A stretch of 64,000 bases of DNA, from contig JAAPAO010000056.1 in assembly GCA_013115145.1 (NCBI GenBank), positions 35,718-99,717 on the forward strand, given 5' to 3'. The notes below the pieces were generated by a model that ran no database searches, had not been told where the DNA came from, and saw only the letters and a program-made list of their open reading frames with translations. The stretch's first letter is position 1. Each line of letters begins with the position of its first letter. The stretch is from Perkinsus chesapeaki (taxonomy: Eukaryota; Perkinsozoa; Perkinsida; Perkinsidae). Positions 1-64,000 of the stretch are shown here, piece after piece. The position numbers and the translations under genes were made by a program.

Positions 1-2593
1 ATATAACTGCATGGTCGTCAAGAACTGAACAATTTATTTCTGAGCGTGTCCGTATCTTACTGAGCATCCCGTAGAATTTCGGCGCCCTCGGATTCACAAA
101 TGTGCTTCATGCGCCTACGAATAGGGGTACAGAGGCAGATATCCACTTCAGGCCGTCATGGACCGCGGTTTCCACTCGGCTTGTCGTCGATTGCTAGGGA
201 TCGCCGATTGCTTATGCTGAGTAATTTCTGGCGGTTCCGGCAATCCGGCTTGGTATTTGTGTCGCTTGTACTCAGCCGAGGCTGTGACAGCATCGTTGTC
301 TATCCCCGAATTTCGTCAACCAGTTACGTTTCGGCCCGAGACTTCTGGGTTAAGATTTCCCGCATGTGGCCTGGTGTTGCCGCCGAAGCGAGTAGCTAAA
401 AGCGAGAAGAACCAGATTCGGCTGTCGCCCTTCACAGAGGGTCAGTGAGCTACGGGGGTGTTTTTCCTGACGTGATCGGAGAACCCTTCTCCTCCTGCCT
501 CTCCACCGCTTGACCTGGCGTGTTTCCAGAAATGCAAAAGTGTGTTGAGGTCCTGAGCTCATGTGCAGAGGTTTTGTACGTAGGGAGTGCGCTATACGAC
601 CTTTGTGAGTCGTGAATCGTGACTATGACAGCCGGTCAAGCATGTCATAGTCACGGTTTGCGACTACCTGTCAGTGACAGGTGCTTCGGGCGTGGTTGCA
701 AGCGCCGTAGAAATTTTCAGTTATGCCGCTGGGCAGTGATGGATATGATGGTTGAGTCGCATCCGAACCTTGGAAGCCTCGAGCTTCCTTTTGGAGGAAT
801 CCTCCAAGTAGTGCAATATACGGTCTATGGTGCTCCGTGTTTTGGTGCAGCAATTTCTTCTTTTTTGTTCGACAGGCATTGCCTGATGAATCCTACTTAT
901 CTGTCGGTGATCTCTAGATGTTACAAGTAGAGCAACAGCACTACCAGAGCTTCCAGCCCAAGCATGACCCAAGGCCAGGTTTTCCTGGTTAAATTTGGAT
1001 GGCGTTGGGCTTCGGCCAGTCCTTAAAGTTTCGTACCAGATTGATGAGAATATACTAGTAGCTTGATAGATCTTAGCGTCCTCGAGCCTGGGACCTTGAG
1101 AGAACTTGGGAAGTAACCATATTTTATCTCGAGGAATTGGGACAGTCATACTCTTTTACCGGAGGGCGACAAATTGGCTCCAGTAAGGCGTCCGAAGCTA
1201 CGTTTGCATAGGCTCGGACCTAGCTTTTCTTTAATGTCCACCATTAGCCCATTCAAAGCACGGGACGCTCACGGTAAACCACAGAGTTACGTGGAGCTTC
1301 TCAGTATGGCTGGGACAAGGCCAGCCCTCAACTGGACCGGACTCCAGGCCGTCGGGGGCGCACGACGGGAATATGATAGTGATGCCAGGTAACTCGACAT
1401 CGAATTGCCGAGCAAGTATCAGCAGATTGTAGGTCTTACGTTTTATCGTTGATGCCTAAGAGTTGCGACTGGGGGAAGAAACCAGTAGTCGGATATCCTC
1501 CTCAACAAACGAAGTCTACCCGCACGTCAAACAGCGCCATGCAGACGGGAATGCTACTGCCTTCACGAATGCCAGTAGTACTTCTGCAGGTCAGTATTCT
1601 ACGCTTGGGACACATCTCACAAGTTTACGTCGGTAAGGTTCGTCCTATCGCAGATCCAGAGCAACATTCGGGCAGTCAAGGAGTGTTAGCTCACCATCAA
1701 CCCATAACCGTATCCCTTATTGTTCGCCTTAATACTAAACGGAGGTCACCTTGGAACCTATATCTCCTTCGCATAAGCTGCAGTAACCGTGCAGGTTGAG
1801 TATCATCTGCAGCACCGCCTTCCGTGAGAAGGCGCATCTCTCCCAGAAATCCAAGGTCGCCAGCACGAACAGCACCAGCCTGCAGTACGTGGCAGTTGCT
1901 TTTTGACGATAACTACTTCGAAATGGCTTTACACGGCCACTCAAGAGCGTTGTGGCCAATAGAATAGGACGATGGCACGAGCCTGTTTGTTAGGGTTGCT
2001 CTCTCTGAAGTCACAAGTCTTCGCACATGGGGTAACATATTCATTGACCTCGGCGCCTTGTGCAACTGGCACTTGAACAACCGTGAGAATTATGAAGCAC
2101 TAGAGAATATATGCCTTTCGGGCCCATGCCTGGTAAGTGTACGTAAATAATGACTGTGACACGTTGATACGGTATGATACATATGATATAGGCGATCCTG
2201 TCATCTAATTCGGACTGCAGGTACGGAGAGTGGCAATGTGTCAGACTATTCCCAGGGAGCTCAACCGCGAGACAATTGAACTGCCTTCCAGTCTGGCATT
2301 CCACACAGGTGAAGGAGAGCCCACGTGCCAGATGGCAGTATGGCACATGCATGCTCTAATTCATTTCAGCTACTCCGGTATCAACTATACAAATTGGCGT
2401 ACCGTGTTCGAAAGAGCAAGCACGCCCCAGGAACCCCGCGGTTCCTTCCCACAGACTGGAGGACCGAAGAAAAAATTCAGGCCCCGAAGAGCGCCACGGA
2501 ACTTTATCTCTACAAGTTTCTGGGGGGCCGGCTGCTAGGGCTTGCATCCGGAGCGGGAAGGCTCCGCAGGGCAGCTCTCGAATTCAAGAAATA
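1..2593. other. Gene-poor interval
   Basis: I find no supported gene here. The open frames are short, overlap on both strands and mostly lack an ATG. The only clear structures are two hairpins at 618-682. An open frame at 2325-2594 ends in TAA and overlaps the start of the next gene (TAATG); it could be a small upstream ORF or 5' leader, but it has no recognisable motif. Confidence 0.5.
618..682. repeat. Two adjacent inverted repeats
   Basis: A perfect 13-bp inverted repeat (CGTGACTATGACA at 618-630 and its complement at 643-655) flanks a 12-nt loop. Eleven bases later a second perfect hairpin follows: ACCTGTCA (666-673), one spacer G, then TGACAGGT (675-682). No gene surrounds them. Confidence 0.8.
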
Positions 2594-3931
2594 ATGAACA
2601 ACATGGAGAACTCCACAATAAGATATGGGCGGGACAGTTCGACACTACTGGACGCCTGCAGATACCGATCCGAACATACAAATCCCGCTGAGCCACGCGC
2701 CGCGGGAAATACGCCACATTCTGGAGTGAGGCGAGGGATACTAAATGATAATGCAACACCTAAAGTTCACAGACATGTTGGAGGGGAAATGCAGATATCG
2801 ACTGAGCAGGAGGCGAGTGTGGGGACATCAACGGCACCGCTGGTGCGGACTCGGGACGCCGCAACGTCATTATTTTCTAATAGTGGATCTGGTCAGCTCT
2901 TGGAAAGCATTGAACAAAGCAGTGGCTCAAGTGGCCGGGATTCGGTTGCTGGAACGCCACCACGGGCTACACCGAAGTCTACGCGATCGCCAATTGACCC
3001 CAATATTACCGCGGACTACAACACCGTTGATGAGGAGGCATCGAAGTTCGTTCATGGCTACAAGAAAACAGACAGTCTCACAAAGAGTGCATTCAATGGA
3101 ACAGCTGGGAAAACATCACAGGTTCGAGACACCATAGAAGCAACTGGCGGTGAGAGTGAGGAAATAAAACCACGTGAGGGTACCGCAGATGAATCAAGTG
3201 AAGTGTCGGTAGAGCAGCATGAAGGCAAGGTGATGACATGCAACACTGCAGAGAGCGAACGACAAAACAACCAAGAGACTACCGTTGTTGTACTATTTGG
3301 GAAGTGTGGGCAGCCAGAAATACACGCGGGCACCTCGGATACAATTAAAAGGGATGTCGAAGAAGCCGAATTGCACGAAGGTAGCGTAGATGGTGGTCAT
3401 ACCGACGAGAAGGGTTTAAATCACAACAGCTGTTGCGATAATGACTGCGAGATAGAGGATGAAGAATCTAACCTTGAAGATGCTCCACAAGTGGTTGAGT
3501 GGATACCCGCCTCATCTGGTGCACAGTGCATGATCGATCCCAACTCCACCGTAAAAGAGCGTATTCCTGTAGAACGGATTCCCGAGTCTCCCCGAGCATC
3601 TGGAAAAGTACGTGTCCCGAAGATCGCAGAAGAGCCAGAGAGCGACACGCGAGACGGTCGCTCCACAATGACGGACATCGCACAAGCTTCAGCCAGGCAG
3701 GGTCCTTCGCAAGGAGCAGTTCTTTGGAAGGCTCACGCTCGCGAGTCCATCCACATTGAAGCCTCGTCAAGTTCGAGCAGCGAAGATCTGAAATGTATTG
3801 ACGATTTATTTGCATCACTTCATGCGGCTATGCGTGCAATCGATGGATTCGAGAATAAGAGCCCCAGTCGCGCCCTTCGCGAAAGCGATGGAAATGTTAG
3901 ATTCTCTTTGAGCAGCTGCGAGGGAATTTGA
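2594..3931 (+). CDS. Hypothetical acidic, disordered protein (445 aa)
   Basis: A single uninterrupted ATG-started frame of 445 codons, far longer than anything nearby. The product is rich in Glu, Asp, Ser, Thr and Gly, has no hydrophobic segment and no domain I recognise, and looks intrinsically disordered. Short acidic patches occur throughout, with a serine run near residue 395. The lack of introns is unusual here, where most genes carry several. The length supports real coding; function is unknown. It could also be one large exon of a gene whose other exons I cannot see. Confidence 0.6.
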   Translation: MNNMENSTIRYGRDSSTLLDACRYRSEHTNPAEPRAAGNTPHSGVRRGILNDNATPKVHRHVGGEMQISTEQEASVGTSTAPLVRTRDAATSLFSNSGSGQLLESIEQSSGSSGRDSVAGTPPRATPKSTRSPIDPNITADYNTVDEEASKFVHGYKKTDSLTKSAFNGTAGKTSQVRDTIEATGGESEEIKPREGTADESSEVSVEQHEGKVMTCNTAESERQNNQETTVVVLFGKCGQPEIHAGTSDTIKRDVEEAELHEGSVDGGHTDEKGLNHNSCCDNDCEIEDEESNLEDAPQVVEWIPASSGAQCMIDPNSTVKERIPVERIPESPRASGKVRVPKIAEEPESDTRDGRSTMTDIAQASARQGPSQGAVLWKAHARESIHIEASSSSSSEDLKCIDDLFASLHAAMRAIDGFENKSPSRALRESDGNVRFSLSSCEGI

Positions 3932-4241
3932 TGCAGATCGCTGCCGAATGTAGCAAAAGTTTACCGTCAACCTTTGGATGTTGAGCTCAGAGTTGCCGGA
4001 AGTATAATATTGGTTAACAGTATAAATTGGTGAGACCGTCTCACTGAGTCGCACTACGTTCTAACTTTAACCCGTGAGATTTCCGTTCCCTGTATTATAG
4101 CGAAGCCCAGTCGGCATATTGGATCGCAGACTGCGACTCGCAGTTTCGTTTAGGTCAGTTTACTGGCAGTAAACAAACTTGTCCCACCATTTTGGACGCC
4201 AATTTCGATCCCCGGGACTACAATCTGTTCAGCTTTGACAG

Positions 4242-4258
4242 TAAGCAAAGTTTGCTTA
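4242..4258. repeat. Perfect hairpin, 1-nt spacer
   Basis: TAAGCAAA (4242-4249), spacer G, TTTGCTTA (4251-4258): an 8-bp perfect inverted repeat with a single-base spacer. Confidence 0.8.
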
Positions 4259-4522
4259 AACTACGGATTCATTGTAGTAGCTGTAGTCCAACGTCTTCAA
4301 ATGCTCTACATTAACGACTTCGTTGATGAGCATGACAGGGGCATAAAGATGAAACACGAGGGTCTCATACCAACCGCCTCTGACTGAGTGGCAGTACATG
4401 CGCACCTGAAAGACTACTTCCCCCGTCGTTGTTGAAAGATTGACAATGAAGACGAACAGAATAGTTGGAAAAGTCATGCCTGGAATAAGCCTGGACAAGA
4501 AAGTCCACAGAGTTGAAAGCAT
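4256..4522 (-). CDS. Possible short secreted or membrane protein
   Basis: An ATG-started 88-aa frame. Residues about 5-30 are hydrophobic and resemble a signal peptide or signal anchor; the rest has no known motif. It could be the first exon of a larger secreted protein. Support is limited to the hydrophobic N-terminus and true ATG. Confidence 0.25.
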   Translation of the reverse strand: MLSTLWTFLSRLIPGMTFPTILFVFIVNLSTTTGEVVFQVRMYCHSVRGGWYETLVFHLYAPVMLINEVVNVEHLKTLDYSYYNESVV

Positions 4523-5183
4523 TAGTATCTAGTCAGCAACCTAATAGCTTCAGGAATTATAGCTATAATAGAATACAGCTTAGCGCTTTATTAGGTAACA
4601 GACTGTTACAGTCAATCGCGCAATAAATCACCATAGCAATAGCACAGCCGCCTCCTCAGAATCAAATATACAATGATTGATGCCATAACCAAATATATCT
4701 CGAACCACTTCGAGAAACTTGAGATATGTTTGTTTCTCCTTGTTAGGAAGAACGACAAGAATAACAGGAATCATTCTACCAGAATAATGTCTCTATAAAA
4801 TAGTATATTGTTGATACCAAAACGTAGGCGCTTTCTCGAAAGTTCCATCACCGAAATATGTATTTCCGGAGTTGACGACACGACACTATCGACAGTATTT
4901 TGATCACACCAGACTAAAATCCGGTCTGCATCCTCGGATCCGGAATCGAATACAAGAGTCTGACGGATCTCAGAACCCAAGAAAGCACAAGAGTATCTTT
5001 CCGGGATGTCGAAACCACAGCGAGACTTCGGATTTAGAGGGGCGTCCAAAACTCTCAACTCGTACTGCACCAGCCTTTCAATCACAGAAACTGATTTACC
5101 CAATTCGACCACATGTGGCTCAGGCACTAGACCCCACAGAGGTCACCTCATCGTATGCATCACACGGCTTCCTCTCAGACTGA

Positions 5184-5204
5184 GATACTGAGAGTCTCAG
5201 TATC
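5184..5204. repeat. Perfect hairpin, 10-bp arms, 1-nt spacer
   Basis: GATACTGAGA (5184-5193), spacer G, TCTCAGTATC (5195-5204). A perfect 10-bp inverted repeat with a one-base spacer is unlikely by chance in a window of this size. Confidence 0.85.
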
Positions 5205-5299
5205 CGACGCAACCAGTGCTTCATTCACATGAATCATTACCACTCTTGCCAATGCATTACACGGACCACATGAGTGACGAACAATCTTCACGGCATTGT

Positions 5300-5512
5300 T
5301 CACCACCAGGAGGAGCCGTTCAGGCTGCCGGCAACCACTAGCCTGCCCTTGTAGTCCGGAAAGGCTGCTTTTTGGCTGCCTTTGAGGGCACAGCGCCAGT
5401 TGCTCACTTGCTTCTCGGCATCATACCTGTCCTTTCGATAGGTGTATCCATTATAGATGATCATGGGGTAACCACAATTGGTAGGAGCGAAGTGAAGTCT
5501 GTGATCTGTCAT
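5300..5512 (-). pseudogene. FLYWCH-like zinc finger fragment
   Basis: The minus strand encodes about 60 residues with the look of a FLYWCH domain: an aromatic-rich start (IIYNGYTYRKDRY), a short gap, then a WRCALKG segment where the family has its Trp-x-Cys. I do not see a clean second Cys or the terminal His-x-His, so the domain is probably broken. In many eukaryotes such domains sit in Mutator-like transposase genes, so this may be a mobile element relic, but no transposase core or terminal repeats were found. Confidence 0.35.
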
Positions 5513-6352
5513 GGCTTACTGCGAGAGATTGCAGAAAAAACAACACTACCTAGACCATATATGAATACAGGCTGTATTATACAGGTTATTTCCCCAGTGG
5601 GGAAACCCCACATTAAATTTTGCGAATGAAATAATAAATACGCAAAGATTTTATTGCGGCAAGTATGTTTGACATACTATTATGGCTATTATGTTACTAT
5701 GACCAGCATATTAACCTACTAGCACACAACGGCGTGATACAAAATCCCATACCCTGATAAAGCCTATTCACTGGTCTAATGTATGCCTATATATATATCG
5801 ATGTCTATCTTGTGCCGCTGATATATTGATATGTTAAGCGGCATCTGTCTGTCACGAATCGATCCGCTTAAATCAGAAGATTTACCCATGTACTCGTAAG
5901 CGATATTACAGTTCGAAAATAAAAGTTAGCGGTTAGGGTTAGACCACCGGAAATTTTCTAAAGCTTGGATTTGGAGTTACCCACAAATTTCTGATCGATG
6001 TTAAGAATCATATTCGACCGAAAACTCATTAAGATCGTCGTTTTGACCAGTCGGCATCTTTCAGAGTTCCTTCCGCAAACACTGGGAAACTCAACATTAT
6101 TTGACTAGTGGCGTGCCTGAAACCATCAACTGCTATACCTAACATCCCTGTGATATACAATTCCTACTACACAATAACACGAGGATAATAGAGAGCAGGA
6201 GATTGAAGAGAAACAGAAACGGCAATGATGCAGGAACAGCCAATGCTAGATACGACGAAGTGTACCAAATTCACAGAGATGAACACTCGGCTTGCGAGGG
6301 GTTTGACGGACTACTGGGGACAAAGACTAGATAAAGGAATAGAGAATATGGC

Positions 6353-7833
6353 CTAGAAAGTAACAATAGACTCATAACCACCCACTACGATCATCAATAC
6401 ACTCAAGGCCATCATGGCGAAGAGAATAGTAAGCTCTATCCTACTGGACTTCCACACAGTCATAAACGAACCTTCATTGAGGACACGCATTCTTATATAG
6501 AAGATACCAGGAAGTATGCCTGCCATAGCTGTCATAGTGAAAACACTTAGCAGGTCTATGAGCTTCTGGACACTAGGAACAACAATAGCGATAACAAGAG
6601 TAATCAACACTAGTATAGTGCGTACAGTGATACGCTTGATAGTCGGTACCATTCCCTTGGCCTCCTCTGGGTCATCTACCCGGTATGGAAGAAGTGGTAA
6701 TAACAGATACTCCAACGAGGCGGCGATAGGGAACAATAATACAATGTAATGAGGAAAGCATAGACATATAAGTGAAATGACACATGTGTATCCCCAACCA
6801 TCTAAACCTCCTGTAGGGGGTGCAATCCGATCAATAATGGGAACATTCACCAACGAGTTGCCGTAACCGAAATAGCCACATCCAGCAATGCCGCCGTAGA
6901 TCACAAAAATGCACAAGTACGAGACAGTGGCAACTTTCGGTAATGCACTTGGTGTTTTCATATCCCGAATGAGGGTAGCAAGCACGTTGGTGACATGGTA
7001 TGAGAGCATCGCATTGCCAAAGGAAACGCCGAATTCTAGAGGATTCCATATCCACCAGTCATAGTCGATCTCTTCATCGGTAGTGACTCCATTGGTGATA
7101 CCGTTGACAACGATAAGAATGAACAAGACAATAAGGGCCGCCATGCCGAATGCGGATACATAGGAAACTTCATTAAGCGATTTGAGCCATGTTAGAGGCC
7201 AGCAGATCGCTGCCCATATGCAGCACCACACCTTACTAGACAGACCAGCCATTGGAATTAACTTCTGAGTGTTTTCTCCCAACAGCAACAATAAAGTAGA
7301 GCAGCAACCAGTCATAGTAATATGAACTATTCCAGCAGTGAGAACAGCGCCTATGGGACCAAAGCATACATAACCAAGCTGTTCATAGGTGTTGATGGGT
7401 TCTCCTTTAGGGTGACTTGTATAAGCTACATAAATCTTTCCTACCATATGGTTGGATATTACAGCCACAATAAAGAGAATAAGTAAACCACCAAACCAGC
7501 CGCAGTTTGCGAATGTAGTAGGCAACATAATAACGCCAATGCCTAACAAAGATACATATCAAAACCACCTTTGAATGGGAGATGCTTACCAATTGCCGTT
7601 AGAATTAGATTAAATACAGATCTTATATTACTGCACTTCCCTTGAGGTGCCGTTGAAGGATTAGTAGTTTCTAGATCAGCAGAAGTAGCCTTAGAGGTAA
7701 CGTCGGTGGTGTCAGTATTGGCGGTGGTAGTAGTGGCACTAGTCTCAGAGAGTGTCACCTCCTGGGTGAATATCTCCGAATCGCTTGAAGCATGATGCTG
7801 TTTTTTGAAGTACCCAAGACACGTACCGGCCAT
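6353..7833 (-). CDS. AAAP-family amino acid transporter, copy 1
   Basis: Member of the amino acid/auxin permease (Aa_trans) family, which moves amino acids across membranes with H+ or Na+. Exons 7590-7833 and 6353-7542 are joined by a 47-nt intron (gtaagc...gttag), giving about 477 aa. The N-terminal ~70 residues are a Thr/Ser-rich cytosolic tail ending in KCSNIRS, followed by roughly 11 hydrophobic segments beginning with the family-typical GIGVIMLP stretch. The intron cuts phase 1 inside the AIG|IG codons, exactly as in the three downstream copies. Start: first ATG in frame at 7833. It is the most diverged of the array with copy 4. Substrate cannot be told from sequence. Confidence 0.9.
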
Positions 7834-8277
7834 ACACAAAGAGAGGGGGAATCAGCGTTCCCACCGTTATTCGTCTCAACTAAAAAGTCAATATCATCTT
7901 CGAGCTCGCAAGAGACTCCTATGGCTCCAGAGCACAAAATGCCGCTAGCTCCAGAAGGTGGTGAAGGTGAACTCAAGACGTGGGGTGGATATTAGCTATA
8001 GAAACGATACCTGATATCAAACTTGAAAGGAACGTCAGATGGTGCCCGCACGGCATCGTCTAGGCTATTCGCTAGCTAGCTGATAGGAGACATGAACTTT
8101 TAAGGAGTATAAACAGCAGTAGATAGGATTCGTCTTCAGTTCGTGAAGTCGAGGAAGTAAAATGCTTCGCTCAAATCGCCAGCACAGCGAATGATCTTCG
8201 TACTTGAAACGGAACAAGAGGCAGAACGTTCCGTCCCGGAACATGGGGGCCAGTTCTGCCATAAATGAGATTGAAGA
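7834..8277. other. Spacer between transporter copies 1 and 2
   Basis: The 444-bp spacer holds a 65-aa minus-strand frame (8065-8262) with no motif; I see no supported gene. Confidence 0.5.
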
Positions 8278-9675
8278 TTAGAAATCAACAATCGACTTAT
8301 AACCACCGGCTCCCATAACTAATAGACAAAGGAGAGTGAGAGCACACAGAAGGCACATTTCCAGTCGATGAGCCTTCCATACAGCCTTCAATGAACCCTC
8401 GTTGTATACACGTATCTTTGTATAGAACAGAGCAGGGAGGACTCCAGCCATAGCGATCATGGTAAAGACACCCATAAGATTTATCAACTTGTCTACACTT
8501 GGAACGACAATAGCGATAACAAGGGTGATGGCTACCAGCACAGTGCGTGCTACGATTCTCTTTATGAGATCGCGCTTTGCCGTGCTATCGACATCGATGT
8601 TAACAGCGTACTCGAGAGAGGCAGCAATAGGCATGAGGATGACCAGATAATGAGGGAAGGCCAGTAGGAGCATGGCGATCACTGCAACGTAACCCCATGC
8701 ATCTAATGGCTGACCAGCCGGAGCAATACTGTTCATGATTGGAACTTCAATCAGATTCCGTCCATATCCGTAGTAACCACAAGCTCCAACGCCAACGTAG
8801 ATAACGAAGACGATCAGCAAGCCTGCCGATGCGGTCTTCGGGAAGGCTGATGGGGTGATCATCTCACGGATGAGGGTGGGTGTAGCACTAGCCATCTGGT
8901 AGGAGAGAATAGCGTTACCGAATGACACAGCCCAAGTGAGGGCGTCTCCGTTGAAGAGATCATACTGGATGACCTCATCAGTGGTGATACCGTTCTCGAT
9001 ACCTTTGGCGGCGATGATAATGAAAAGCGCAATGACGCCTATCAAACCAACCATCGCAACATAGGAAATCTCCTTTAGAGATCTCAACCAAGAAAGGGGG
9101 AGGCATATGCAAGCCCAAATGACGCACCATACAGTAACAGAGAGCTGCGGTGCTAGCTTTTGGGTGTTCTCGCCTAATAACAGAAGTAATGTGGCGCAAA
9201 CACCAGTCATAGTCACGTGCACTATAAGGGCGGTAACGATCTGGCCAACACGACCGTAGCAAACTCTGCCGAGCTCCTCGTATGTATTAATAGGATCACC
9301 TTTTGGATGATTCGTAACAGCTTGATACAACTTGCAGACCATATAGTCCGAGAGAGCGGCGGCGACAAATAAAACCAAAATACCACCGATCCAACCACAA
9401 GTGGCCATAACAGTAGGCAAAGTAATAACGCCCAAACCTGATAGGAAATTACCATAACAAGCGTACAAATGAGGAAAGCACTTACCGATAGCCGTGAGCA
9501 CAATGTTGACGATGGAACGAATGTTGGAACACTTATGGGAGTTGTCTTCCTCATTCGATTCTCCGGCGTTGGCCTTGGAATCAGACCAATCGCTGCTGGT
9601 AGTAGAGTCCTCTGAAAGATTTAAAGAAGCCATAGAGCCTTGGTGATGTTGTTGTTGCTTATCAGCGAGGCTCAT
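8278..9675 (-). CDS. AAAP-family amino acid transporter, copy 2
   Basis: Exons 9486-9675 and 8278-9437 give about 449 aa. The intron between them is 48 nt (gtaagt...atcag), a multiple of three without a stop, so a naive ORF reads through it and gains 16 false residues between AIG and LGVITLP; comparison with the other copies shows it is an intron. The N-tail is Ser/Gln-rich and ends in KCSNIRS, then about 11 membrane segments. Start chosen at ATG 9675; an in-frame ATG at 9768 exists, but its extension has no counterpart in the other copies. Closest relative is copy 3 (long near-identical stretches around residues 90-180). Confidence 0.9.
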   Translation of the reverse strand: MSLADKQQQHHQGSMASLNLSEDSTTSSDWSDSKANAGESNEEDNSHKCSNIRSIVNIVLTAIGKCFPHLYACYGNFLSGLGVITLPTVMATCGWIGGILVLFVAAALSDYMVCKLYQAVTNHPKGDPINTYEELGRVCYGRVGQIVTALIVHVTMTGVCATLLLLLGENTQKLAPQLSVTVWCVIWACICLPLSWLRSLKEISYVAMVGLIGVIALFIIIAAKGIENGITTDEVIQYDLFNGDALTWAVSFGNAILSYQMASATPTLIREMITPSAFPKTASAGLLIVFVIYVGVGACGYYGYGRNLIEVPIMNSIAPAGQPLDAWGYVAVIAMLLLAFPHYLVILMPIAASLEYAVNIDVDSTAKRDLIKRIVARTVLVAITLVIAIVVPSVDKLINLMGVFTMIAMAGVLPALFYTKIRVYNEGSLKAVWKAHRLEMCLLCALTLLCLLVMGAGGYKSIVDF

Positions 9676-10332
9676 ACGGCCACGAAGCAAAAGAAAAGAA
9701 GAAACGCTCAAACTGGAATGATAGCCCACTACTAACCAGAAGTTCTGGTCCAGAACGACAAGTGACATCTAGCCTGGACAAAACCATATCTGCTAGGAAG
9801 TTGACGACGGGAAAACACCAAACTTTGCCCCCGTGAGGTATTTATTGATTTTGCTATAAATGGCAAAACTTGTACGAGCGATTAGTGGGACACAGGTGCA
9901 CCAGTGGATCAGTCCCCTCAGAACATCAGGCCTAACGCGAGACGAATAATGGAGTAGAGTTAATGTAGGAAACGGTAGCTCAGAGGAAGGAGCATGAAAC
10001 CCGCACGGTAACACTCTCGATGGCTCAGAAAACCGAACCGGAAAAGGAACATTATGGTACGAGCAGCCCTCCTCTATGGCTAGCTACTCGAAGGATAACG
10101 TAAGAGGAGATGGAGGCTACACGCAGAAAGGGATTAGATAGGCTGCTATCGGCCCCGCTAGAGCTAACGAGATCTGAATGAACAGGAACAGAACTGTGAA
10201 CCGGGATCGCAAGGGACGCCGGCTCGAGAGTATATAACATAGGGATCTGGTTAGTTCTCCCTCGCGGAACTTATTAGCTGTTAAAAGACTTGGTCAAAGA
10301 ATGAGAATATCGAGGACGGCGGCCTTTTCGCC
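9676..10332. other. Spacer between transporter copies 2 and 3
   Basis: About 650 bp with no supported gene. Minus-strand frames at 9793-10014 and 10052-10240 are short and lack motifs. The promoter or trans-splice region of copy 2 is expected here but shows no recognisable element. Confidence 0.5.
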
Positions 10333-11741
10333 TTAGAAGTTAACAATAGCGACGTAGCCTCCTGCTCCCATTAGTAGTAGGCAGAGGAGGGTTAAGATAA
10401 GCATAGTAGACATTTCAATCCAGTTGGACTTAATCACAGCCATTAGAGATCCTTTATTCAGGACTTTCATCCTAACATAGAAGAGGGCAGGCAGAATAGC
10501 AGCCATAGCGATAACGGTGAAGACGCTCATAAGGTCGATAAGGTTGTTTACACTAGGAACAGTAATAGCGATAACAAGGGTGATAGCCACCAGAAAAGTT
10601 CTAGCCAGCGCTCTCTTAATGAAGTCGCGCTTTGACGAGCTGTTAATATCCACCTTAATAACGTACTCAAGTGAGGCAGCAATAGGCATTAGTAGGACGA
10701 GATAGTGGGGGAAGGCCAGAGCTAACATGGATATCACCAGAGCATAGCCCCAAGCATTCAGAGGCTCATCGGCTGGTGCAATGCTGTCGAGAATCGGCAC
10801 TTCGATAAGGTCCCGTCCGTAGCCGTAGTAGCCACATGCTCCTACACCAACATAGATAGCAAACACTATGAAGAAACTCACAGTTGCAACCTTGGGAAAG
10901 GCCGACGGGGTCTTCATTTCTCGTAGCAGATTAGGAGTGGCACTGGCTATCTGGTAGGAGAGAACCGCGTTACCTATCGATATAGCCCAATTGAGGGGGT
11001 CATTGCTGATAAGGTCGTACTGGATGTCCTCATCAGTGGTGATGCCGTTCTCGATACCTTTGGCGGCGATGATAATGAAAACGGCAATGATGCCGAGGAG
11101 GCCAACCAGCGCAACATAGGACAAATCCTTCAGAGATCGAATCCACGACAGAGGCGTGCAGACGGCAGCCCAGATGACGCACCATACAGTAACAGAGAGC
11201 TGCGGTGCTAGCTTTTGGGTGTTCTCGCCTAGTAACAGAAGTAGCGTGGAGCAAACACCAATCATAGTGACGTGCACTATAAGGGCGGTAACGATCTGGC
11301 CAACACGACCGTAGCAAACTCTGCCGAGCTCTTCGTAGGTATTAATAGGATCACCTTTTGGATGATTCGTAACAGCTTGATACAACTTCCAGACCATATA
11401 GTCCGAGAGAGCGGCACCAAAGAATAGGACAATAACGCCACCGATCCAGCCACACTTCGCCATGACGGTCGGGAGGGTGATGACGCCCAAACCTGAAATA
11501 AAACGAAATCGAACCCGATACCTCGCGCAAGAAAGTCCAACGACTAAACCACTACGCCGTTCATCTTACCGATAGCTGTGAGAATGATATTCAAAATTGA
11601 TCGAAGGTTAGAGCATTTTCCCTCATCAGGATCGTCCATCACGGGAATGCTAGGCTTGCTGTCCAGGCTGTCCTCCTCAGCTACTGAGGATGCAGTCCGA
11701 ATAGTAGTAGTAGGAGAGTCAGATAGATTCATCTGGCTCAT
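10333..11741 (-). CDS. AAAP-family amino acid transporter, copy 3
   Basis: Exons 11570-11741 and 10333-11492 give about 443 aa. The 77-nt intron (gtaaga...tttcag) is the longest in the array but lies at the same phase-1 site. The N-tail is Ser/Thr/Asp-rich and ends KCSNLRS; the membrane core has about 11 hydrophobic segments and ends in GGYVAIVNF. Very similar to copy 2, so the two are probably the most recent duplication. Start: ATG 11741 (an ATG at 11732 is also possible). Confidence 0.9.
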
Positions 11742-11988
11742 TATGGCCGTTAATAAGAACAACTACCGATATCTACTTCGCAAATGCACTGCAACGCAAC
11801 AACATCCTAATTTGATAAAACCTATAATTGTCGGGCCTCCACGTGGTACCGATTGCACCGAAGTTATAGCAGACAGAAAGATACGATCTTGGGTAATGTA
11901 TAAGGCCTAGTGGAGGTTTCGGAAACATATTGGAGAAGCGTGTTGACGCTACCAGTAATACGGGTTAGAACATTCTAGGGAATCGGAC

Positions 11989-13314
11989 TCAGAAATTTTT
12001 TATTGCTGAATAGCCACCAACTCCCATGATAACGACAGCTAAAAGTGTCAGGAAGACCAATAGTACAAACTCTGCTGTACGGTTCTTGAAGACTGCCATG
12101 AGCGAGCCTTGATAAGTGAGAGCCCGCATGCGAAGGCAAAGCAGAGCTGGTAAAATCATGGCAATTACAACCATGGTGAAAACGCCCAGTATGTCGACTA
12201 ACTTTTCGACCGATGGAACTACTACAGCCACTATGAGAGTGACTCCAACGAAACAAGTACGAATGACAATCCTCTGTAGAGTGCTCCGCACAGACGTACT
12301 TAACACGTCTACTTTAAAAGCGTATTCGACTGAAGACACGATCGGTAAAAGCATAACGAGGTAGTGTGGAAAACACATAAATAATATAGCAATTACCAGA
12401 CAATAACCCCAAGCATCCAAGGCCTTTCCGGCCGGAGCGATACTATTAATAATCGCATTATTTATCAGACTTCTACCATAACCGAAGTAGCCACAGCAAC
12501 CAACTAGAAAGTAAATAACAAAAGTCAGTCCAAGCCCGATTGACGCCACCTTCGGGAACGCACTCGGAGTCCTCATATCGCGGATTAGTGTCGGTGTGAT
12601 GTTAGCTATTTGATAGGCCAATATAGAGTTACCAAAGGACACCGTCCAAGCCAGAATATCTGAGCCTAGCAGGTCATAGGTCACATCACCGTGCTCTTCA
12701 ATGCCTTGCACTATGCCTTGTGCGGCGATGATAACCAGCACGGCAATAATGCCCACCAGACCAAGCGACGATACATAGGTTATTTCCTTGAAGGACCTCA
12801 ACCACGAGAGGGGAGTGCAGACAGCCGCCCAGACGCACGTCCAGGCCTTAGCGGAGATCTGTGGAAAAATCTTCTGTGTATTCTGACCCAGCAAGAGCAG
12901 CATCCCCGAACAGGCCCCGGTCATGGTCACGTGGACAACGAGTAAAGTGATGACCTGCCCGACTCTGCCGTAGCAGACTTTGCCCAGTTTCTCGTAAGTG
13001 TATATAGGTTCCCCGGTAGGATGGATGCTGACTGCGGTATGGAGCTTGCAAACGAGATAATCAGTAATAACGGCTCCTATACAAAGTATGATAGCACCGC
13101 CGATCCACCCACACCGGGCGACCACGCTTGGTAATGATACGATTCCCAAACCTGAAAAAGGTAAACATGAATTGTTTCGCTCCGCTCAAGACTTACCAAT
13201 GGCTCCCAGTATAACGTTTATAACCGCGTGCATGTTGCTACATTTCTTACTGGCCTCTGCATCAACTTTCGCCTCAACCGCATGGGAAGCATTTCCGACG
13301 CTGACGTTGGCCAT
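11989..13314 (-). CDS. AAAP-family amino acid transporter, copy 4
   Basis: Exons 13197-13314 and 11989-13151 are joined by a 45-nt intron (gtaagt...ttcag), giving about 426 aa. The first exon is short (39 codons plus one base) and ends in KKCSNMHA...LGAIG, matching the conserved junction of copies 1-3. About 11 membrane segments follow, ending GGYSAIKNF. It is clearly diverged from copies 2 and 3 in the loops. Start: ATG 13314, the only ATG upstream of the junction in frame. Confidence 0.9.
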
Positions 13315-13585
13315 TAAAGGCGCTTAAACGTCGAGAATCCTAGCACACCGTCGACGGACTTTGGCGACCCGAACTCGACTCCGGGGGCAAAGTGAGAGGC
13401 AATTAGTAATTTCAATGACACACAACAACGCCGAGACGCGGTCCCGTCGACTCTGAAGAGTTGAAAACAAAAACATAGACGGCCGTACAGTCCAGATGCC
13501 GCATCCAGGAATTGAACCTGCGCGTCTATACGCCACACCAACAATTCCACTACCCCCTTCCCGTCCGGCCATCTGAGCACAGCAT

Positions 13586-13852
13586 TCATAGTTCAGTAAC
13601 ACTGCTATGATGGGCAGGCGAGGTCGATGACGTACTCGGGCTCGAGAAGCTCGCCGTATGTTTCCTGCCGATCGCGCCCGATCCATCCAGGCTCCGGATA
13701 GGTAAGGAAGGTATCTCTTCAAGCATATGATTATGAAGATGGTTATCCTCATTGAATGTCAGTTCTGTCTCGGCTTCCAAGGACGCTGCTATGGACGTAG
13801 GGGTGTCTCGACTGAGATCAGAACGAAGTGCGGTATGAACCGGTTTACTCAT
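13586..13852 (-). CDS. Hypothetical Ser/Thr-rich ORF
   Basis: An ATG-started 88-aa frame, rich in Ser, Thr and Glu, with no hydrophobic segment and no known motif. It lies upstream of the transporter array on the same strand. It could be a first exon or chance. Confidence 0.25.
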   Translation of the reverse strand: MSKPVHTALRSDLSRDTPTSIAASLEAETELTFNEDNHLHNHMLEEIPSLPIRSLDGSGAIGRKHTASFSSPSTSSTSPAHHSSVTEL

Positions 13853-13945
13853 AGCTTCAAATTCACCTATAAATCGAATACAGACCACCACCACAACAAC
13901 AATAACAATGACGTGACTATTGAAATTGCGCCATTCAAAAGTCAT

Positions 13946-16900
13946 TTCCGGCGACCTGAATCAGGCCGTCTTTACAGAACACAGTGGGACTAACTTAGCA
14001 AGCGAGACAGGAGGTTCATGATTGCACTTGACAAGGTCTAAAGATTCCACCAGACCAAGCTTTTACCATCATCTATGCGAGCACCCTAACATTACCCAGA
14101 GCAGCAACTGTCCGTCACCAGGCCGTCACCGCGTGGCGTGTTATTAGCTGCTTTCCGGCTCACCGCCCGAATTCGCCTTGCAGCTTGCTTGTAAGAATAA
14201 GGTTGAGGTCTGCACCAAGAATCCAGTCGGCAAAAAGCCATCATTCTATTACAGCTTTTGTTTTAAAGAATTATAGGTAGCACACTCCAGCTCCACCCTC
14301 GGGCCCAATGTAGCTCTAACTAGTGTGTAGGCAGCTGTGATGTAAACTGAGGAGTCATCATCACAGACAAACATTACTCTAGGTAAAGGGGCATTGGACG
14401 GGTGGGCCGATGCTAACCTGAGCGAGAGGGGGAATATCTATGAAGATTCGAATACGTTACGAATAAGGAAGAGACATTGCAAAATACCATAAACTTAATA
14501 CACTTTTTGCGAATCTATTATTAAACAAAGCAGTCACTATAACAGTAATCCACAATCTCGTACCGTCTTCCGCAAAAAACACTACTTTGGATATTCTTCA
14601 GAGTGCGATAGTTTCATATTCGATCGTATTTTTAACATGCAAAAGCTCTACACCCCAACCTACGTAATTAGCTCCTGTATTGCTGAGAGGACAAACTTGC
14701 AGCGAGCTGCCTTAGCAGAGGCAGCTGGCTGGAACTTAACTGGATCATCTTGGGCGAGGGAAGTGTAGACGCAATCCACCATTACCAGGTTAACATCTAA
14801 AATGCATATGACAGAATGCGAAACGTTCGAGCGAGAGGTGAACAGAAGTGTTGATAGAATACTAATAGAAATATAGTAGTAAAGAGGGAGTGTGAAGATC
14901 GATCCGTGGCCATAATTAAGGTAATAATAATGATTAAAAATGTTTATTTGATATTGTCATTTATAATTTATTATATACCAAACCGTATAATACCGACAAC
15001 ACCGAAAATTCAGCATGAACTAACTAATCGTATGAAAATTAGTTGAAGTCCGAGCATTGAGGAGCATAGGACAGAGCTAAACAAGCGAATTTAATGTGTG
15101 GTAAGTGGTAATAATAAGGCTCCCGAGAAGGGCTGCTGCACTGGGACCGGCGGCAGAGGCGGGCTACTCGTAAGAGTAATTGAACATGACAATATTTATT
15201 ATAGGATTTTAGTATCGAAATATAGTCGGTTCTTCGAAAACAGCAAATTGCGAAAAGTTCATGATAATTTCCTACTAAAATTTGCAAGGATAAAGGGGAA
15301 TACAGCCCACTCGAGTCCCAATAGCCATTGACCGAGAAATCCGTGGATACCACACTTAAAATGACTACCATCCCAGTCCTGTATAGGAGCTGACGCAGCA
15401 GTAACTATCCCACGAAGATGCACACGCTTCCTTAGGGACGTCTCGCGAAGGCTTCTGGCCAGGTAGGAACTGCCGGGATCATTTGTCACCAGTAGAACTT
15501 CGGGACGACGAGATTCGGTATCTGAAAAGCTGCGAACTATGGCCAGCTAGAAGCCCTTTGAAAAAACAAAGAGGGTGATCGATGAAAGATTCATTCTAAT
15601 TAATTCGAAAAGCACGAAAGCCACTACGTGATTAGTCATTATATTAAACCTGCGTAAGGACACTCCGGCGAGGTTTGATTTTTCCAATTACCTTCAGTGG
15701 GCCCAGATACGAGCCATTCAAGGAGGAAGGTCTCAATGATGTTCTGAAGGAAGTCTGTGATTTGGGAAAGTTGCGGTATGATAAGGAGTAGTAGTGATGC
15801 CCAAAACTTAACCCAGTAGGCTGACCAGTAGAATATAGAGTAGAGCCAATAGGTAGCGATTGAGACTACCTGAAGGGAATTATTAATATATAAATGTAAT
15901 AAAGAGGTGACATAGAGGTCTTATTTTTAAAATATTAATGTAAATACAGTGAATATATAAGCAGCTCTCCAACATAAGGAGCTTACAGAGGTAGCCCATC
16001 TAGCCATTACTTCAATTAAGGACGTATCATGGCTGAGGAACTGACACAAGTAGCATCTTAGGACCAATGTAAGGCTGAACCTACGTCTCTCGAACTTATA
16101 TAGGCATCAACCACAATCTGCTCAACGCATCTTTTGCCCGAGAACAAATCGATAATCTCAGTGGGGAAGATTCCCTTACAAAGGAGGCCCCAAAAGGATG
16201 GGGACGAACTCTGGGAAGAGGACGTCATTTATAGAGACAAACTGCATAGGCAGGCGCTATTTTGATGAGAATCTGCGGAAATGTGGTATGAATATCCTGC
16301 AATGAGGCGACAAAGAAGCCCTATTCGGCAGAAACCTTAGGAAAATGCCAAAACATGAATGGGCTCCGAAGTCAGTGAAGAAATAACTTTTCCTAATCGC
16401 AAGCAATCAACATTGATTCCAATTGGGCCTGCAAAGTAAGGTGCCAGTAATTGCCCAACGAACCACTTCGCAAACGTGTTATTCATTTTAGGAAGGTTAC
16501 TAATTTTTGTCCAGACCGAGTAGACCACTGGCGGCAGTCCCCTAGACACTCACAAGTTTTCTGTAGTAATCGGCGGCTTGATGAGAACGGAGAGCGCTAA
16601 TCAACTTTTTGATAGAATACAAAGCCATAGAGTAATAATTCTAGTTCAGATTAACAAAAGGCACGTGTGGGCCCAAAAGGTGTAAAGGTATTGCCGAAAA
16701 ATATGCGGAAATGATTCCCTATGGTCGATGAAAGGAAAATATAGGCAATTTTCAAATAGGGTTAGAGCATGTATCACAATCGGCTGCCCTCATCAAACGC
16801 AGAAATAGCTTGAGAAGATGAACGTTCGGAGACACGAACTATCTGTGACCGAGGCGAGCTACAGTACCATTTAAAACCCGGTGTGATGAGTAGGCGAAGG

Positions 16901-19900
16901 TTCGAATCCAGGCGAGAGTATTTTTCCTTGGAAAATAGCAGCAGCGCCTTTTGGCGATGGTAGATCTTGCCGAAGGTTTTTGAGTACTGCGAAAGCAGAC
17001 CAACTTTAATGCATTTTGAGCTTGCCCGGAGGGTCCCTAGAATGTATCCTAATATTGGCGGTATCTCACGAAGGCTCCGAAAAGTGGTGATCGAAGTGAT
17101 GATGATTTCGTGAAGTGTTTTCGGCATCCTACGGTGATTACAAATTATAATTTTTGATTAAAACGAGCCGGCTATAACAGTACAATAACAGTCGAATGAT
17201 ATAAGCTTTAATCAACGCGGGTCGCTACTTACCATTTACTGGCCTTTTCAAGACTACCGTCGTTAACGTCTTCCAAATGAGCTCTGGAGAATCTTTACAC
17301 TCTTCGAGCTAAGATACTTCTTCTCAGGCTGTTACTTTGTGATTTGATGGCTGCTCCGAGGACATATAAAGTTACCAGAGAAGTCGTCCATCTTTTGGCC
17401 GGGAAGATGATTCGTGACGGTCGCACTGTAAGGCAGCAAACGGTATCTTGGGTCGGAGCTGGTGTTCAAAGATCTGCTCGGCATATCATAGTCAAACTCT
17501 GGACTTTTCTGACCCGGACGCCCGTCAGGATTTTCCGAAATTTGCCAGCAACTACTGGCGTTGTAACTCCGTATAACTCGACCGAAGAGGCACATCGAAT
17601 GTTCTCAGAAGGAGATTCATTTAATGTCTCCTTCTGGTCTACGTTCTGAGCTTTATAGCGAAAATTCCGTTGTGTCTTTTCCTCATTAGGGAAACTTTTT
17701 CATCCCAAAGATCACACTACTGTGAGACTAGACTCGCCAGAACCTTCGAAATGGCGATGGCTTCCCAGGTGACCCCGGACGACCGTCGTGGAATGCTCCG
17801 TCTAGTTGAATGTGATGATGGTTGCATGCGAGTTGAGTTTGTCATACGGTAATATAAGAAAATACCACAAAGTAAGATAGGAATCTTTGTCAGATCGGAT
17901 GGAAATGATGTTGATTCAACGACACCTGAGGAATCTTTCGTGGCTGATAAGGGCGACAAGTAACCTCTGGGGTATCTTAGCCCTCGGTCAGTTTATCCTC
18001 GGCTTGCTGTTGTCGAGTCTCGAAAGAAGCGGGTTGTCAAAAAACTACGGCAGATTTTCCTCCCAAAGAATTTTACTATTACTACGAGAACGTCAAAATG
18101 CATCTTGTCGAGCAGATACACAGAGATTCGCTAAATTAACTCTTCCCCCAGAATTGGCGTCTGTGAATGGGTATCATTTCAGATTGGACCCTGTCCCGCA
18201 GTGCACCACCGGTAGAGTATATGTGCTCCGAGTGAAGGATGAGAAGCATCTGTAGGTTATATGTTCCCCTCCTCCTCCTCCGGTACGTGATCTCATCGAT
18301 AGGTATTGGATGCAAGCTGAGGATGATACAGATGAAGCTAGACTAGTTGTTAAATTCAATAAGGCTCTTGATAGGGCGCAGAGTGAGCCTGATCAGGAGG
18401 ATGCTGTGATGGAAGGTAGGTTCGGTGGTGCATGCTCAACTAATAGTAATTGGAATCCGAGGAGAACCCTCGTTAGAAATAAAGCAACTCCTTATGTCTT
18501 TCGAATTCGGCTGTTGCCTGTCTTAGTCTTGCAATATCCCTCGCCTCAGATGCTGCCCCACCACCTCCCACTAGCGCGCCGTTCCCGTCTAGGTGAGCTC
18601 TCAGATATCTTCATCTCCCCTATTTAATCTTAGGTCTACATCTTCCCGACCTCGGAGGACATCAGGGCCTAGTGCCGTTGAAAGGATACTAGGAGCCGAT
18701 GTGGCTGAGGATTTCAGGCCTACCGAAGAACAGTAGGAAGGGAGGGGTTGTGAGCGAGGTGGGTTGTACTCTGTTTGGGACTTGTTCTTATCACACACGA
18801 AAAGTGTGTATGTTACTACGGAAATCTTTTAATATATATTCCTTAACCTTAAGACAGTAAGAAGGCAAAGAAGAACATCAGGTATTCTCTTTTGGAGCTT
18901 TTTTCGGTCTAGGGAATTATTTCCCAGAGAAATTTCCATTGTTACGATGAATGTTCATTAGGAACATCTCTGATTAACACGTTTCCATGAGGGCAGATGA
19001 GTCCCTGTTCGAAATTTCGCTGAAGTCGGGACTCCGATAATGCACGATATAATCCACAGGGCGCTAATTTTCTAGGTATCATGCTCAGGTTCGCCCAGGC
19101 CGCCGCGTTTTGGATCCTGTCGCACCAACTAGAAGAAGCTGGAGTCCGTGTTCGCCCTAGGGTAGTAGTACAGGGGAACTTGAAGCGTGTGATAGTGGGT
19201 ATCGTTGCGCATGCGTGCAGAACGCAGCATACGGTTATTGTTTTTCCTTCCTTCAGATACACCCAACGCCTCTAAGGAACGTATTAACCAAGGAAGTTCT
19301 ATTGAAGCTAGCTGGAGACGATGATTGTAATATATGAACGGGAAACGAGATTTTACTGTTGCCGGATTAGGCAGTAAACAGTTGAAGGAGCAGATACCAG
19401 AGGAGCATAGTTTAGAAGATACTATAACAAGTGTACAGCTTAGTCAGGCAATGGGGAGAATGGATGAGGCGATGTAATGATGATAGGAGGGGCGGGGTGA
19501 TGGGTGGTGTATAAATTATAATAATATGCGTTGTTCGGCGAAGGATGTGCTGTCCCTCGACTTCGTATTATGAAAGTAAACCGCTTACAATGCACCACTT
19601 TCTATCTTTTCCAGTCATTTGATGTGATATCCTCGGTCCCTTTGAGGCATGCCTTCACTTTAATTTTTCATTGTTTCACTTATTTCTGAAGGTGATATAT
19701 AAAATAACAAGTCTCTCGGTAAATATACAAACCATATACTATCTTTGTATCCTTTTTTTATACATGAACTTTTATAGTATTATTATATGCCATCGGATAT
19801 AGTATTATTAAATAGCACTGTATTAGAGTGAGCAGTCGTATACATAATAATTACCACGTCAAGAGAGAGTTTATGGTATTGTATTTCCATCATTAGTTAC

Positions 19901-21206
19901 TCTGAGAATGTCCTGGCTCTGTTCCAGGCCCTTGAGTTGGACCCTACAGTACTGGACACCAATCCCGACCGTAAGTGGTACATTATTATTTCGCTTATAT
20001 GTCCGCTTTATCAGCTTTCCAATGTCTTTGCGAAGCTCTTGAAAAAAAGTATAAAAAGGAAGGTGGCTCTTCCGGCGCTGATAAAGAAGATGAGGAGATG
20101 CCGAGTGCTGAATGAATAAAGTGTTTCTAGTACCATGTCTTGAGTAAAGTCACGCATCCGGTGGAGTTGGCCCGCCCCAGTATTTCAGACTTGTCTTGGT
20201 GGATGGTCGTTGGTCCAGTATGCGGCGTGTGTATTTAGGTACGGAGCACCACTGTGTCTCCTGGAGAACCGGTGTCCTCGAGTAGCCATCGGGTTATAAC
20301 AAATAAGAGTAAGGGGGGTAGGAAATGACTCGTGCTCTTATCTCCTTGGATCCTGAGGAAGCAAATCCTATAGTATAACCGTCTTCCGAGGTATCTTCTG
20401 GGTTCATCATCTGACAAGGTCAGGTTTTGATTTCATGGTCGGGTGTTGTTTTTTCCAAACGACAAAATCGGGATTACGTTTTAGCACCAGAACCGTACTG
20501 TAGGTTTTAGTACATTATTATTATATCCTGAGAGAAGGGTATAATCATTGAAAATGAATTTATGTATCTATTATGTAAATTATTTGAATGTATTATTGAG
20601 CATTAATATACTATTGACTGTAATACTAAATGTACTTCTTCCACCAGGCTATACATGCTTTTATCAGCGTGGTTGAAGGATATAGTGCTACCTATAAAAT
20701 GCTAACTAATGAATATGTATACTGTATTTATAATTAAAACTACTAAGATATGTCCATGTATGGATATCCAACAAGGTATCTCACTATTTTTTTGCGATTC
20801 ACGGTTCAAGCATATGCGGCCGAGAATAATGATTCGGATTCGGAATGTTGATTTCGAACCTGAGAACCACCCGGGATAAACCACAGATAACTGCTCATTG
20901 TCAGATCTCATGGTCTGTGATGGCATGGAAAACTTAACGTGGAAGCTCAGAGTCAGTAACCTAGGCCTTTGAATCGATTAAATGTCAAGGTTCAGATTCG
21001 GGAATCAATGTCGCGCGTCTCACAGACATATATGACTCAGATATCAAGATGGATGCGTGGATCGGGTCTCGCATCCCTCTCTCCCTGTTATCAGCTCAAC
21101 AATGTTAATAATATCAAACCAGATACTCTTTGGCTATAGTCTACCAGACCAAGCTACTATTGGCTAAAAAGGCCAGTGGAGATAAAAACAGTCTGAACGA
21201 GCCGGC
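13946..21206. other. Long gene-poor interval
   Basis: Over 7 kb without a gene I can support. Frames are short and interrupted. A minus-strand frame at 16774-17127 and plus-strand frames at 17344-17649, 17750-17852 and 18310-18627 are the longest but share no motif, and I could not join them by phase-consistent splicing. Parts (14.9 kb, 15.9 kb, 19.5-20.7 kb) are strongly AT-rich. This may be intergenic DNA with decayed genes or elements. Confidence 0.5.
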
Positions 21207-22094
21207 TTATGCTCTGAAGAGAGCAATGCTGGCGCCGAGGCTGGGTATATGAGCGTGGATCTCCTGAGGCTTCTCGCTCGAGAAATCAAACTCCGAACCT
21301 GAAAAAGCGCTTGCTGCTTAATCAGCGCTGCTGATTAAGGACTCGTTATCTGACTCACCTTCCAGGTATGTACCATTGGTCATGCCAGTTAAACTGGTTA
21401 AGTGCTCTCCATCAAACTCGTACCCTATACCCCACTCACGGTGCGCCTTTGTGCCATTACCCGCGATGATCCTGAAAATGAGCAGCTTCGTAGAAGGACT
21501 GCTCCGGGGAGTCCTACACTTCCTGGACGGCATAAGAGAAGCGATCGAACGTTATAGTGATCTTAGTGCCGCTATCAGTGGTCTCACCGGCGAAGGTACC
21601 AACAGGAAATGTCGGGTCTGAAATGCAAGTAGGCAGACTGAATGCAAAGACTTGTTGGAATTAGGAAGAGAAAGAACTTGTCATCATGGGGCATTTTGTG
21701 TCCTCACCTCCACATATGATAGGGAACACTTTACGCTTCTTGTCAGAAGCGCGCTTCTTCTTGGAGTATCTAACGTCTGCCCACCTGCGACGGATGATTC
21801 TGTACCTATCATCAAAGAAGTACTCAATGGCAGTACAGAGATGGATGCCAACTCACAGATTCTCGCAGACTGGGGCAGCGGTTGAGCTTTCCAGACAACG
21901 AGACGTACGGGAGCCACATCTAGCTTCGCCCTTACACACTAAGTTGCAGAACATCTAAACAGAAAGTACACCCTGGACGCTTCCACTGGCGGAATGTAGC
22001 TTACATCCCCGTCCGAAGCGCCAACTGTCCAGATTATGACCAAAATACTGAAGGTCATTATAGTTATCAGGCGACCGCTCTGGACTTGACTCAT
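21207..22094 (-). CDS. Secreted cysteine-rich protein, paralogue A (196 aa)
   Basis: Six exons: 22005-22094, 21857-21954, 21708-21805, 21518-21617, 21359-21471, 21207-21298. Introns are 50, 51, 90, 46 and 60 nt, with junction phases 0, 2, 1, 2, 1. Exon 1 encodes a 30-residue signal peptide (hydrophobic core about 10-24). The mature start carries a Cys cluster (FCNLVCKGEARCGSRTSRC, then PVCENLYR) and a later CGG. C-terminal landmarks are GIGYEFDGEHLTSLTG and IHAHIPSLGA. All five introns match paralogue B in site and phase, which proves the model. A basic stretch (residues about 77-90) is unlike B. Family and function not recognised; extracellular or host-facing use is a guess. Confidence 0.85.
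21317..21339. repeat. Hairpin inside last intron of paralogue A
   Basis: CTTAATCAGC (21317-21326), 3-nt spacer, GCTGATTAAG (21330-21339); a perfect 10-bp inverted repeat within intron 5 (21299-21358). Paralogue B has no such element in its matching intron. Confidence 0.8.
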
Positions 22095-23208
22095 TTTTTA
22101 GAAGTATGGAAATACCGAACAAAGCTATTCTTAGATTCCTCATATGCACGCGAGCACAAACCCAACGCGTGCGTAACTGCTACGGACTAGACTGTTACTG
22201 GCGCAGTGGGTCCCCAAGTTCGGAACGGGTTCGATCGTCACTGAAGCCGACCGCTCGCGCTTTAGGTCTCACGTTATTATTCGTCTGTTGTAGGCTCTAT
22301 CAGTACTGTTTGATCATCACACCAATAAGATTGTGACATTTTTGCAGACATGGGCGACACGTGTCTCTTACTTGCCAGCAGCCTATTTCAACATCTCTTC
22401 GCAAGAACTGCTTTCTGAGCGATAAGGACCTATTATACGAGGCAGTTCAAAGGGCATGACAGGTTTCAAGAGGTATTGTCGTGTCGCAAGGTGTTTGCTC
22501 TTTGATTAGTCCTCAATCTTTAGTAGCGGGAAATCCGAAATTCGAATGTCTTCTCGAGTATTCGAACCTTCGTATCCTCATTGGCGAAGCTCAAAGTTTG
22601 TTCTTGAGGAAACCCGAGATGGATCCTAAGTGAGAAGTCCCGCGACCTACAAGCATCAACTCCGTATTACTATGGCATTCGCGGACCTTAACCCCATTTC
22701 CCTCGAATTTGAGGCCCTTAACGGGCCGTTAACTTCCCAACCTACTATCTGTGTTACTGGCTAACTTTCAACGTGTTATATTTTACGATGGCGGTTCTAC
22801 TGTTTTGGGGAATGTGGATGGATCGTGGAGAAACTTAGTGCATTTGGTTCTGATTTCAGCTGGTGAAAGTCAGCCCCCATCCCCGGTCTCCTGATACAGC
22901 TGTAGGTACTGAAAAACCTATATCCACTCGGTCGTTACCTAGCGGTTAAGTGGCGGTATTTGTTTGGGCTGGAAGTAAGTAGGGCAAGGGTCTGGAATGA
23001 TCCGTATTCTAGTTTGCTCATCATGCCAGGCTCCGCAGTGCGGGGTCCGCACTGCGGGATGGTATTCGTCTCACTGAAATTTGCGCAACAATGGTAAAGT
23101 AATAAACGTAATAACAATCTTGTTAATCTAGGGTCACGGTCTACTAGGCCGCCACATCATTATCTAAAGAGTATATGGGGATGAGTTGGGATGCTTGGAG
23201 CAGCCGGC
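22095..23208. other. Spacer between paralogues A and B
   Basis: About 1.1 kb with no supported gene. It contains a perfect hairpin at 23033-23057. Both paralogues are followed directly after their stop codon by the same bases (TAAGCCGGCT), so a little of the 3' flank is conserved. Confidence 0.5.
23033..23057. repeat. Perfect GC-rich hairpin
   Basis: CCGCAGTGCGG (23033-23043), spacer GGT, CCGCACTGCGG (23047-23057). An 11-bp perfect inverted repeat about 150 bp beyond the 3' end of paralogue B. No T-run follows on either strand. Confidence 0.8.
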
Positions 23209-24166
23209 TTATTGCTTAACCATCGTCTCGTTGTAGGCGAAGGCCGGGATATAGGCGTGGATCTGCTTTGGGTTCCCTTGTGAGAAGAAGAACTGTGAGC
23301 CTGAACAAGGAAACACTATAAATATGTCGCTTCATTAAACAAGACCGAAACCGCTGAGGCTATATCATAAACTCACCATTGAAGTACGCATAACCTTCAC
23401 GGTCGTGGAAGCCGCTAAAATTGGTGATGTAGTTTCCGCTAGTCGCGTAGCCTATCCCTGTATCACGGTACACTTCTTCGCCGTAGAACTCCATGGTCCT
23501 GAAATGAGACCCAACTTGGGTCACCCGAGGCATGCTCGGCTCATTCAAGGAGCCTCGTTGCGCTGAGAGTCCGTCCTTACACAAAATCTATCCCACGAGA
23601 GTAGTGATCAAACTTCATTGTTATGCGGATCATGTCCTTGATGTTGGGGTCGAAAGGATCAGCCATTAGTCCGATGAAAGTGCCAATCGGAAAGACCGGA
23701 CCTGCAAGGGGAGGAGGCACACGGTACAGCCACAAATGCGTAGAGACCACGAAAACCAGTTGAGCTTGAGCATGACAATTGTGATTCATACCTCCACACG
23801 GAATGCGATAGACTCCACTGTACTTGGACATGTCTTGGACGGAATACAAAGTGTATGGATTCTCGGCAGGGAAGACTCTGTACCTAGCTGGTCCAGCATT
23901 ACTCGATGGCGGGGTGATGAGAGGCTATCAACGCACAGGTTCTCGCAAGATGGGATCGATGAGAGGTTGGTTAGACAGCGGGAGCCCGGACAGCCGCTAG
24001 CCTGCTTGCATATGTAGTCGCAAAAGACCTGAATAGGAATTGTGGGTCCATTGTGCGCCTTGCCCTGGCACTGGACGCTTACATCCCCTGGAGCAGCGGT
24101 TCCTGTCCAACAGATGACCAGAATCGGGAAGACGATTGTTAGTTGGGCACTTGGGACTGAACGCAT
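23209..24166 (-). CDS. Secreted cysteine-rich protein, paralogue B (200 aa)
   Basis: Six exons: 24083-24166, 23937-24028, 23792-23883, 23581-23701, 23377-23498, 23209-23300. Introns are 54, 53, 90, 82 and 76 nt with phases 0, 2, 1, 2, 1, identical to paralogue A. Residues 1-28 form a signal peptide. Mature landmarks are VFCDYICKQASGCPGSRC, CENLYRV, a CGG, GIGYATSGNYITNFSG and IHAYIPAFAY. Intron 1 (24029-24082) is a multiple of three with no stop, so a simple ORF falsely includes 18 extra residues. Six cysteines are shared with A, suggesting disulfides. Family not recognised. Confidence 0.85.
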
Positions 24167-25225
24167 CGTATTCAACAACTGAAGATCGACTAGTGGTCGC
24201 AGCCTAATAGGATTGAGCGTGAACCTGGCTGAGCCAGGGTGGCTACGTATTCGATAATTATGGATCCTCATAGAGATAATCCCACCTAGTCGCGCAATTA
24301 ACAGAATTACGTCACCGCAGCTAAAAGGTGTACGCATGCGCGATCGTCAAGATCTCAGGTTTTTTCCCGGGAAAATGATCGATCGACATTCAAGGCATGA
24401 CATGTTAAGTAATCCAGTACAGCTCAAGAGTAGTGATACCACGATGGTCATCTTGTCACTCAACGTCAACATGACTGGGGCACGAACCGCCACCATTTTC
24501 CCCTTATAACATCGCTCGTGTGGTCTCTTGCGATTCGGGACAGCAACATCATTATAATATCATCATATGGTACACTAAGACGTATACCGACTAAGCTCGG
24601 AAGTATATTAGCATATGGGTTTGCAGTACTATCAGCCCGATATAGCACGTGAGCCATTTACGTGTATCCTCAACTTGCCGTGTACGTGCGAATTTGGTGC
24701 ACCCGGAGCCGCACCCGTCAGTCACCATCTGTGACGCCATGAGGTTGGGCCAGATGCGACCGCCCCATTGCTTAGCGCAGGGTAGCGCAACGGCGGTGCT
24801 CATCACAGTCCGTCGTACCTTATGGGGAATCTCATCGATATAAGGTCTAAATACATAGGTTGTCAAATACGGTGAATGTATTTAATGCATCGCGTATTTA
24901 AGGCAGAAACCGTTCCCCTGGGTTCCGGGGAATCCCGAATGTTGAAAGGCCACGTATGCACGTGAGGTCGCATGGAGAAAATGAATGAAGTTTCATCGGC
25001 CACCTGGATGCTTGTACCGCATGGCATGTTGAACCTTCGCCAATGATAGCCGATATGGTCAGAAAATCCGTAATTAGGGCTATATTCGAATTCCGGTAGG
25101 GCGAAATACTAGCCGCCTCAACGGAGGACTCTATACATGCGCTTCTATGGGAGATTTGTTCTTCTTGTTGTTGCTGAGAAAGGGACATGCGATAGAGAGG
25201 GGCCGATTATTTCAGTATTTTGACA
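24167..25225. other. Gene-poor interval
   Basis: About 1 kb between paralogue B and the kinase gene on the opposite strand. Frames are short and motif-free. Promoters for both divergent genes should lie here, but I see no identifiable element. Confidence 0.5.
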
Positions 25226-28200
25226 ATGGACCAACAGTCCTGCAAGACATGCCCCGGTGAGGATATCCCCGATGAGAACAGCGTACGGGTTAGGGTACCG
25301 GCAACAACAGTGAAGACTGAAAATACGTGGCGGAAACGGAAAAATTTCACGCCCATGCGGGTAGGTATTTCCAATCCCACTCTGGCGAATTATTCTCGTC
25401 AGAGAGAGCAACCGTCGAAGCGTGGCAGAACGAGTCCTCGCAACAAGAGCAGTGGTAGCTGCTCACGCAACATGTGTTTCATTACTCTCGTCATTCAGGC
25501 TCGCAATCGATCAGGAAATTCCTAGCACCGGTTTCGAAACCGAACAGCACCATAGGTGTAAGCCGCATTCTCAAGGGGTCACACGTCGATTCGATTTCGA
25601 TCAGACTGCCCCGAGCTCGCCGTCGATGGAGCTGGTGGAATTTCCGTGGACAGAATGCAGTGACAGTGCGGATGCCTCGGACTCCAAGAGCTCCGAGGAT
25701 CTCGCTATATCAGCTCTGGAAGTCCAGAAGTATGTTGCCAAGATATCTTACTGGGATGAGTGAGTTGAATTTATCAGGTTACGCAGGGAGTTACTCGACT
25801 GCCAATCCTTCAATGAGAGTTTGATGAGCGAGCGAGAAAGGTATCACAGAAATCTGGGTATGGTCCCATAGTGTAACCAATAGGCATATAAAGGAAGTCA
25901 AAGAGTTTAAGGATACCCTCAAGCGTGCAGCAGCTAACATGCGGGAAATCCTCAAACATATGTCACAGTAGCCACAGTGAATGTTCGAGTCCTCCTAGAT
26001 CACCAAGCTTGATGTCAGTACGATGCATTTGGAGAATAAGAAAGATCTGCAGCAGCAAGCTGAGCGTCTTGGGAAGCTCGTGCCATCAACGAGGAGGTGG
26101 GTGGTGCAACCCTCCGACTTGCCATCTCAGCCGCTGAGACCCAGCGTTCCACAGTCTGGCATTGCTCCTCGACGCTGCGGCCCGAAACTTTGCAGAGATT
26201 ATTATCGAGTGCTTCCCTCAGTGCTACTGGCCACCACTGGAAGGGAGGTACGGAAGAAAAAAGCATTCTGGACGCACACAAAAGGCTGCAGTCGTTCAAG
26301 GCCCAGCTCGACGAGGAGAAAGCTCAATATAGAAAGTTAGTCAGCTGTTGACTTCGTCCCACAGAGATGAAACTCCTAGGCTATTACGGATCCGTCGGGC
26401 CAGGGCAAATGCGGAGGGACAAGCCGGGCCGGAGTCTTCGACGTCTGTGTTCCAGGATGATGATACCAATACGAAGTTCCCTGGACCCTCGGATGTGAGT
26501 TACCACTCAACGAGATGTCGACAAAATCGATTGCGGTTGTTCTTGCCAAGAGTTGGTCTCCAGAAGATTTGGGATGTGCTGTTGAACCCAAAATGGAGAT
26601 GTTCTATACGCAATCGTAACGATGTAGATTTTTCGAGCCCTTGACTGCCCAGGCTGCGAGCGCTTCTTTCTTTGACGATCCACGGCTTCCCACTTTACCG
26701 ATTGACAATTGTATTTTGACATTCCCCTGAGGGGCTTGCAGGAGGTTTCTATATGCATTCAGCTGATGCCCGCGGATGAGGCTGAATACCAAATACACGA
26801 GGCAAAGGAGAATATCCAAATGATGGAAATGACACTGAAGAAAGTGAGCCAAGCCGTGTCCCACTGCGGTGGCATGTGGAAATCTCCGAGTAGACCGAGG
26901 CGGATCTGGTGGAGAGAGAAAATCGTCTGCATGCTGAGCGGACTCTCTTCAACAAGGAACTCAGAACTTGCAATTCCCACGAGCAGAGTGCATTCGGGAA
27001 TTACCCGTGCCTAGGGAAGAGCACAGATGGACTACTTCCCGGGAGGTATGTCGACGCCTGGGGGTCTTGGTCAGGGCAAATTGGTAGGTACCAGCTTATG
27101 ACCATGATTGGCAAGGGGGGCTTCTCGGAGGTGTTCAAAGCTTACGATTTGGAGACACACAGGTAGGGGGAAGCTCTTGGTGTTAAGTTGTATTATCCCT
27201 ACTATTGTCTCCGTGTGAAGGTGATTCTGCGCGTAGTCCTGTCAACCCAGGCAAACACATTGGGTATTTCTATCAGAATGACGCTCTTCTAAGAGGGGCA
27301 ACCGAATACTTTTTTGCCTCGCTGCGGTTGATTCTTTGTACTTTTATCGAGGCAACTTAGCAGACAAGGGTATAAATCACTTCTAAAACTTCAGCTCGCG
27401 CGAGCCGGCAAACGTCTTCTCGATTGTTCCCATTAATCCATTGCCCGCAGTTACGTCGCCGTGAAGATCCATCAGATCCGGCCTGACATGACTGAGATGG
27501 CTCGAGAAGCATACGTGAGACACACTTGGCGAGAGTGAGCACCGCGCTCCCTCTCGGCCTCGACTTCCATTCAGATACGGGATCCACAAGCGACTTAAGC
27601 ACCGGCGTATCATTCAGCTGTATGACTACTTCCCCATCGATTGTCATTCCTTCGGAACTGTGCTTGAGTGCGTATAGACTCGCTCAGGCTTAGTAAAGCT
27701 CTGCGGTTTCAGATTCTGTGAGGGAGTCGATCTTGACACTTACCTGAAGGCCCATGGTCCGATACCGGAGAAGGAAGCCCGAGGGATCATGGTCCAGGTC
27801 TTCAGCGGTCTCAAGTCAGCGAGGAGCCGACAGCCGGTGGCAGCCTTTGTGTGTAGATACATGAACAGTGGCGGCCATAAGATAATACATTACGACCTGA
27901 AGCCCGGGAATCTAATGTGGGTCACCTTCGGTTGTAGTTAAAGGTCCATACACCCTTACGAAATATGGATGGGAGTCCCATCATGGGACAAGTAGTACTG
28001 AGTGATAGGAAATAGATTCCAAATGGGAGAACTTCAAATGCATTGCCTCCTGGAAAATGAATTACCTGTTGACACTAGGCTACAGGTACCACGAGGGGAA
28101 CATCAAAATCACAGACTTTGGGTTATCGAAGCAAGTGGATCAACAGCAAAACCACGACACTGTCGAGCTCACATCTCTCGGCACAGGAACGTAGCGATGG

Positions 28201-28632
28201 ACCTTTACTGGCTTGGCGTCATCATCTAGATGATCAGTTATTGGTATCTTCCACCGGAGTGTTTCGACACGTCGGCTGCGAAGATCAGCAACAAGGTTGA
28301 TGTCTGGAGTTGTGGAGTTATCTTTTACGAGCTGCTCTTCGGTCGGAAGCCCTTCGGTGAGGTTCTAGAAGCTTCCGATTCAGAGTTGGTACTCAGGTCA
28401 TGGAATTAGCCAAGATCATCTCATCAGAGCCGGAACCATCAAGAACGCTCATGGAGTGGAATTCCCACAGAGCGGTCGGGTCTCTAAGGAAGCTAAGGTA
28501 GCTGTCAGCCGGCTGCTCACTGCGTTGAACGCCAATGTTCAGAGCTTCATCCAGCGACTGCTGATTTACGATCGACAGTTGCGGCCCGATGTAATTGAAG
28601 CTGCCAATGATCCTTATATTAGAAGAGTATAG
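25226..28632 (+). CDS. TLK: Tousled-like serine/threonine kinase
   Basis: Nuclear kinase family acting on the histone chaperone Asf1 in chromatin assembly. Resolved exons, all phase-consistent: 26365-26494, 26551-26615, 26653-26710, 26742-26843, 26894-27045, 27088-27162, 27451-27534, 27575-27667, 27713-27814, 27857-27916, 28086-28190, 28238-28356, 28397-28497, 28543-28632. Upstream exons include one ending at 25729, then 25778-25857 and 25898-about 25967; the 5' end is less certain. Coiled coil precedes the kinase, as in the family. Motifs: [10 protein letters not shown] (ATP loop), VAVKIH (lysine), HYDLKPGN (TLK-type catalytic loop), [38 protein letters not shown]. Start at ATG 25226, just after a tttcag that could be a trans-splice acceptor. 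Confidence 0.9.
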
Positions 28633-28781
28633 TGCAAGTATCATTTCTAATAATGTAGCAGGCGCGGCTTGCCTGACTGTTATTATATCTGCAGCAGCAG
28701 AAGCATGATGCAATGATCCTGCACACACTCGTCTTGCGTTCTAGGGAGTCCCTCAAAGCAGTTACATAGTTTTCTAGTAGA

Positions 28782-29613
28782 ATGCCAGCAACTGTAGTAC
28801 CAGCCACTAGTGTGCAGTCTGGAGACTCATCGAGCCTTTCCGGGAAAGAACAATCAGAGGGAACATCACAGCAGCGACGTGAGCAGGCAACGACCGAAGG
28901 TAGGGAACTATCGATAGGCGCTTCGAACCTTCTTGCAGGATCCTCGCCTGCAGTCGAGACAACACCAGTGTCAAGCCGGTCGGGGTTCATCGAGGGAACA
29001 ACACAGCTCGAAAGTGAGCACCGCGTTTGGTCCGCAAACAGTGTTATGGTAGGTTTATTCGAGGGGTGCTCTCCCGAGGCCAGGCTGTCCTTTGATAATC
29101 AACAAAAGTGTCTTGAGATTCTCGCCAAGGGGACCGGGTGCCCTTCAAAGTAAGCCCTTCTGGTCGAGCAATATGAAGCTCGGGTTTGTGCAAGCTCTCC
29201 TGTAGTGCGGCGATTTGCCGTGCCCTTGTTGCCGAGGTTGATGCGCATATTTGTCTAGATATTGGGGATCAGTGCGCGAGATCCTGGTGAAGAGCATCGA
29301 CGCAGCCGCATCCCGTCGAGATCAGAGTACCGACACCGGTGATGCTATCAAGCAACGCAAATGGATGTGTCGCTACTTGACATCCCTCCCCGTCCCACCG
29401 AACAATGGTCTGCAACGAGTGGCCGAGTGCTGCCTAGATGACGCGACTTGGAAAAATCTCGATAAGTGGACGTTCGCCGTATTGCGGTGCGTCAGCGCTA
29501 TGGTCATTCCTGAGGATCACAGCCAGACCGTCTCACCCAACACTAGCAGCCGAAAACGAAAGGTGGAGGACCGTGATGGCTCAGCAAAGACGCTCGTGTC
29601 TGCTGAAGATTAG
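28782..29613 (+). CDS. Hypothetical protein, two or three exons
   Basis: Begins 150 bp after the kinase stop on the same strand. Exon 1 runs from ATG 28782 to about 29150 and is Ser/Thr/Gly-rich in its first 80 residues, then becomes globular (SFDNQQKCLEILAKG). A donor gtaagc follows. The next exon starts near 29206; the final exon is about 29259-29613 and holds a helical segment and a basic tail (SSRKRKVEDRD) that could be a nuclear signal. Joining these two needs an intron of only 22 nt (29237-29258) or a close variant. No family recognised. Confidence 0.6.
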
Positions 29614-30311
29614 CCCCGAGAATAATTACAATACACTGTCACAGTATGTTATCACTTACGTCTCTGCGACTACGATAAACTTTGCAGCAGCAGGGAGCTT
29701 GTCAACTGTTGTGTTTAAAGTCTTACAGCTGAGGTATGCATTCTCGAAACACCCGCCAAATGCGAATCACGTACGACTAACTCCGCCTGCTTATCACTTG
29801 CACTTACGACACTCAAAACTTATGGCAAGACCATCGTGAGATATTCTTCCTATCACATCTCAAGACTCTTCCATACAGGAATGAATCGTTTTCATCCCCT
29901 GTCGAATCTGCCTAGTTCCTTTCATGCCGGATACTTTAACTTTTAGATGGTGGCATGCTTCAATAATATATTGTTCGCGCCCAATATCTTCATTTTGTTC
30001 CGTCAGTCATTGTCTAGTATCAGTATCATATATTAGCACTAATAGTGTTAGTATCATTGTTTTGGTACAGTTAACGTATATCAGAGATCAAGAGGAGTAA
30101 GTTGTTGCTGAGTTATAACATACTTAAAGCGAATATGACACCCTTTTGGAACTCAATTACGTTCGATGAGTATTAGCTGTAGGTTTTCCATCTTCGTAGA
30201 AAAGTGTACTCAACGCGACACACTGAAGGCTCCTTAACTCTAGCATTACATCACGCACCGTTCGTGAATTACGAACAACTAAATCGCGGCCAAACTTCAT
30301 CAAAAATCACA
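29614..30311. other. Spacer between convergent genes
   Basis: About 700 bp, AT-rich after 29.9 kb, lying between the 3' end of a plus-strand gene and the 3' end of a minus-strand gene. I see no gene and no clear terminator or polyadenylation motif. Confidence 0.5.
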
Positions 30312-31063
30312 TTATTGTCTGACATAAGAGAATGGGTTTGAATACATCGGCGGAGCATAGCCAGAAGCATCGTTAAAAACACCAGCGTGAGCAGGCATAT
30401 GCCACATGTGGCTGTTGTTGTAGTAATCTCCTGCATCATGCATGGCAAAGGGTAATAAGTATGGATCATAGTGGTCGATGAAACCGAATGGTTGAGGGAC
30501 CCATCTATTCGCGTCAACTTGGTGGGCTTGAGGAGGCGGAAGACCACGAGCATGTTGCTGCTGCTGCACGTCGCTGGGCTTCGTACCCAAGATACCTTCA
30601 GCAGAGTTGAGTAGAAGCATCCTAGACAGCTCCGATGACTCCTTGGGTGGTGGAGGGCAATCATGACAGTACATGCATTCACTTCCTCGTGTACACCCTT
30701 TACTGTAGTAGAAGGCACACGGTCGACACTGCTTGTCAGAGTGCCCTAGGGACCCGACCGACCGGGCAAGCGTCATAACCACCGAGTAGCCTCCTTCGAA
30801 GCACGAGGTCTCTGATGGGGCGCTCTGACTGGCCACTTTCCGTGGTGAAGCAGACAGTCTACGACTTCGCCGTGCTCTCGCTGTCTCGACACCACTTTCG
30901 CTGCAGGAATCATCGCCGGGAGAGGAATCTGCGAAAACAACGATTCCACGGTGAACGCGGACGAAATCCCACCTTTTTTCGGTGCGTCACAAGATTTGCT
31001 GCGTCGCACACTGGGTTTCTTTTCCAGATGTATAAAGGTGTTTCTTATTCCGTATTGGGGCAT
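30312..31063 (-). CDS. CCCH-type zinc finger protein (235 aa)
   Basis: Exons 30973-31063 and 30312-30928 are joined by a 44-nt intron (gtggga...tcgcag). One zinc finger fits C-x7-C-x5-C-x3-H (CAFYYSKGCTRGSECMYCH), preceded by GSLGHSDKQCRP, a layout seen in alveolate CCCH proteins. Such proteins usually bind RNA and control mRNA fate. The N-terminal ~70 residues are Ser/Arg-rich and disordered; the C-terminal half is rich in Pro, His, Tyr and Asn with a short Gln run. Start: ATG 31063. Targets cannot be inferred. Confidence 0.8.
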
Positions 31064-31206
31064 GAGGGTAACGGGCCTCAGCCCAAGTAGAAGGGGCCTG
31101 AAAGATACGGTAAATCAATACTCCCGAACAATGGAAGTCAAAAGTGCGCCTTCAAAAGCGCTCGCCCAAAACACAAAAATGAGGTATCAGAAACGACGTC
31201 AAAGAT

Positions 31207-32464
31207 TCATGCATTTAACCGCCACTCTATTAGTTCTGCAGTCTCTGGAAAGGACATCAGCGTAACACCTGTTAAGCGTTTCAATTGCGTTGCTTTGACT
31301 CTGGCGAACGCCCGTGCCTTTGGGTCACCAGATCGCGTCACGTCACAAGCTATGGCCTTTGCTGAGTTGTAGGTGTCCACACGGTAACCACAAAGGTTTT
31401 CGTTAGATCTCCAGCCGTCCAATTCGGGCGCAACACTAAACGATATCAGTTCGCTATATGGTTTCGCTGGAATCGCTAGGTTCACTCCCCATAAGTCACG
31501 GATTCCCACAACAGTCTGGAACTTCATCAAGGGGTCCGCCCACTCGGCAGTTTCAGAGCGTCTGTGCAGCACTGCGGCCAAGTCGGAATTGCCCTCCTCT
31601 TTGATTGTCTCACAGATCCCGACATATGCCCAAAGAGCCTCCTGTGCTTGCTGAGCTGTTGCTCGGAGGCTAGCGGCTCGAACAGTCTCGAGGCTTCCAG
31701 CGGGCAAAGGCAGGCCCCAGGCTACCGCTGCAGTCATCTGCAGCCATGGGGCGACGGCGCAGTCTCTCGGTAAAGGTGAACCACAACTGAGTGACAGTTG
31801 TACTTGTTGATAATCATCCACGCTGCCTTCTGAGATCAAAGCGCCCGCTTTATCCCTGAGGGCCTCTAGGAAGCCATTTGAGCAATGATACTGTCCTACA
31901 GCTGTAGCAAGCGACACCACATCGCGTGGCTCAAGTGCAGCGACCCATACCGAGAGCCGGGCCCAATGCTCGTCGGTTAGCTTGGCTTCTGGACCACAAG
32001 TCGCCAAGGCCAGTCTTATAACCGCGGTACCGACAGAGGCTTCCATGTACTCGAGTTCGTCAGTGATGATGCTCCAGAGCTCCTCGGCAAGGGTGCTGCC
32101 GATGGTGCGACCACAACGAGCGTAGCACAGTAGAAGGTCAGACAACTCTACATGAGAGAAACCCAACAGTCTCGGGTAGATTTTGTCCTCAAGCTTGCGC
32201 AGGATCCGGGGGTCATCATTGAGGTCTGTTCGACGCAGCACACTTGAGAGGAGGGACGCTAATTGGTGTGGTCTGTGGAAGCGGAGGAGTAACTGAAGGA
32301 GCATATAGCACTGAGTGGGAAGAGGCAATGACCTGGTCATCTCCAAGGACTGTAGCGCTGCCATCAATGCTGTCGGAGGCTGGCACGCGCTTTATGTACT
32401 CGGTAGTAGCTTTCCGATGGGGAGCTGCGGAGAGGTTTGGTGGTTTTATCCGGCGAAGAAACAT
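31207..32464 (-). CDS. Helical-repeat protein, possibly mitochondrial
   Basis: A long frame (31207-32292) encodes alpha-helical repeats rich in Leu and Ala (for example LLGFSHVELSDLLLCYARCG), reminiscent of the FAST-kinase-like/heptatricopeptide helical repeats of mitochondrial RNA factors, though I see no RAP domain. A first exon at 32333-32464, joined in phase 0 by a 40-nt intron (gtcatt...ttcag), adds an Arg/Lys-rich start (MFLRRIKPPNL) that looks like a mitochondrial targeting peptide, giving 405 aa. Without it the frame could start at ATG 32364. The intron model is preferred for the targeting peptide. Function assignment is tentative. Confidence 0.6.
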
Positions 32465-32604
32465 TGGAATGAGAACGGTGGCTGAAGGCTACCCGACACA
32501 GCCTGCACTTCAGGAACCCTCGATGTCCACAATAGTGGCTAAGGGCTTTTTAACAATGTTTACGCTGACCCAACAACTCTATGACCATTCGGATAAGGAA
32601 AACA

Positions 32605-33218
32605 CTATTCAAGCAGATCAATTGGGGCAGCATTATTGTCACACTCTTCCTCCGGCAAAGGTTCCCGGTTCGAATCTCCGCCACCGGCGTCCAAATCAAT
32701 ATCGCTCCAGTTGTCCCAGCAAGTCTCATCTCGATAAATTAAGAAGATCGCATAGAAGTATCTTTGCCAGAAATCATCTTCTTTTATCCTCGCCGGAACC
32801 AGACGATACCGCACTCGATTCACAGAGGGAACCTGTTTGATCATCTCCAAAGCTATATCGGTCGGCACCTGTTAAAGCAGAGAAATCCACTCGAAGTGTC
32901 AGAACTACCACCGACCTTAGCCGCGGCCTGTACGAGCTTGTCGCCTTGCATGTCTTCCGGGATTGCCGGGCACTTCTTGAGAAATGCCTGGTGGCCTTGT
33001 ACCTGATAGAGGGCTGGTCTGAACACTTTCTTCGCACGTATGCTTACAGCAGGATCCTGCGACTCGGTCAATTGCCGAATACGCCTCTCGGCTTCAGCAA
33101 AGTCTATCCGTGTGGTTATATGAACATCCCGTGTTTTATTAGGAGATAGCCTGAAGACCGTCGATGTGAGTCCTGTTGGGATAAGTGAATTTACAGTAGA
33201 GTGCCGCCGCGTGCCCAA
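32605..33218 (-). CDS. BSD-domain protein, 5' end uncertain
   Basis: Two exons are joined in phase 0 by a 47-nt intron (32869-32915, gtcggt...aacag): 32916-about 33218 and 32605-32868. The second encodes a BSD domain core (RYRLVPARIKEDDFWQRYFY), with the family's paired Phe-Trp and following Tyr-Phe. BSD domains occur in TFIIH p62, synapse-associated and BSDC1-like proteins. The upstream part has a charged helix (AEAERRIRQLTESQD). An acidic tail ends the protein. No in-frame ATG is visible in the first exon, so a further 5' exon probably exists. Confidence 0.65.
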
Positions 33219-36157
33219 ATGGGACTGACGAGAACTTTATCTTGCCACCGGCCTAGCGCGGTCTATTGGAAGCTATGTAACACCCCTTCATTTGTTAAAC
33301 TTTCCGTCTGTGGAAGCAAGTGGAGCACTGTACGCAAGCCCCATGGCGTATCACGAGGTTGAGTTGAGCTAACAGCATCAAATGCATATGTAAGCTTTAT
33401 CACAACAATCCCTAAAGCTGAGATGCAGTTCCACAAATTACGAGTTTAATCTGCTGCACACCGCCTACCTTTGCGACAATAGGCTTGATAAGCATCTACA
33501 GCGGCACTCTATAACACTACGCAGCAAAGGTAGGCCACTCTCATGTGTGTGCGTGACTACATGTGTGCGAGTACATCGGGGAGATCCTCGTACTTGAAAG
33601 GGTCGATGATTCCTTACAATTTCAGGCGGAGCAGGAGAGTTCGGCTAGACTGAGAATCCTGCTAAGTCCAGAGTAACCCAGTACCCGATCCCCACGCTCC
33701 CCGTAGCACCTCGAATCTTGCTGATCGGCAGTAGCCATAAGCGCCAGATCTCGCCATGGATATCCACCAGGATCACACCCGTCTGTATTGTCTCGAAGGG
33801 CCTTCTTCTCACGGGAAGACATTGACTTATGGTGCCCTTTCACCAGCTTTTTCAAGCTCTTCATTTAAAAACAAAACTGCACTGTGCAGATGCTCTACCG
33901 CAATTTGTCAAATTTCTCAAAATGCGAAGCTAACCGCGCGCGCCCGAAAAGTTTTCGGCGAAAACGCAACTCCGGTCCAAGGGAAGAGACAGAGGATTGG
34001 ATCAAGCTCATTAACGCCGGTTGACCCTCCCGTAGGTGAACCGCTTCCCTAGAGTAATATACGAGGGAGTAAAAACGGATAGACCTTCCGAAAAATGTAT
34101 AACTACGTCTATCTCGATTCGTGGAAATCGTTAGGCCAAAATAGCCCTGTTGGGAGTGAAGGCATTCCTTATCAATGCCCACTACCGTCGAGTCGGTTAT
34201 ACCTCCAATTCGATGGCGTAAACGAGATACCGATGAGGGTGAAGAGAAGGAAAAGGACAACACAGTCTCCAAAGTAACTCGTACGGCGCTATGTATCTGC
34301 GAGCCTGCTGGCCCCCAGATGCGAGGCTATGTCCGCTCAACCATGGACTACCTTCTCGGCGATTTCAGTGGGAGGAGTTCTAAAGGCCTCACCAAGTCTT
34401 ACATCGATGTGAGAGCATTTGCCGATCAAGTACCTCCGGTGGGTCGGAGGCCTCGCTGCTAAGTCTCGTTCATCATCGGCCAAACTCACTTTTAGGATAT
34501 CTACTACCCGGCAACCGTCCCGTCTCAAGCAGGATCGTTGCTGGCTTCGAATCTCGACGTCCTGTAGGGCCACTAGCCACTACCGACCTTCTGTACCCCT
34601 CAGATACTCCCGGAGCATCGAGAGCTTGCCTGGTGAGGACATCTACATACCGAGCTATCATGTCGACACACAGTCGTCTGTTGATAAGGATGCATCTCTA
34701 GCAGACATGAGTAGGCTTACTACACGCCATGGCGGGACTTAAGCGGCTCGTAGGCACCACGGCCAGCGGCCCGAGCACCTCACTATATAGCGTTACCACA
34801 ACCGACTACCTTTCCCATCATTCGACTTCCCAGAGCGTTAAGGGATCCTCTACAGCACCGACCTCCTCGGAAACCTCGCCCGGAGGGAATTCGAAGATAC
34901 CGGTTGGTCGTCTAAGCTGCTATACCGGTCACTTCGACTCCCGTTCAGAGCCCTCCTATCCCTAAAGGCGGCCTCGTTCTGACATCTGGTTTGGCATCGG
35001 CCGTATGTGCGTCTGCTCTGTACTCGATATCGGCATGGGCCAGACAGCGATCGGTCGCAGCAGCGGCCTCAGAAGGCCTCGCCGTAGGCATGACCGCAGG
35101 TCGGTCTTGATTTTTGGTTAGCGTCTCGCCTGGCATCATTGAACACTGCGGAACAGGATTGGAATTAGCTTGTCCTTCACTCAGGTGGCACCAAGGCTAT
35201 AGTTTCGTCGGTTTTCGGTCCAATCGCAGCTGAGATAGTATCAGTTGGCATCCACACAGCAGCCACCTGCAGCCGTCTTACTAAACTGGAGGACGCAGAA
35301 GGTAACTTTTATCGGCAAGGGAACGACTTCGTAAACCCGTCGAGTTTCCGCATTCGTTTGGATACGCAATTCTCTTCATGAAGTTGGAGTTCTCAGGTAT
35401 CTCACCAGCCTCCATCGATCTTCAGCGTCGACGAGCCATGGCCTCAGCGGTGGGAGGGGCGGTAGGGTCGAAGCTCCTCGTTGGCTACGTCAAAGGATAT
35501 TCCACAGATCGATCCGATCAAGAGAGAAAGTGAGACTTTCGGTAGTTCTTTAACGTTCTCAATGTCGCACCAGGATGCTTCTGGCCGCCGCTGGCCTCAC
35601 CGGCAGCGTTATCGGCAGCCTCGCTGCGAAGTGGATCGTCGACCTCCAGTTCGAGGCATCACACCACCAGAAGAAGCAGCATCGCGTTGACGCCTCGACG
35701 TAATTTTCGTCGTCTTGCATTTATCTATTTGTTGTTTTCAATCACATGCGTAACCATTGATGATAGCGATCGTGTGAACGTTTCTGTGTGGAATTAGTTG
35801 GCAAAAGTGTTGCTTTTATCAGTCACCAACAAATCGACATAGTCGTAACGCTATTGAAGGAAAAACATCGAGGAGGCTTCGTGAAAACTCCTGCAAGAAC
35901 GAGGTCGATATCTGAACGACTAGAGCTTCGGTCCCTCACGCACTTGAATGCATGCGTGATCTCGGGCGTTATCGATGCAAGACGGAAGGAGCATCTACTG
36001 TATGCCTGGCAATTGATGCACAACTGACGTGTGTTACGCCCATGCCACTGGAAAAACCCAACAGCAGGATCAAGGAGGAAATGATAATATATCTTCAAAG
36101 CCTCCCTGGCAACGGCGGTGGCATTGGAAGAGCACCCGGTCGGAATGGAAAACCTGA
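33219..36157. other. Unresolved interval with gene fragments
   Basis: No complete model could be built. A minus-strand ATG frame at 33622-33864 (80 aa, basic start MKSLKKLVKGHHKS) may be a small gene. Plus-strand stretches between 34.3 and 35.7 kb encode Gly/Ala-rich segments such as SAVGGAVGSKLLVGYVKG and LTGSVIGSLAAKWIVDL that resemble glycine-zipper membrane helices; they are probably exons of one plus-strand gene whose splicing I could not solve. Confidence 0.4.
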
Positions 36158-36530
36158 TCACGAAATAAGCCATTTGAACTGGTTGCTGGACTTGCCTCCA
36201 AAGCCTTTCCCAAAGACCATGCCTTTTCCGAAACCTTTACCGAAGGCATACGGGTGAGGTTGAATGTTCAACGGTGGCTCCGCGGATGGGTAGGTCACAT
36301 GACCGAACCCTAAAGAAAACAGATGTCCCCAAAAGTAGCCAGGCCGACTTACGTTCAGCTTCGGGAGTTCCATCGTAGTTCGGAGCGTGGACGATGCCGT
36401 CTTTGACAAGCTCGGTAAAATAGCTGAAAGAAAAATCGCTGAAGTGGAATATGAAAGCGGAACACCTTACAACCAGTCGTGACAATTGCAATCGCTATCT
36501 TCCGAGAGAGTGTCTGACAGAGTGGGGTAA
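36158..36530 (-). CDS. Small protein with Gly-Lys-Phe repeats
   Basis: The last exon (about 36158-36302) is joined to the one before it by a 44-nt intron with good sites (gtaagt...tttag). The reading is YFTELVKDGIVHAPNYDG, then a continuation through FGHVTYPSAEPPLNIQPH and a C-terminal repeat AFGKGFGKGMVFGKGFGGK. An upstream exon starting at an ATG near 36531 (MLTPLCQTLSRK) is likely but its junction phase is not resolved. It may be a small mitochondrial or cytoskeletal protein; I do not recognise the family. Confidence 0.5.
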
Positions 36531-37017
36531 GCATTTCAAGCGTATGATGGTTATCACGCAGGATTTATGAACTTGAAGGATATGCGAGCTTCGTCAACGT
36601 CTCGTAGACTGCGCGCAAGCATTTCGCAGCTTATGAGCGCCTCGTGATTCACCAATGCAGATAAAGAAGATTTTTTGACAGGTGGTGAAAGCTACATAAA
36701 GACGTGGGGTTGTTATGGAAGTAGCATCAACACTCTCCTGCGTGAATAGGAAGATAGGTGACCTACTCAATCTTGTTCTGTATGTGCTTCCGACCTGTAC
36801 AATGCTGTTTCCTGCCGAAAAAGCTGCTGTGAGCTAGGAAGATATCGCAGTACTCGCAATAGTACTTGGGCATAACGAAAAAATATTTCAACACGCTGAG
36901 CTGATTGATGTTGGCGGTTACTCGAGACGTTGTAGGCGGGCGCTATTTGAGAACGAATCCGAGGGGCAAGAGTCTTGTTGCACGACGCTAAGGGATGATC
37001 CTGCGGTGAGGGGACAG

Positions 37018-37090
37018 CGCCGACACAATTTGGTATCATAGATTATGATAACAAATTGTGTCGGCGAACTATGAACTATGATTCATAGTT
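37018..37090. repeat. Tandem long hairpins
   Basis: Perfect 15-bp arms CGCCGACACAATTTG (37018-37032) and complement (37052-37066) enclose a second stem TATCAT/ATGATA around a 5-nt loop, separated by one mismatch. Immediately after it come AACTATGA (37067-37074) and its complement (37083-37090) with an 8-nt loop. They sit between the 3' end of CFAP210 (37284) and the small gene at 36.5 kb. Confidence 0.85.
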
Positions 37091-37283
37091 TGAGCGCAAG
37101 ACAAAACGCAATCGATTGTGGGATGGGACGAGCTCAGAAATAAGCTGTGAAGCCGGAACAGACTGAGAAGGCAGAATTGCTAAGACACCGCTGTATTTTG
37201 GCAAGGGATAAGGCTAAACACAAAATCCAATTTCGTCACGACAAAAGATGTTATGTACTCATAATGAGCGCCATGGACAGCAA

Positions 37284-39204
37284 TCACTGTGTTAGCCGCT
37301 TGCGGTATTCTCTCAGCTCCTTGATTAAAGGGATAACGTTCTTGCCTTCGTCGGCGTACCTGACAAGACACATCAGAATACGTATTTTTACAGAAGAAGC
37401 ACGCTCGTTACTCTCGTATGCGTTCTTGTGCGTAGGCGTGGAAGGCCATAGCTTCCGCCTCAGTGACTGCCTTGGCTCGCTCGATTACGCCAGATTCACT
37501 GAGCAAGCGCAATGTGAAACTGACGCTATAAAAACTAGTGATCATGGAGCTTACGCCCGGGCGTCCTTCTTAGCGCGGCGCTTTTTCTCGGCCACCTGTC
37601 GCTTCTGTTCCGTTGCTATGTACTCCGCGGCCTTCCTGCGAGAAGCCAAATCCTCTTTCTCCTCTTCGTCTGAATGCACACTACTCTAAGTACCGACACT
37701 GTTCACTCGGCTCACTTAATCTTTTGAACATTTCCTCACAGTAAGCTGCCATCTTTCGGCCCATTTCCTGCTCCTTCTCCTTAGCTTCCCTTCGCTTCTC
37801 CATCTGTGAATTGCGCGACTTCTCCAGCTCATCCATCCACCTGCCAGGCCATCATACAGCGTCCCTGATGGCTTCCTTTTCTTACTTTCGTATTTTCTCC
37901 TCTTTTTTCACTCGAGCTGCCTCGTCTGCCATCTCCTTCTCGAGCACTTGCCTCTCAATTCGCTTCTCCTCGTTCGATTGGGATGCTGCCAGACGCGCGG
38001 CCTGCCAAGCCATCACTAAGCTTAAAACCACATGTCTCATCGCTTGCCTGATCCTCGATCATCTTCTTCCTCATTTCCTGTTTTTTGTTGAAAATTTCCT
38101 CCTCGCGCTTCTTTCTCATCTCAAACTGCCGGCTCTTCTCAGCAGCGTATTCCTCTGTACAAATTCCCATCAACTTCCTTCCTATATAAGCCTACCAATC
38201 TTGCGCTCTTCCTTCGCGATCCTCTCAGCCTCTTGCGCTTTAATTTCCTTCAAATAGGCATTCGCCTTCTGCGTCTCGACAAGCGCCTGTATCGCGACAT
38301 TTCTCCGAGCCTCTTCCGCTCGGCGCTGAGAGAGAAACTAGCACTAGGGCGAGAAGCTGCGTCACTCACCTCAGCCTGGAGATCCTCAGCTGCTTTCTTT
38401 CTCAGTATCTCCCCCTCCATCATCTCGTCTCTAATTTCTGCTAGCCTCGCTTCCTTCCACTCAGCCAGCTGGGCCTGTTGCACCTGTAATGAAGAGCTCC
38501 GTCCAATCTATTTCAAATCGAGTGCACTGACCTTGGCAGTTTCCTGCGCTCTGGCCTCTCCTTCCGATTTTTCCTTCAGCTCCCTTTCCAGCATTTTCTG
38601 ATAGTTGTACTTGGCAACATCTTCAAAGCGTTCATCCCTCAAGCGTTCGAGTTTAGCCAGCTCCTCTTTCAAGCGGACCTGACCGGAGTACACCATCTCC
38701 GTCGTCGAAGAGCTTCCTAGCCCACCTGGGCTTCTCGCTCGGCCAAGACGTCACTGTGCATCATCGCGCCATGGAAACTTTTCATCCGATCAGTCTCCTC
38801 CTTGAGTATCTTATTAGCTCGCTCAATGGCTTTACGCCTCTCCCCTAGCTGATAGCGCGCTTCTTGCAGGTCTATCTTTTGCCTGGGCAATGCAAGGATG
38901 CAAATACCCTTTCTTCGAGACACACGAAGCCACCTCTCTCTCTCTTCCCGCTCAAATCGCTCTTTACGGTCTTGCTCTTTTTTCCTGCGGCTGCCTTCCA
39001 GAGTATTGGACCACCCCGCGGCTCGAGCTTTCGATTTCTCGTGCATCTCTAAAGCCTGCAGGAAACCGTTCAGTGGTCAAGGAGAGCGCATTTCCGTTGC
39101 ACCTTCTCGCGCTTGGCCGCGCTTGCTTGATCATCGTCGGTCTTGCCGATCGCAAGCTTCCGTATCCTATCAAGCTCAGAAGCGCTGACGACTCCACCAG
39201 ACAT
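37284..39204 (-). CDS. CFAP210: CFAP210-like ciliary coiled-coil protein
   Basis: Microtubule inner protein of axonemal doublets (CCDC173 family). Phase-consistent exons: 39103-39204, 38934-39055, 38726-38882, 38532-38696, 38370-38483, 38196-38325, then a coiled-coil exon from 38154. Further exons run to the stop at 37284-37286. Family landmarks: ARAAGWSNTLEGSRRKKEQ (family Trp-x-Asn-Thr motif), RRKAIERANKILKEETDR, KSFHGAMMHSDVLAEREAQ and a C-terminal YADEGKNVIPLIKELREY. Nearly the whole product is charged coiled coil. One intron is 29 nt. Two junctions near 38.0 and 37.88 kb do not join in phase, from a missed intron, an assembly indel or decay. Presence agrees with a flagellated stage. Confidence 0.85.
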
Positions 39205-39735
39205 TCTAGAAGAAACTTTCTTGAAACTAGTTTTTGAATTGACCGAGACTCAAGGCTGCTAGTCGAAGAACATCATGACAGGATGACAGGAATGAACAAG
39301 TCATTCACCGCCCAGAATCGAGCAAACCCGCCGCGTGGCAGCCCTTACTCTCCAACTGCCTGTGCTCCTAAATCAAGCAAGTGCGTGCTACGGAGAACAC
39401 TAAAGCTCACTTGGCTGTAGACGGGTATGGCGCTGGCCGCTCTCTGAATACCCTCCATGTGGTGGACGATACCGAATAGATCTTCTCTGGTCGAAGAAGT
39501 ACTGACCCGGGACTGAAACACAGGAGCTTTCCATTACCGCGATCGCCTTCGTAACTCACTCCATCTCGTTGCCAAATACGTTAATGTAGGCGCCACAGCG
39601 TCATGCAACATGTCACGATGAGGAGAGGGAGGAGCAAGGGGTGGCGCCATTGAGCAATATGACCATACTGCTACGAAGAGATAATTAACCATTATCCTCG
39701 TGACAAACACCAATAGAGCATCAATAGAAAAGTTA
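39205..39735. other. Spacer
   Basis: About 530 bp between CFAP210 and the methyltransferase gene, both on the minus strand. I see no supported gene here. Confidence 0.5.
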
Positions 39736-40439
39736 TTATTTATCAGGCAGTAACGTAAGTTTCCACAAATCGATCGCTGGGTGAACATATCCTTCCATTT
39801 CGGGCCATTCGTCGACAGGCAGCTCCTCGCCGTCCCAGCCAGCAGCTACAAGGCCGTCCACCAGGAGCTCGTCAACGTCGTCGTGCCGATGCTTATGTGT
39901 CATGAACCTGAGAACACCTCCCACTGAGCAGGTTCGAGCAGCACTTACATGCACACATTGGCGCAAAGCTTCGGCCGCAACTGCCTAAGAAGGTCCAGGA
40001 ACAGTTGGGCTCCCTGTACGTTGTAAACAGCATCGCTGGCAACAAGCAGATCAACCGAGCCGTCGGGTATCCAGGCCAGATCCGGCGCTGCCCAGTCCAA
40101 AGGTCGCCAGGTCTTCGCTCGACAAGAGGACTCGGCCTCTGGCAGGTCAGTAGCCACAACCTTGTCCACCTTTCCCTCCATGGCTATCGAAGGGGCTCCA
40201 AAGCCACAGCCCAGCTCCAACGCAAAATGCCGGTCGTTGATCTCCTCAGTGAAAGAGAGAAATCTTGCCATCACTACGCTGGATTCCCAGAGCCTTGCGT
40301 AGGGACCATGGACACCGGTGGCAACTCGACGGAAGTCTAGCAGTCGGCCGTCAGCGAGCTCGATTTGCTCTTTTTCGAGACTTTCAGTGAGAGCTGCATG
40401 CTCCAAAGAAAGACTGGTAGTGCAGTCTACGTAAGGCAT
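39736..40439 (-). CDS. METTL21-type protein lysine methyltransferase (220 aa)
   Basis: SAM-dependent methyltransferase of the Methyltransf_16 family (METTL21/18/20 group), which methylates lysines on chaperones and translation factors. Exons 39949-40439 and 39736-39907 are joined in phase 2 by a 41-nt intron (gtaagt...tctcag). Motifs in order: ARLWESSVVMARFL (family W-E-S), FALELGCGFGAPSIA (SAM loop), VVATDLPEAESS, and VDLLVASDAVYN (the family's S-D-x-x-Y). Length is normal for the family. Start ATG 40439 lies 78 bp after the stop of the upstream gene. A ggtcag upstream of the ATG is a possible trans-splice acceptor. Substrate unknown. Confidence 0.85.
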
Positions 40440-40517
40440 TATGGAAGAAGTCTACTGACCAGAAAATGACAGGAGATAGGAAAACAAACACAACGCCGCC
40501 GTCCGTGTGATGAAAAC

Positions 40518-43500
40518 TCAACCATGCGACGCGTCCCCGTCACTGTAGCCGTCCTCGGAATATTCCTCTTCGACGGACGCGCTTTCGTCGGAGTTCTCCG
40601 ACCCTTCATTGTCGTACTCGTCCAAGTCATCTTCGTCCCTAAAGGGGAACTTCAGGCGCGCCAATTGAGTTTCCAACGCACTCGATAGGATTCTCCTCCA
40701 GTCGACTGGCAACGCCTCTCATGCGCTCGAGCAAGTCTGCAATTCTCTCAAAAGTGTTCTGAAGCTGACAGGAGCATTCGTAATTTATATACCCAACAAC
40801 TTAACCATAGTCGGCCAGGTATCCAACAGTGCCGCTTTAGATTTGCCATCGTTACCTCCCAGCTGGACCAGCATGCCCTGAGCCTTAGGCGGTTCTGAGA
40901 AGCATTTCGGATCGGCTAACCTGAGTCTGGTGCTCTATTTCCCTGGCAAGCTCATCAAGCTCGTCGATAGCTTGCTCGCCTAAGGCCCGAGCTCGCTGCA
41001 ACCCTTCAGCGAGGGATCCTTCCCCGGTCCTGCTGGCTGCTAAGTCGGCGGCTGGCGTGCCTGGCACGCACATAGGCAGGCTCCATGCGTGTCAATTACT
41101 CAGCGTGCCAACGATGATGCGAAAGCGAGCAAGGAAGTCGAACACGTCGGGCACACGAACCCTGCCACTATCCAAAACCTGGAGGATCCACATAGCTGAA
41201 GATGACTTCCCAAGGCGAGGACCTTGTCTAACTCAGCTTCGAACTGCAGCAGTGACGGTCTTTGGCTCCGAAGCTGCTGAACCAGGTACTCAACAAGGGA
41301 GATGCGCTCCCCTTCTATGTTCACGAGATCGAACACCACTGAAAGCCTGATCCAGGAACATTCCAAGTCCCTTGCAGAAACCCATGGGAACCTCAAGCCT
41401 TTATTAGCAGAGCTTTCGTCTGTGGGACCATCGCTCCTGAGAGCTCGGCCGACTTTAACGATAACCTAGCGATGGCTAGAACCCCGTATCCTCCTATGGT
41501 CCAGCGGAGACCTGTAGTATTGTAGACAGCTTCTGGCTCTCTCTGAGCTGCCGTGTTGCCTCAAGGATCAGCCGAAGATCTTCCACGACCCTATCCTTCT
41601 CCACACTCGTGCAGAAATAATTAACATACCTGCCCCACTGTGCCAATATCATCGCCATAAACAACCCTACATGCAGTGCAGCCTGAGCTCTATTGTAGGG
41701 GACAAGTCACGCACAGCGGTCGCGTAGTCGATAAGTTCTGGGTGCCCGGCGGCTACTTGCGTGTCTCGGCCCAGAGGTGCGCACCAAGCATCAGTATCCC
41801 ACATGGAGCTGCACAGTGTCGCGTCATCCAGAGATCTATAAGGCTCTCGTCATTCTGTGCGGCGGTGCCGCCCAGCAACTCACAAGAACAGGAATGCCTC
41901 GTACCACTCGTCTTGGGTCAGCCCTCCATCGCTGTGTTTCATGTACTCCTCCAGACGGCTTAGATGGCGAGCCAGGTCCCAACTAGCGCTGTCAGTGGGA
42001 ATGGTACATCTGGTAGCAATTCAGATTGACGCAAACCCCACCCCACAGCTCACTCGAAAAACCCAATGAGATGGCCGCGGGCATCTAGCGCGTCCGCACC
42101 AACGCCGTTGCCGCCCAGCCTCACTTTGGCCACGGCCAGGATACCCTTCTTGTCTTTGGCACTACTGGATAAAGGACCTTCAATTTGAATCAGCAATGTG
42201 ATCCTGCTAACAGTCTCACCATGCAGAGTAGTAACAAGGCAAGGGTTAACGACCATAGCCGCCGCCGTGCCGACGCGAACCGGTGTGCCATCGTGCTTTA
42301 CTAGCGGCAGCACCGGCGGAGGCCTTCCAGATGATCGAAACTGATGAAGGCTACAGGAAGGGTTCACAGTGCGGACATCAGCTACGTCTATTGGCCACAC
42401 AGGCGCTCCCACAGAGTCCATGTCAGGTAGAGGGATGTCGTGCGCTGACAGCAGAGCGGCAGCCGCCGGGTTTAGGATCCATCCTGTACCGTCAGGCGAT
42501 GGCAGCTGCACTACAGGGAGTGTGATGGGTGCTTGGTCGACGGCGGCGGCGGCTGAGGGCCGAGCAAGATAGCAATGAACCTTCGTATTTCATACCGAGC
42601 GTCGAAAGCTCCACCTCGCCAACTGCATTCTCGCAATCTTTGAGGGAATGGTCCGCTATGAGCCTCTTGGCTCTCTCAACCGCCTGACTTGGCAACTAAA
42701 AGCTACTGCGAAGAGATATGACACCTCCGTTGCCAGCACACTATCGGTGTGTTTACTGCCGAGCTGCTTGAGTCTTGTTGACTGAGCAGCCATCAGGAAC
42801 CCCAACGCCGATTGGGATGGCGGTTGCTGTATAGCACAAAGAGCAAGCCCGAGGCTGTATCTACCAGCCCTCAAATGACACTAGATACTAAATGATCATA
42901 TCTGATACTTAACATCAGCCACTGGCAGGCTGTCAACCCCAAATAGAGCCTCCCGAATGGCTAGGGCGGCATGAAGGTGTTTCACGGCCAGCCGAGGATC
43001 TAATTAGCGGTTCAGAGTTCTCTAGACTGGCATGATCACCTTGAAGATGCCTCGCCAACAGTGCAACATTACAGTGGCTATCAGCAACGTGAAGGCTCGG
43101 ATACGGTAGAAGCTTTTCGCGGATCGTCAGGCATCTCTGTGCTAGGACCTTCACAAACTGATAGGTTACGCAGTGTACGAAACATCGTACCAGAGCATCG
43201 GCCAAATGTTGTGCGTCACCGCTAAGTTCCCCGCTCCGCTTGAGCAGAAAGCATGCCACCTGCTCAAGCGAGTCATCCCGGAGAGTTGAGTAACGATACA
43301 CCATCTCACCAGGTTAAACGCATCGCCAGCGGCCAAGCTCTCCGCGCCGAAACCCCGGGTGACAGTTGTGATATATCTAATCGACGTCCGTAGTACACTG
43401 TGGTGACGCTGCTGGTAGCCGTACTGCTGATAGTAGGCCTCGGCTTCCGAGTGTTTGCCGTACATTTCGCATATCTCGGCTACGTTACATTCTAAACTGG

Positions 43501-44886
43501 CTCGAACGTGCAAGGAGAGGTGGCGTGTTTCACCGTGTTTTCTTTCTCCAATCGGGTACTGAAAAAACATTTAGAGATACGCGGGAAAAACGTTGGCTGG
43601 CACCGACGACTTTTAGGAAAATCGTGCACTTTTCCGTGAGAAGTTCGACGCCAAGATAGCTATGATATAGCACATTTGGATTGTGAATCAATCGGAGCTA
43701 TTGAGCCTACCTCCAGCAGTAGCCTATCAACGAACCCGACACCCAAGTCGTGCTGGCTGCTGGCTGCATATGCCCGTGATAGCAAAAGCAACTCCACTAA
43801 ATTATCCCCTTCCTCGCTTCCATGAGCTCGCAATGCTTGCTTTGCGTTCACAATGGCGTCATCGTATCTTAGCAAGAACTGACTGAACCATATGAGAGTT
43901 CATCTCACAGCTACCTCGCATTTCGATACGCGAGGACAGCCGCTGTCCGGTGAGCTCGCCTCATGCTCGAGTTGCCATGTCCACGTGGATCCTCATGTAC
44001 AACTACGTCGCTATTCCCATCACAATTCATCAATCCCTTACCAGACTGAGAGCTCATCTTCTGTCCGCGATGATCGCCCTTTAACTCAACGTCCCAATAG
44101 CTATGCATCAGCCCCACCAGATCAACCTCACCGAACCCATCAGAGTCCATAGCACCAAAGAGCTCGTATGGAGCAACCTGAAAGCTAAGTCCAGCCAACA
44201 GCAGCTAAGGCGCTTCCTCACCCCCGGTGGAAGTACGGTCTGCCGACCGGGTATGTCCCCGGGGCGCATCATGGCCAAGGTGTTCTTGAACTCCTCCAAG
44301 TTAAGCTTGCCATGGTAGTGGTGCTCAAACCACTCCACGGCAGCTCGGAAGGAGCCGAACCGCTGGAGCAGCCCGTACCGTAAAACCTGCCTGGGTCGTC
44401 GCTAGCTCATAGGACTGTCGAGGATACCAGGAGAGCTTGGTCGATCCCGGCCACAGGCGGCTTCACCGGAATCTTTCCCGCAGCATTGGAGTGTCGAGCT
44501 GCTGACTGCGCTTGTTTCACCACAGCCTCAAACCTGATCCCTTTCAACAAAATTTCCCGCGCGCCCCAAATGTCCACCTGGATCCGCTTCTCGTGGGCAC
44601 GACGCTTGATTTTTTCTCAGCTTCAGACGCCTTGCTCTTCCTTTTCTGCGCCAGCTCCTACAGCTGGCTTCAAACCACCTCGAACCCTTGGCTTCCTGCC
44701 TTGCATTCCGCCCCATGGCCCTGCCGCCAGTCCAGCCTTTGACACTCTTCGCTACAGTAGAAGGCCTCCTCGCAGCCGCTACAACAGAACGTCGTATCTA
44801 ATGCACAGCTGGATCGATGCAACTTGTGGGATCACTTCACCGGTGCCGCAGACTTTGCACTTGGTTTGGATGGAAAGGTCGGCCAT
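40518..44886 (-). CDS. MYND finger / EF-hand / TPR multidomain protein
   Basis: Phase-consistent exons: 44841-44886, 44679-44797, 44428-44577, 44222-44386, 43915-44177, 43711-43867, 43310-43558, 43040-43259, 42909-42999, 42725-42869, 42596-42683, 42054-42510, 41884-41988, 41761-41835, 41630-41689, 41512-41605; then further exons (some unresolved at 41.1-41.5 kb) to an acidic tail ending at 40518. MYND finger: KCKVCGT + CCSGCEEAFYCSEECQ + HGAEC. EF-hand-like loop AMDSDGFGEVDL (about residue 175). Kinesin-light-chain-like TPRs follow (NVAEICEMYGKHSEAEAYY; AVKHLHAALAIREALFG). The C-terminal part has coiled coil. One intron (41690-41760) uses a GC donor. Probably a protein-interaction scaffold; role inferred only from domains. 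Confidence 0.8.
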
Positions 44887-44955
44887 TACATGACTTTCAA
44901 ACTCTCAAAGCTCCACAGGTGACTTCCAGCAAACCAGCAAAACAGGAAATGTTTG

Positions 44956-46303
44956 TCATTTCCAGGCAAGCCAGATCATGCAAAAGCGTTGCGAAGTTCG
45001 CTGTGCACACACGCGCATACCGCCTTCAAATCGACTTCGATGATCCAAAACTCTTCTATTTAAATCGAACGTTGAGCTTTCTGGGTACCCTTGTTGCGCC
45101 TTGTCAAGTTGAAGTGGAAACGGAGAGGCTTGGATATATTCAGAATCCAACAGAGTAGTCGGGTCAGAAAAAGTGTTCCCAGGCAGGCCATGCCGTAATT
45201 CACTCCCGACATGCTCAGAATCATCTTCGCTGACGAAGTGAGACGGGACCACAACACGCCACGGTTCCTTTGCTTTGGTTTCCTTTAGCGGGAACCTCAA
45301 TAGCACTTTTACGGATTCCGCCGCAAATCGACTAAGTGAACACTGGAGCGAGCACGTGGAGGCGTCTGGTAGTCTCGAGGAGCCAAAACCTCCGGTTTGC
45401 CTGAGCGAATAACCTGCACCCTCGGAAGCTGTCGGGCAATGCATATACGCCAAGTAGCGCTTCCGACACCAAGTCGAAGTGCCACAACTTCATACCGTTC
45501 ATCCCGCGCGAGAAGCCGCACAGCCAGGCTTGCCTTCTGCAAGATTCCACCTCTAAGTTGCCGACTGCGAAGTCCACTGTGAGCAAACTTCGACAGGCCG
45601 ACCCTGCCGTCCACTGGACCAGCGAAGACTCTGGATGCCTCCTCAGGTCTGTGCGTATCCAGAAGAGCTCCGTCTGGCCTTGGTAGGATGTAGCGACCAG
45701 AGACTGCAGCTCCTCCTGGGCGCTGTAGACCACAACCCTCTCCCCGACAACCGAGGCGACATCCACCCGAACAACTTCCTCGTGGTTCTCGCCGATCCAC
45801 AAGCCGTACACAAAACCGTCGCCACAACACCGAGGAAAAATGATCCCGCCGCCAACCCGATCTGCCCCCACTGGCGACCTGATCGGGTACCCCTCCCCGA
45901 ACGAAATCACGCTCCCTGGACTTTGCCAGTCTCGCGCTAGGTACAGTGTTCGGTTGATGGCATCGATCCAGATCAAATTGTCAGTGCTAGGGTCCACGCA
46001 GACACAAGATGTCGGCCGGTGCTCTGAAGTGTTACCCATCACAGTGGTAATTCCATCCAAGCCGACTCGCTCTAACACAGTACGATGGCCATCCTCTACT
46101 TGCCATGCGAGACCACGACCACCTGGGAGTTTGAAGGGCAGCAAGCCAATGGTGTCCGGTCTGGTGGAAGCGACTTTGAAGCCCTCAAGAACCGGCTTAG
46201 CATGGGACCAAATCTCATACCGATACTCAACAGATTCTACTCGACGGTCGAGCCATTGGAGAACAAGCGCTGTCCTCTCCCGTGCATCGGTGTAGCCTTC
46301 CAT
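44956..46303 (-). CDS. YWTD/NHL-like propeller protein, 3' splicing unresolved
   Basis: A long frame from ATG 46303 to 45332 encodes repeats such as SCVCVDPSTDNLIWIDAINR, resembling YWTD or NHL beta-propeller blades, and is Trp/Arg/Val-rich. The frame closes at 45332, but a different frame remains open and protein-like to 44956 (KEPWRVVVPSHFVSEDDSEH), which lies exactly 70 bp before the next gene's ATG, like other neighbours here. I therefore place the gene end at 44956, with an intron near 45.35 kb I could not fix. A third frame in this tail encodes a hydrophobic helix, so the choice is uncertain. Confidence 0.6.
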
Positions 46304-46382
46304 GCTTAAAAAGAGACTGCGGCCGTGATCGCTCCGACCACAACGCAAACACAGTGCATTTCTATTTGTCTGAAAAATAGTG

Positions 46383-47190
46383 TTATTCTTTCTCTGCATT
46401 CTCTTTCTTCTCTGCTGCCGCATTCTCCCTTGCTGTAGCCCTTTCCGAGAGGTACCCCTGATATCTGATCAAACAAAAGAGCGGTATGAACTCACCGTTA
46501 AAAGCAACTTACACTAGCGTTCCGAAGGCTGCATTGATAACCAGGTCGCTTAGGTTCCATGCCAGATAATAATGTCGGCCAAAGATTGGATCTTCCCCAG
46601 AGATGCTGACATAGTCTACCACCGCCCCGACCAGAAGACGATCGAGCCCGTTCCTGAACAACGACCACTTTTTCCACGAAACGCCGCGAGGCTTACCCCA
46701 CAGCTCCCACCATGAAGATGAAGATTCCCAACTTGTTCCGCCAGTTGGCATCTTTCTTGATGAAAAAATAGACAAAAGCGCCGGTAAGGAGGAGAATGGA
46801 TACGCTCATCATCGCCCAGTAAAGCGTGCGATTAATGCCCCGAGCAAAACTGAGGATAGAGATAACCGACTCGAGAAGCATTCTCCTCACCTGAGTGCCG
46901 AATGACGATTCTCTACATAGCACACGTCGAATTCTAAAACCGAACTAAATCTGAAGGAGATATGGTGCGCAGTTGCTGCATTGGAAAACTCACATGCTCA
47001 ATATTGAGCCCGACGGACGGAAGCGGTTGGCCAAGTACTTCAAGGAGAACTCTATGGCGAGAAAGAGCCCACCAATAGTCCACCATTTTAGGGGGTAACC
47101 AAAGCCCACAGTATCTTCATTACTGTGACCATGATCGACCTCAGAAGGACCTGACAACAGAACAGTCGAGGTAGCATGAAGCCTTTCAGC
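46383..47190 (-). CDS. lspA: Signal peptidase II (LspA) homologue, 5' end incomplete
   Basis: Exons 46994-47190, 46891-46950, 46697-46849, 46513-46653, 46383-46464 join in consistent phase through introns of 43, 41, 43 and 48 nt. LspA is a four-helix membrane aspartic peptidase (A8) that cuts bacterial prolipoprotein signal peptides. The first helix ends in FSLKYLANRF (bacterial S-K-Y). CYVENRHSALSF matches the family Y-x-x-N-x-x-x-A-F. Then come GAVGNGLDRLLVG (G-N-x-x-D-R), VVDYV and LAWNLSDLVI, holding both catalytic Asp residues. A charged Ala/Glu/Lys-rich tail follows the last helix. No ATG is seen in the first exon; another 5' exon is expected. Starts the next gene 80 bp on. Substrate and organelle unknown. 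Confidence 0.85.
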
Positions 47191-47733
47191 CTGTATCTAG
47201 CTGGAATCACCCAAGGCCCCTGAATACAAGTACTCATATATTCGTGGGTGCCCTCACTACAACAATACAAATTACTGCACGGGCTAATGCACTCTCAATT
47301 GAGATAGAGAAAACATCCGAGCTGACCGCCGGCCAGTGACCGGCGTCCCCTCAATGTACTCAATTCCGAGCGCACAGCTATTTTCCTTCCAAGCGGATCA
47401 CCATAGAGAAGCTGACTCGTCGAGAGCGCTGCTTGAATGGGAACACTTTAAAAATACCCTCCCAGTATCGAAGCCCAGTATCTCCCAGGCGAAATAAGGC
47501 TGTTACGGTTACAGTGTTACCCGATAAGCGACAGGGAGCCTTTCTTAATGCTATGTGTCATGTCTTACCGTTGGCGTCCTCGGGGGCGGGGGCCTGCCCG
47601 GAATCCCCAGGGCCCTCTGCGCGGCGGCGAAGGTTGGATTCCTCGCAACTGGACATCGGTACGAAAACTACCAATCAGGGAACCGAATTAAAACACAAGT
47701 CGGTGAAGTGGTAAGGCAAAATGTGCTAGACAA
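47191..47733. other. Spacer, likely 5' part of the LspA gene
   Basis: This 540-bp stretch should hold the first exon of the LspA homologue. A candidate is ATG near 47233 (MSTCIQGPW), joined in phase by a 20-nt intron, which is too short to trust. No other gene is seen. Confidence 0.35.
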
Positions 47734-50700
47734 CTAAGCTTTGAAAAAAGCTATAAACTTCTGCCAGACATCGCTCGTAGCAATGCCTATTATGAGGCCA
47801 CTGCCTAGCAGTAAGAAGATGATCCCAGTGGGACCAAGAAAGTAGACAGCCAGACCGCCGCCTACCGCGAGGCACGAAACTGTTAACCTGAAGCAGATAA
47901 ACAATTGTGTGAGGTGCAGCAATTTTGAGAGAATGTATGAGAGACGCTACTCACACGCGAGACTAGATCTTAGAATATAATGGAAATCCTTCTACCATAA
48001 CATTTACCGCCACCACAGGTATAATAGGGGCGCGGTGCCTTTCAGGAAATCTTTTGTGTGACATGTGCACGTCGTGAGCTGCACGCATGCGCACATGACG
48101 ATCAAAGATCCTTCGTCAGATGCTCATATAATTCACCAACATTGTATGATTGCGGATCTTTTACAAGCGCCGCTTCGAACGAGAGTTGTGATTCGAAATA
48201 AATAAATGTGCCAGTAACTATTTTACATTCGGAGAGGATGAGATGCAGGTGAAGGGTCATCACCCCGATCACTGAAGATATATTCAACGAGAGCTCCCCA
48301 GTTGACTGCCGAAATACCGTGACCAACTTTTCACTCCAAGACTCAGGATTGTTGTATTGCCGCACCGTAGGACCCTCCAATCTGTACGAGGCAGAAAGCA
48401 AGAGCAATGACTCACATTGCTTCCTTGCTGCTCAGCAACTTCATCACCGCATCGAACCTCGATTTCCTCGGATCATCGAGACATTCACCAATGTGATCTC
48501 GCAAGGGGTGGAAGACCAGGTCTCCAAGGGACAAGTCGGTGAAAAGCTGAGGGACTCTGCCATCCAAATCTAAGCACGAAAATCTAGTGCCGGCACAGCT
48601 TCACCGATCCTACCCTTCAGCGCAGCGTATCTTTGCGTCTCATATTCCAGTACAATAGCATCACCTAAATAGCACCTAAATGCTTCTGGAAAAGCGACCG
48701 TTTCCTACCGTATTGTTCAGCGCACTGCTCTCCTCCCCACCCGAGCTGCACGTCTATGTCAACATCGGACGGGTCGAATTTCCTGAACGTAGCCTTCTGT
48801 TTTCTCAGGGACACCACCAAGTCGTCGGCCTCCGCCTTGGAAGTCTTGGGCCCAAGGAGAACGCAATATCTGAGAAAAAACGTGATAATCGTCGGAGGAA
48901 AAGTCGGAATACTTCTAGCGAAGTGCGCATATCACCATGCTGGAAAGCGCAGTGTTCTGCCCACTTCCCACCAAGATAAGCGAACAAGAAACCGAACGGA
49001 GGTGATTCCCAGCTCATTCGTTCAAATCTTACATTTTCATCGAGTCCGCCACACCCTTAGCTGGTCGACACAGCTCCTTAACATTAAGCTGGTTGATCTC
49101 CAACGGCACTTCTCTCATCATCTCCGATAGTGTTTCCTCGATCGTTCTAGTCTTCAAATGCCGCGTAGTAACCTCTTCCCCGCCGTCTGCAAAATGACAA
49201 TAAAACCCCCGACAACCTTTGCAGCTTACACAACAGTCTGGCAACAATATCATTCCTCCGCTGCAACTCGTGATCGCCATTGACCACCAGAAACCTCATT
49301 GCGTGAGAAAATTTATATCTGAGAAAGAAGAGAATGCCAATTGAGCCCAGAGGGGGTCCCTACATCATCGCCTTCAACAAAGGAGTGGTATGAGCTGCAC
49401 GCGTGCGCAATACCATCACCGGCCGATCTGAAAGAAGCAGTCCTAATTTTCAGCGCGGTGATTCGCGTACCGCTCGCCAGCGCCGCCTCCTCCGCGGCGT
49501 CTGCAGTTTCCAGCGTAGTATACATAACCGGTAACTCATCGAGTATCCACCTAAACTAATGAGATGACCGCGCGCTACGAAATTCATGAAGAGCGTACCT
49601 CTTCAATGTGACCGGATTGATATCTGCTATGGGCATCAAGCTCGGGGGTATCTCCGGATGCGCTGGCATGAAACGGAAAATCGTTGGAGTTGTTCGGGGT
49701 GTTATTGGCAACGACTTGAACAACTGAAATGTGATGATTAAGCCGTGATTCTCGTATTATTGTTGATAATTAAAGGCTTCTGTAAATTCTAAGAAAATGA
49801 TATTCAAACAAATCTTTTGAAACTATAAAAAATGAAGGGTGAAGTTAACGGAAGTATAACCTGGAACGAACGCGAACGCGGAGAGCGACGCCTCCGGGAA
49901 GCATCTTGTTCACAGAAATGTGCCCATAATGCTGGACAGGTCGAAAAGTTTATTCTGTATTTGAATTTCCAAGCCAAGTGCAGGAGAGCTCTTCTATGCA
50001 TGTCGGAATCAATCCATTCCAACAGAAGATGGTTCCTTGAGGGTTCAACAACTGGGAATTTGGGCCAAACTACCTCAAAAGATTCTCATGAAAAATATAA
50101 AATACACAAGATACCAATATACATTCCGTATTTCGAGGTTTCTCCTCAACACACGATTGCCTGGCACATTTCCACACGATGAAGGTCTCACCCCTCTATC
50201 AGTCTGGGAATTAATCCTTCCAAACTTGATAAAGCCCTTAAGGTCACTGGCAACTTCATCCCATGCTGGAGCGATATGGTGACAATACTTATCCAAGTCC
50301 GAATACACCTGACACATAAGAAGGAGTATCGTTCACTCAGAAAGTCTTGATAAAAAGTTGACCAGAGAATTATTGGTCCCCTTCAGAGGTTCAAATGCAA
50401 TGTCGAAGGCGTCGTTGGAACTATTAATTTGACAATCGAACAGAAAACCACGAAGCTGAATGAACTTCAAAGCCAGTAAATGACTTCAATTCAAGAACGT
50501 ATATAAAACGCCAATAAGTAAGCCTGGCCATCATAGCCTGCTCAATCGCTCACCTCAACAATCCATATATCCACTGAGTGATCCATGATACTATGATAGT
50601 TCTCAGTGGTAAGCCTTGTTGAGTAATCACTCGGTATTGAATCATATCCACCTATTCGTGCATCGCTCCGCCTACCCTCGTATTTTTCCACCTACCTCTA

Positions 50701-51427
50701 TTAGTGTCATAAACCTTCCTCTTGTTCTCATCACCCAAAGTCTCATATGCCTTCGCTACCGATTGGAAGTGTGCCAGGCAGCTGTCGCAGTCGGGGTTTT
50801 TATCTGGGTGCCATTTCATGGCAAGCTTCCTATAGGCGTTTCGGATTTCCCCGTGCTTAGCCTTAGGATCCACATTTAGCACCTGTGTACAAATGAGAGT
50901 TGGCGTCGAATAGAAAACCCTAGACTAGTTTAAGTACAAAGCTAATGGGCTTTGGCTCACAGCAAACAACAAAGTAGTATAATTTCACATCACTTCATTT
51001 CATATTTTTCATTCCTAAAATGAATCAGTATATCATACGATATTTCATTTACTGTATACCAGCATTACACGGTATAATAAGTTAATATGAACACTAGGAA
51101 AGCTGACACTATACAACCCCCGGCGGGAACTATAATAGCAGAGAGTAGACAGTGTTCCTACCTGATAGTAATCCTCTTCTTGATCACCTAGTGACCATCC
51201 ACCCATCTCCTGATATGCTTCTTCTCCCATCTTAAGAGCGATTAACAGGGCTATAATCTACAAATAAAACAACACACATTCTTCCACCGGCTGAACCTCC
51301 TCGGCCACTCAAGAATTTCCGCATTCCCGACTAACGAATCCAAACCGTTATTCCCCACGACCCTTGAGCTTTCTGTCGTCCACTGAAGGCAAGCCAGTAC
51401 CATTATAACAATTTTAAGACGAACCAT
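47734..51427 (-). CDS. ER J-domain / thioredoxin-like membrane protein
   Basis: Exons resolved: 51278-51427 (signal peptide, MVRLKIVIMVLACLQW), 51162-51230, 50696-50882, 50554-50651, 50192-50308; later exons are approximate to the stop at 47734. The J domain (DYYQVLNVDP...KWHPDKNP...AYETLGDENKRKVYD) keeps the HPD motif that activates Hsp70. It is followed by LTTENYHSIMDHSVDIWIVE and VYSDLDKYCHHIAPAWDE, a thioredoxin-like fold whose active site keeps one Cys. Downstream exons include YCVLLGPKTSKAEADDL, and the last encodes a membrane helix (LAVGGGLAVYFLGPTGIIF). The order resembles DNAJC16/DNAJC10-type proteins of the secretory pathway. Some 48-50 kb junctions are unresolved. Confidence 0.75.
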
Positions 51428-52163
51428 ATGTAAATTTCCTCGCGCGTGACACAAGATCCAACCACTCTAAACCATCACCCCCCTTCTCACCGGCAAAACA
51501 TATAGCAGCCATTTACAGTCCGACCAAGCGAACGCTTGCGGCTCACGGCGAGTCTCTGAACGTGACGGCACTACAATTACACCAACCATGTCCCTTACTT
51601 TTCTGCCGTTTGTCCGAACTCTCTCCCGCTGCTTCATCTCCAGAGCCCTCGGTGAGTAAATTGTCCTGACAACAAAATACTCATGGTCTACGAGTCATGG
51701 AAAAGTATCATTCGGAGGTGGGAGAGTTCCCTCAACTTGGAGCCCGGAGATATATTCGAACTTCTGTTGAAAAGCTGTTCCTAGTGCTAAATGAGACATC
51801 AGATGCATTTCTTGTGGGAACACTTGAATCAAGTGTTCTGAGTTTCCTTTATGACTAAAAATGGGCGTATAGGAGAGAATTATGATGACACAACTCAAGC
51901 TGAAGGGCTCGGTCTCAGCCCGTGTTTTAAACCTTTTAGAAACTGTACTTTGATGTCGTTGAGCAGCGAACAGGCCAACTGTACCAGCCATGCACGCGCG
52001 GCTGCTGTTGGACTTAAGTGAGGTCACCTCACAGTGTGTACACCAACTTAGTGTCACTAAGAATTCACTAGTGTATTAGTATCAGTGATTGACAATCACT
52101 TACAATGTAAGCGTTTCCCAGTTCTTTATAATCTCTCCGGTACTGCGGACAGCGCTTACGTAA
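51428..52163. other. Gene-poor interval
   Basis: The region upstream of the J-domain/thioredoxin-like gene. A minus-strand open frame (51695-52057) has no motif. No promoter element is recognisable. Confidence 0.45.
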
Positions 52164-52180
52164 GTACGCAAATTGCGTAC
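52164..52180. repeat. Perfect hairpin, 1-nt spacer
   Basis: GTACGCAA (52164-52171), spacer A, TTGCGTAC (52173-52180), directly upstream of a decayed J-domain copy. Confidence 0.8.
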
Positions 52181-52182
52181 AT

Positions 52183-52440
52183 TTGATATCTGATGTTCGA
52201 CGAAGGTTACTACCAAGCATTAAGTATATCCCGTCAGACTTCTCAGAAGGAAATAAGGCGGATATATCGCCGTGCCGTCTTTCCTTATCATCCCGGCCGA
52301 GTTTGCGCCGATTAGGGGGATCACGCTGACGCGTCCAACTACATTATTTGACTCTTGGCGTGTTGATTAACCTCTCTCAACCGAGCCAGAAGGCGATGAT
52401 TGGAAATAGGCCTACAACATTGAATGTTGCAGGCTTCACA
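52183..52440 (+). pseudogene. Decayed J-domain copy 1
   Basis: From ATG 52193 the frame reads a J-domain start (EGYYQALSISRQTSQKEIRR), then YHPGRVCAD and a stop at 52313-52315. The essential HPD is HPG, so it could not stimulate Hsp70. Sequence past the stop stays related to the two minus-strand copies at 59.0 and 59.6 kb (for example the NLSQPSQK stretch near 52370), with an internal deletion. It is in inverted orientation to them. Confidence 0.7.
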
Positions 52441-52519
52441 CTATCCGCCGAAACTGAGACGTTAATAATGTCCAAAAGACCCGTAGTACTTCATGAGTGT
52501 GGCATAAGTCCTAGCCGTG

Positions 52520-52542
52520 CCGAATCGGCACTGCCGATTCGG
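52520..52542. repeat. Perfect hairpin, 3-nt spacer
   Basis: CCGAATCGGC (52520-52529), spacer ACT, GCCGATTCGG (52533-52542). Confidence 0.8.
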
Positions 52543-52745
52543 ATCGACCTATTTAGAGCGTTTGACGCGCAGCCTCTTTAGCCTTGACGGACGACGCTCG
52601 ATACGCAGCAATAGCCCTCGCTACAGTTGGCGAGACGAGGCTCTAAACCCTATGATATAGCTTCAGATACCGGGAAAATCCTAAAGTACACCGTCTATGA
52701 CCCTTGCCTCATGGCCCTGAGCTACAAATTGCAACTAATCACTAT

Positions 52746-52799
52746 TTAGTGACTAGCATTCATGCATTGGCGTTAGTCACTAGCATTCATGCATTAGCG
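52746..52799. repeat. Two 27-bp direct tandem repeats
   Basis: 52746-52772 and 52773-52799 differ at only two positions; each contains the self-complementary core ATGCAT. No gene context. Most likely a simple tandem duplication. Confidence 0.85.
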
Positions 52800-53569
52800 C
52801 TCTCTTCGGATGATATTGAGATACAAGGTGAGCACGGCGCTACTCATTATGATCTTCATGCACCAATACCGGTCAATATATAGGAGAGTGTTTCGAGGGA
52901 ATCGTGCGAGCTGCCGCGAACGACCGGAGCCCAGACCTCCAAAGTCTCCAGGAAGCAAAGAGTGGTCCGAGACATGTACGTAGGTATTAGCGTGGACTTC
53001 TCGTTCTCGATGACGAAAACGATAATGCATATAGCTGCTAGATAGCACTCGAGCGGCTCGAGTCGAGCCATTCGTGAAAATCATGTTTTGGATGAGATAT
53101 ACGGACATCTGCTGAAGAAGCATGTTCTACGACGTAGAATCAAAGTAAGTGATTCCATAATAAAATTTCCATCAACCCATCACCATGATGCAACGGTTGC
53201 ATTGCAACCTCTGACATGCATGTTAGAGATTCAACTCTTTCTGATCGATTCGAGAGGCACACAACCTTGAAGACTTCAAGTGGAAGTCAATGGTCTTGTT
53301 CTTCATGTTATAGGTGATAACCCCGCCAAGACTAAGTATTGCACGTTCATTCGTTACTGGAATGCAAGGGTCCGAAGCTATTCACGAAGTTCTGAAACCC
53401 TCTTTACAGGAAGGATTAGCGTAGGTCGGTTGATCCTCAAGCATATCAGACGGGTGGTCCGTCATATGTGAAACTAATCTGAATTATCTTTCAAAACCGT
53501 AAACGATCACTCCAATAATTAGCCTCACACTGCATACCTTAGCTTCATTCAAGCTATTCTACAATAGCA
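52800..53569. other. Gene-poor interval
   Basis: Short overlapping frames on both strands with no motif. I see no supported gene. Confidence 0.45.
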
Positions 53570-53759
53570 CAGCTTTTTTATTACCTCCTCCTCCTCTCCA
53601 ATATCTTCCCGTCCATCCTTCTCTTCCTGTGCCCGTCTTGTTGATCCATGAAGTTTCTCTTTCTCTCTCTGGCGCAGCCTTCGCTGCTTACTCTTGCTCA
53701 GTTTCTTTGTCCCCTCGGCATCGGCTGCGGCTTCCTCGGGCGTATATCCTCTGAAATGT
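53570..53759 (-). CDS. Basic/acidic exon of an unidentified gene
   Basis: After an acceptor (catttcag) near 53754 the minus strand reads GYTPEEAAADAEGTKKLSKS, then KQRRLRQREKEK and an acidic Glu run before a stop near 53562. This Lys/Arg then Glu composition is typical of nuclear or RNA-associated proteins; GYTPEE at the start loosely recalls PYM-type proteins but the rest does not confirm it. It may be the last exon of the gene upstream. Confidence 0.4.
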
Positions 53760-54112
53760 AATAAACTTTTTAAGCGTACCCGTGAAATCTTCCCGCTATT
53801 ACAAAACTTTACACTAGGGCTTGATTGGAATGCATAGAGACCCAGCTGGATTTAAGATGTAAGTAGATTTCTCAAAAACTCCTGGGAGCGTCACATCTAG
53901 TTTTTTCTACAAGACGCGTCGTCGAGAACTACGAGATCCATAAATGCTGGGTTTGGGGTAAGAGTATTCAGATATCAGTCTAGGACCAAAGTGTCGACTA
54001 TAATTGGAGCCGGACGTTCGTAACAAAATTTTCAATTCAAACTTGAGATGCTTCCGGAATTTCACTGCAACCGAATTTTTGAAGATGTAAGCTGCCCCTA
54101 AATCTCCCTCTA

Positions 54113-55350
54113 CTACTTAGCATCTCTCGCATGTCCCTCCCCTTCTATATCTCCCTCTAATACTCCTTTATCCTCATCACTACTATCTTGCATATCGCCA
54201 GCGGCCTCAACCATGACGAAACTGGAGTCAGATTCCTCGGCTTCATCCGGCCTAGTATACATATTGCATCTGTCGGAAACTCTACTAGCTTTACCTATCC
54301 GACTTCTCCGTGGACATCGGCTCGCCATCAGCAGAAACGGAAGCCTAAAATTAAATCGTATTATCACCTTAGAAATATCAAAACCCTCTCAGTAGTTGCT
54401 CAATAATTCAAGAGTACTGACCCTGCCCCCGAATATACACCTATGAGTTCAAGAGATTCGGTGGCACTTTGACTGATTCGATTTCTTTTCAGAAAATGCC
54501 CGAAGTTTCAATTTATGTCATGTTTCAGAAAATCTCCAACAAAAATGCCTTTACTGAGCGCCCGTCAACGATTGTGTTGATCCATCCATGATTCATGGAC
54601 CGTGAAGCATCCATACTCATAGCGTTACCAAGCACGTGAACCTGATACACTCCACTTTACTACCTTCTTTCCCTTCTTATTCCTGCGACTATTGAACCTC
54701 CCACTAGGTGGAGGAACGATTCCGCTACATTCCTCGGGAAGGCCTAAAAGATATCCTTGCGCATCGGACGTCGAAGTCATAGCGAGAGCGCCATGCTCAG
54801 CTAGAAAAGTCTGCGATTCAGGATTAGCTCAATGCGCAATTGAAGCACGGATTCTATTGCTTGTATCCTACACGTTCTATCAGCGTTCTAATGATGAAAA
54901 CGAGGTTGTTCTGTATGAGCACTGCCATGACAATTCCTAATAGAGGAATTCCAAACTTTACTTCAACTCTGTCCTCAGAAATTCACATTTATTTTAGAAG
55001 TTTAAAGAAAAATAATACGTTAGTGAAGCATCTCAATATATCACATACAAGCCTATGAGACTCACGCAGTTCTAATTAGTTCACTAACTATTAGTAATTT
55101 ATAGTAACTTAGTAACTTGCTGTATCTTATAGTATAAGATATAGCACTCAATCCATCCCGAACAACAATTCAAGATATCACATAATTACACAAAAGATAC
55201 CACACAACCTTTCCTGTCCTCCCCCCCAGTACCTTCTCTAGATCCATCCGATTGTAACTGTGCCACCAGCTCACTAACATCAACTTCCTTTATATCATCC
55301 TCTTTCTTCTTGTTATTCGCCCCTCCTTTATTACGCGACTTCTTGGGCAT
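54113..55350 (-). CDS. Hypothetical nuclear-type protein, multi-exon
   Basis: First exon from ATG 55350 (MPKKSRNKGGANNKKKEDD) to a donor near 55204; a second exon (about 54667-54746) reads LPEECSGIVPPPSGRFNSRR in matching phase. The last exon encodes CNMYTRPDEAEESDSSFVMV and ends at the stop at 54113. Between them lies either a read-through frame or a 25-nt intron (54270-54294, gtaaag...gacag). The protein is small, Lys-rich then acidic. Parts of exons 2 and 3 recur as pseudogene sequence at 62.45-63.05 kb. Function unknown. Confidence 0.5.
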
Positions 55351-55686
55351 GAAAAAATAGACAAAGGCGCGAACTACCAATACTATACTATACGAGACCG
55401 CTAGCTAAAAGAACTGAAACTGTCCGATCTAGATTCACACGATTTTTTCACAAGGAGTCAATGGTCGAATAAGAATGACTCGCCCCCTCAACCATCTAGG
55501 AGCCAATTCACAACCGTATCATCCACACAGCCTTCCACTGCTTTTTTGAAAATAGGCATCTTTCCCCTAACCTCTCACCATCTCACCTACCTCCTACTAC
55601 CCTATCTCACCCTCCTAGTAATTCTAATGAACCAAACACATCCTCAATCAACACAGTAACACTTCCATTGACATCATTCATGCTGC

Positions 55687-55995
55687 CTATTCAAGCATGA
55701 CCTTCGGTGGCTCCAAGCTCAAACTCGAACCGCCCATTCTGCCCTGCTCTGTCACTTCCATAGAGACTCCAGGTGCGGCTGTTGTGCTCACTAGAGGTGC
55801 GCTCGAGACAATGTCCGTAGTCCAGAACTTATAGACTTTGCCATTGAAGGTGAGATCGCAGTTGGAATACGCCATTTTGTCTTCTGTGCCCAACATGGTG
55901 AAATTGGTACCATCGAAGTTATACAGGTGATAAACAGCCGGGGTCATCGCACGCTCTGCATCACTTTTGTAACTGATCATAGCAACCTGGGATGA
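55687..55995 (-). CDS. Unidentified exon with soluble beta-rich segment
   Basis: An exon following an acceptor (atcccag) near 55987 encodes about 100 residues, including AVYHLYNFDGTNFTMLGTED and LTFNGKVYKFWTTDIVSS, ending in PPKVMLE and a stop. Composition suggests a folded, beta-rich domain. Upstream exons were not resolved. No family recognised. Confidence 0.45.
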   Translation of the reverse strand, partial: SSQVAMISYKSDAERAMTPAVYHLYNFDGTNFTMLGTEDKMAYSNCDLTFNGKVYKFWTTDIVSSAPLVSTTAAPGVSMEVTEQGRMGGSSLSLEPPKVMLE

Positions 55996-56282
55996 ATCAC
56001 ATCTCGTGTTGGCTGGACGCGGTTACACGTCTATCATCTACAAAGACACCCGTGTCGAGCGGATGTTAGTACCAATTACTAAGCAACTAATAGTCCATTA
56101 GCTATAGCCGTGATTCTTACCAACAGAAAGTTTTTACCATCTGTACACTAATTTGCTACTTGCATCCACTGTCGACCCACTGAAAAGCTCAGCAGGAGGC
56201 TCAGGTTTTCACTCGTGAAAATGCGCTGTACCGGAAATCCCCATATCATTCATATTCCCGAAAACTGTCCTACTCCCAGCTA

Positions 56283-57838
56283 CTACAATTCAATCGCAGG
56301 TTTCTTAGCCGACACTTCCAAAATCTCCTTCATGTCACCGTATACGTACTTCCCAATAGCAGCAACTGAAAAAGAGAAATAGGAAGCTTCCCATTTCAGT
56401 TGTATCACGTCTCGTAGGACGGAGCTTCAGACGTCCGTCTAGCCCGACCAGCTCTCCACTCCCTCCAGCCTTAGTTAGCTTTACAACGTCTAAGCCTGAC
56501 GAAATAAAGAGATATTTGCTAATAGATACAACAGAAGCACCTAAGCATACCCTTTACTGGGTAAGACACGCGTACTTCCGATAAAAAGAACAGTACTGTA
56601 AGCAATAAACGCAAAAGTATTAAAAATGTACAATAAGATGGACTCAACGTGAATTTTACAAAATCATTTGTCCTACCAAAAATATCCTCAGCCTTCGACA
56701 GGTCCAACCCTCCACCCCCAGTAGCTTTATAAGGAACACTGCGCAGCTCCTGTATATGGCCGTCTTTCCGAAATACAGTTCTAATAAGAGGCTAATCAAA
56801 CAGCTATCCGACATCCTACATTCGATCGACTTCCTCCTTGCTGTAGTGGAACCAGAACCATACGGTAGCATTGTTACCCCAAGTGCCAGTATAGTCATTC
56901 TTAAAGGTAGCAGCTGACACAACAATCTTCAGCCACATCCACTTAACCTATTTACTGGCATCCTCGCTCTTTCTTGGAGGTGGTGGACACTTCCCTCGTT
57001 CCTCCTGTAAACCGCTGCTCAGTCGATGCACCTCTCTCTACACATCCAAACTAAATTCGCCCTATTACTCTATTCCCTACCTTCTCCTCAAATTCATTTC
57101 CATCAACTTCTATCAAACCAGTAGCAAGATCCCGCGTGGCAGTGATATCTGCGACGTTAACTATTGACAGTGCGCTCGCAGGCAGCATTACATTGTCCAG
57201 TTTTGGTGTTGATAAGGACGAACCTCTCTCCCTTGAAATCAGAACAGTAGAAAAACTCCGTAGAGTTCTTAGCAAATGCGTCATCAGCAGGGTCGTATTT
57301 TCCTCTAAGAGACAAGCCATACGCTTCCTCCTCCCCAACCTCGCTTTTTACACTGTCACAATTGGTGCGGATTTGTGGAACCTCCAAAGGGTATCTCCAT
57401 CTGGGCCAAGGAAGTCGCCACCCCGAATGACTGGATGGAAAGATTCACTATCAGCGCACTTAACCACCTAAGCTACCGTTTTGGGCGAAGCATACAAGAT
57501 TCAGAGCCTTCCCGTTGATACTGCCCGAACTTGTTTTCATGCCGATGTCGATCGTAGAATCTAGCACTAGCTAATAACAACGATCTCGACCAGTATATCG
57601 CTTACCTGGGAATATGTTAGGCAGCCTCAAACGCATCTTTTGGTCGGGATCATCATTCATGTACTCCACACTGTCCTTTTCGGTTACTTCTGTTTTGTCC
57701 TGGAAGCGACTGAAAATTGCGCGACTGTCAATCGCGTTTCTCAAAGGCACTCCTACACTCCAGCAATTGCGGCGTTCTCGTGATCCACGAAAACCCAAAA
57801 GGGCGTCCCGTCAGCAGTGACCGCAACAACGTCCGATC
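56283..57838 (-). CDS. Unknown multi-exon protein, parent of the 63-kb pseudogene
   Basis: Phase-consistent exons: about 57757-57838, 57606-57709, 57468-57566, 57352-57430, 57192-57304, 57081-57160, then three more to the stop at 56283. Introns are 31-50 nt; three use GTAGGA or GTAGGG donors. Landmarks: VTADGTPFWVFVDHENAAIA, IRGGDFLGPDGDTLWRFHKS, FYCSDFKGERFVLINTKTG, DITATRDLATGLIEVDGNEF, NDYTGTWGNNATVWFWFHY and KYVYGDMKEILEVSAKK. The aromatic and Gly/Asp-rich pattern suggests a beta-rich fold. The start is not resolved. A partial copy lies at 63.06-63.69 kb. I do not recognise the family. Confidence 0.65.
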
Positions 57839-58565
57839 TCGCAGCTGAATAGAGGCCTAGGGAGTGACTTGCGATCGTAGTGGGGGCCTACCAAGCCATG
57901 GGTTGACCGCACAATTGACGCTGCCGATGAGAAATTGTACTAGAAACGCTTGAGAGCGGTGCATTTATGAAAGTGTTAAGGAGGGGCCTGTGAAAACTTA
58001 ATGGTGAGATGGTTGTAACTCCGAGTTACTAACCCGGCGAAATCAATGGATTCCAAACAGCGCAGCAATTTAGCGCTCGCCCAATATTGCGCGCGGAAGT
58101 CGTGTTCGTTCGAACGGGAGTTTACAGTGTTCCGAGAAGTTTCACTAAAGTGTCAGCTTACGATGTAGCTTTTAGTGACGGTTCATACAAGGCATACGAG
58201 AGCAATGAACAAAAGTCTGACACCCTGATCTGTTTGGGTTTCTGATTATTTTGTACACCATTAGATAGCTCTCAACTCGAAACCCTGGATCGAGGATAAG
58301 TATCACCTTAAGGGTGACGACATGTCAAAATAATCTATCCAATACGTTCTATACACCCCGAATACACAACACCCCTTCGTTGTGAACAAATGTATGTCAT
58401 ATATACCACACGGAATACTTCATTGAAATGCACGTTTTAACGAGTATAAGGACTACAATATGAGCAGGCAGCCGCATGTAGATCGATCAAAGTGAATGTT
58501 GCGATACTAAATGCTGCATTACAAAGAGAATATCTAGGAAGCGTTAGGACTATATCTAAATATCC
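57839..58565. other. Gene-poor interval
   Basis: No open frame of interest and no recognisable element. Confidence 0.5.
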
Positions 58566-58808
58566 TCAGTCCAGACCACACACATCGTCCGAGTTTTCCT
58601 TCGTGGCGTGATGACGTGGTATGACCAGATGGAGAGCCTTCTCGCCGTCGTCGTTTTTCCAGTTGTTGTCGACATAGGTGGACTTCAGGCGAGGCCCGCG
58701 CGGAGGTGTAGTCGAATATCCACTTTCGTCAAATGAAGAATCATATTCCGATCCAGTAAAAGACGGGCGCTTGGATGATGATGACGCCGAGCTTGACGGT
58801 TTCGTCAA
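58566..58808 (-). CDS. Hypothetical Ser-rich exon
   Basis: An 80-residue frame with a Ser-rich start (PSSSASSSSKRPSFTGSEYD) and a charged C-terminus. It has no ATG at its start, so it is probably a 3' exon. A decayed J-domain copy lies just upstream on the same strand; whether they belong to one transcript is unclear. Confidence 0.35.
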   Translation of the reverse strand: MTKPSSSASSSSKRPSFTGSEYDSSFDESGYSTTPPRGPRLKSTYVDNNWKNDDGEKALHLVIPRHHATKENSDDVCGLD

Positions 58809-58845
58809 GCTTGCGACAAGGGGGGATTAAATTGAGTTAATCCGA

Positions 58846-59485
58846 TTAAGATGAAGCCACTCGACGTTCCTGAAAATATGAGCCTTCAAAACGGTTGAAC
58901 AACTCACTCTCTTTTTCTCGCAGTGATCGTCGAAGTCTTCGATATGAGGATAATGTAGTTGGACGCGTCAGCATGATCCTCCTAGTCGGCACAAACTCGG
59001 CCGGGATGATGAGGAAAGAGGGCACGGCAATATGCGGGCAATATGCCCGCCTTATTTCCTTTTGAGAAGCCTGACGGGATATACTTAAGGCTTGGTAGTA
59101 ATCTTCGTCGAACATCAGATATCAAAACTGCCTTAACTACAGCACCGCTGAGGTGGAGTCAGTTCAAGATCTCGAATGCCGCAGGTACACGGCCATAGTT
59201 TCCTCTATCGGTCGATGTTGCTGATGAATTACCCGCAGCCAAGCCACTTAGAAGCAAATCGCGACCAGCCAGGTTATCATTGCACCATTCTGATACAGTG
59301 GGAATGATGCCAGCACCAGCATAACCACAGACCGCCATTTTGTCATCACCCTCTCATAGATCTTTGACACTGGGGCCGTACTATTCCTGCACGCTCGTCC
59401 CGGAACTTGTGCCACTTGCGGACCTCAGCCTATTTCCAATCATCGTCTTCTGGCTCGGTTGGGAGAGGTTCATCAACACGCAACG
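58846..59485 (-). pseudogene. Decayed J-domain unit, copy 2
   Basis: Unit of about 535 bp (58950-59485) repeated in tandem at 59490-60015. From ATG 59115 the J-domain start is intact (EDYYQALSISRQASQKEIRR). An 11-bp insertion (tandem copy of GGGCAATATGC) then shifts the frame, and the other frame shows HHPGR instead of HPD. Upstream in the unit, a second coding relic reads MAVCGYAGAGIIPTVSEW and has its own stop codons. Confidence 0.75.
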
Positions 59486-59489
59486 TCGA

Positions 59490-60015
59490 ATAACGTAGTT
59501 GGACGCGTCAGCATGATCCTCCTAGTCGGCACAAACTCGGCCGGGATGATGAGGAAAGAGGGCACGGCAATATGCCCGCCTTATTTCCTTTTGAGAAGCC
59601 TGACGGGGATATACTTAAGGCTTGGTAGTAATCTTCGTCGAACATCAGACATCAAAACTGCCTGAACTATAGCACCGCTGAGGTAGAGCCAGTCTAAGAT
59701 CTCGAATGCCGCAGGTACAAAGCCATAGTTTTCTCTATCGGTCGATGTTGCTGATGAATTACCCGCAGCCAGGCCACTTAGAAGCAGAACGCGACCCGCC
59801 AGGTTATCATTGCGCCATTCTGATACAGTGGGAATGATGCCAGCAGCAGCATAACCACAGACCGCCATTTTGTCGTCACCCTCTCACATATCTTTGACAA
59901 TGGGGCCATACTATTGCTGCACGCTCGTCCCAGAACTTAGGCCACTTGGGGACCTAGGCCTGTTTCCAATCATCGTCTTCTGGCTCGGTCGGGAGAGATT
60001 CATCAACACGCAACG
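59490..60015 (-). pseudogene. Decayed J-domain unit, copy 3
   Basis: Tandem copy of 58950-59485 with scattered substitutions. It lacks the 11-bp insertion of copy 2 but has one extra base that breaks the J-domain frame after EDYYQALSIS. The upstream relic stays open for 95 codons (59581-59868, MAVCGYAAAGIIPTVSEW), but a stop differs in place from copy 2 further upstream, so both have decayed independently. Confidence 0.75.
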
Positions 60016-60084
60016 AGTCAACCCAATTGTAATTAAAGAGATCACCAGGATCCAAAAAAGGTTGCGATATCAGTTCTCCAGCAG

Positions 60085-60357
60085 TTACCCTGGCACTAGT
60101 CGATAGAACCGGTAGCGCAGTAGCCTTGACGGTCTATCTTTACTTCGCAATACCAAGTTTTCACTAGGCATCGGTGGTGGTGGTGGTAGTTGTGACTGAG
60201 CATGACTCGACGACTGGGTTGCTGACTGGCTAGATCTTCTTTGCGGCACCGGTTCTTCACTAGGCATGCATGGTGGAAGTTCATCAATGGTCGATTCTAG
60301 CGAACAGTCCAAACTAACATATAGCTCAGTCACAAGTGGGGACTCACAACTGGACAC
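60085..60357 (-). CDS. Possible Pro/Ser-rich protein
   Basis: A 90-residue frame with a duplicated motif (PPCMPSEEPVPQRRS and PPPPMPSENLVLRS). True start unclear. It could be a small disordered protein or an exon next to the J-domain relics. Confidence 0.3.
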   Translation of the reverse strand: MSSCESPLVTELYVSLDCSLESTIDELPPCMPSEEPVPQRRSSQSATQSSSHAQSQLPPPPPMPSENLVLRSKDRPSRLLRYRFYRLVPG

Positions 60358-61076
60358 CCGTGATGACTATTGGGCTTGTTGTGGAGCTACATCACTTCAC
60401 CTTTACTAGTACCCCTGAAGTACATATATGCGACCATCAAGTTCAGTGCTCAGTGAGCAATGCTCACCTAGGTGCACGTGTATATATAGTTTGTCGGTCG
60501 AGTCGCTCGTTTGCCAGTTTTCCTGGAGCGACCTGTGAATCATCAGCCGGGACACCTAAAGTTCAGGTCCTGAATGAAAAAAAAGACACATGATTCATCA
60601 GATCTTCAACCGCCCTTCAGTAATACCCATAAACTCTTGAGTTCTAGCACCACCGTCAATAAAGGCACCCAATTGTACCCTCAGTGCTAAATTGGCCCTC
60701 CTAAGTTGCCCGCAGCGCTGAGCCACAACTCGGAGCTCATGCTGTCGAGTCTTTTCGTGATGCGACTTGTTGCTGAGTCGCTTAGATTCACATCACGAGA
60801 TTTCATACACTACAACAACGACATAGAAACTGAGATACATAACCCAAGAGACTTAGAATGTACACGGGTCATAAGAATAATCCATAAACTCGACGACTTA
60901 GGCTAAGTCACTTAGCCATAAGGCGTTCCTAGTCCACAGACATATGGAGAAGCTGTCCGATGAGCTGTGACACAGATCTTACTCCCATTGAGAACACGAC
61001 GCTCATACTGAAAAAGTAAACCTATCGATGATACTATTCCGGCTAGCATTAGCATACACAATGTATATCGGTCGAT

Positions 61077-61523
61077 TTAATAATACCAACGATACAATTT
61101 GCGTTTGCCTGAGGAGGTATGCCTAATGCGTGGTAATATCCGCCGAACACAAGGTATAAACCAATCCACTTCACTTCGAAACATTTCTAGAGAAAAGCTA
61201 CAAGCTCCGAACAGTTCGGAGCCAGTGTGATGGCTGAGCGTCCTTTTTTCCGAAGGGCATTGTAGAAGCGGCCGAAGGCAGGGTTCTGCATTATTCTCCA
61301 CTCGAGAAGGCACGGTCTTCACTAGCGTTTCGATGGCATAAGAGAACGTTCTGCCGGGAAAGGCGCGTTCAAAGATGAACTGTAGGGGTAGTTTAATAAT
61401 GACTTCTGACGTTCGGATTGCAGAACTCAAGAACTCTTGCGCACTTGCTGTAACCTGAGACCTTGCGGTTTCATAGTTTTGAGCGCAAGTTCCAATTGGA
61501 AGTCCCAATTCGGAACTGGACAA
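61077..61523 (-). CDS. Hypothetical open frame (148 codons)
   Basis: Open frame without an in-frame ATG at its 5' end, so at best a 3' exon. Ser-rich start, mixed globular composition, basic C-terminus (SSGKRKLYRWYY). No family recognised. Confidence 0.3.
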   Translation of the reverse strand: MSSSELGLPIGTCAQNYETARSQVTASAQEFLSSAIRTSEVIIKLPLQFIFERAFPGRTFSYAIETLVKTVPSRVENNAEPCLRPLLQCPSEKRTLSHHTGSELFGACSFSLEMFRSEVDWFIPCVRRILPRIRHTSSGKRKLYRWYY

Positions 61524-61828
61524 GCTTCAGAACATAGGACATAATTTCTGAGTTGACTCCTACTGGATGCTAGGCCAATAGAGCATAGTGCCCAGGCACG
61601 GGGCAGGGTGCAAACTCATGCTCGCAGGTAGTGGGCACGGTGCCATGCCTCGGAGCTTCCGAGTAGTCGGAGGTCTTTCCCCCACTGGTGTCAATAACCG
61701 CATACATGCCCGGAGGATTGCGAAGGAAACCTAGAACTAAAATGAATATCAGTTCGTATTATTCAAATATCTGAAGATTTAGATATGACTAACCTGTTGA
61801 CGCGTATGGATGTCGTCACTACCTCCCT

Positions 61829-61845
61829 CCGCTATGACATAGCGG
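61829..61845. repeat. Perfect hairpin, 1-nt spacer
   Basis: CCGCTATG (61829-61836), spacer A, CATAGCGG (61838-61845). Confidence 0.8.
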
Positions 61846-62449
61846 CTATGTACGTGCGTTTAGCTCGGTCCCCCTTTTTATGGCCGCGTCACGCGTCGTG
61901 CGTCACCGAACGCGCGGGCGGGCGCTGGTGGTTGGAGACGGCATGGAAGTTGATGATCGCCTGTGCGCTGTCTCATTATATTGTTCATGTAAAGTCTTAG
62001 CTACCGTTTTTAGCCTTTTACTCTCATCTTCTGATGGACGCTCAGTCCTCTACTATAAGCGGTGCCTACGCGGTGCCCTCTAATCAAGGGGAGGTTGAGT
62101 TGCATCCAGTTAATGAGAGGTTTGAGCCAACCGACACGGCACTGTCAGTACGCTATATTATTGCATCCATTAACCCGGTTAATTTGACCCTATTACAACA
62201 TATCATCCCTGTACGGTACAGGCTGTACCGCATCGTAATCGACAATAAGCTATGCTTACTAGGCATTCAGTCTATCAAGGTATGACCAAATTTGAAAATA
62301 TTCGGCAATGGAAGAAAGCGCGACTGAAGCGACATGACTAACTCGAACCGATCACCGCGCCACTCGTAGACTATATACGAGATGGGGGCGCGCTATCGTA
62401 TATAGTGCACGCGAAAAAGTCAATCCGAAAACGAGAGGCATAGCACGTG

Positions 62450-63050
62450 TGAAGGCTCTTACTAAGAGCCACTTAGAAAAAGCGCAATCTTTCCCCTCTC
62501 CCTGCCCTTCTATATCTCTCTCTAATACTTTCTTATCCTCATCACTACTATCTTGCATATCACCAGCGGTATCAACCATCACAAAACTGGAGTCAGATTT
62601 CTCGGCTTCATCCGGCCTGGTATACATATTACATGTAACGGAAGCCCTACTAGCTTTAGAAATCCGACTTCTCCGTAGACAGCGGCTCAAGTCACTAGTA
62701 GGAATCGTGAAAGCAAATCGTATCAGTCCCTTAGGGGCATCAAAATCCTTTCAGTAGTGGCTCAATAATTCAGAGTACTGACCCCCCGAAAATACACATA
62801 TAAGTTCAAGAGCTTCGGTGGCACAACCGCCGCACTTATCCCGGTTCCATAAAGCGCCAGAAATTCCAATCCTTTTAACGTTTTCGGCAACCTCGAGTCG
62901 AAATGCCCTAACTAATCGCCCGACGATTATACTGATTCATCCATGGAGCTACCCAAAATCATAGCGTTACAAAGCATATAAACCTGATGCGCGTCATTTT
63001 ACTACCTTCTTCCCCTTCTTATTCCTGCAACTATTGAACCTTCCACGAAG
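62450..63050 (-). pseudogene. Degenerate copy of the 54.1-54.7 kb gene
   Basis: Long stretches match 54.11-54.72 kb in the same order and orientation (for example the CNMYTRPDEAEKSDSSFVMV exon), with substitutions and small indels. The splice donor seen in the parent at 54294 is destroyed here, and the frame runs past the parent's stop. It continues directly into a copy of 57.0 kb, so about 2.3 kb of the parent locus is missing. Confidence 0.75.
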
Positions 63051-63319
63051 TGGAGGAGCGGCCCTTGTCCCTCCCTTGCTCCTCCTGTAGACCGCTGCTC
63101 AGTCGATGCACCTCTCTCTACACATCCAAACTGAACTAGCCCTATTGCTCTGTTCCCTACCTTCTCCTCAAATTCATTTCCATCAACTCCTATCAAACCA
63201 GTAGCAAGATCCCGCGCGGCGGTGATATCTGAGACGTTAGCTATTAACAGTGCGCTCGCAAGCAGCATTACATTGTCCAGCTTTGGTATTGATAAGGACG
63301 AACCTCCCCCTTGAACAGT

Positions 63320-63352
63320 AGAAAAACTCCGTAGACTCTACGGAGTTTTTCT
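63320..63352. repeat. Perfect 16-bp hairpin, 1-nt spacer, made by an insertion
   Basis: AGAAAAACTCCGTAGA (63320-63335), spacer C, and its exact complement (63337-63352). The parent sequence at 57.25 kb has only one arm. Confidence 0.9.
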
Positions 63353-63580
63353 CTACGGCGTAGAGTTCTTAGCAAGTTCGTCATCAGCAGGGTAGTATTT
63401 TCCTCTAAAGGATCTATACGATGATCAAGCCATACGCTTCCTCCTCCCCAACCTCGCTTTTTACACTGTCACAATTGGTGCGGATTTGTGGAATCTCCAA
63501 AGGGTATCTCCATCTGGGCCAAGGAAGTCGCCACCCCGAATGGCTGGATGGAAAGATTCACTATCAGCGCACTCAACCAC

Positions 63581-63595
63581 CAAAGCTTAGCTTTG
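63581..63595. repeat. Perfect 7-bp hairpin, 1-nt spacer, made by an insertion
   Basis: CAAAGCT (63581-63587), spacer T, AGCTTTG (63589-63595). The parent at 57.47 kb lacks about 14 nt here. Confidence 0.8.
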
Positions 63596-64000
63596 AAAGC
63601 TACCGTTTTGGGCGAAGCATACAAGACTCAGAGCCTCCCCGTTGATACTACCCGAACTTGTTTTCATGCCGATTCCCATCGTAGAATCTAGCACATGTCC
63701 AGCTCGTGACATGGTTGATAATATCTTCTTGATATTACATGTGTCATTCAGTCCGAGCTGTTCGCTTTCCGTGATACAAGCTCACCTTCCCATTGTCTTG
63801 AGTAGCTAGTTCGCGGACGAACAGTCAGGATTTTAATATTCGGCACACGAAGTGTTTCGAAGTCTGATCTAGACTAGTCCGCCTCTCGGTCACGCACGCA
63901 TGCGCATCGGCGAGATGTCACGCTTCTTTATAAGAACCTCATGTTGAGAGTTAGTGTCGGTAATGCATCCGAGCTTTGATTGTCATCTTTCTTGACCCAC

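What the first reader, a model, noticed from the sequence alone, without database searches (positions are those of the whole stretch)
46383..47190. Signal peptidase II (LspA) homologue encoded by a spliced nuclear gene
Seen: five exons joined in phase, with the LspA order of motifs, including G-N-x-x-D-R, V-V-D-Y and W-N-x-S-D with both catalytic Asp, and four hydrophobic helices. Known: LspA is a bacterial enzyme acting on lipid-modified prolipoproteins, a pathway eukaryotes lack. Inference: an old bacterial or plastid acquisition, now spliced like its neighbours, with a possible new substrate in a relic plastid or the secretory system. It is not contamination, because it carries four short introns and sits 80 bp from a normal gene.
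Basis: partly seen in the sequence, partly recalled or inferred. Interest (0 to 1): 0.88.

Follow-up and report, generated by a model that had tools for sequence, protein, structure and literature searches.

The report
Bacterial lipoprotein peptidase in a protist
A single-celled marine eukaryote carries a genuine, spliced nuclear gene for a lipoprotein-processing enzyme usually said to exist only in bacteria, together with the enzyme that acts just before it in bacteria, and there are signs that the pair works in the cell's secretory system, which would be a new way for a eukaryote to attach lipid to proteins.

Summary
Confirmed and extended. The window is Perkinsus chesapeaki (P0001, FOL47_008609). 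The protein passes PF01252 (7e-16), has orthologues in P. marinus and P. olseni, keeps the catalytic Asp pair and 10 of 14 highly conserved LspA residues, and is modelled with four helices and a cradle of strands. It belongs to the LspA family as a divergent subfamily.

The partner enzyme exists too: four tandem spliced Lgt genes. Lgts of Perkinsus, Amoebophrya, Symbiodinium and many unnamed metagenomic proteins form one group apart from the bacteria sampled; LspA splits likewise, though its only named eukaryotes are Perkinsus. Both groups are enriched for a C-terminal KKxx, the ER-retrieval signal (Lgt 34 of 51 against 5 of 145; LspA 14 of 32 against 0 of 27). All four P. chesapeaki Lgts can splice to a KKxx last exon. 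The Perkinsus LspAs lack it.

Best reading: an ER-located Lgt-LspA lipoprotein pathway. Substrates were not found.

The parts
47569..47656 (-). exon 1 of the LspA homologue (start codon at 47656-47654), hydrophilic N-terminus
   Evidence: exact match to P0001; P. marinus alignment also begins here; end of intron 1 not settled
47151..47568 (-). intron 1, 418 nt, GT-AG
   Evidence: one search placed it differently
46994..47150 (-). exon 2, helix 1 with E63 and K67
46951..46993 (-). intron 2, 43 nt
46891..46950 (-). exon 3, first cradle strands and E-N-R-H-S-A with N96
46850..46890 (-). intron 3, 41 nt
46697..46849 (-). exon 4, helix 2 and most of helix 3
46654..46696 (-). intron 4, 43 nt, splits the codon before N154
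46513..46653 (-). exon 5, G-N-x-x-D-R, V-V-D-Y (D166, 46616-46614) and W-N-x-S-D (D189, 46547-46545)
46465..46512 (-). intron 5, 48 nt
46383..46464 (-). exon 6, end of helix 4, charged tail and stop; no KKxx and no candidate hidden exon giving it

Best explanation
The gene encodes the second enzyme of a bacterial-type lipoprotein pathway that now works in the endoplasmic reticulum of Perkinsus and probably of other dinozoans. SHOWN: a spliced LspA homologue with the catalytic residues kept; spliced Lgt genes in the same genome; Lgt also in Amoebophrya and Symbiodinium; both enzymes in groups of their own, apart from the bacteria sampled; C-terminal KKxx strongly enriched in the Lgt group and frequent in the wider LspA group. 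INFERRED: a secretory preprotein with a lipobox-like Cys enters the ER; Lgt, held there by its KKxx tail, transfers diacylglycerol to the Cys; LspA, both ends in the cytosol and its Asp pair at the lumenal face, cuts before the lipidated Cys and releases a protein anchored by a diacylglyceryl-Cys. No Lnt was found, so the product would be diacylated. The genes were acquired from bacteria, Lgt before Perkinsus, Amoebophrya and Symbiodinium diverged, and both enzymes then fixed changes near the active site, which hints at another donor lipid or lipobox.
For: PF01252 in P0001-P0004, 4 of 4. Catalytic D118 and D136 equivalents in 32 of 32 of the LspA group, and N52, R110, N133 too, the positions where alanine or Asn/Gln mutants of S. 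aureus LspA kept 0-7%. Fold with four helices and cradle strands, mean pLDDT 83.1. Lgt: 4 copies, PF01790 155 bits for P0005-like joined copy, no in-frame stop in the aligned reading of any copy, model pLDDT 91.7, P. marinus EST Pm04168. One eukaryote-containing group in trees: SH-aLRT 100 for 51 of 147 Lgt rows, 100/100 for 21 of 43 chosen rows, SH-aLRT 100 for 32 of 64 LspA rows. KKxx: Lgt 34 of 51 against 5 of 145; LspA 14 of 32 against 0 of 27. A KKxx last exon in 4 of 4 P. chesapeaki Lgt copies, shuffles 3.9, 3.7, 0.5 and 0.9%.
Against: No substrate: a scan of 284 kb gave 6 lipobox-like candidates, no more than expected from other residues at that place (A 7, G 5, R 5) and four of them in transporters; the lipobox model PF08139 found none in the genome (such searches miss split exons). 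The three Perkinsus LspAs have no KKxx, and no hidden exon supplies it in P. chesapeaki (8 candidates, 0 KKxx). LspA was found by name only in Perkinsus; none named from Amoebophrya or Symbiodinium (capped at 8000 candidates). Four of the 14 conserved LspA residues differ, three of them in 32 of 32 group members. Lgt R143, called essential in E. coli, is Lys in 50 of 51. Both enzymes miss the NCBIfam equivalog cut-offs. Amoebophrya Lgt has no KKxx. Splicing of the last Lgt exon has no RNA support here.
Confidence: 0.64

Rival explanations
1. Repurposed enzymes: the LspA and Lgt relatives sit in the ER but have left lipoprotein work, for example as an intramembrane aspartyl protease and a transferase with other substrates.
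For: No substrates found; fixed changes at 4 of 14 conserved LspA positions and at Lgt R143; equivalog cut-offs missed.
Against: Both enzymes of one pathway are kept, which is hard to explain without the pathway; the catalytic positions of LspA are kept in 32 of 32 and Lgt R239, E151-equivalent D, and G154 equivalents in 51 of 51.
Confidence: 0.2
2. Plastid-derived enzymes that work in the relic plastid of Perkinsus.
For: Perkinsus has plastid-type isoprenoid genes (passages of PMC2868825); the 2006 text notes that such traits also entered eukaryotes with chloroplasts.
Against: No hydrophobic leader before helix 1 of P0001 and the Lgt models of Perkinsus start close to the bacterial start; KKxx on the Lgts; the listed nearest bacterial Lgts are KSB1, Latescibacterota, Poribacteria, Acidobacteria, Calditrichota and others, no cyanobacteria among 80 (limited by its patterns). 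Cyanobacterial rows were not in the trees.
Confidence: 0.11
3. Bacterial or viral contamination of the assembly.
For: The family is otherwise described as bacterial.
Against: Five introns; orthologues in P. marinus (178-kb contig) and P. olseni; Lgt with seven introns of the same phases in three copies; no relative in two scans of viral contigs.
Confidence: 0.01
4. Decaying leftovers without a function.
For: No substrates found.
Against: Active-site residues conserved between three species and in 32 of 32 group members; open reading in four Lgt copies; an Lgt EST in P. marinus.
Confidence: 0.03

Closest known systems
Bacterial signal peptidase II, LspA (PF01252; PDB chains 5dir_A, 9emz_A, 6ryo_A)
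   Same: PF01252 profile, sequence match to the solved LspAs, catalytic Asp pair and 10 of 14 highly conserved residues, four helices with cradle strands in the model
   Different: Spliced nuclear gene; E for D21, W for F132, S for A135 in 32 of 32 group members, G54 replaced; long hydrophilic N-terminus in Perkinsus; below the TIGR00077 equivalog cut-off (60.7 against 73.95 bits)
Bacterial prolipoprotein diacylglyceryl transferase, Lgt (PF01790; PDB 5azb, 5azc)
   Same: Joined P. chesapeaki copy at 155 bits; match to 5azb; bacterial relatives in 6 of 8 chosen genomes are the only Lgt there
   Different: K for R143 in 50 of 51 (R in 141 of 141 outside), Q or M for H103 (its bacterial kin mostly have Y or F there); KKxx tails; spliced, four tandem copies; below TIGR00544 cut-off (99.6 against 118.9)
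GPI anchoring of eukaryotic secretory proteins (recalled, no call)
   Same: Would lipid-anchor secretory proteins in the ER (inference)
   Different: Unrelated enzymes; here the lipid would sit on an N-terminal Cys, in GPI anchoring on the C-terminus

Membership tests
Peptidase_A8 / LspA (PF01252) | Profile match over the curated cut-off | tested here: met
   P0001 59.2 bits, P0002 70.5, P0003 65.7, P0004 74.3; cut-off 25
Peptidase_A8 / LspA (PF01252) | Catalytic Asp dyad (D118, D136 of S. aureus LspA) | tested here: met
   D166 and D189; D in 32 of 32 of the group
Peptidase_A8 / LspA (PF01252) | All 14 highly conserved residues | tested here: not met
   10 of 14 identical in P0001; D21, G54, F132, A135 differ. 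A divergent subfamily, not the standard type
Peptidase_A8 / LspA (PF01252) | Four helices with beta-cradle | tested here: met
   Prediction: H50-73, H109-132, H138-160, H187-225 and strands 77-82, 87-96, 164-174, 178-185, mean pLDDT 83.1; no structure search was possible
LspA equivalog TIGR00077 | Score over 73.95 bits | tested here: not met
   60.7, 63.7, 57.9 bits for three Perkinsus proteins
Peptidase_A8 / LspA (PF01252) | Cleaves diacylglyceryl-modified prolipoproteins | not testable with these tools
   Needs biochemistry
Bacterial-type lipoprotein pathway | Lgt present in the same genome | tested here: met
   Four copies on contig C5
Bacterial-type lipoprotein pathway | Preproteins with a lipobox | tested here: inconclusive
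   284 kb scanned, 6 candidates without enrichment; PF08139 no match
Bacterial-type lipoprotein pathway | Lnt (not present in all bacteria with the pathway) | tested here: inconclusive
   PF20154 no match; the same kind of search missed LspA
Lgt (PF01790) | Profile match over the cut-off | tested here: met
   155 bits, cut-off 24.9
Lgt (PF01790) | Residues called essential, R143 and R239 of E. coli | tested here: not met
   R239 equivalent R in 51 of 51, R143 equivalent K in 50 of 51 and I in 1 (mapping by alignment)
ER membrane proteins with di-lysine retrieval signal (motif recalled) | KKxx or KxKxx at the C-terminus | tested here: inconclusive
   Met in 41 of 51 Lgts and 19 of 32 LspAs of the groups, and in 4 of 4 P. 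chesapeaki Lgts if the last intron is spliced; not met in 3 of 3 Perkinsus LspAs

The most novel reading that the evidence does not exclude
Dinozoans (Perkinsozoa, Syndiniales, dinoflagellates) have an unrecognised way to lipid-anchor secreted proteins: a two-enzyme Lgt-LspA pathway of bacterial origin, moved to the ER with retrieval tails and tuned together, by fixed active-site changes in both enzymes, to a eukaryotic donor lipid or a changed lipobox, so that a eukaryote makes N-terminal S-diacylglyceryl-cysteine proteins.
Probability: 0.5. Interest if true: 0.92.

Novelty: new variant of a known kind. Interest (0 to 1): 0.82.

Why it matters
LspA is described in print as bacteria-only: a 2025 review says 'found exclusively in bacteria' (PMC12067869, passage), the abstract of PMC9943842 says 'absent in eukaryotes' (seen in listings), and a 2006 paper has it lost in the common ancestor of archaea and eukaryotes (PMC1586193, passages). 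A pair of these enzymes in dinozoans, with ER address tags, would be a new route of protein lipidation in eukaryotes and a case of a membrane-bound bacterial pathway rebuilt in the secretory system. It makes a direct test possible: look for lipidated N-terminal cysteines in a cultured dinoflagellate.

Tried and rejected
My first joining of the exons kept a 41-nt intron as coding; replaced by the model. Six-frame family searches of the genome missed LspA, so the negatives for Lnt and the lipobox model are not used as proof of absence. PF01066, looked at for phospholipid synthesis, was not informative.

A giant-virus source of the intronless metagenomic relatives was considered: two viral-contig scans found pattern matches (50 and 39) but no relative. 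A bacterial source was considered: the GTDB scan's best 80 of 166 confirmed loci reach 43% identity (limited to two peptide patterns), the metagenomic proteins P0012-P0043 41-50%; these ranges overlap, so the argument rests on the trees and the tails. Their organisms remain unnamed.

A lipobox survey of 284 kb (window, L005, L006, L087-L106) showed no enrichment. An arginine-based ER signal at the Perkinsus LspA N-terminus (L-R-R-R in 3 of 3) was noted, not used; that motif and the meaning of KKxx are recalled. A structure search could not be run.

Rows dropped: P0007 (partial) from the Lgt trees; 3 of 80 GTDB loci gave no usable frame; the tree took 28 of those 77; one search took 73 of 77; one search used 43 rows chosen by me. 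27 of 30 bacterial LspA loci gave a frame, 25 of them different. The donor site was fixed after it had been found, which had 28, 37, 17 and 26 candidate introns and one further KKxx in copy 4; the shuffle figures are therefore somewhat favourable. One of the four acceptors (copy 3) is not pyrimidine-rich by my rule.

Full report
WHERE. The joined protein finds its own annotated copy, P0001 (FOL47_008609, Perkinsus chesapeaki, on a contig of 99,717 bp, the length at which the window's contig ends), then P. marinus P0002 (named by a source 'Lipoprotein signal peptidase, putative'), P. olseni P0003 and a metagenomic protein P0004: 4 hits among 1888 candidates. So a database name already existed. 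A search with P. marinus P0002 finds the gene only at this place in the genome (3 exon matches).

GENE. P0001 maps onto the minus strand as six exons with five GT-AG introns. The P. marinus protein aligned to the DNA reproduces introns 2-5; intron 1 came out differently.

FAMILY. PF01252 is passed in 4 of 4 proteins; three distinct PDB sequences, all called lipoprotein signal peptidase, match the profile. Of the 14 highly conserved residues listed for S. aureus LspA (PMC6952399, passages), ten are identical in P0001. At five of these positions (N52, R110, D118, N133, D136) mutants kept 0-7% activity, though N52Q kept 71% and R110K 50% (passage with Table 1); all five are kept in 32 of 32 group members. 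The four changes are D21 to E, F132 to W and A135 to S (each 32 of 32; bacterial rows D 32, F 30, A 32 of 32) and G54 to H (23 of 32, other residues in 9). In S. aureus LspA, G54A was active and G54P dead; the other three were not among the mutants shown. The model has four helices and cradle strands. NCBIfam's equivalog cut-off is not reached. I conclude: a real but divergent LspA.

PARTNER. PF01790 matches in the genome lie on contig C5 only (4 of 4; 20 of 20 for P. marinus P0009). Spliced alignment shows four tandem copies between C5:3477 and 14767, none with an in-frame stop in the aligned reading; three show intron phases 1,0,1,2,1,1,2, and the fourth, matched only from residue 17 on, the same series from its second intron, with uncertain small pieces at its 3' end. 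Among the 120 listed of 1703 hits are P. chesapeaki (2), P. olseni (3, one partial), P. marinus (2), Amoebophrya sp. A25, Symbiodinium sp. CCMP2592 and S. necroappetens. A P. marinus EST (Pm04168) was reported in 2010 as similar to prolipoprotein diacylglyceryl transferase, in a paragraph on glycan assembly (PMC2868825, passage), so Lgt is transcribed. Of eight bacterial genomes that I chose among holders of near relatives, six have only that one Lgt.

ONE GROUP. In a tree of 147 Lgt rows, 51 rows including every named eukaryote are split from 96 others with SH-aLRT 100; in a careful tree of 43 chosen rows the split has 100/100. In a tree of 64 LspA rows the 32 with Perkinsus are split off with SH-aLRT 100. 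The trees are unrooted and have long branches. For LspA the only named eukaryotes are the three Perkinsus species; the other 29 rows are unnamed metagenomic proteins. That the LspA is dinozoan-wide is therefore inference.

ADDRESS TAG. In the Lgt group 34 of 51 end in KKxx and 7 more in KxKxx; of the others 5 of 68 and 0 of 77 end in KKxx (Fisher 3.5e-20). In the LspA group 14 of 32 end in KKxx and 5 more in KxKxx, against 0 of 27 bacterial frames (p 3.5e-5). In the Lgt group Lys stands at -3 in 90% and at -4 in 71%, but at -5 to -14 in 12-29%, so it is not merely a Lys-rich tail. Relatedness inflates these p-values. Named carriers: P. marinus (2 of 2), P. olseni (2 of 2 complete), Symbiodinium (2 of 2); not Amoebophrya. 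The two annotated P. chesapeaki Lgts seemed exceptions. But in each of the four copies a phase-2 donor lies in the last Lys codon of the unspliced reading (copy 3: a Lys codon followed by three more codons), and one acceptor downstream gives KKED, KKTD, KKSD or KKTN followed by a stop. With that donor fixed, this happened in 3.9, 3.7, 0.5 and 0.9% of 2000 shuffles per copy (product 7e-8). KKxx at a cytosolic C-terminus is the classical COPI retrieval signal of ER membrane proteins (recalled). The three Perkinsus LspAs lack it, and the same search finds no hidden exon for it in P. chesapeaki.

MECHANISM. The first 49 residues of P0001 are hydrophilic, with no leader before helix 1. With four helices both ends lie on one side; if that is the cytosol, as in bacteria, the Asp pair faces the ER lumen, which corresponds to the outer face of the bacterial membrane. 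Lgt would lipidate a Cys of a preprotein there and LspA cut before it. These steps are inferred from the bacterial enzymes. The fixed changes in both enzymes (LspA above; Lgt R143 to K in 50 of 51 against R in 141 of 141) suggest another donor lipid or lipobox; R143 is called essential in E. coli (PMC8048626, passage), so loss or change of activity is not excluded.

GAPS. Substrates: none found, by weak tests. Lnt: none found, but that kind of search missed LspA itself. Donor: open. Print: Perkinsus with lipoprotein signal peptidase, 0 papers; prolipoprotein diacylglyceryl with Perkinsus and eukaryot, 1; prolipoprotein diacylglyceryl transferase with dinoflagellate, 1, the same EST paper; signal peptidase II with dinoflagellate, 4, of which I opened passages of one, which treats the enzyme as lost in eukaryotes; further searches listed nothing on this by title (one search listed 6 of 948). 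Only open-licence PMC papers are held, so an unseen report is possible.

Noticed in passing
window 6353-13185, minus strand: Four neighbouring open reading frames of 398-496 codons, all PF01490 amino acid transporters: a tandem family.
   Followed up: partly
L005/L006 (contig C5), about 3477-14767, minus strand: Four tandem Lgt copies; the annotated models FOL47_000228 and FOL47_000229 appear to end inside an unrecognised last intron. Two of the four copies had no entry of their own among the 120 listed hits.
   Followed up: yes
P0001-P0003, residues 9-16: L-R-R-R-A-[ED]-G-P is kept in 3 of 3 Perkinsus species in an otherwise variable, disordered N-terminus; it may be an arginine-based ER signal (motif recalled).
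   Followed up: no
P0046 (Amoebophrya sp. A25): Its Lgt has about 150 extra N-terminal residues with hydrophobic stretches and no KKxx tail.
   Followed up: no
P0127, P0129, P0130, P0131, P0135, P0140: Metagenomic LspA relatives share an N-terminal V-R-T-R-S motif besides a KKxx tail.
   Followed up: no
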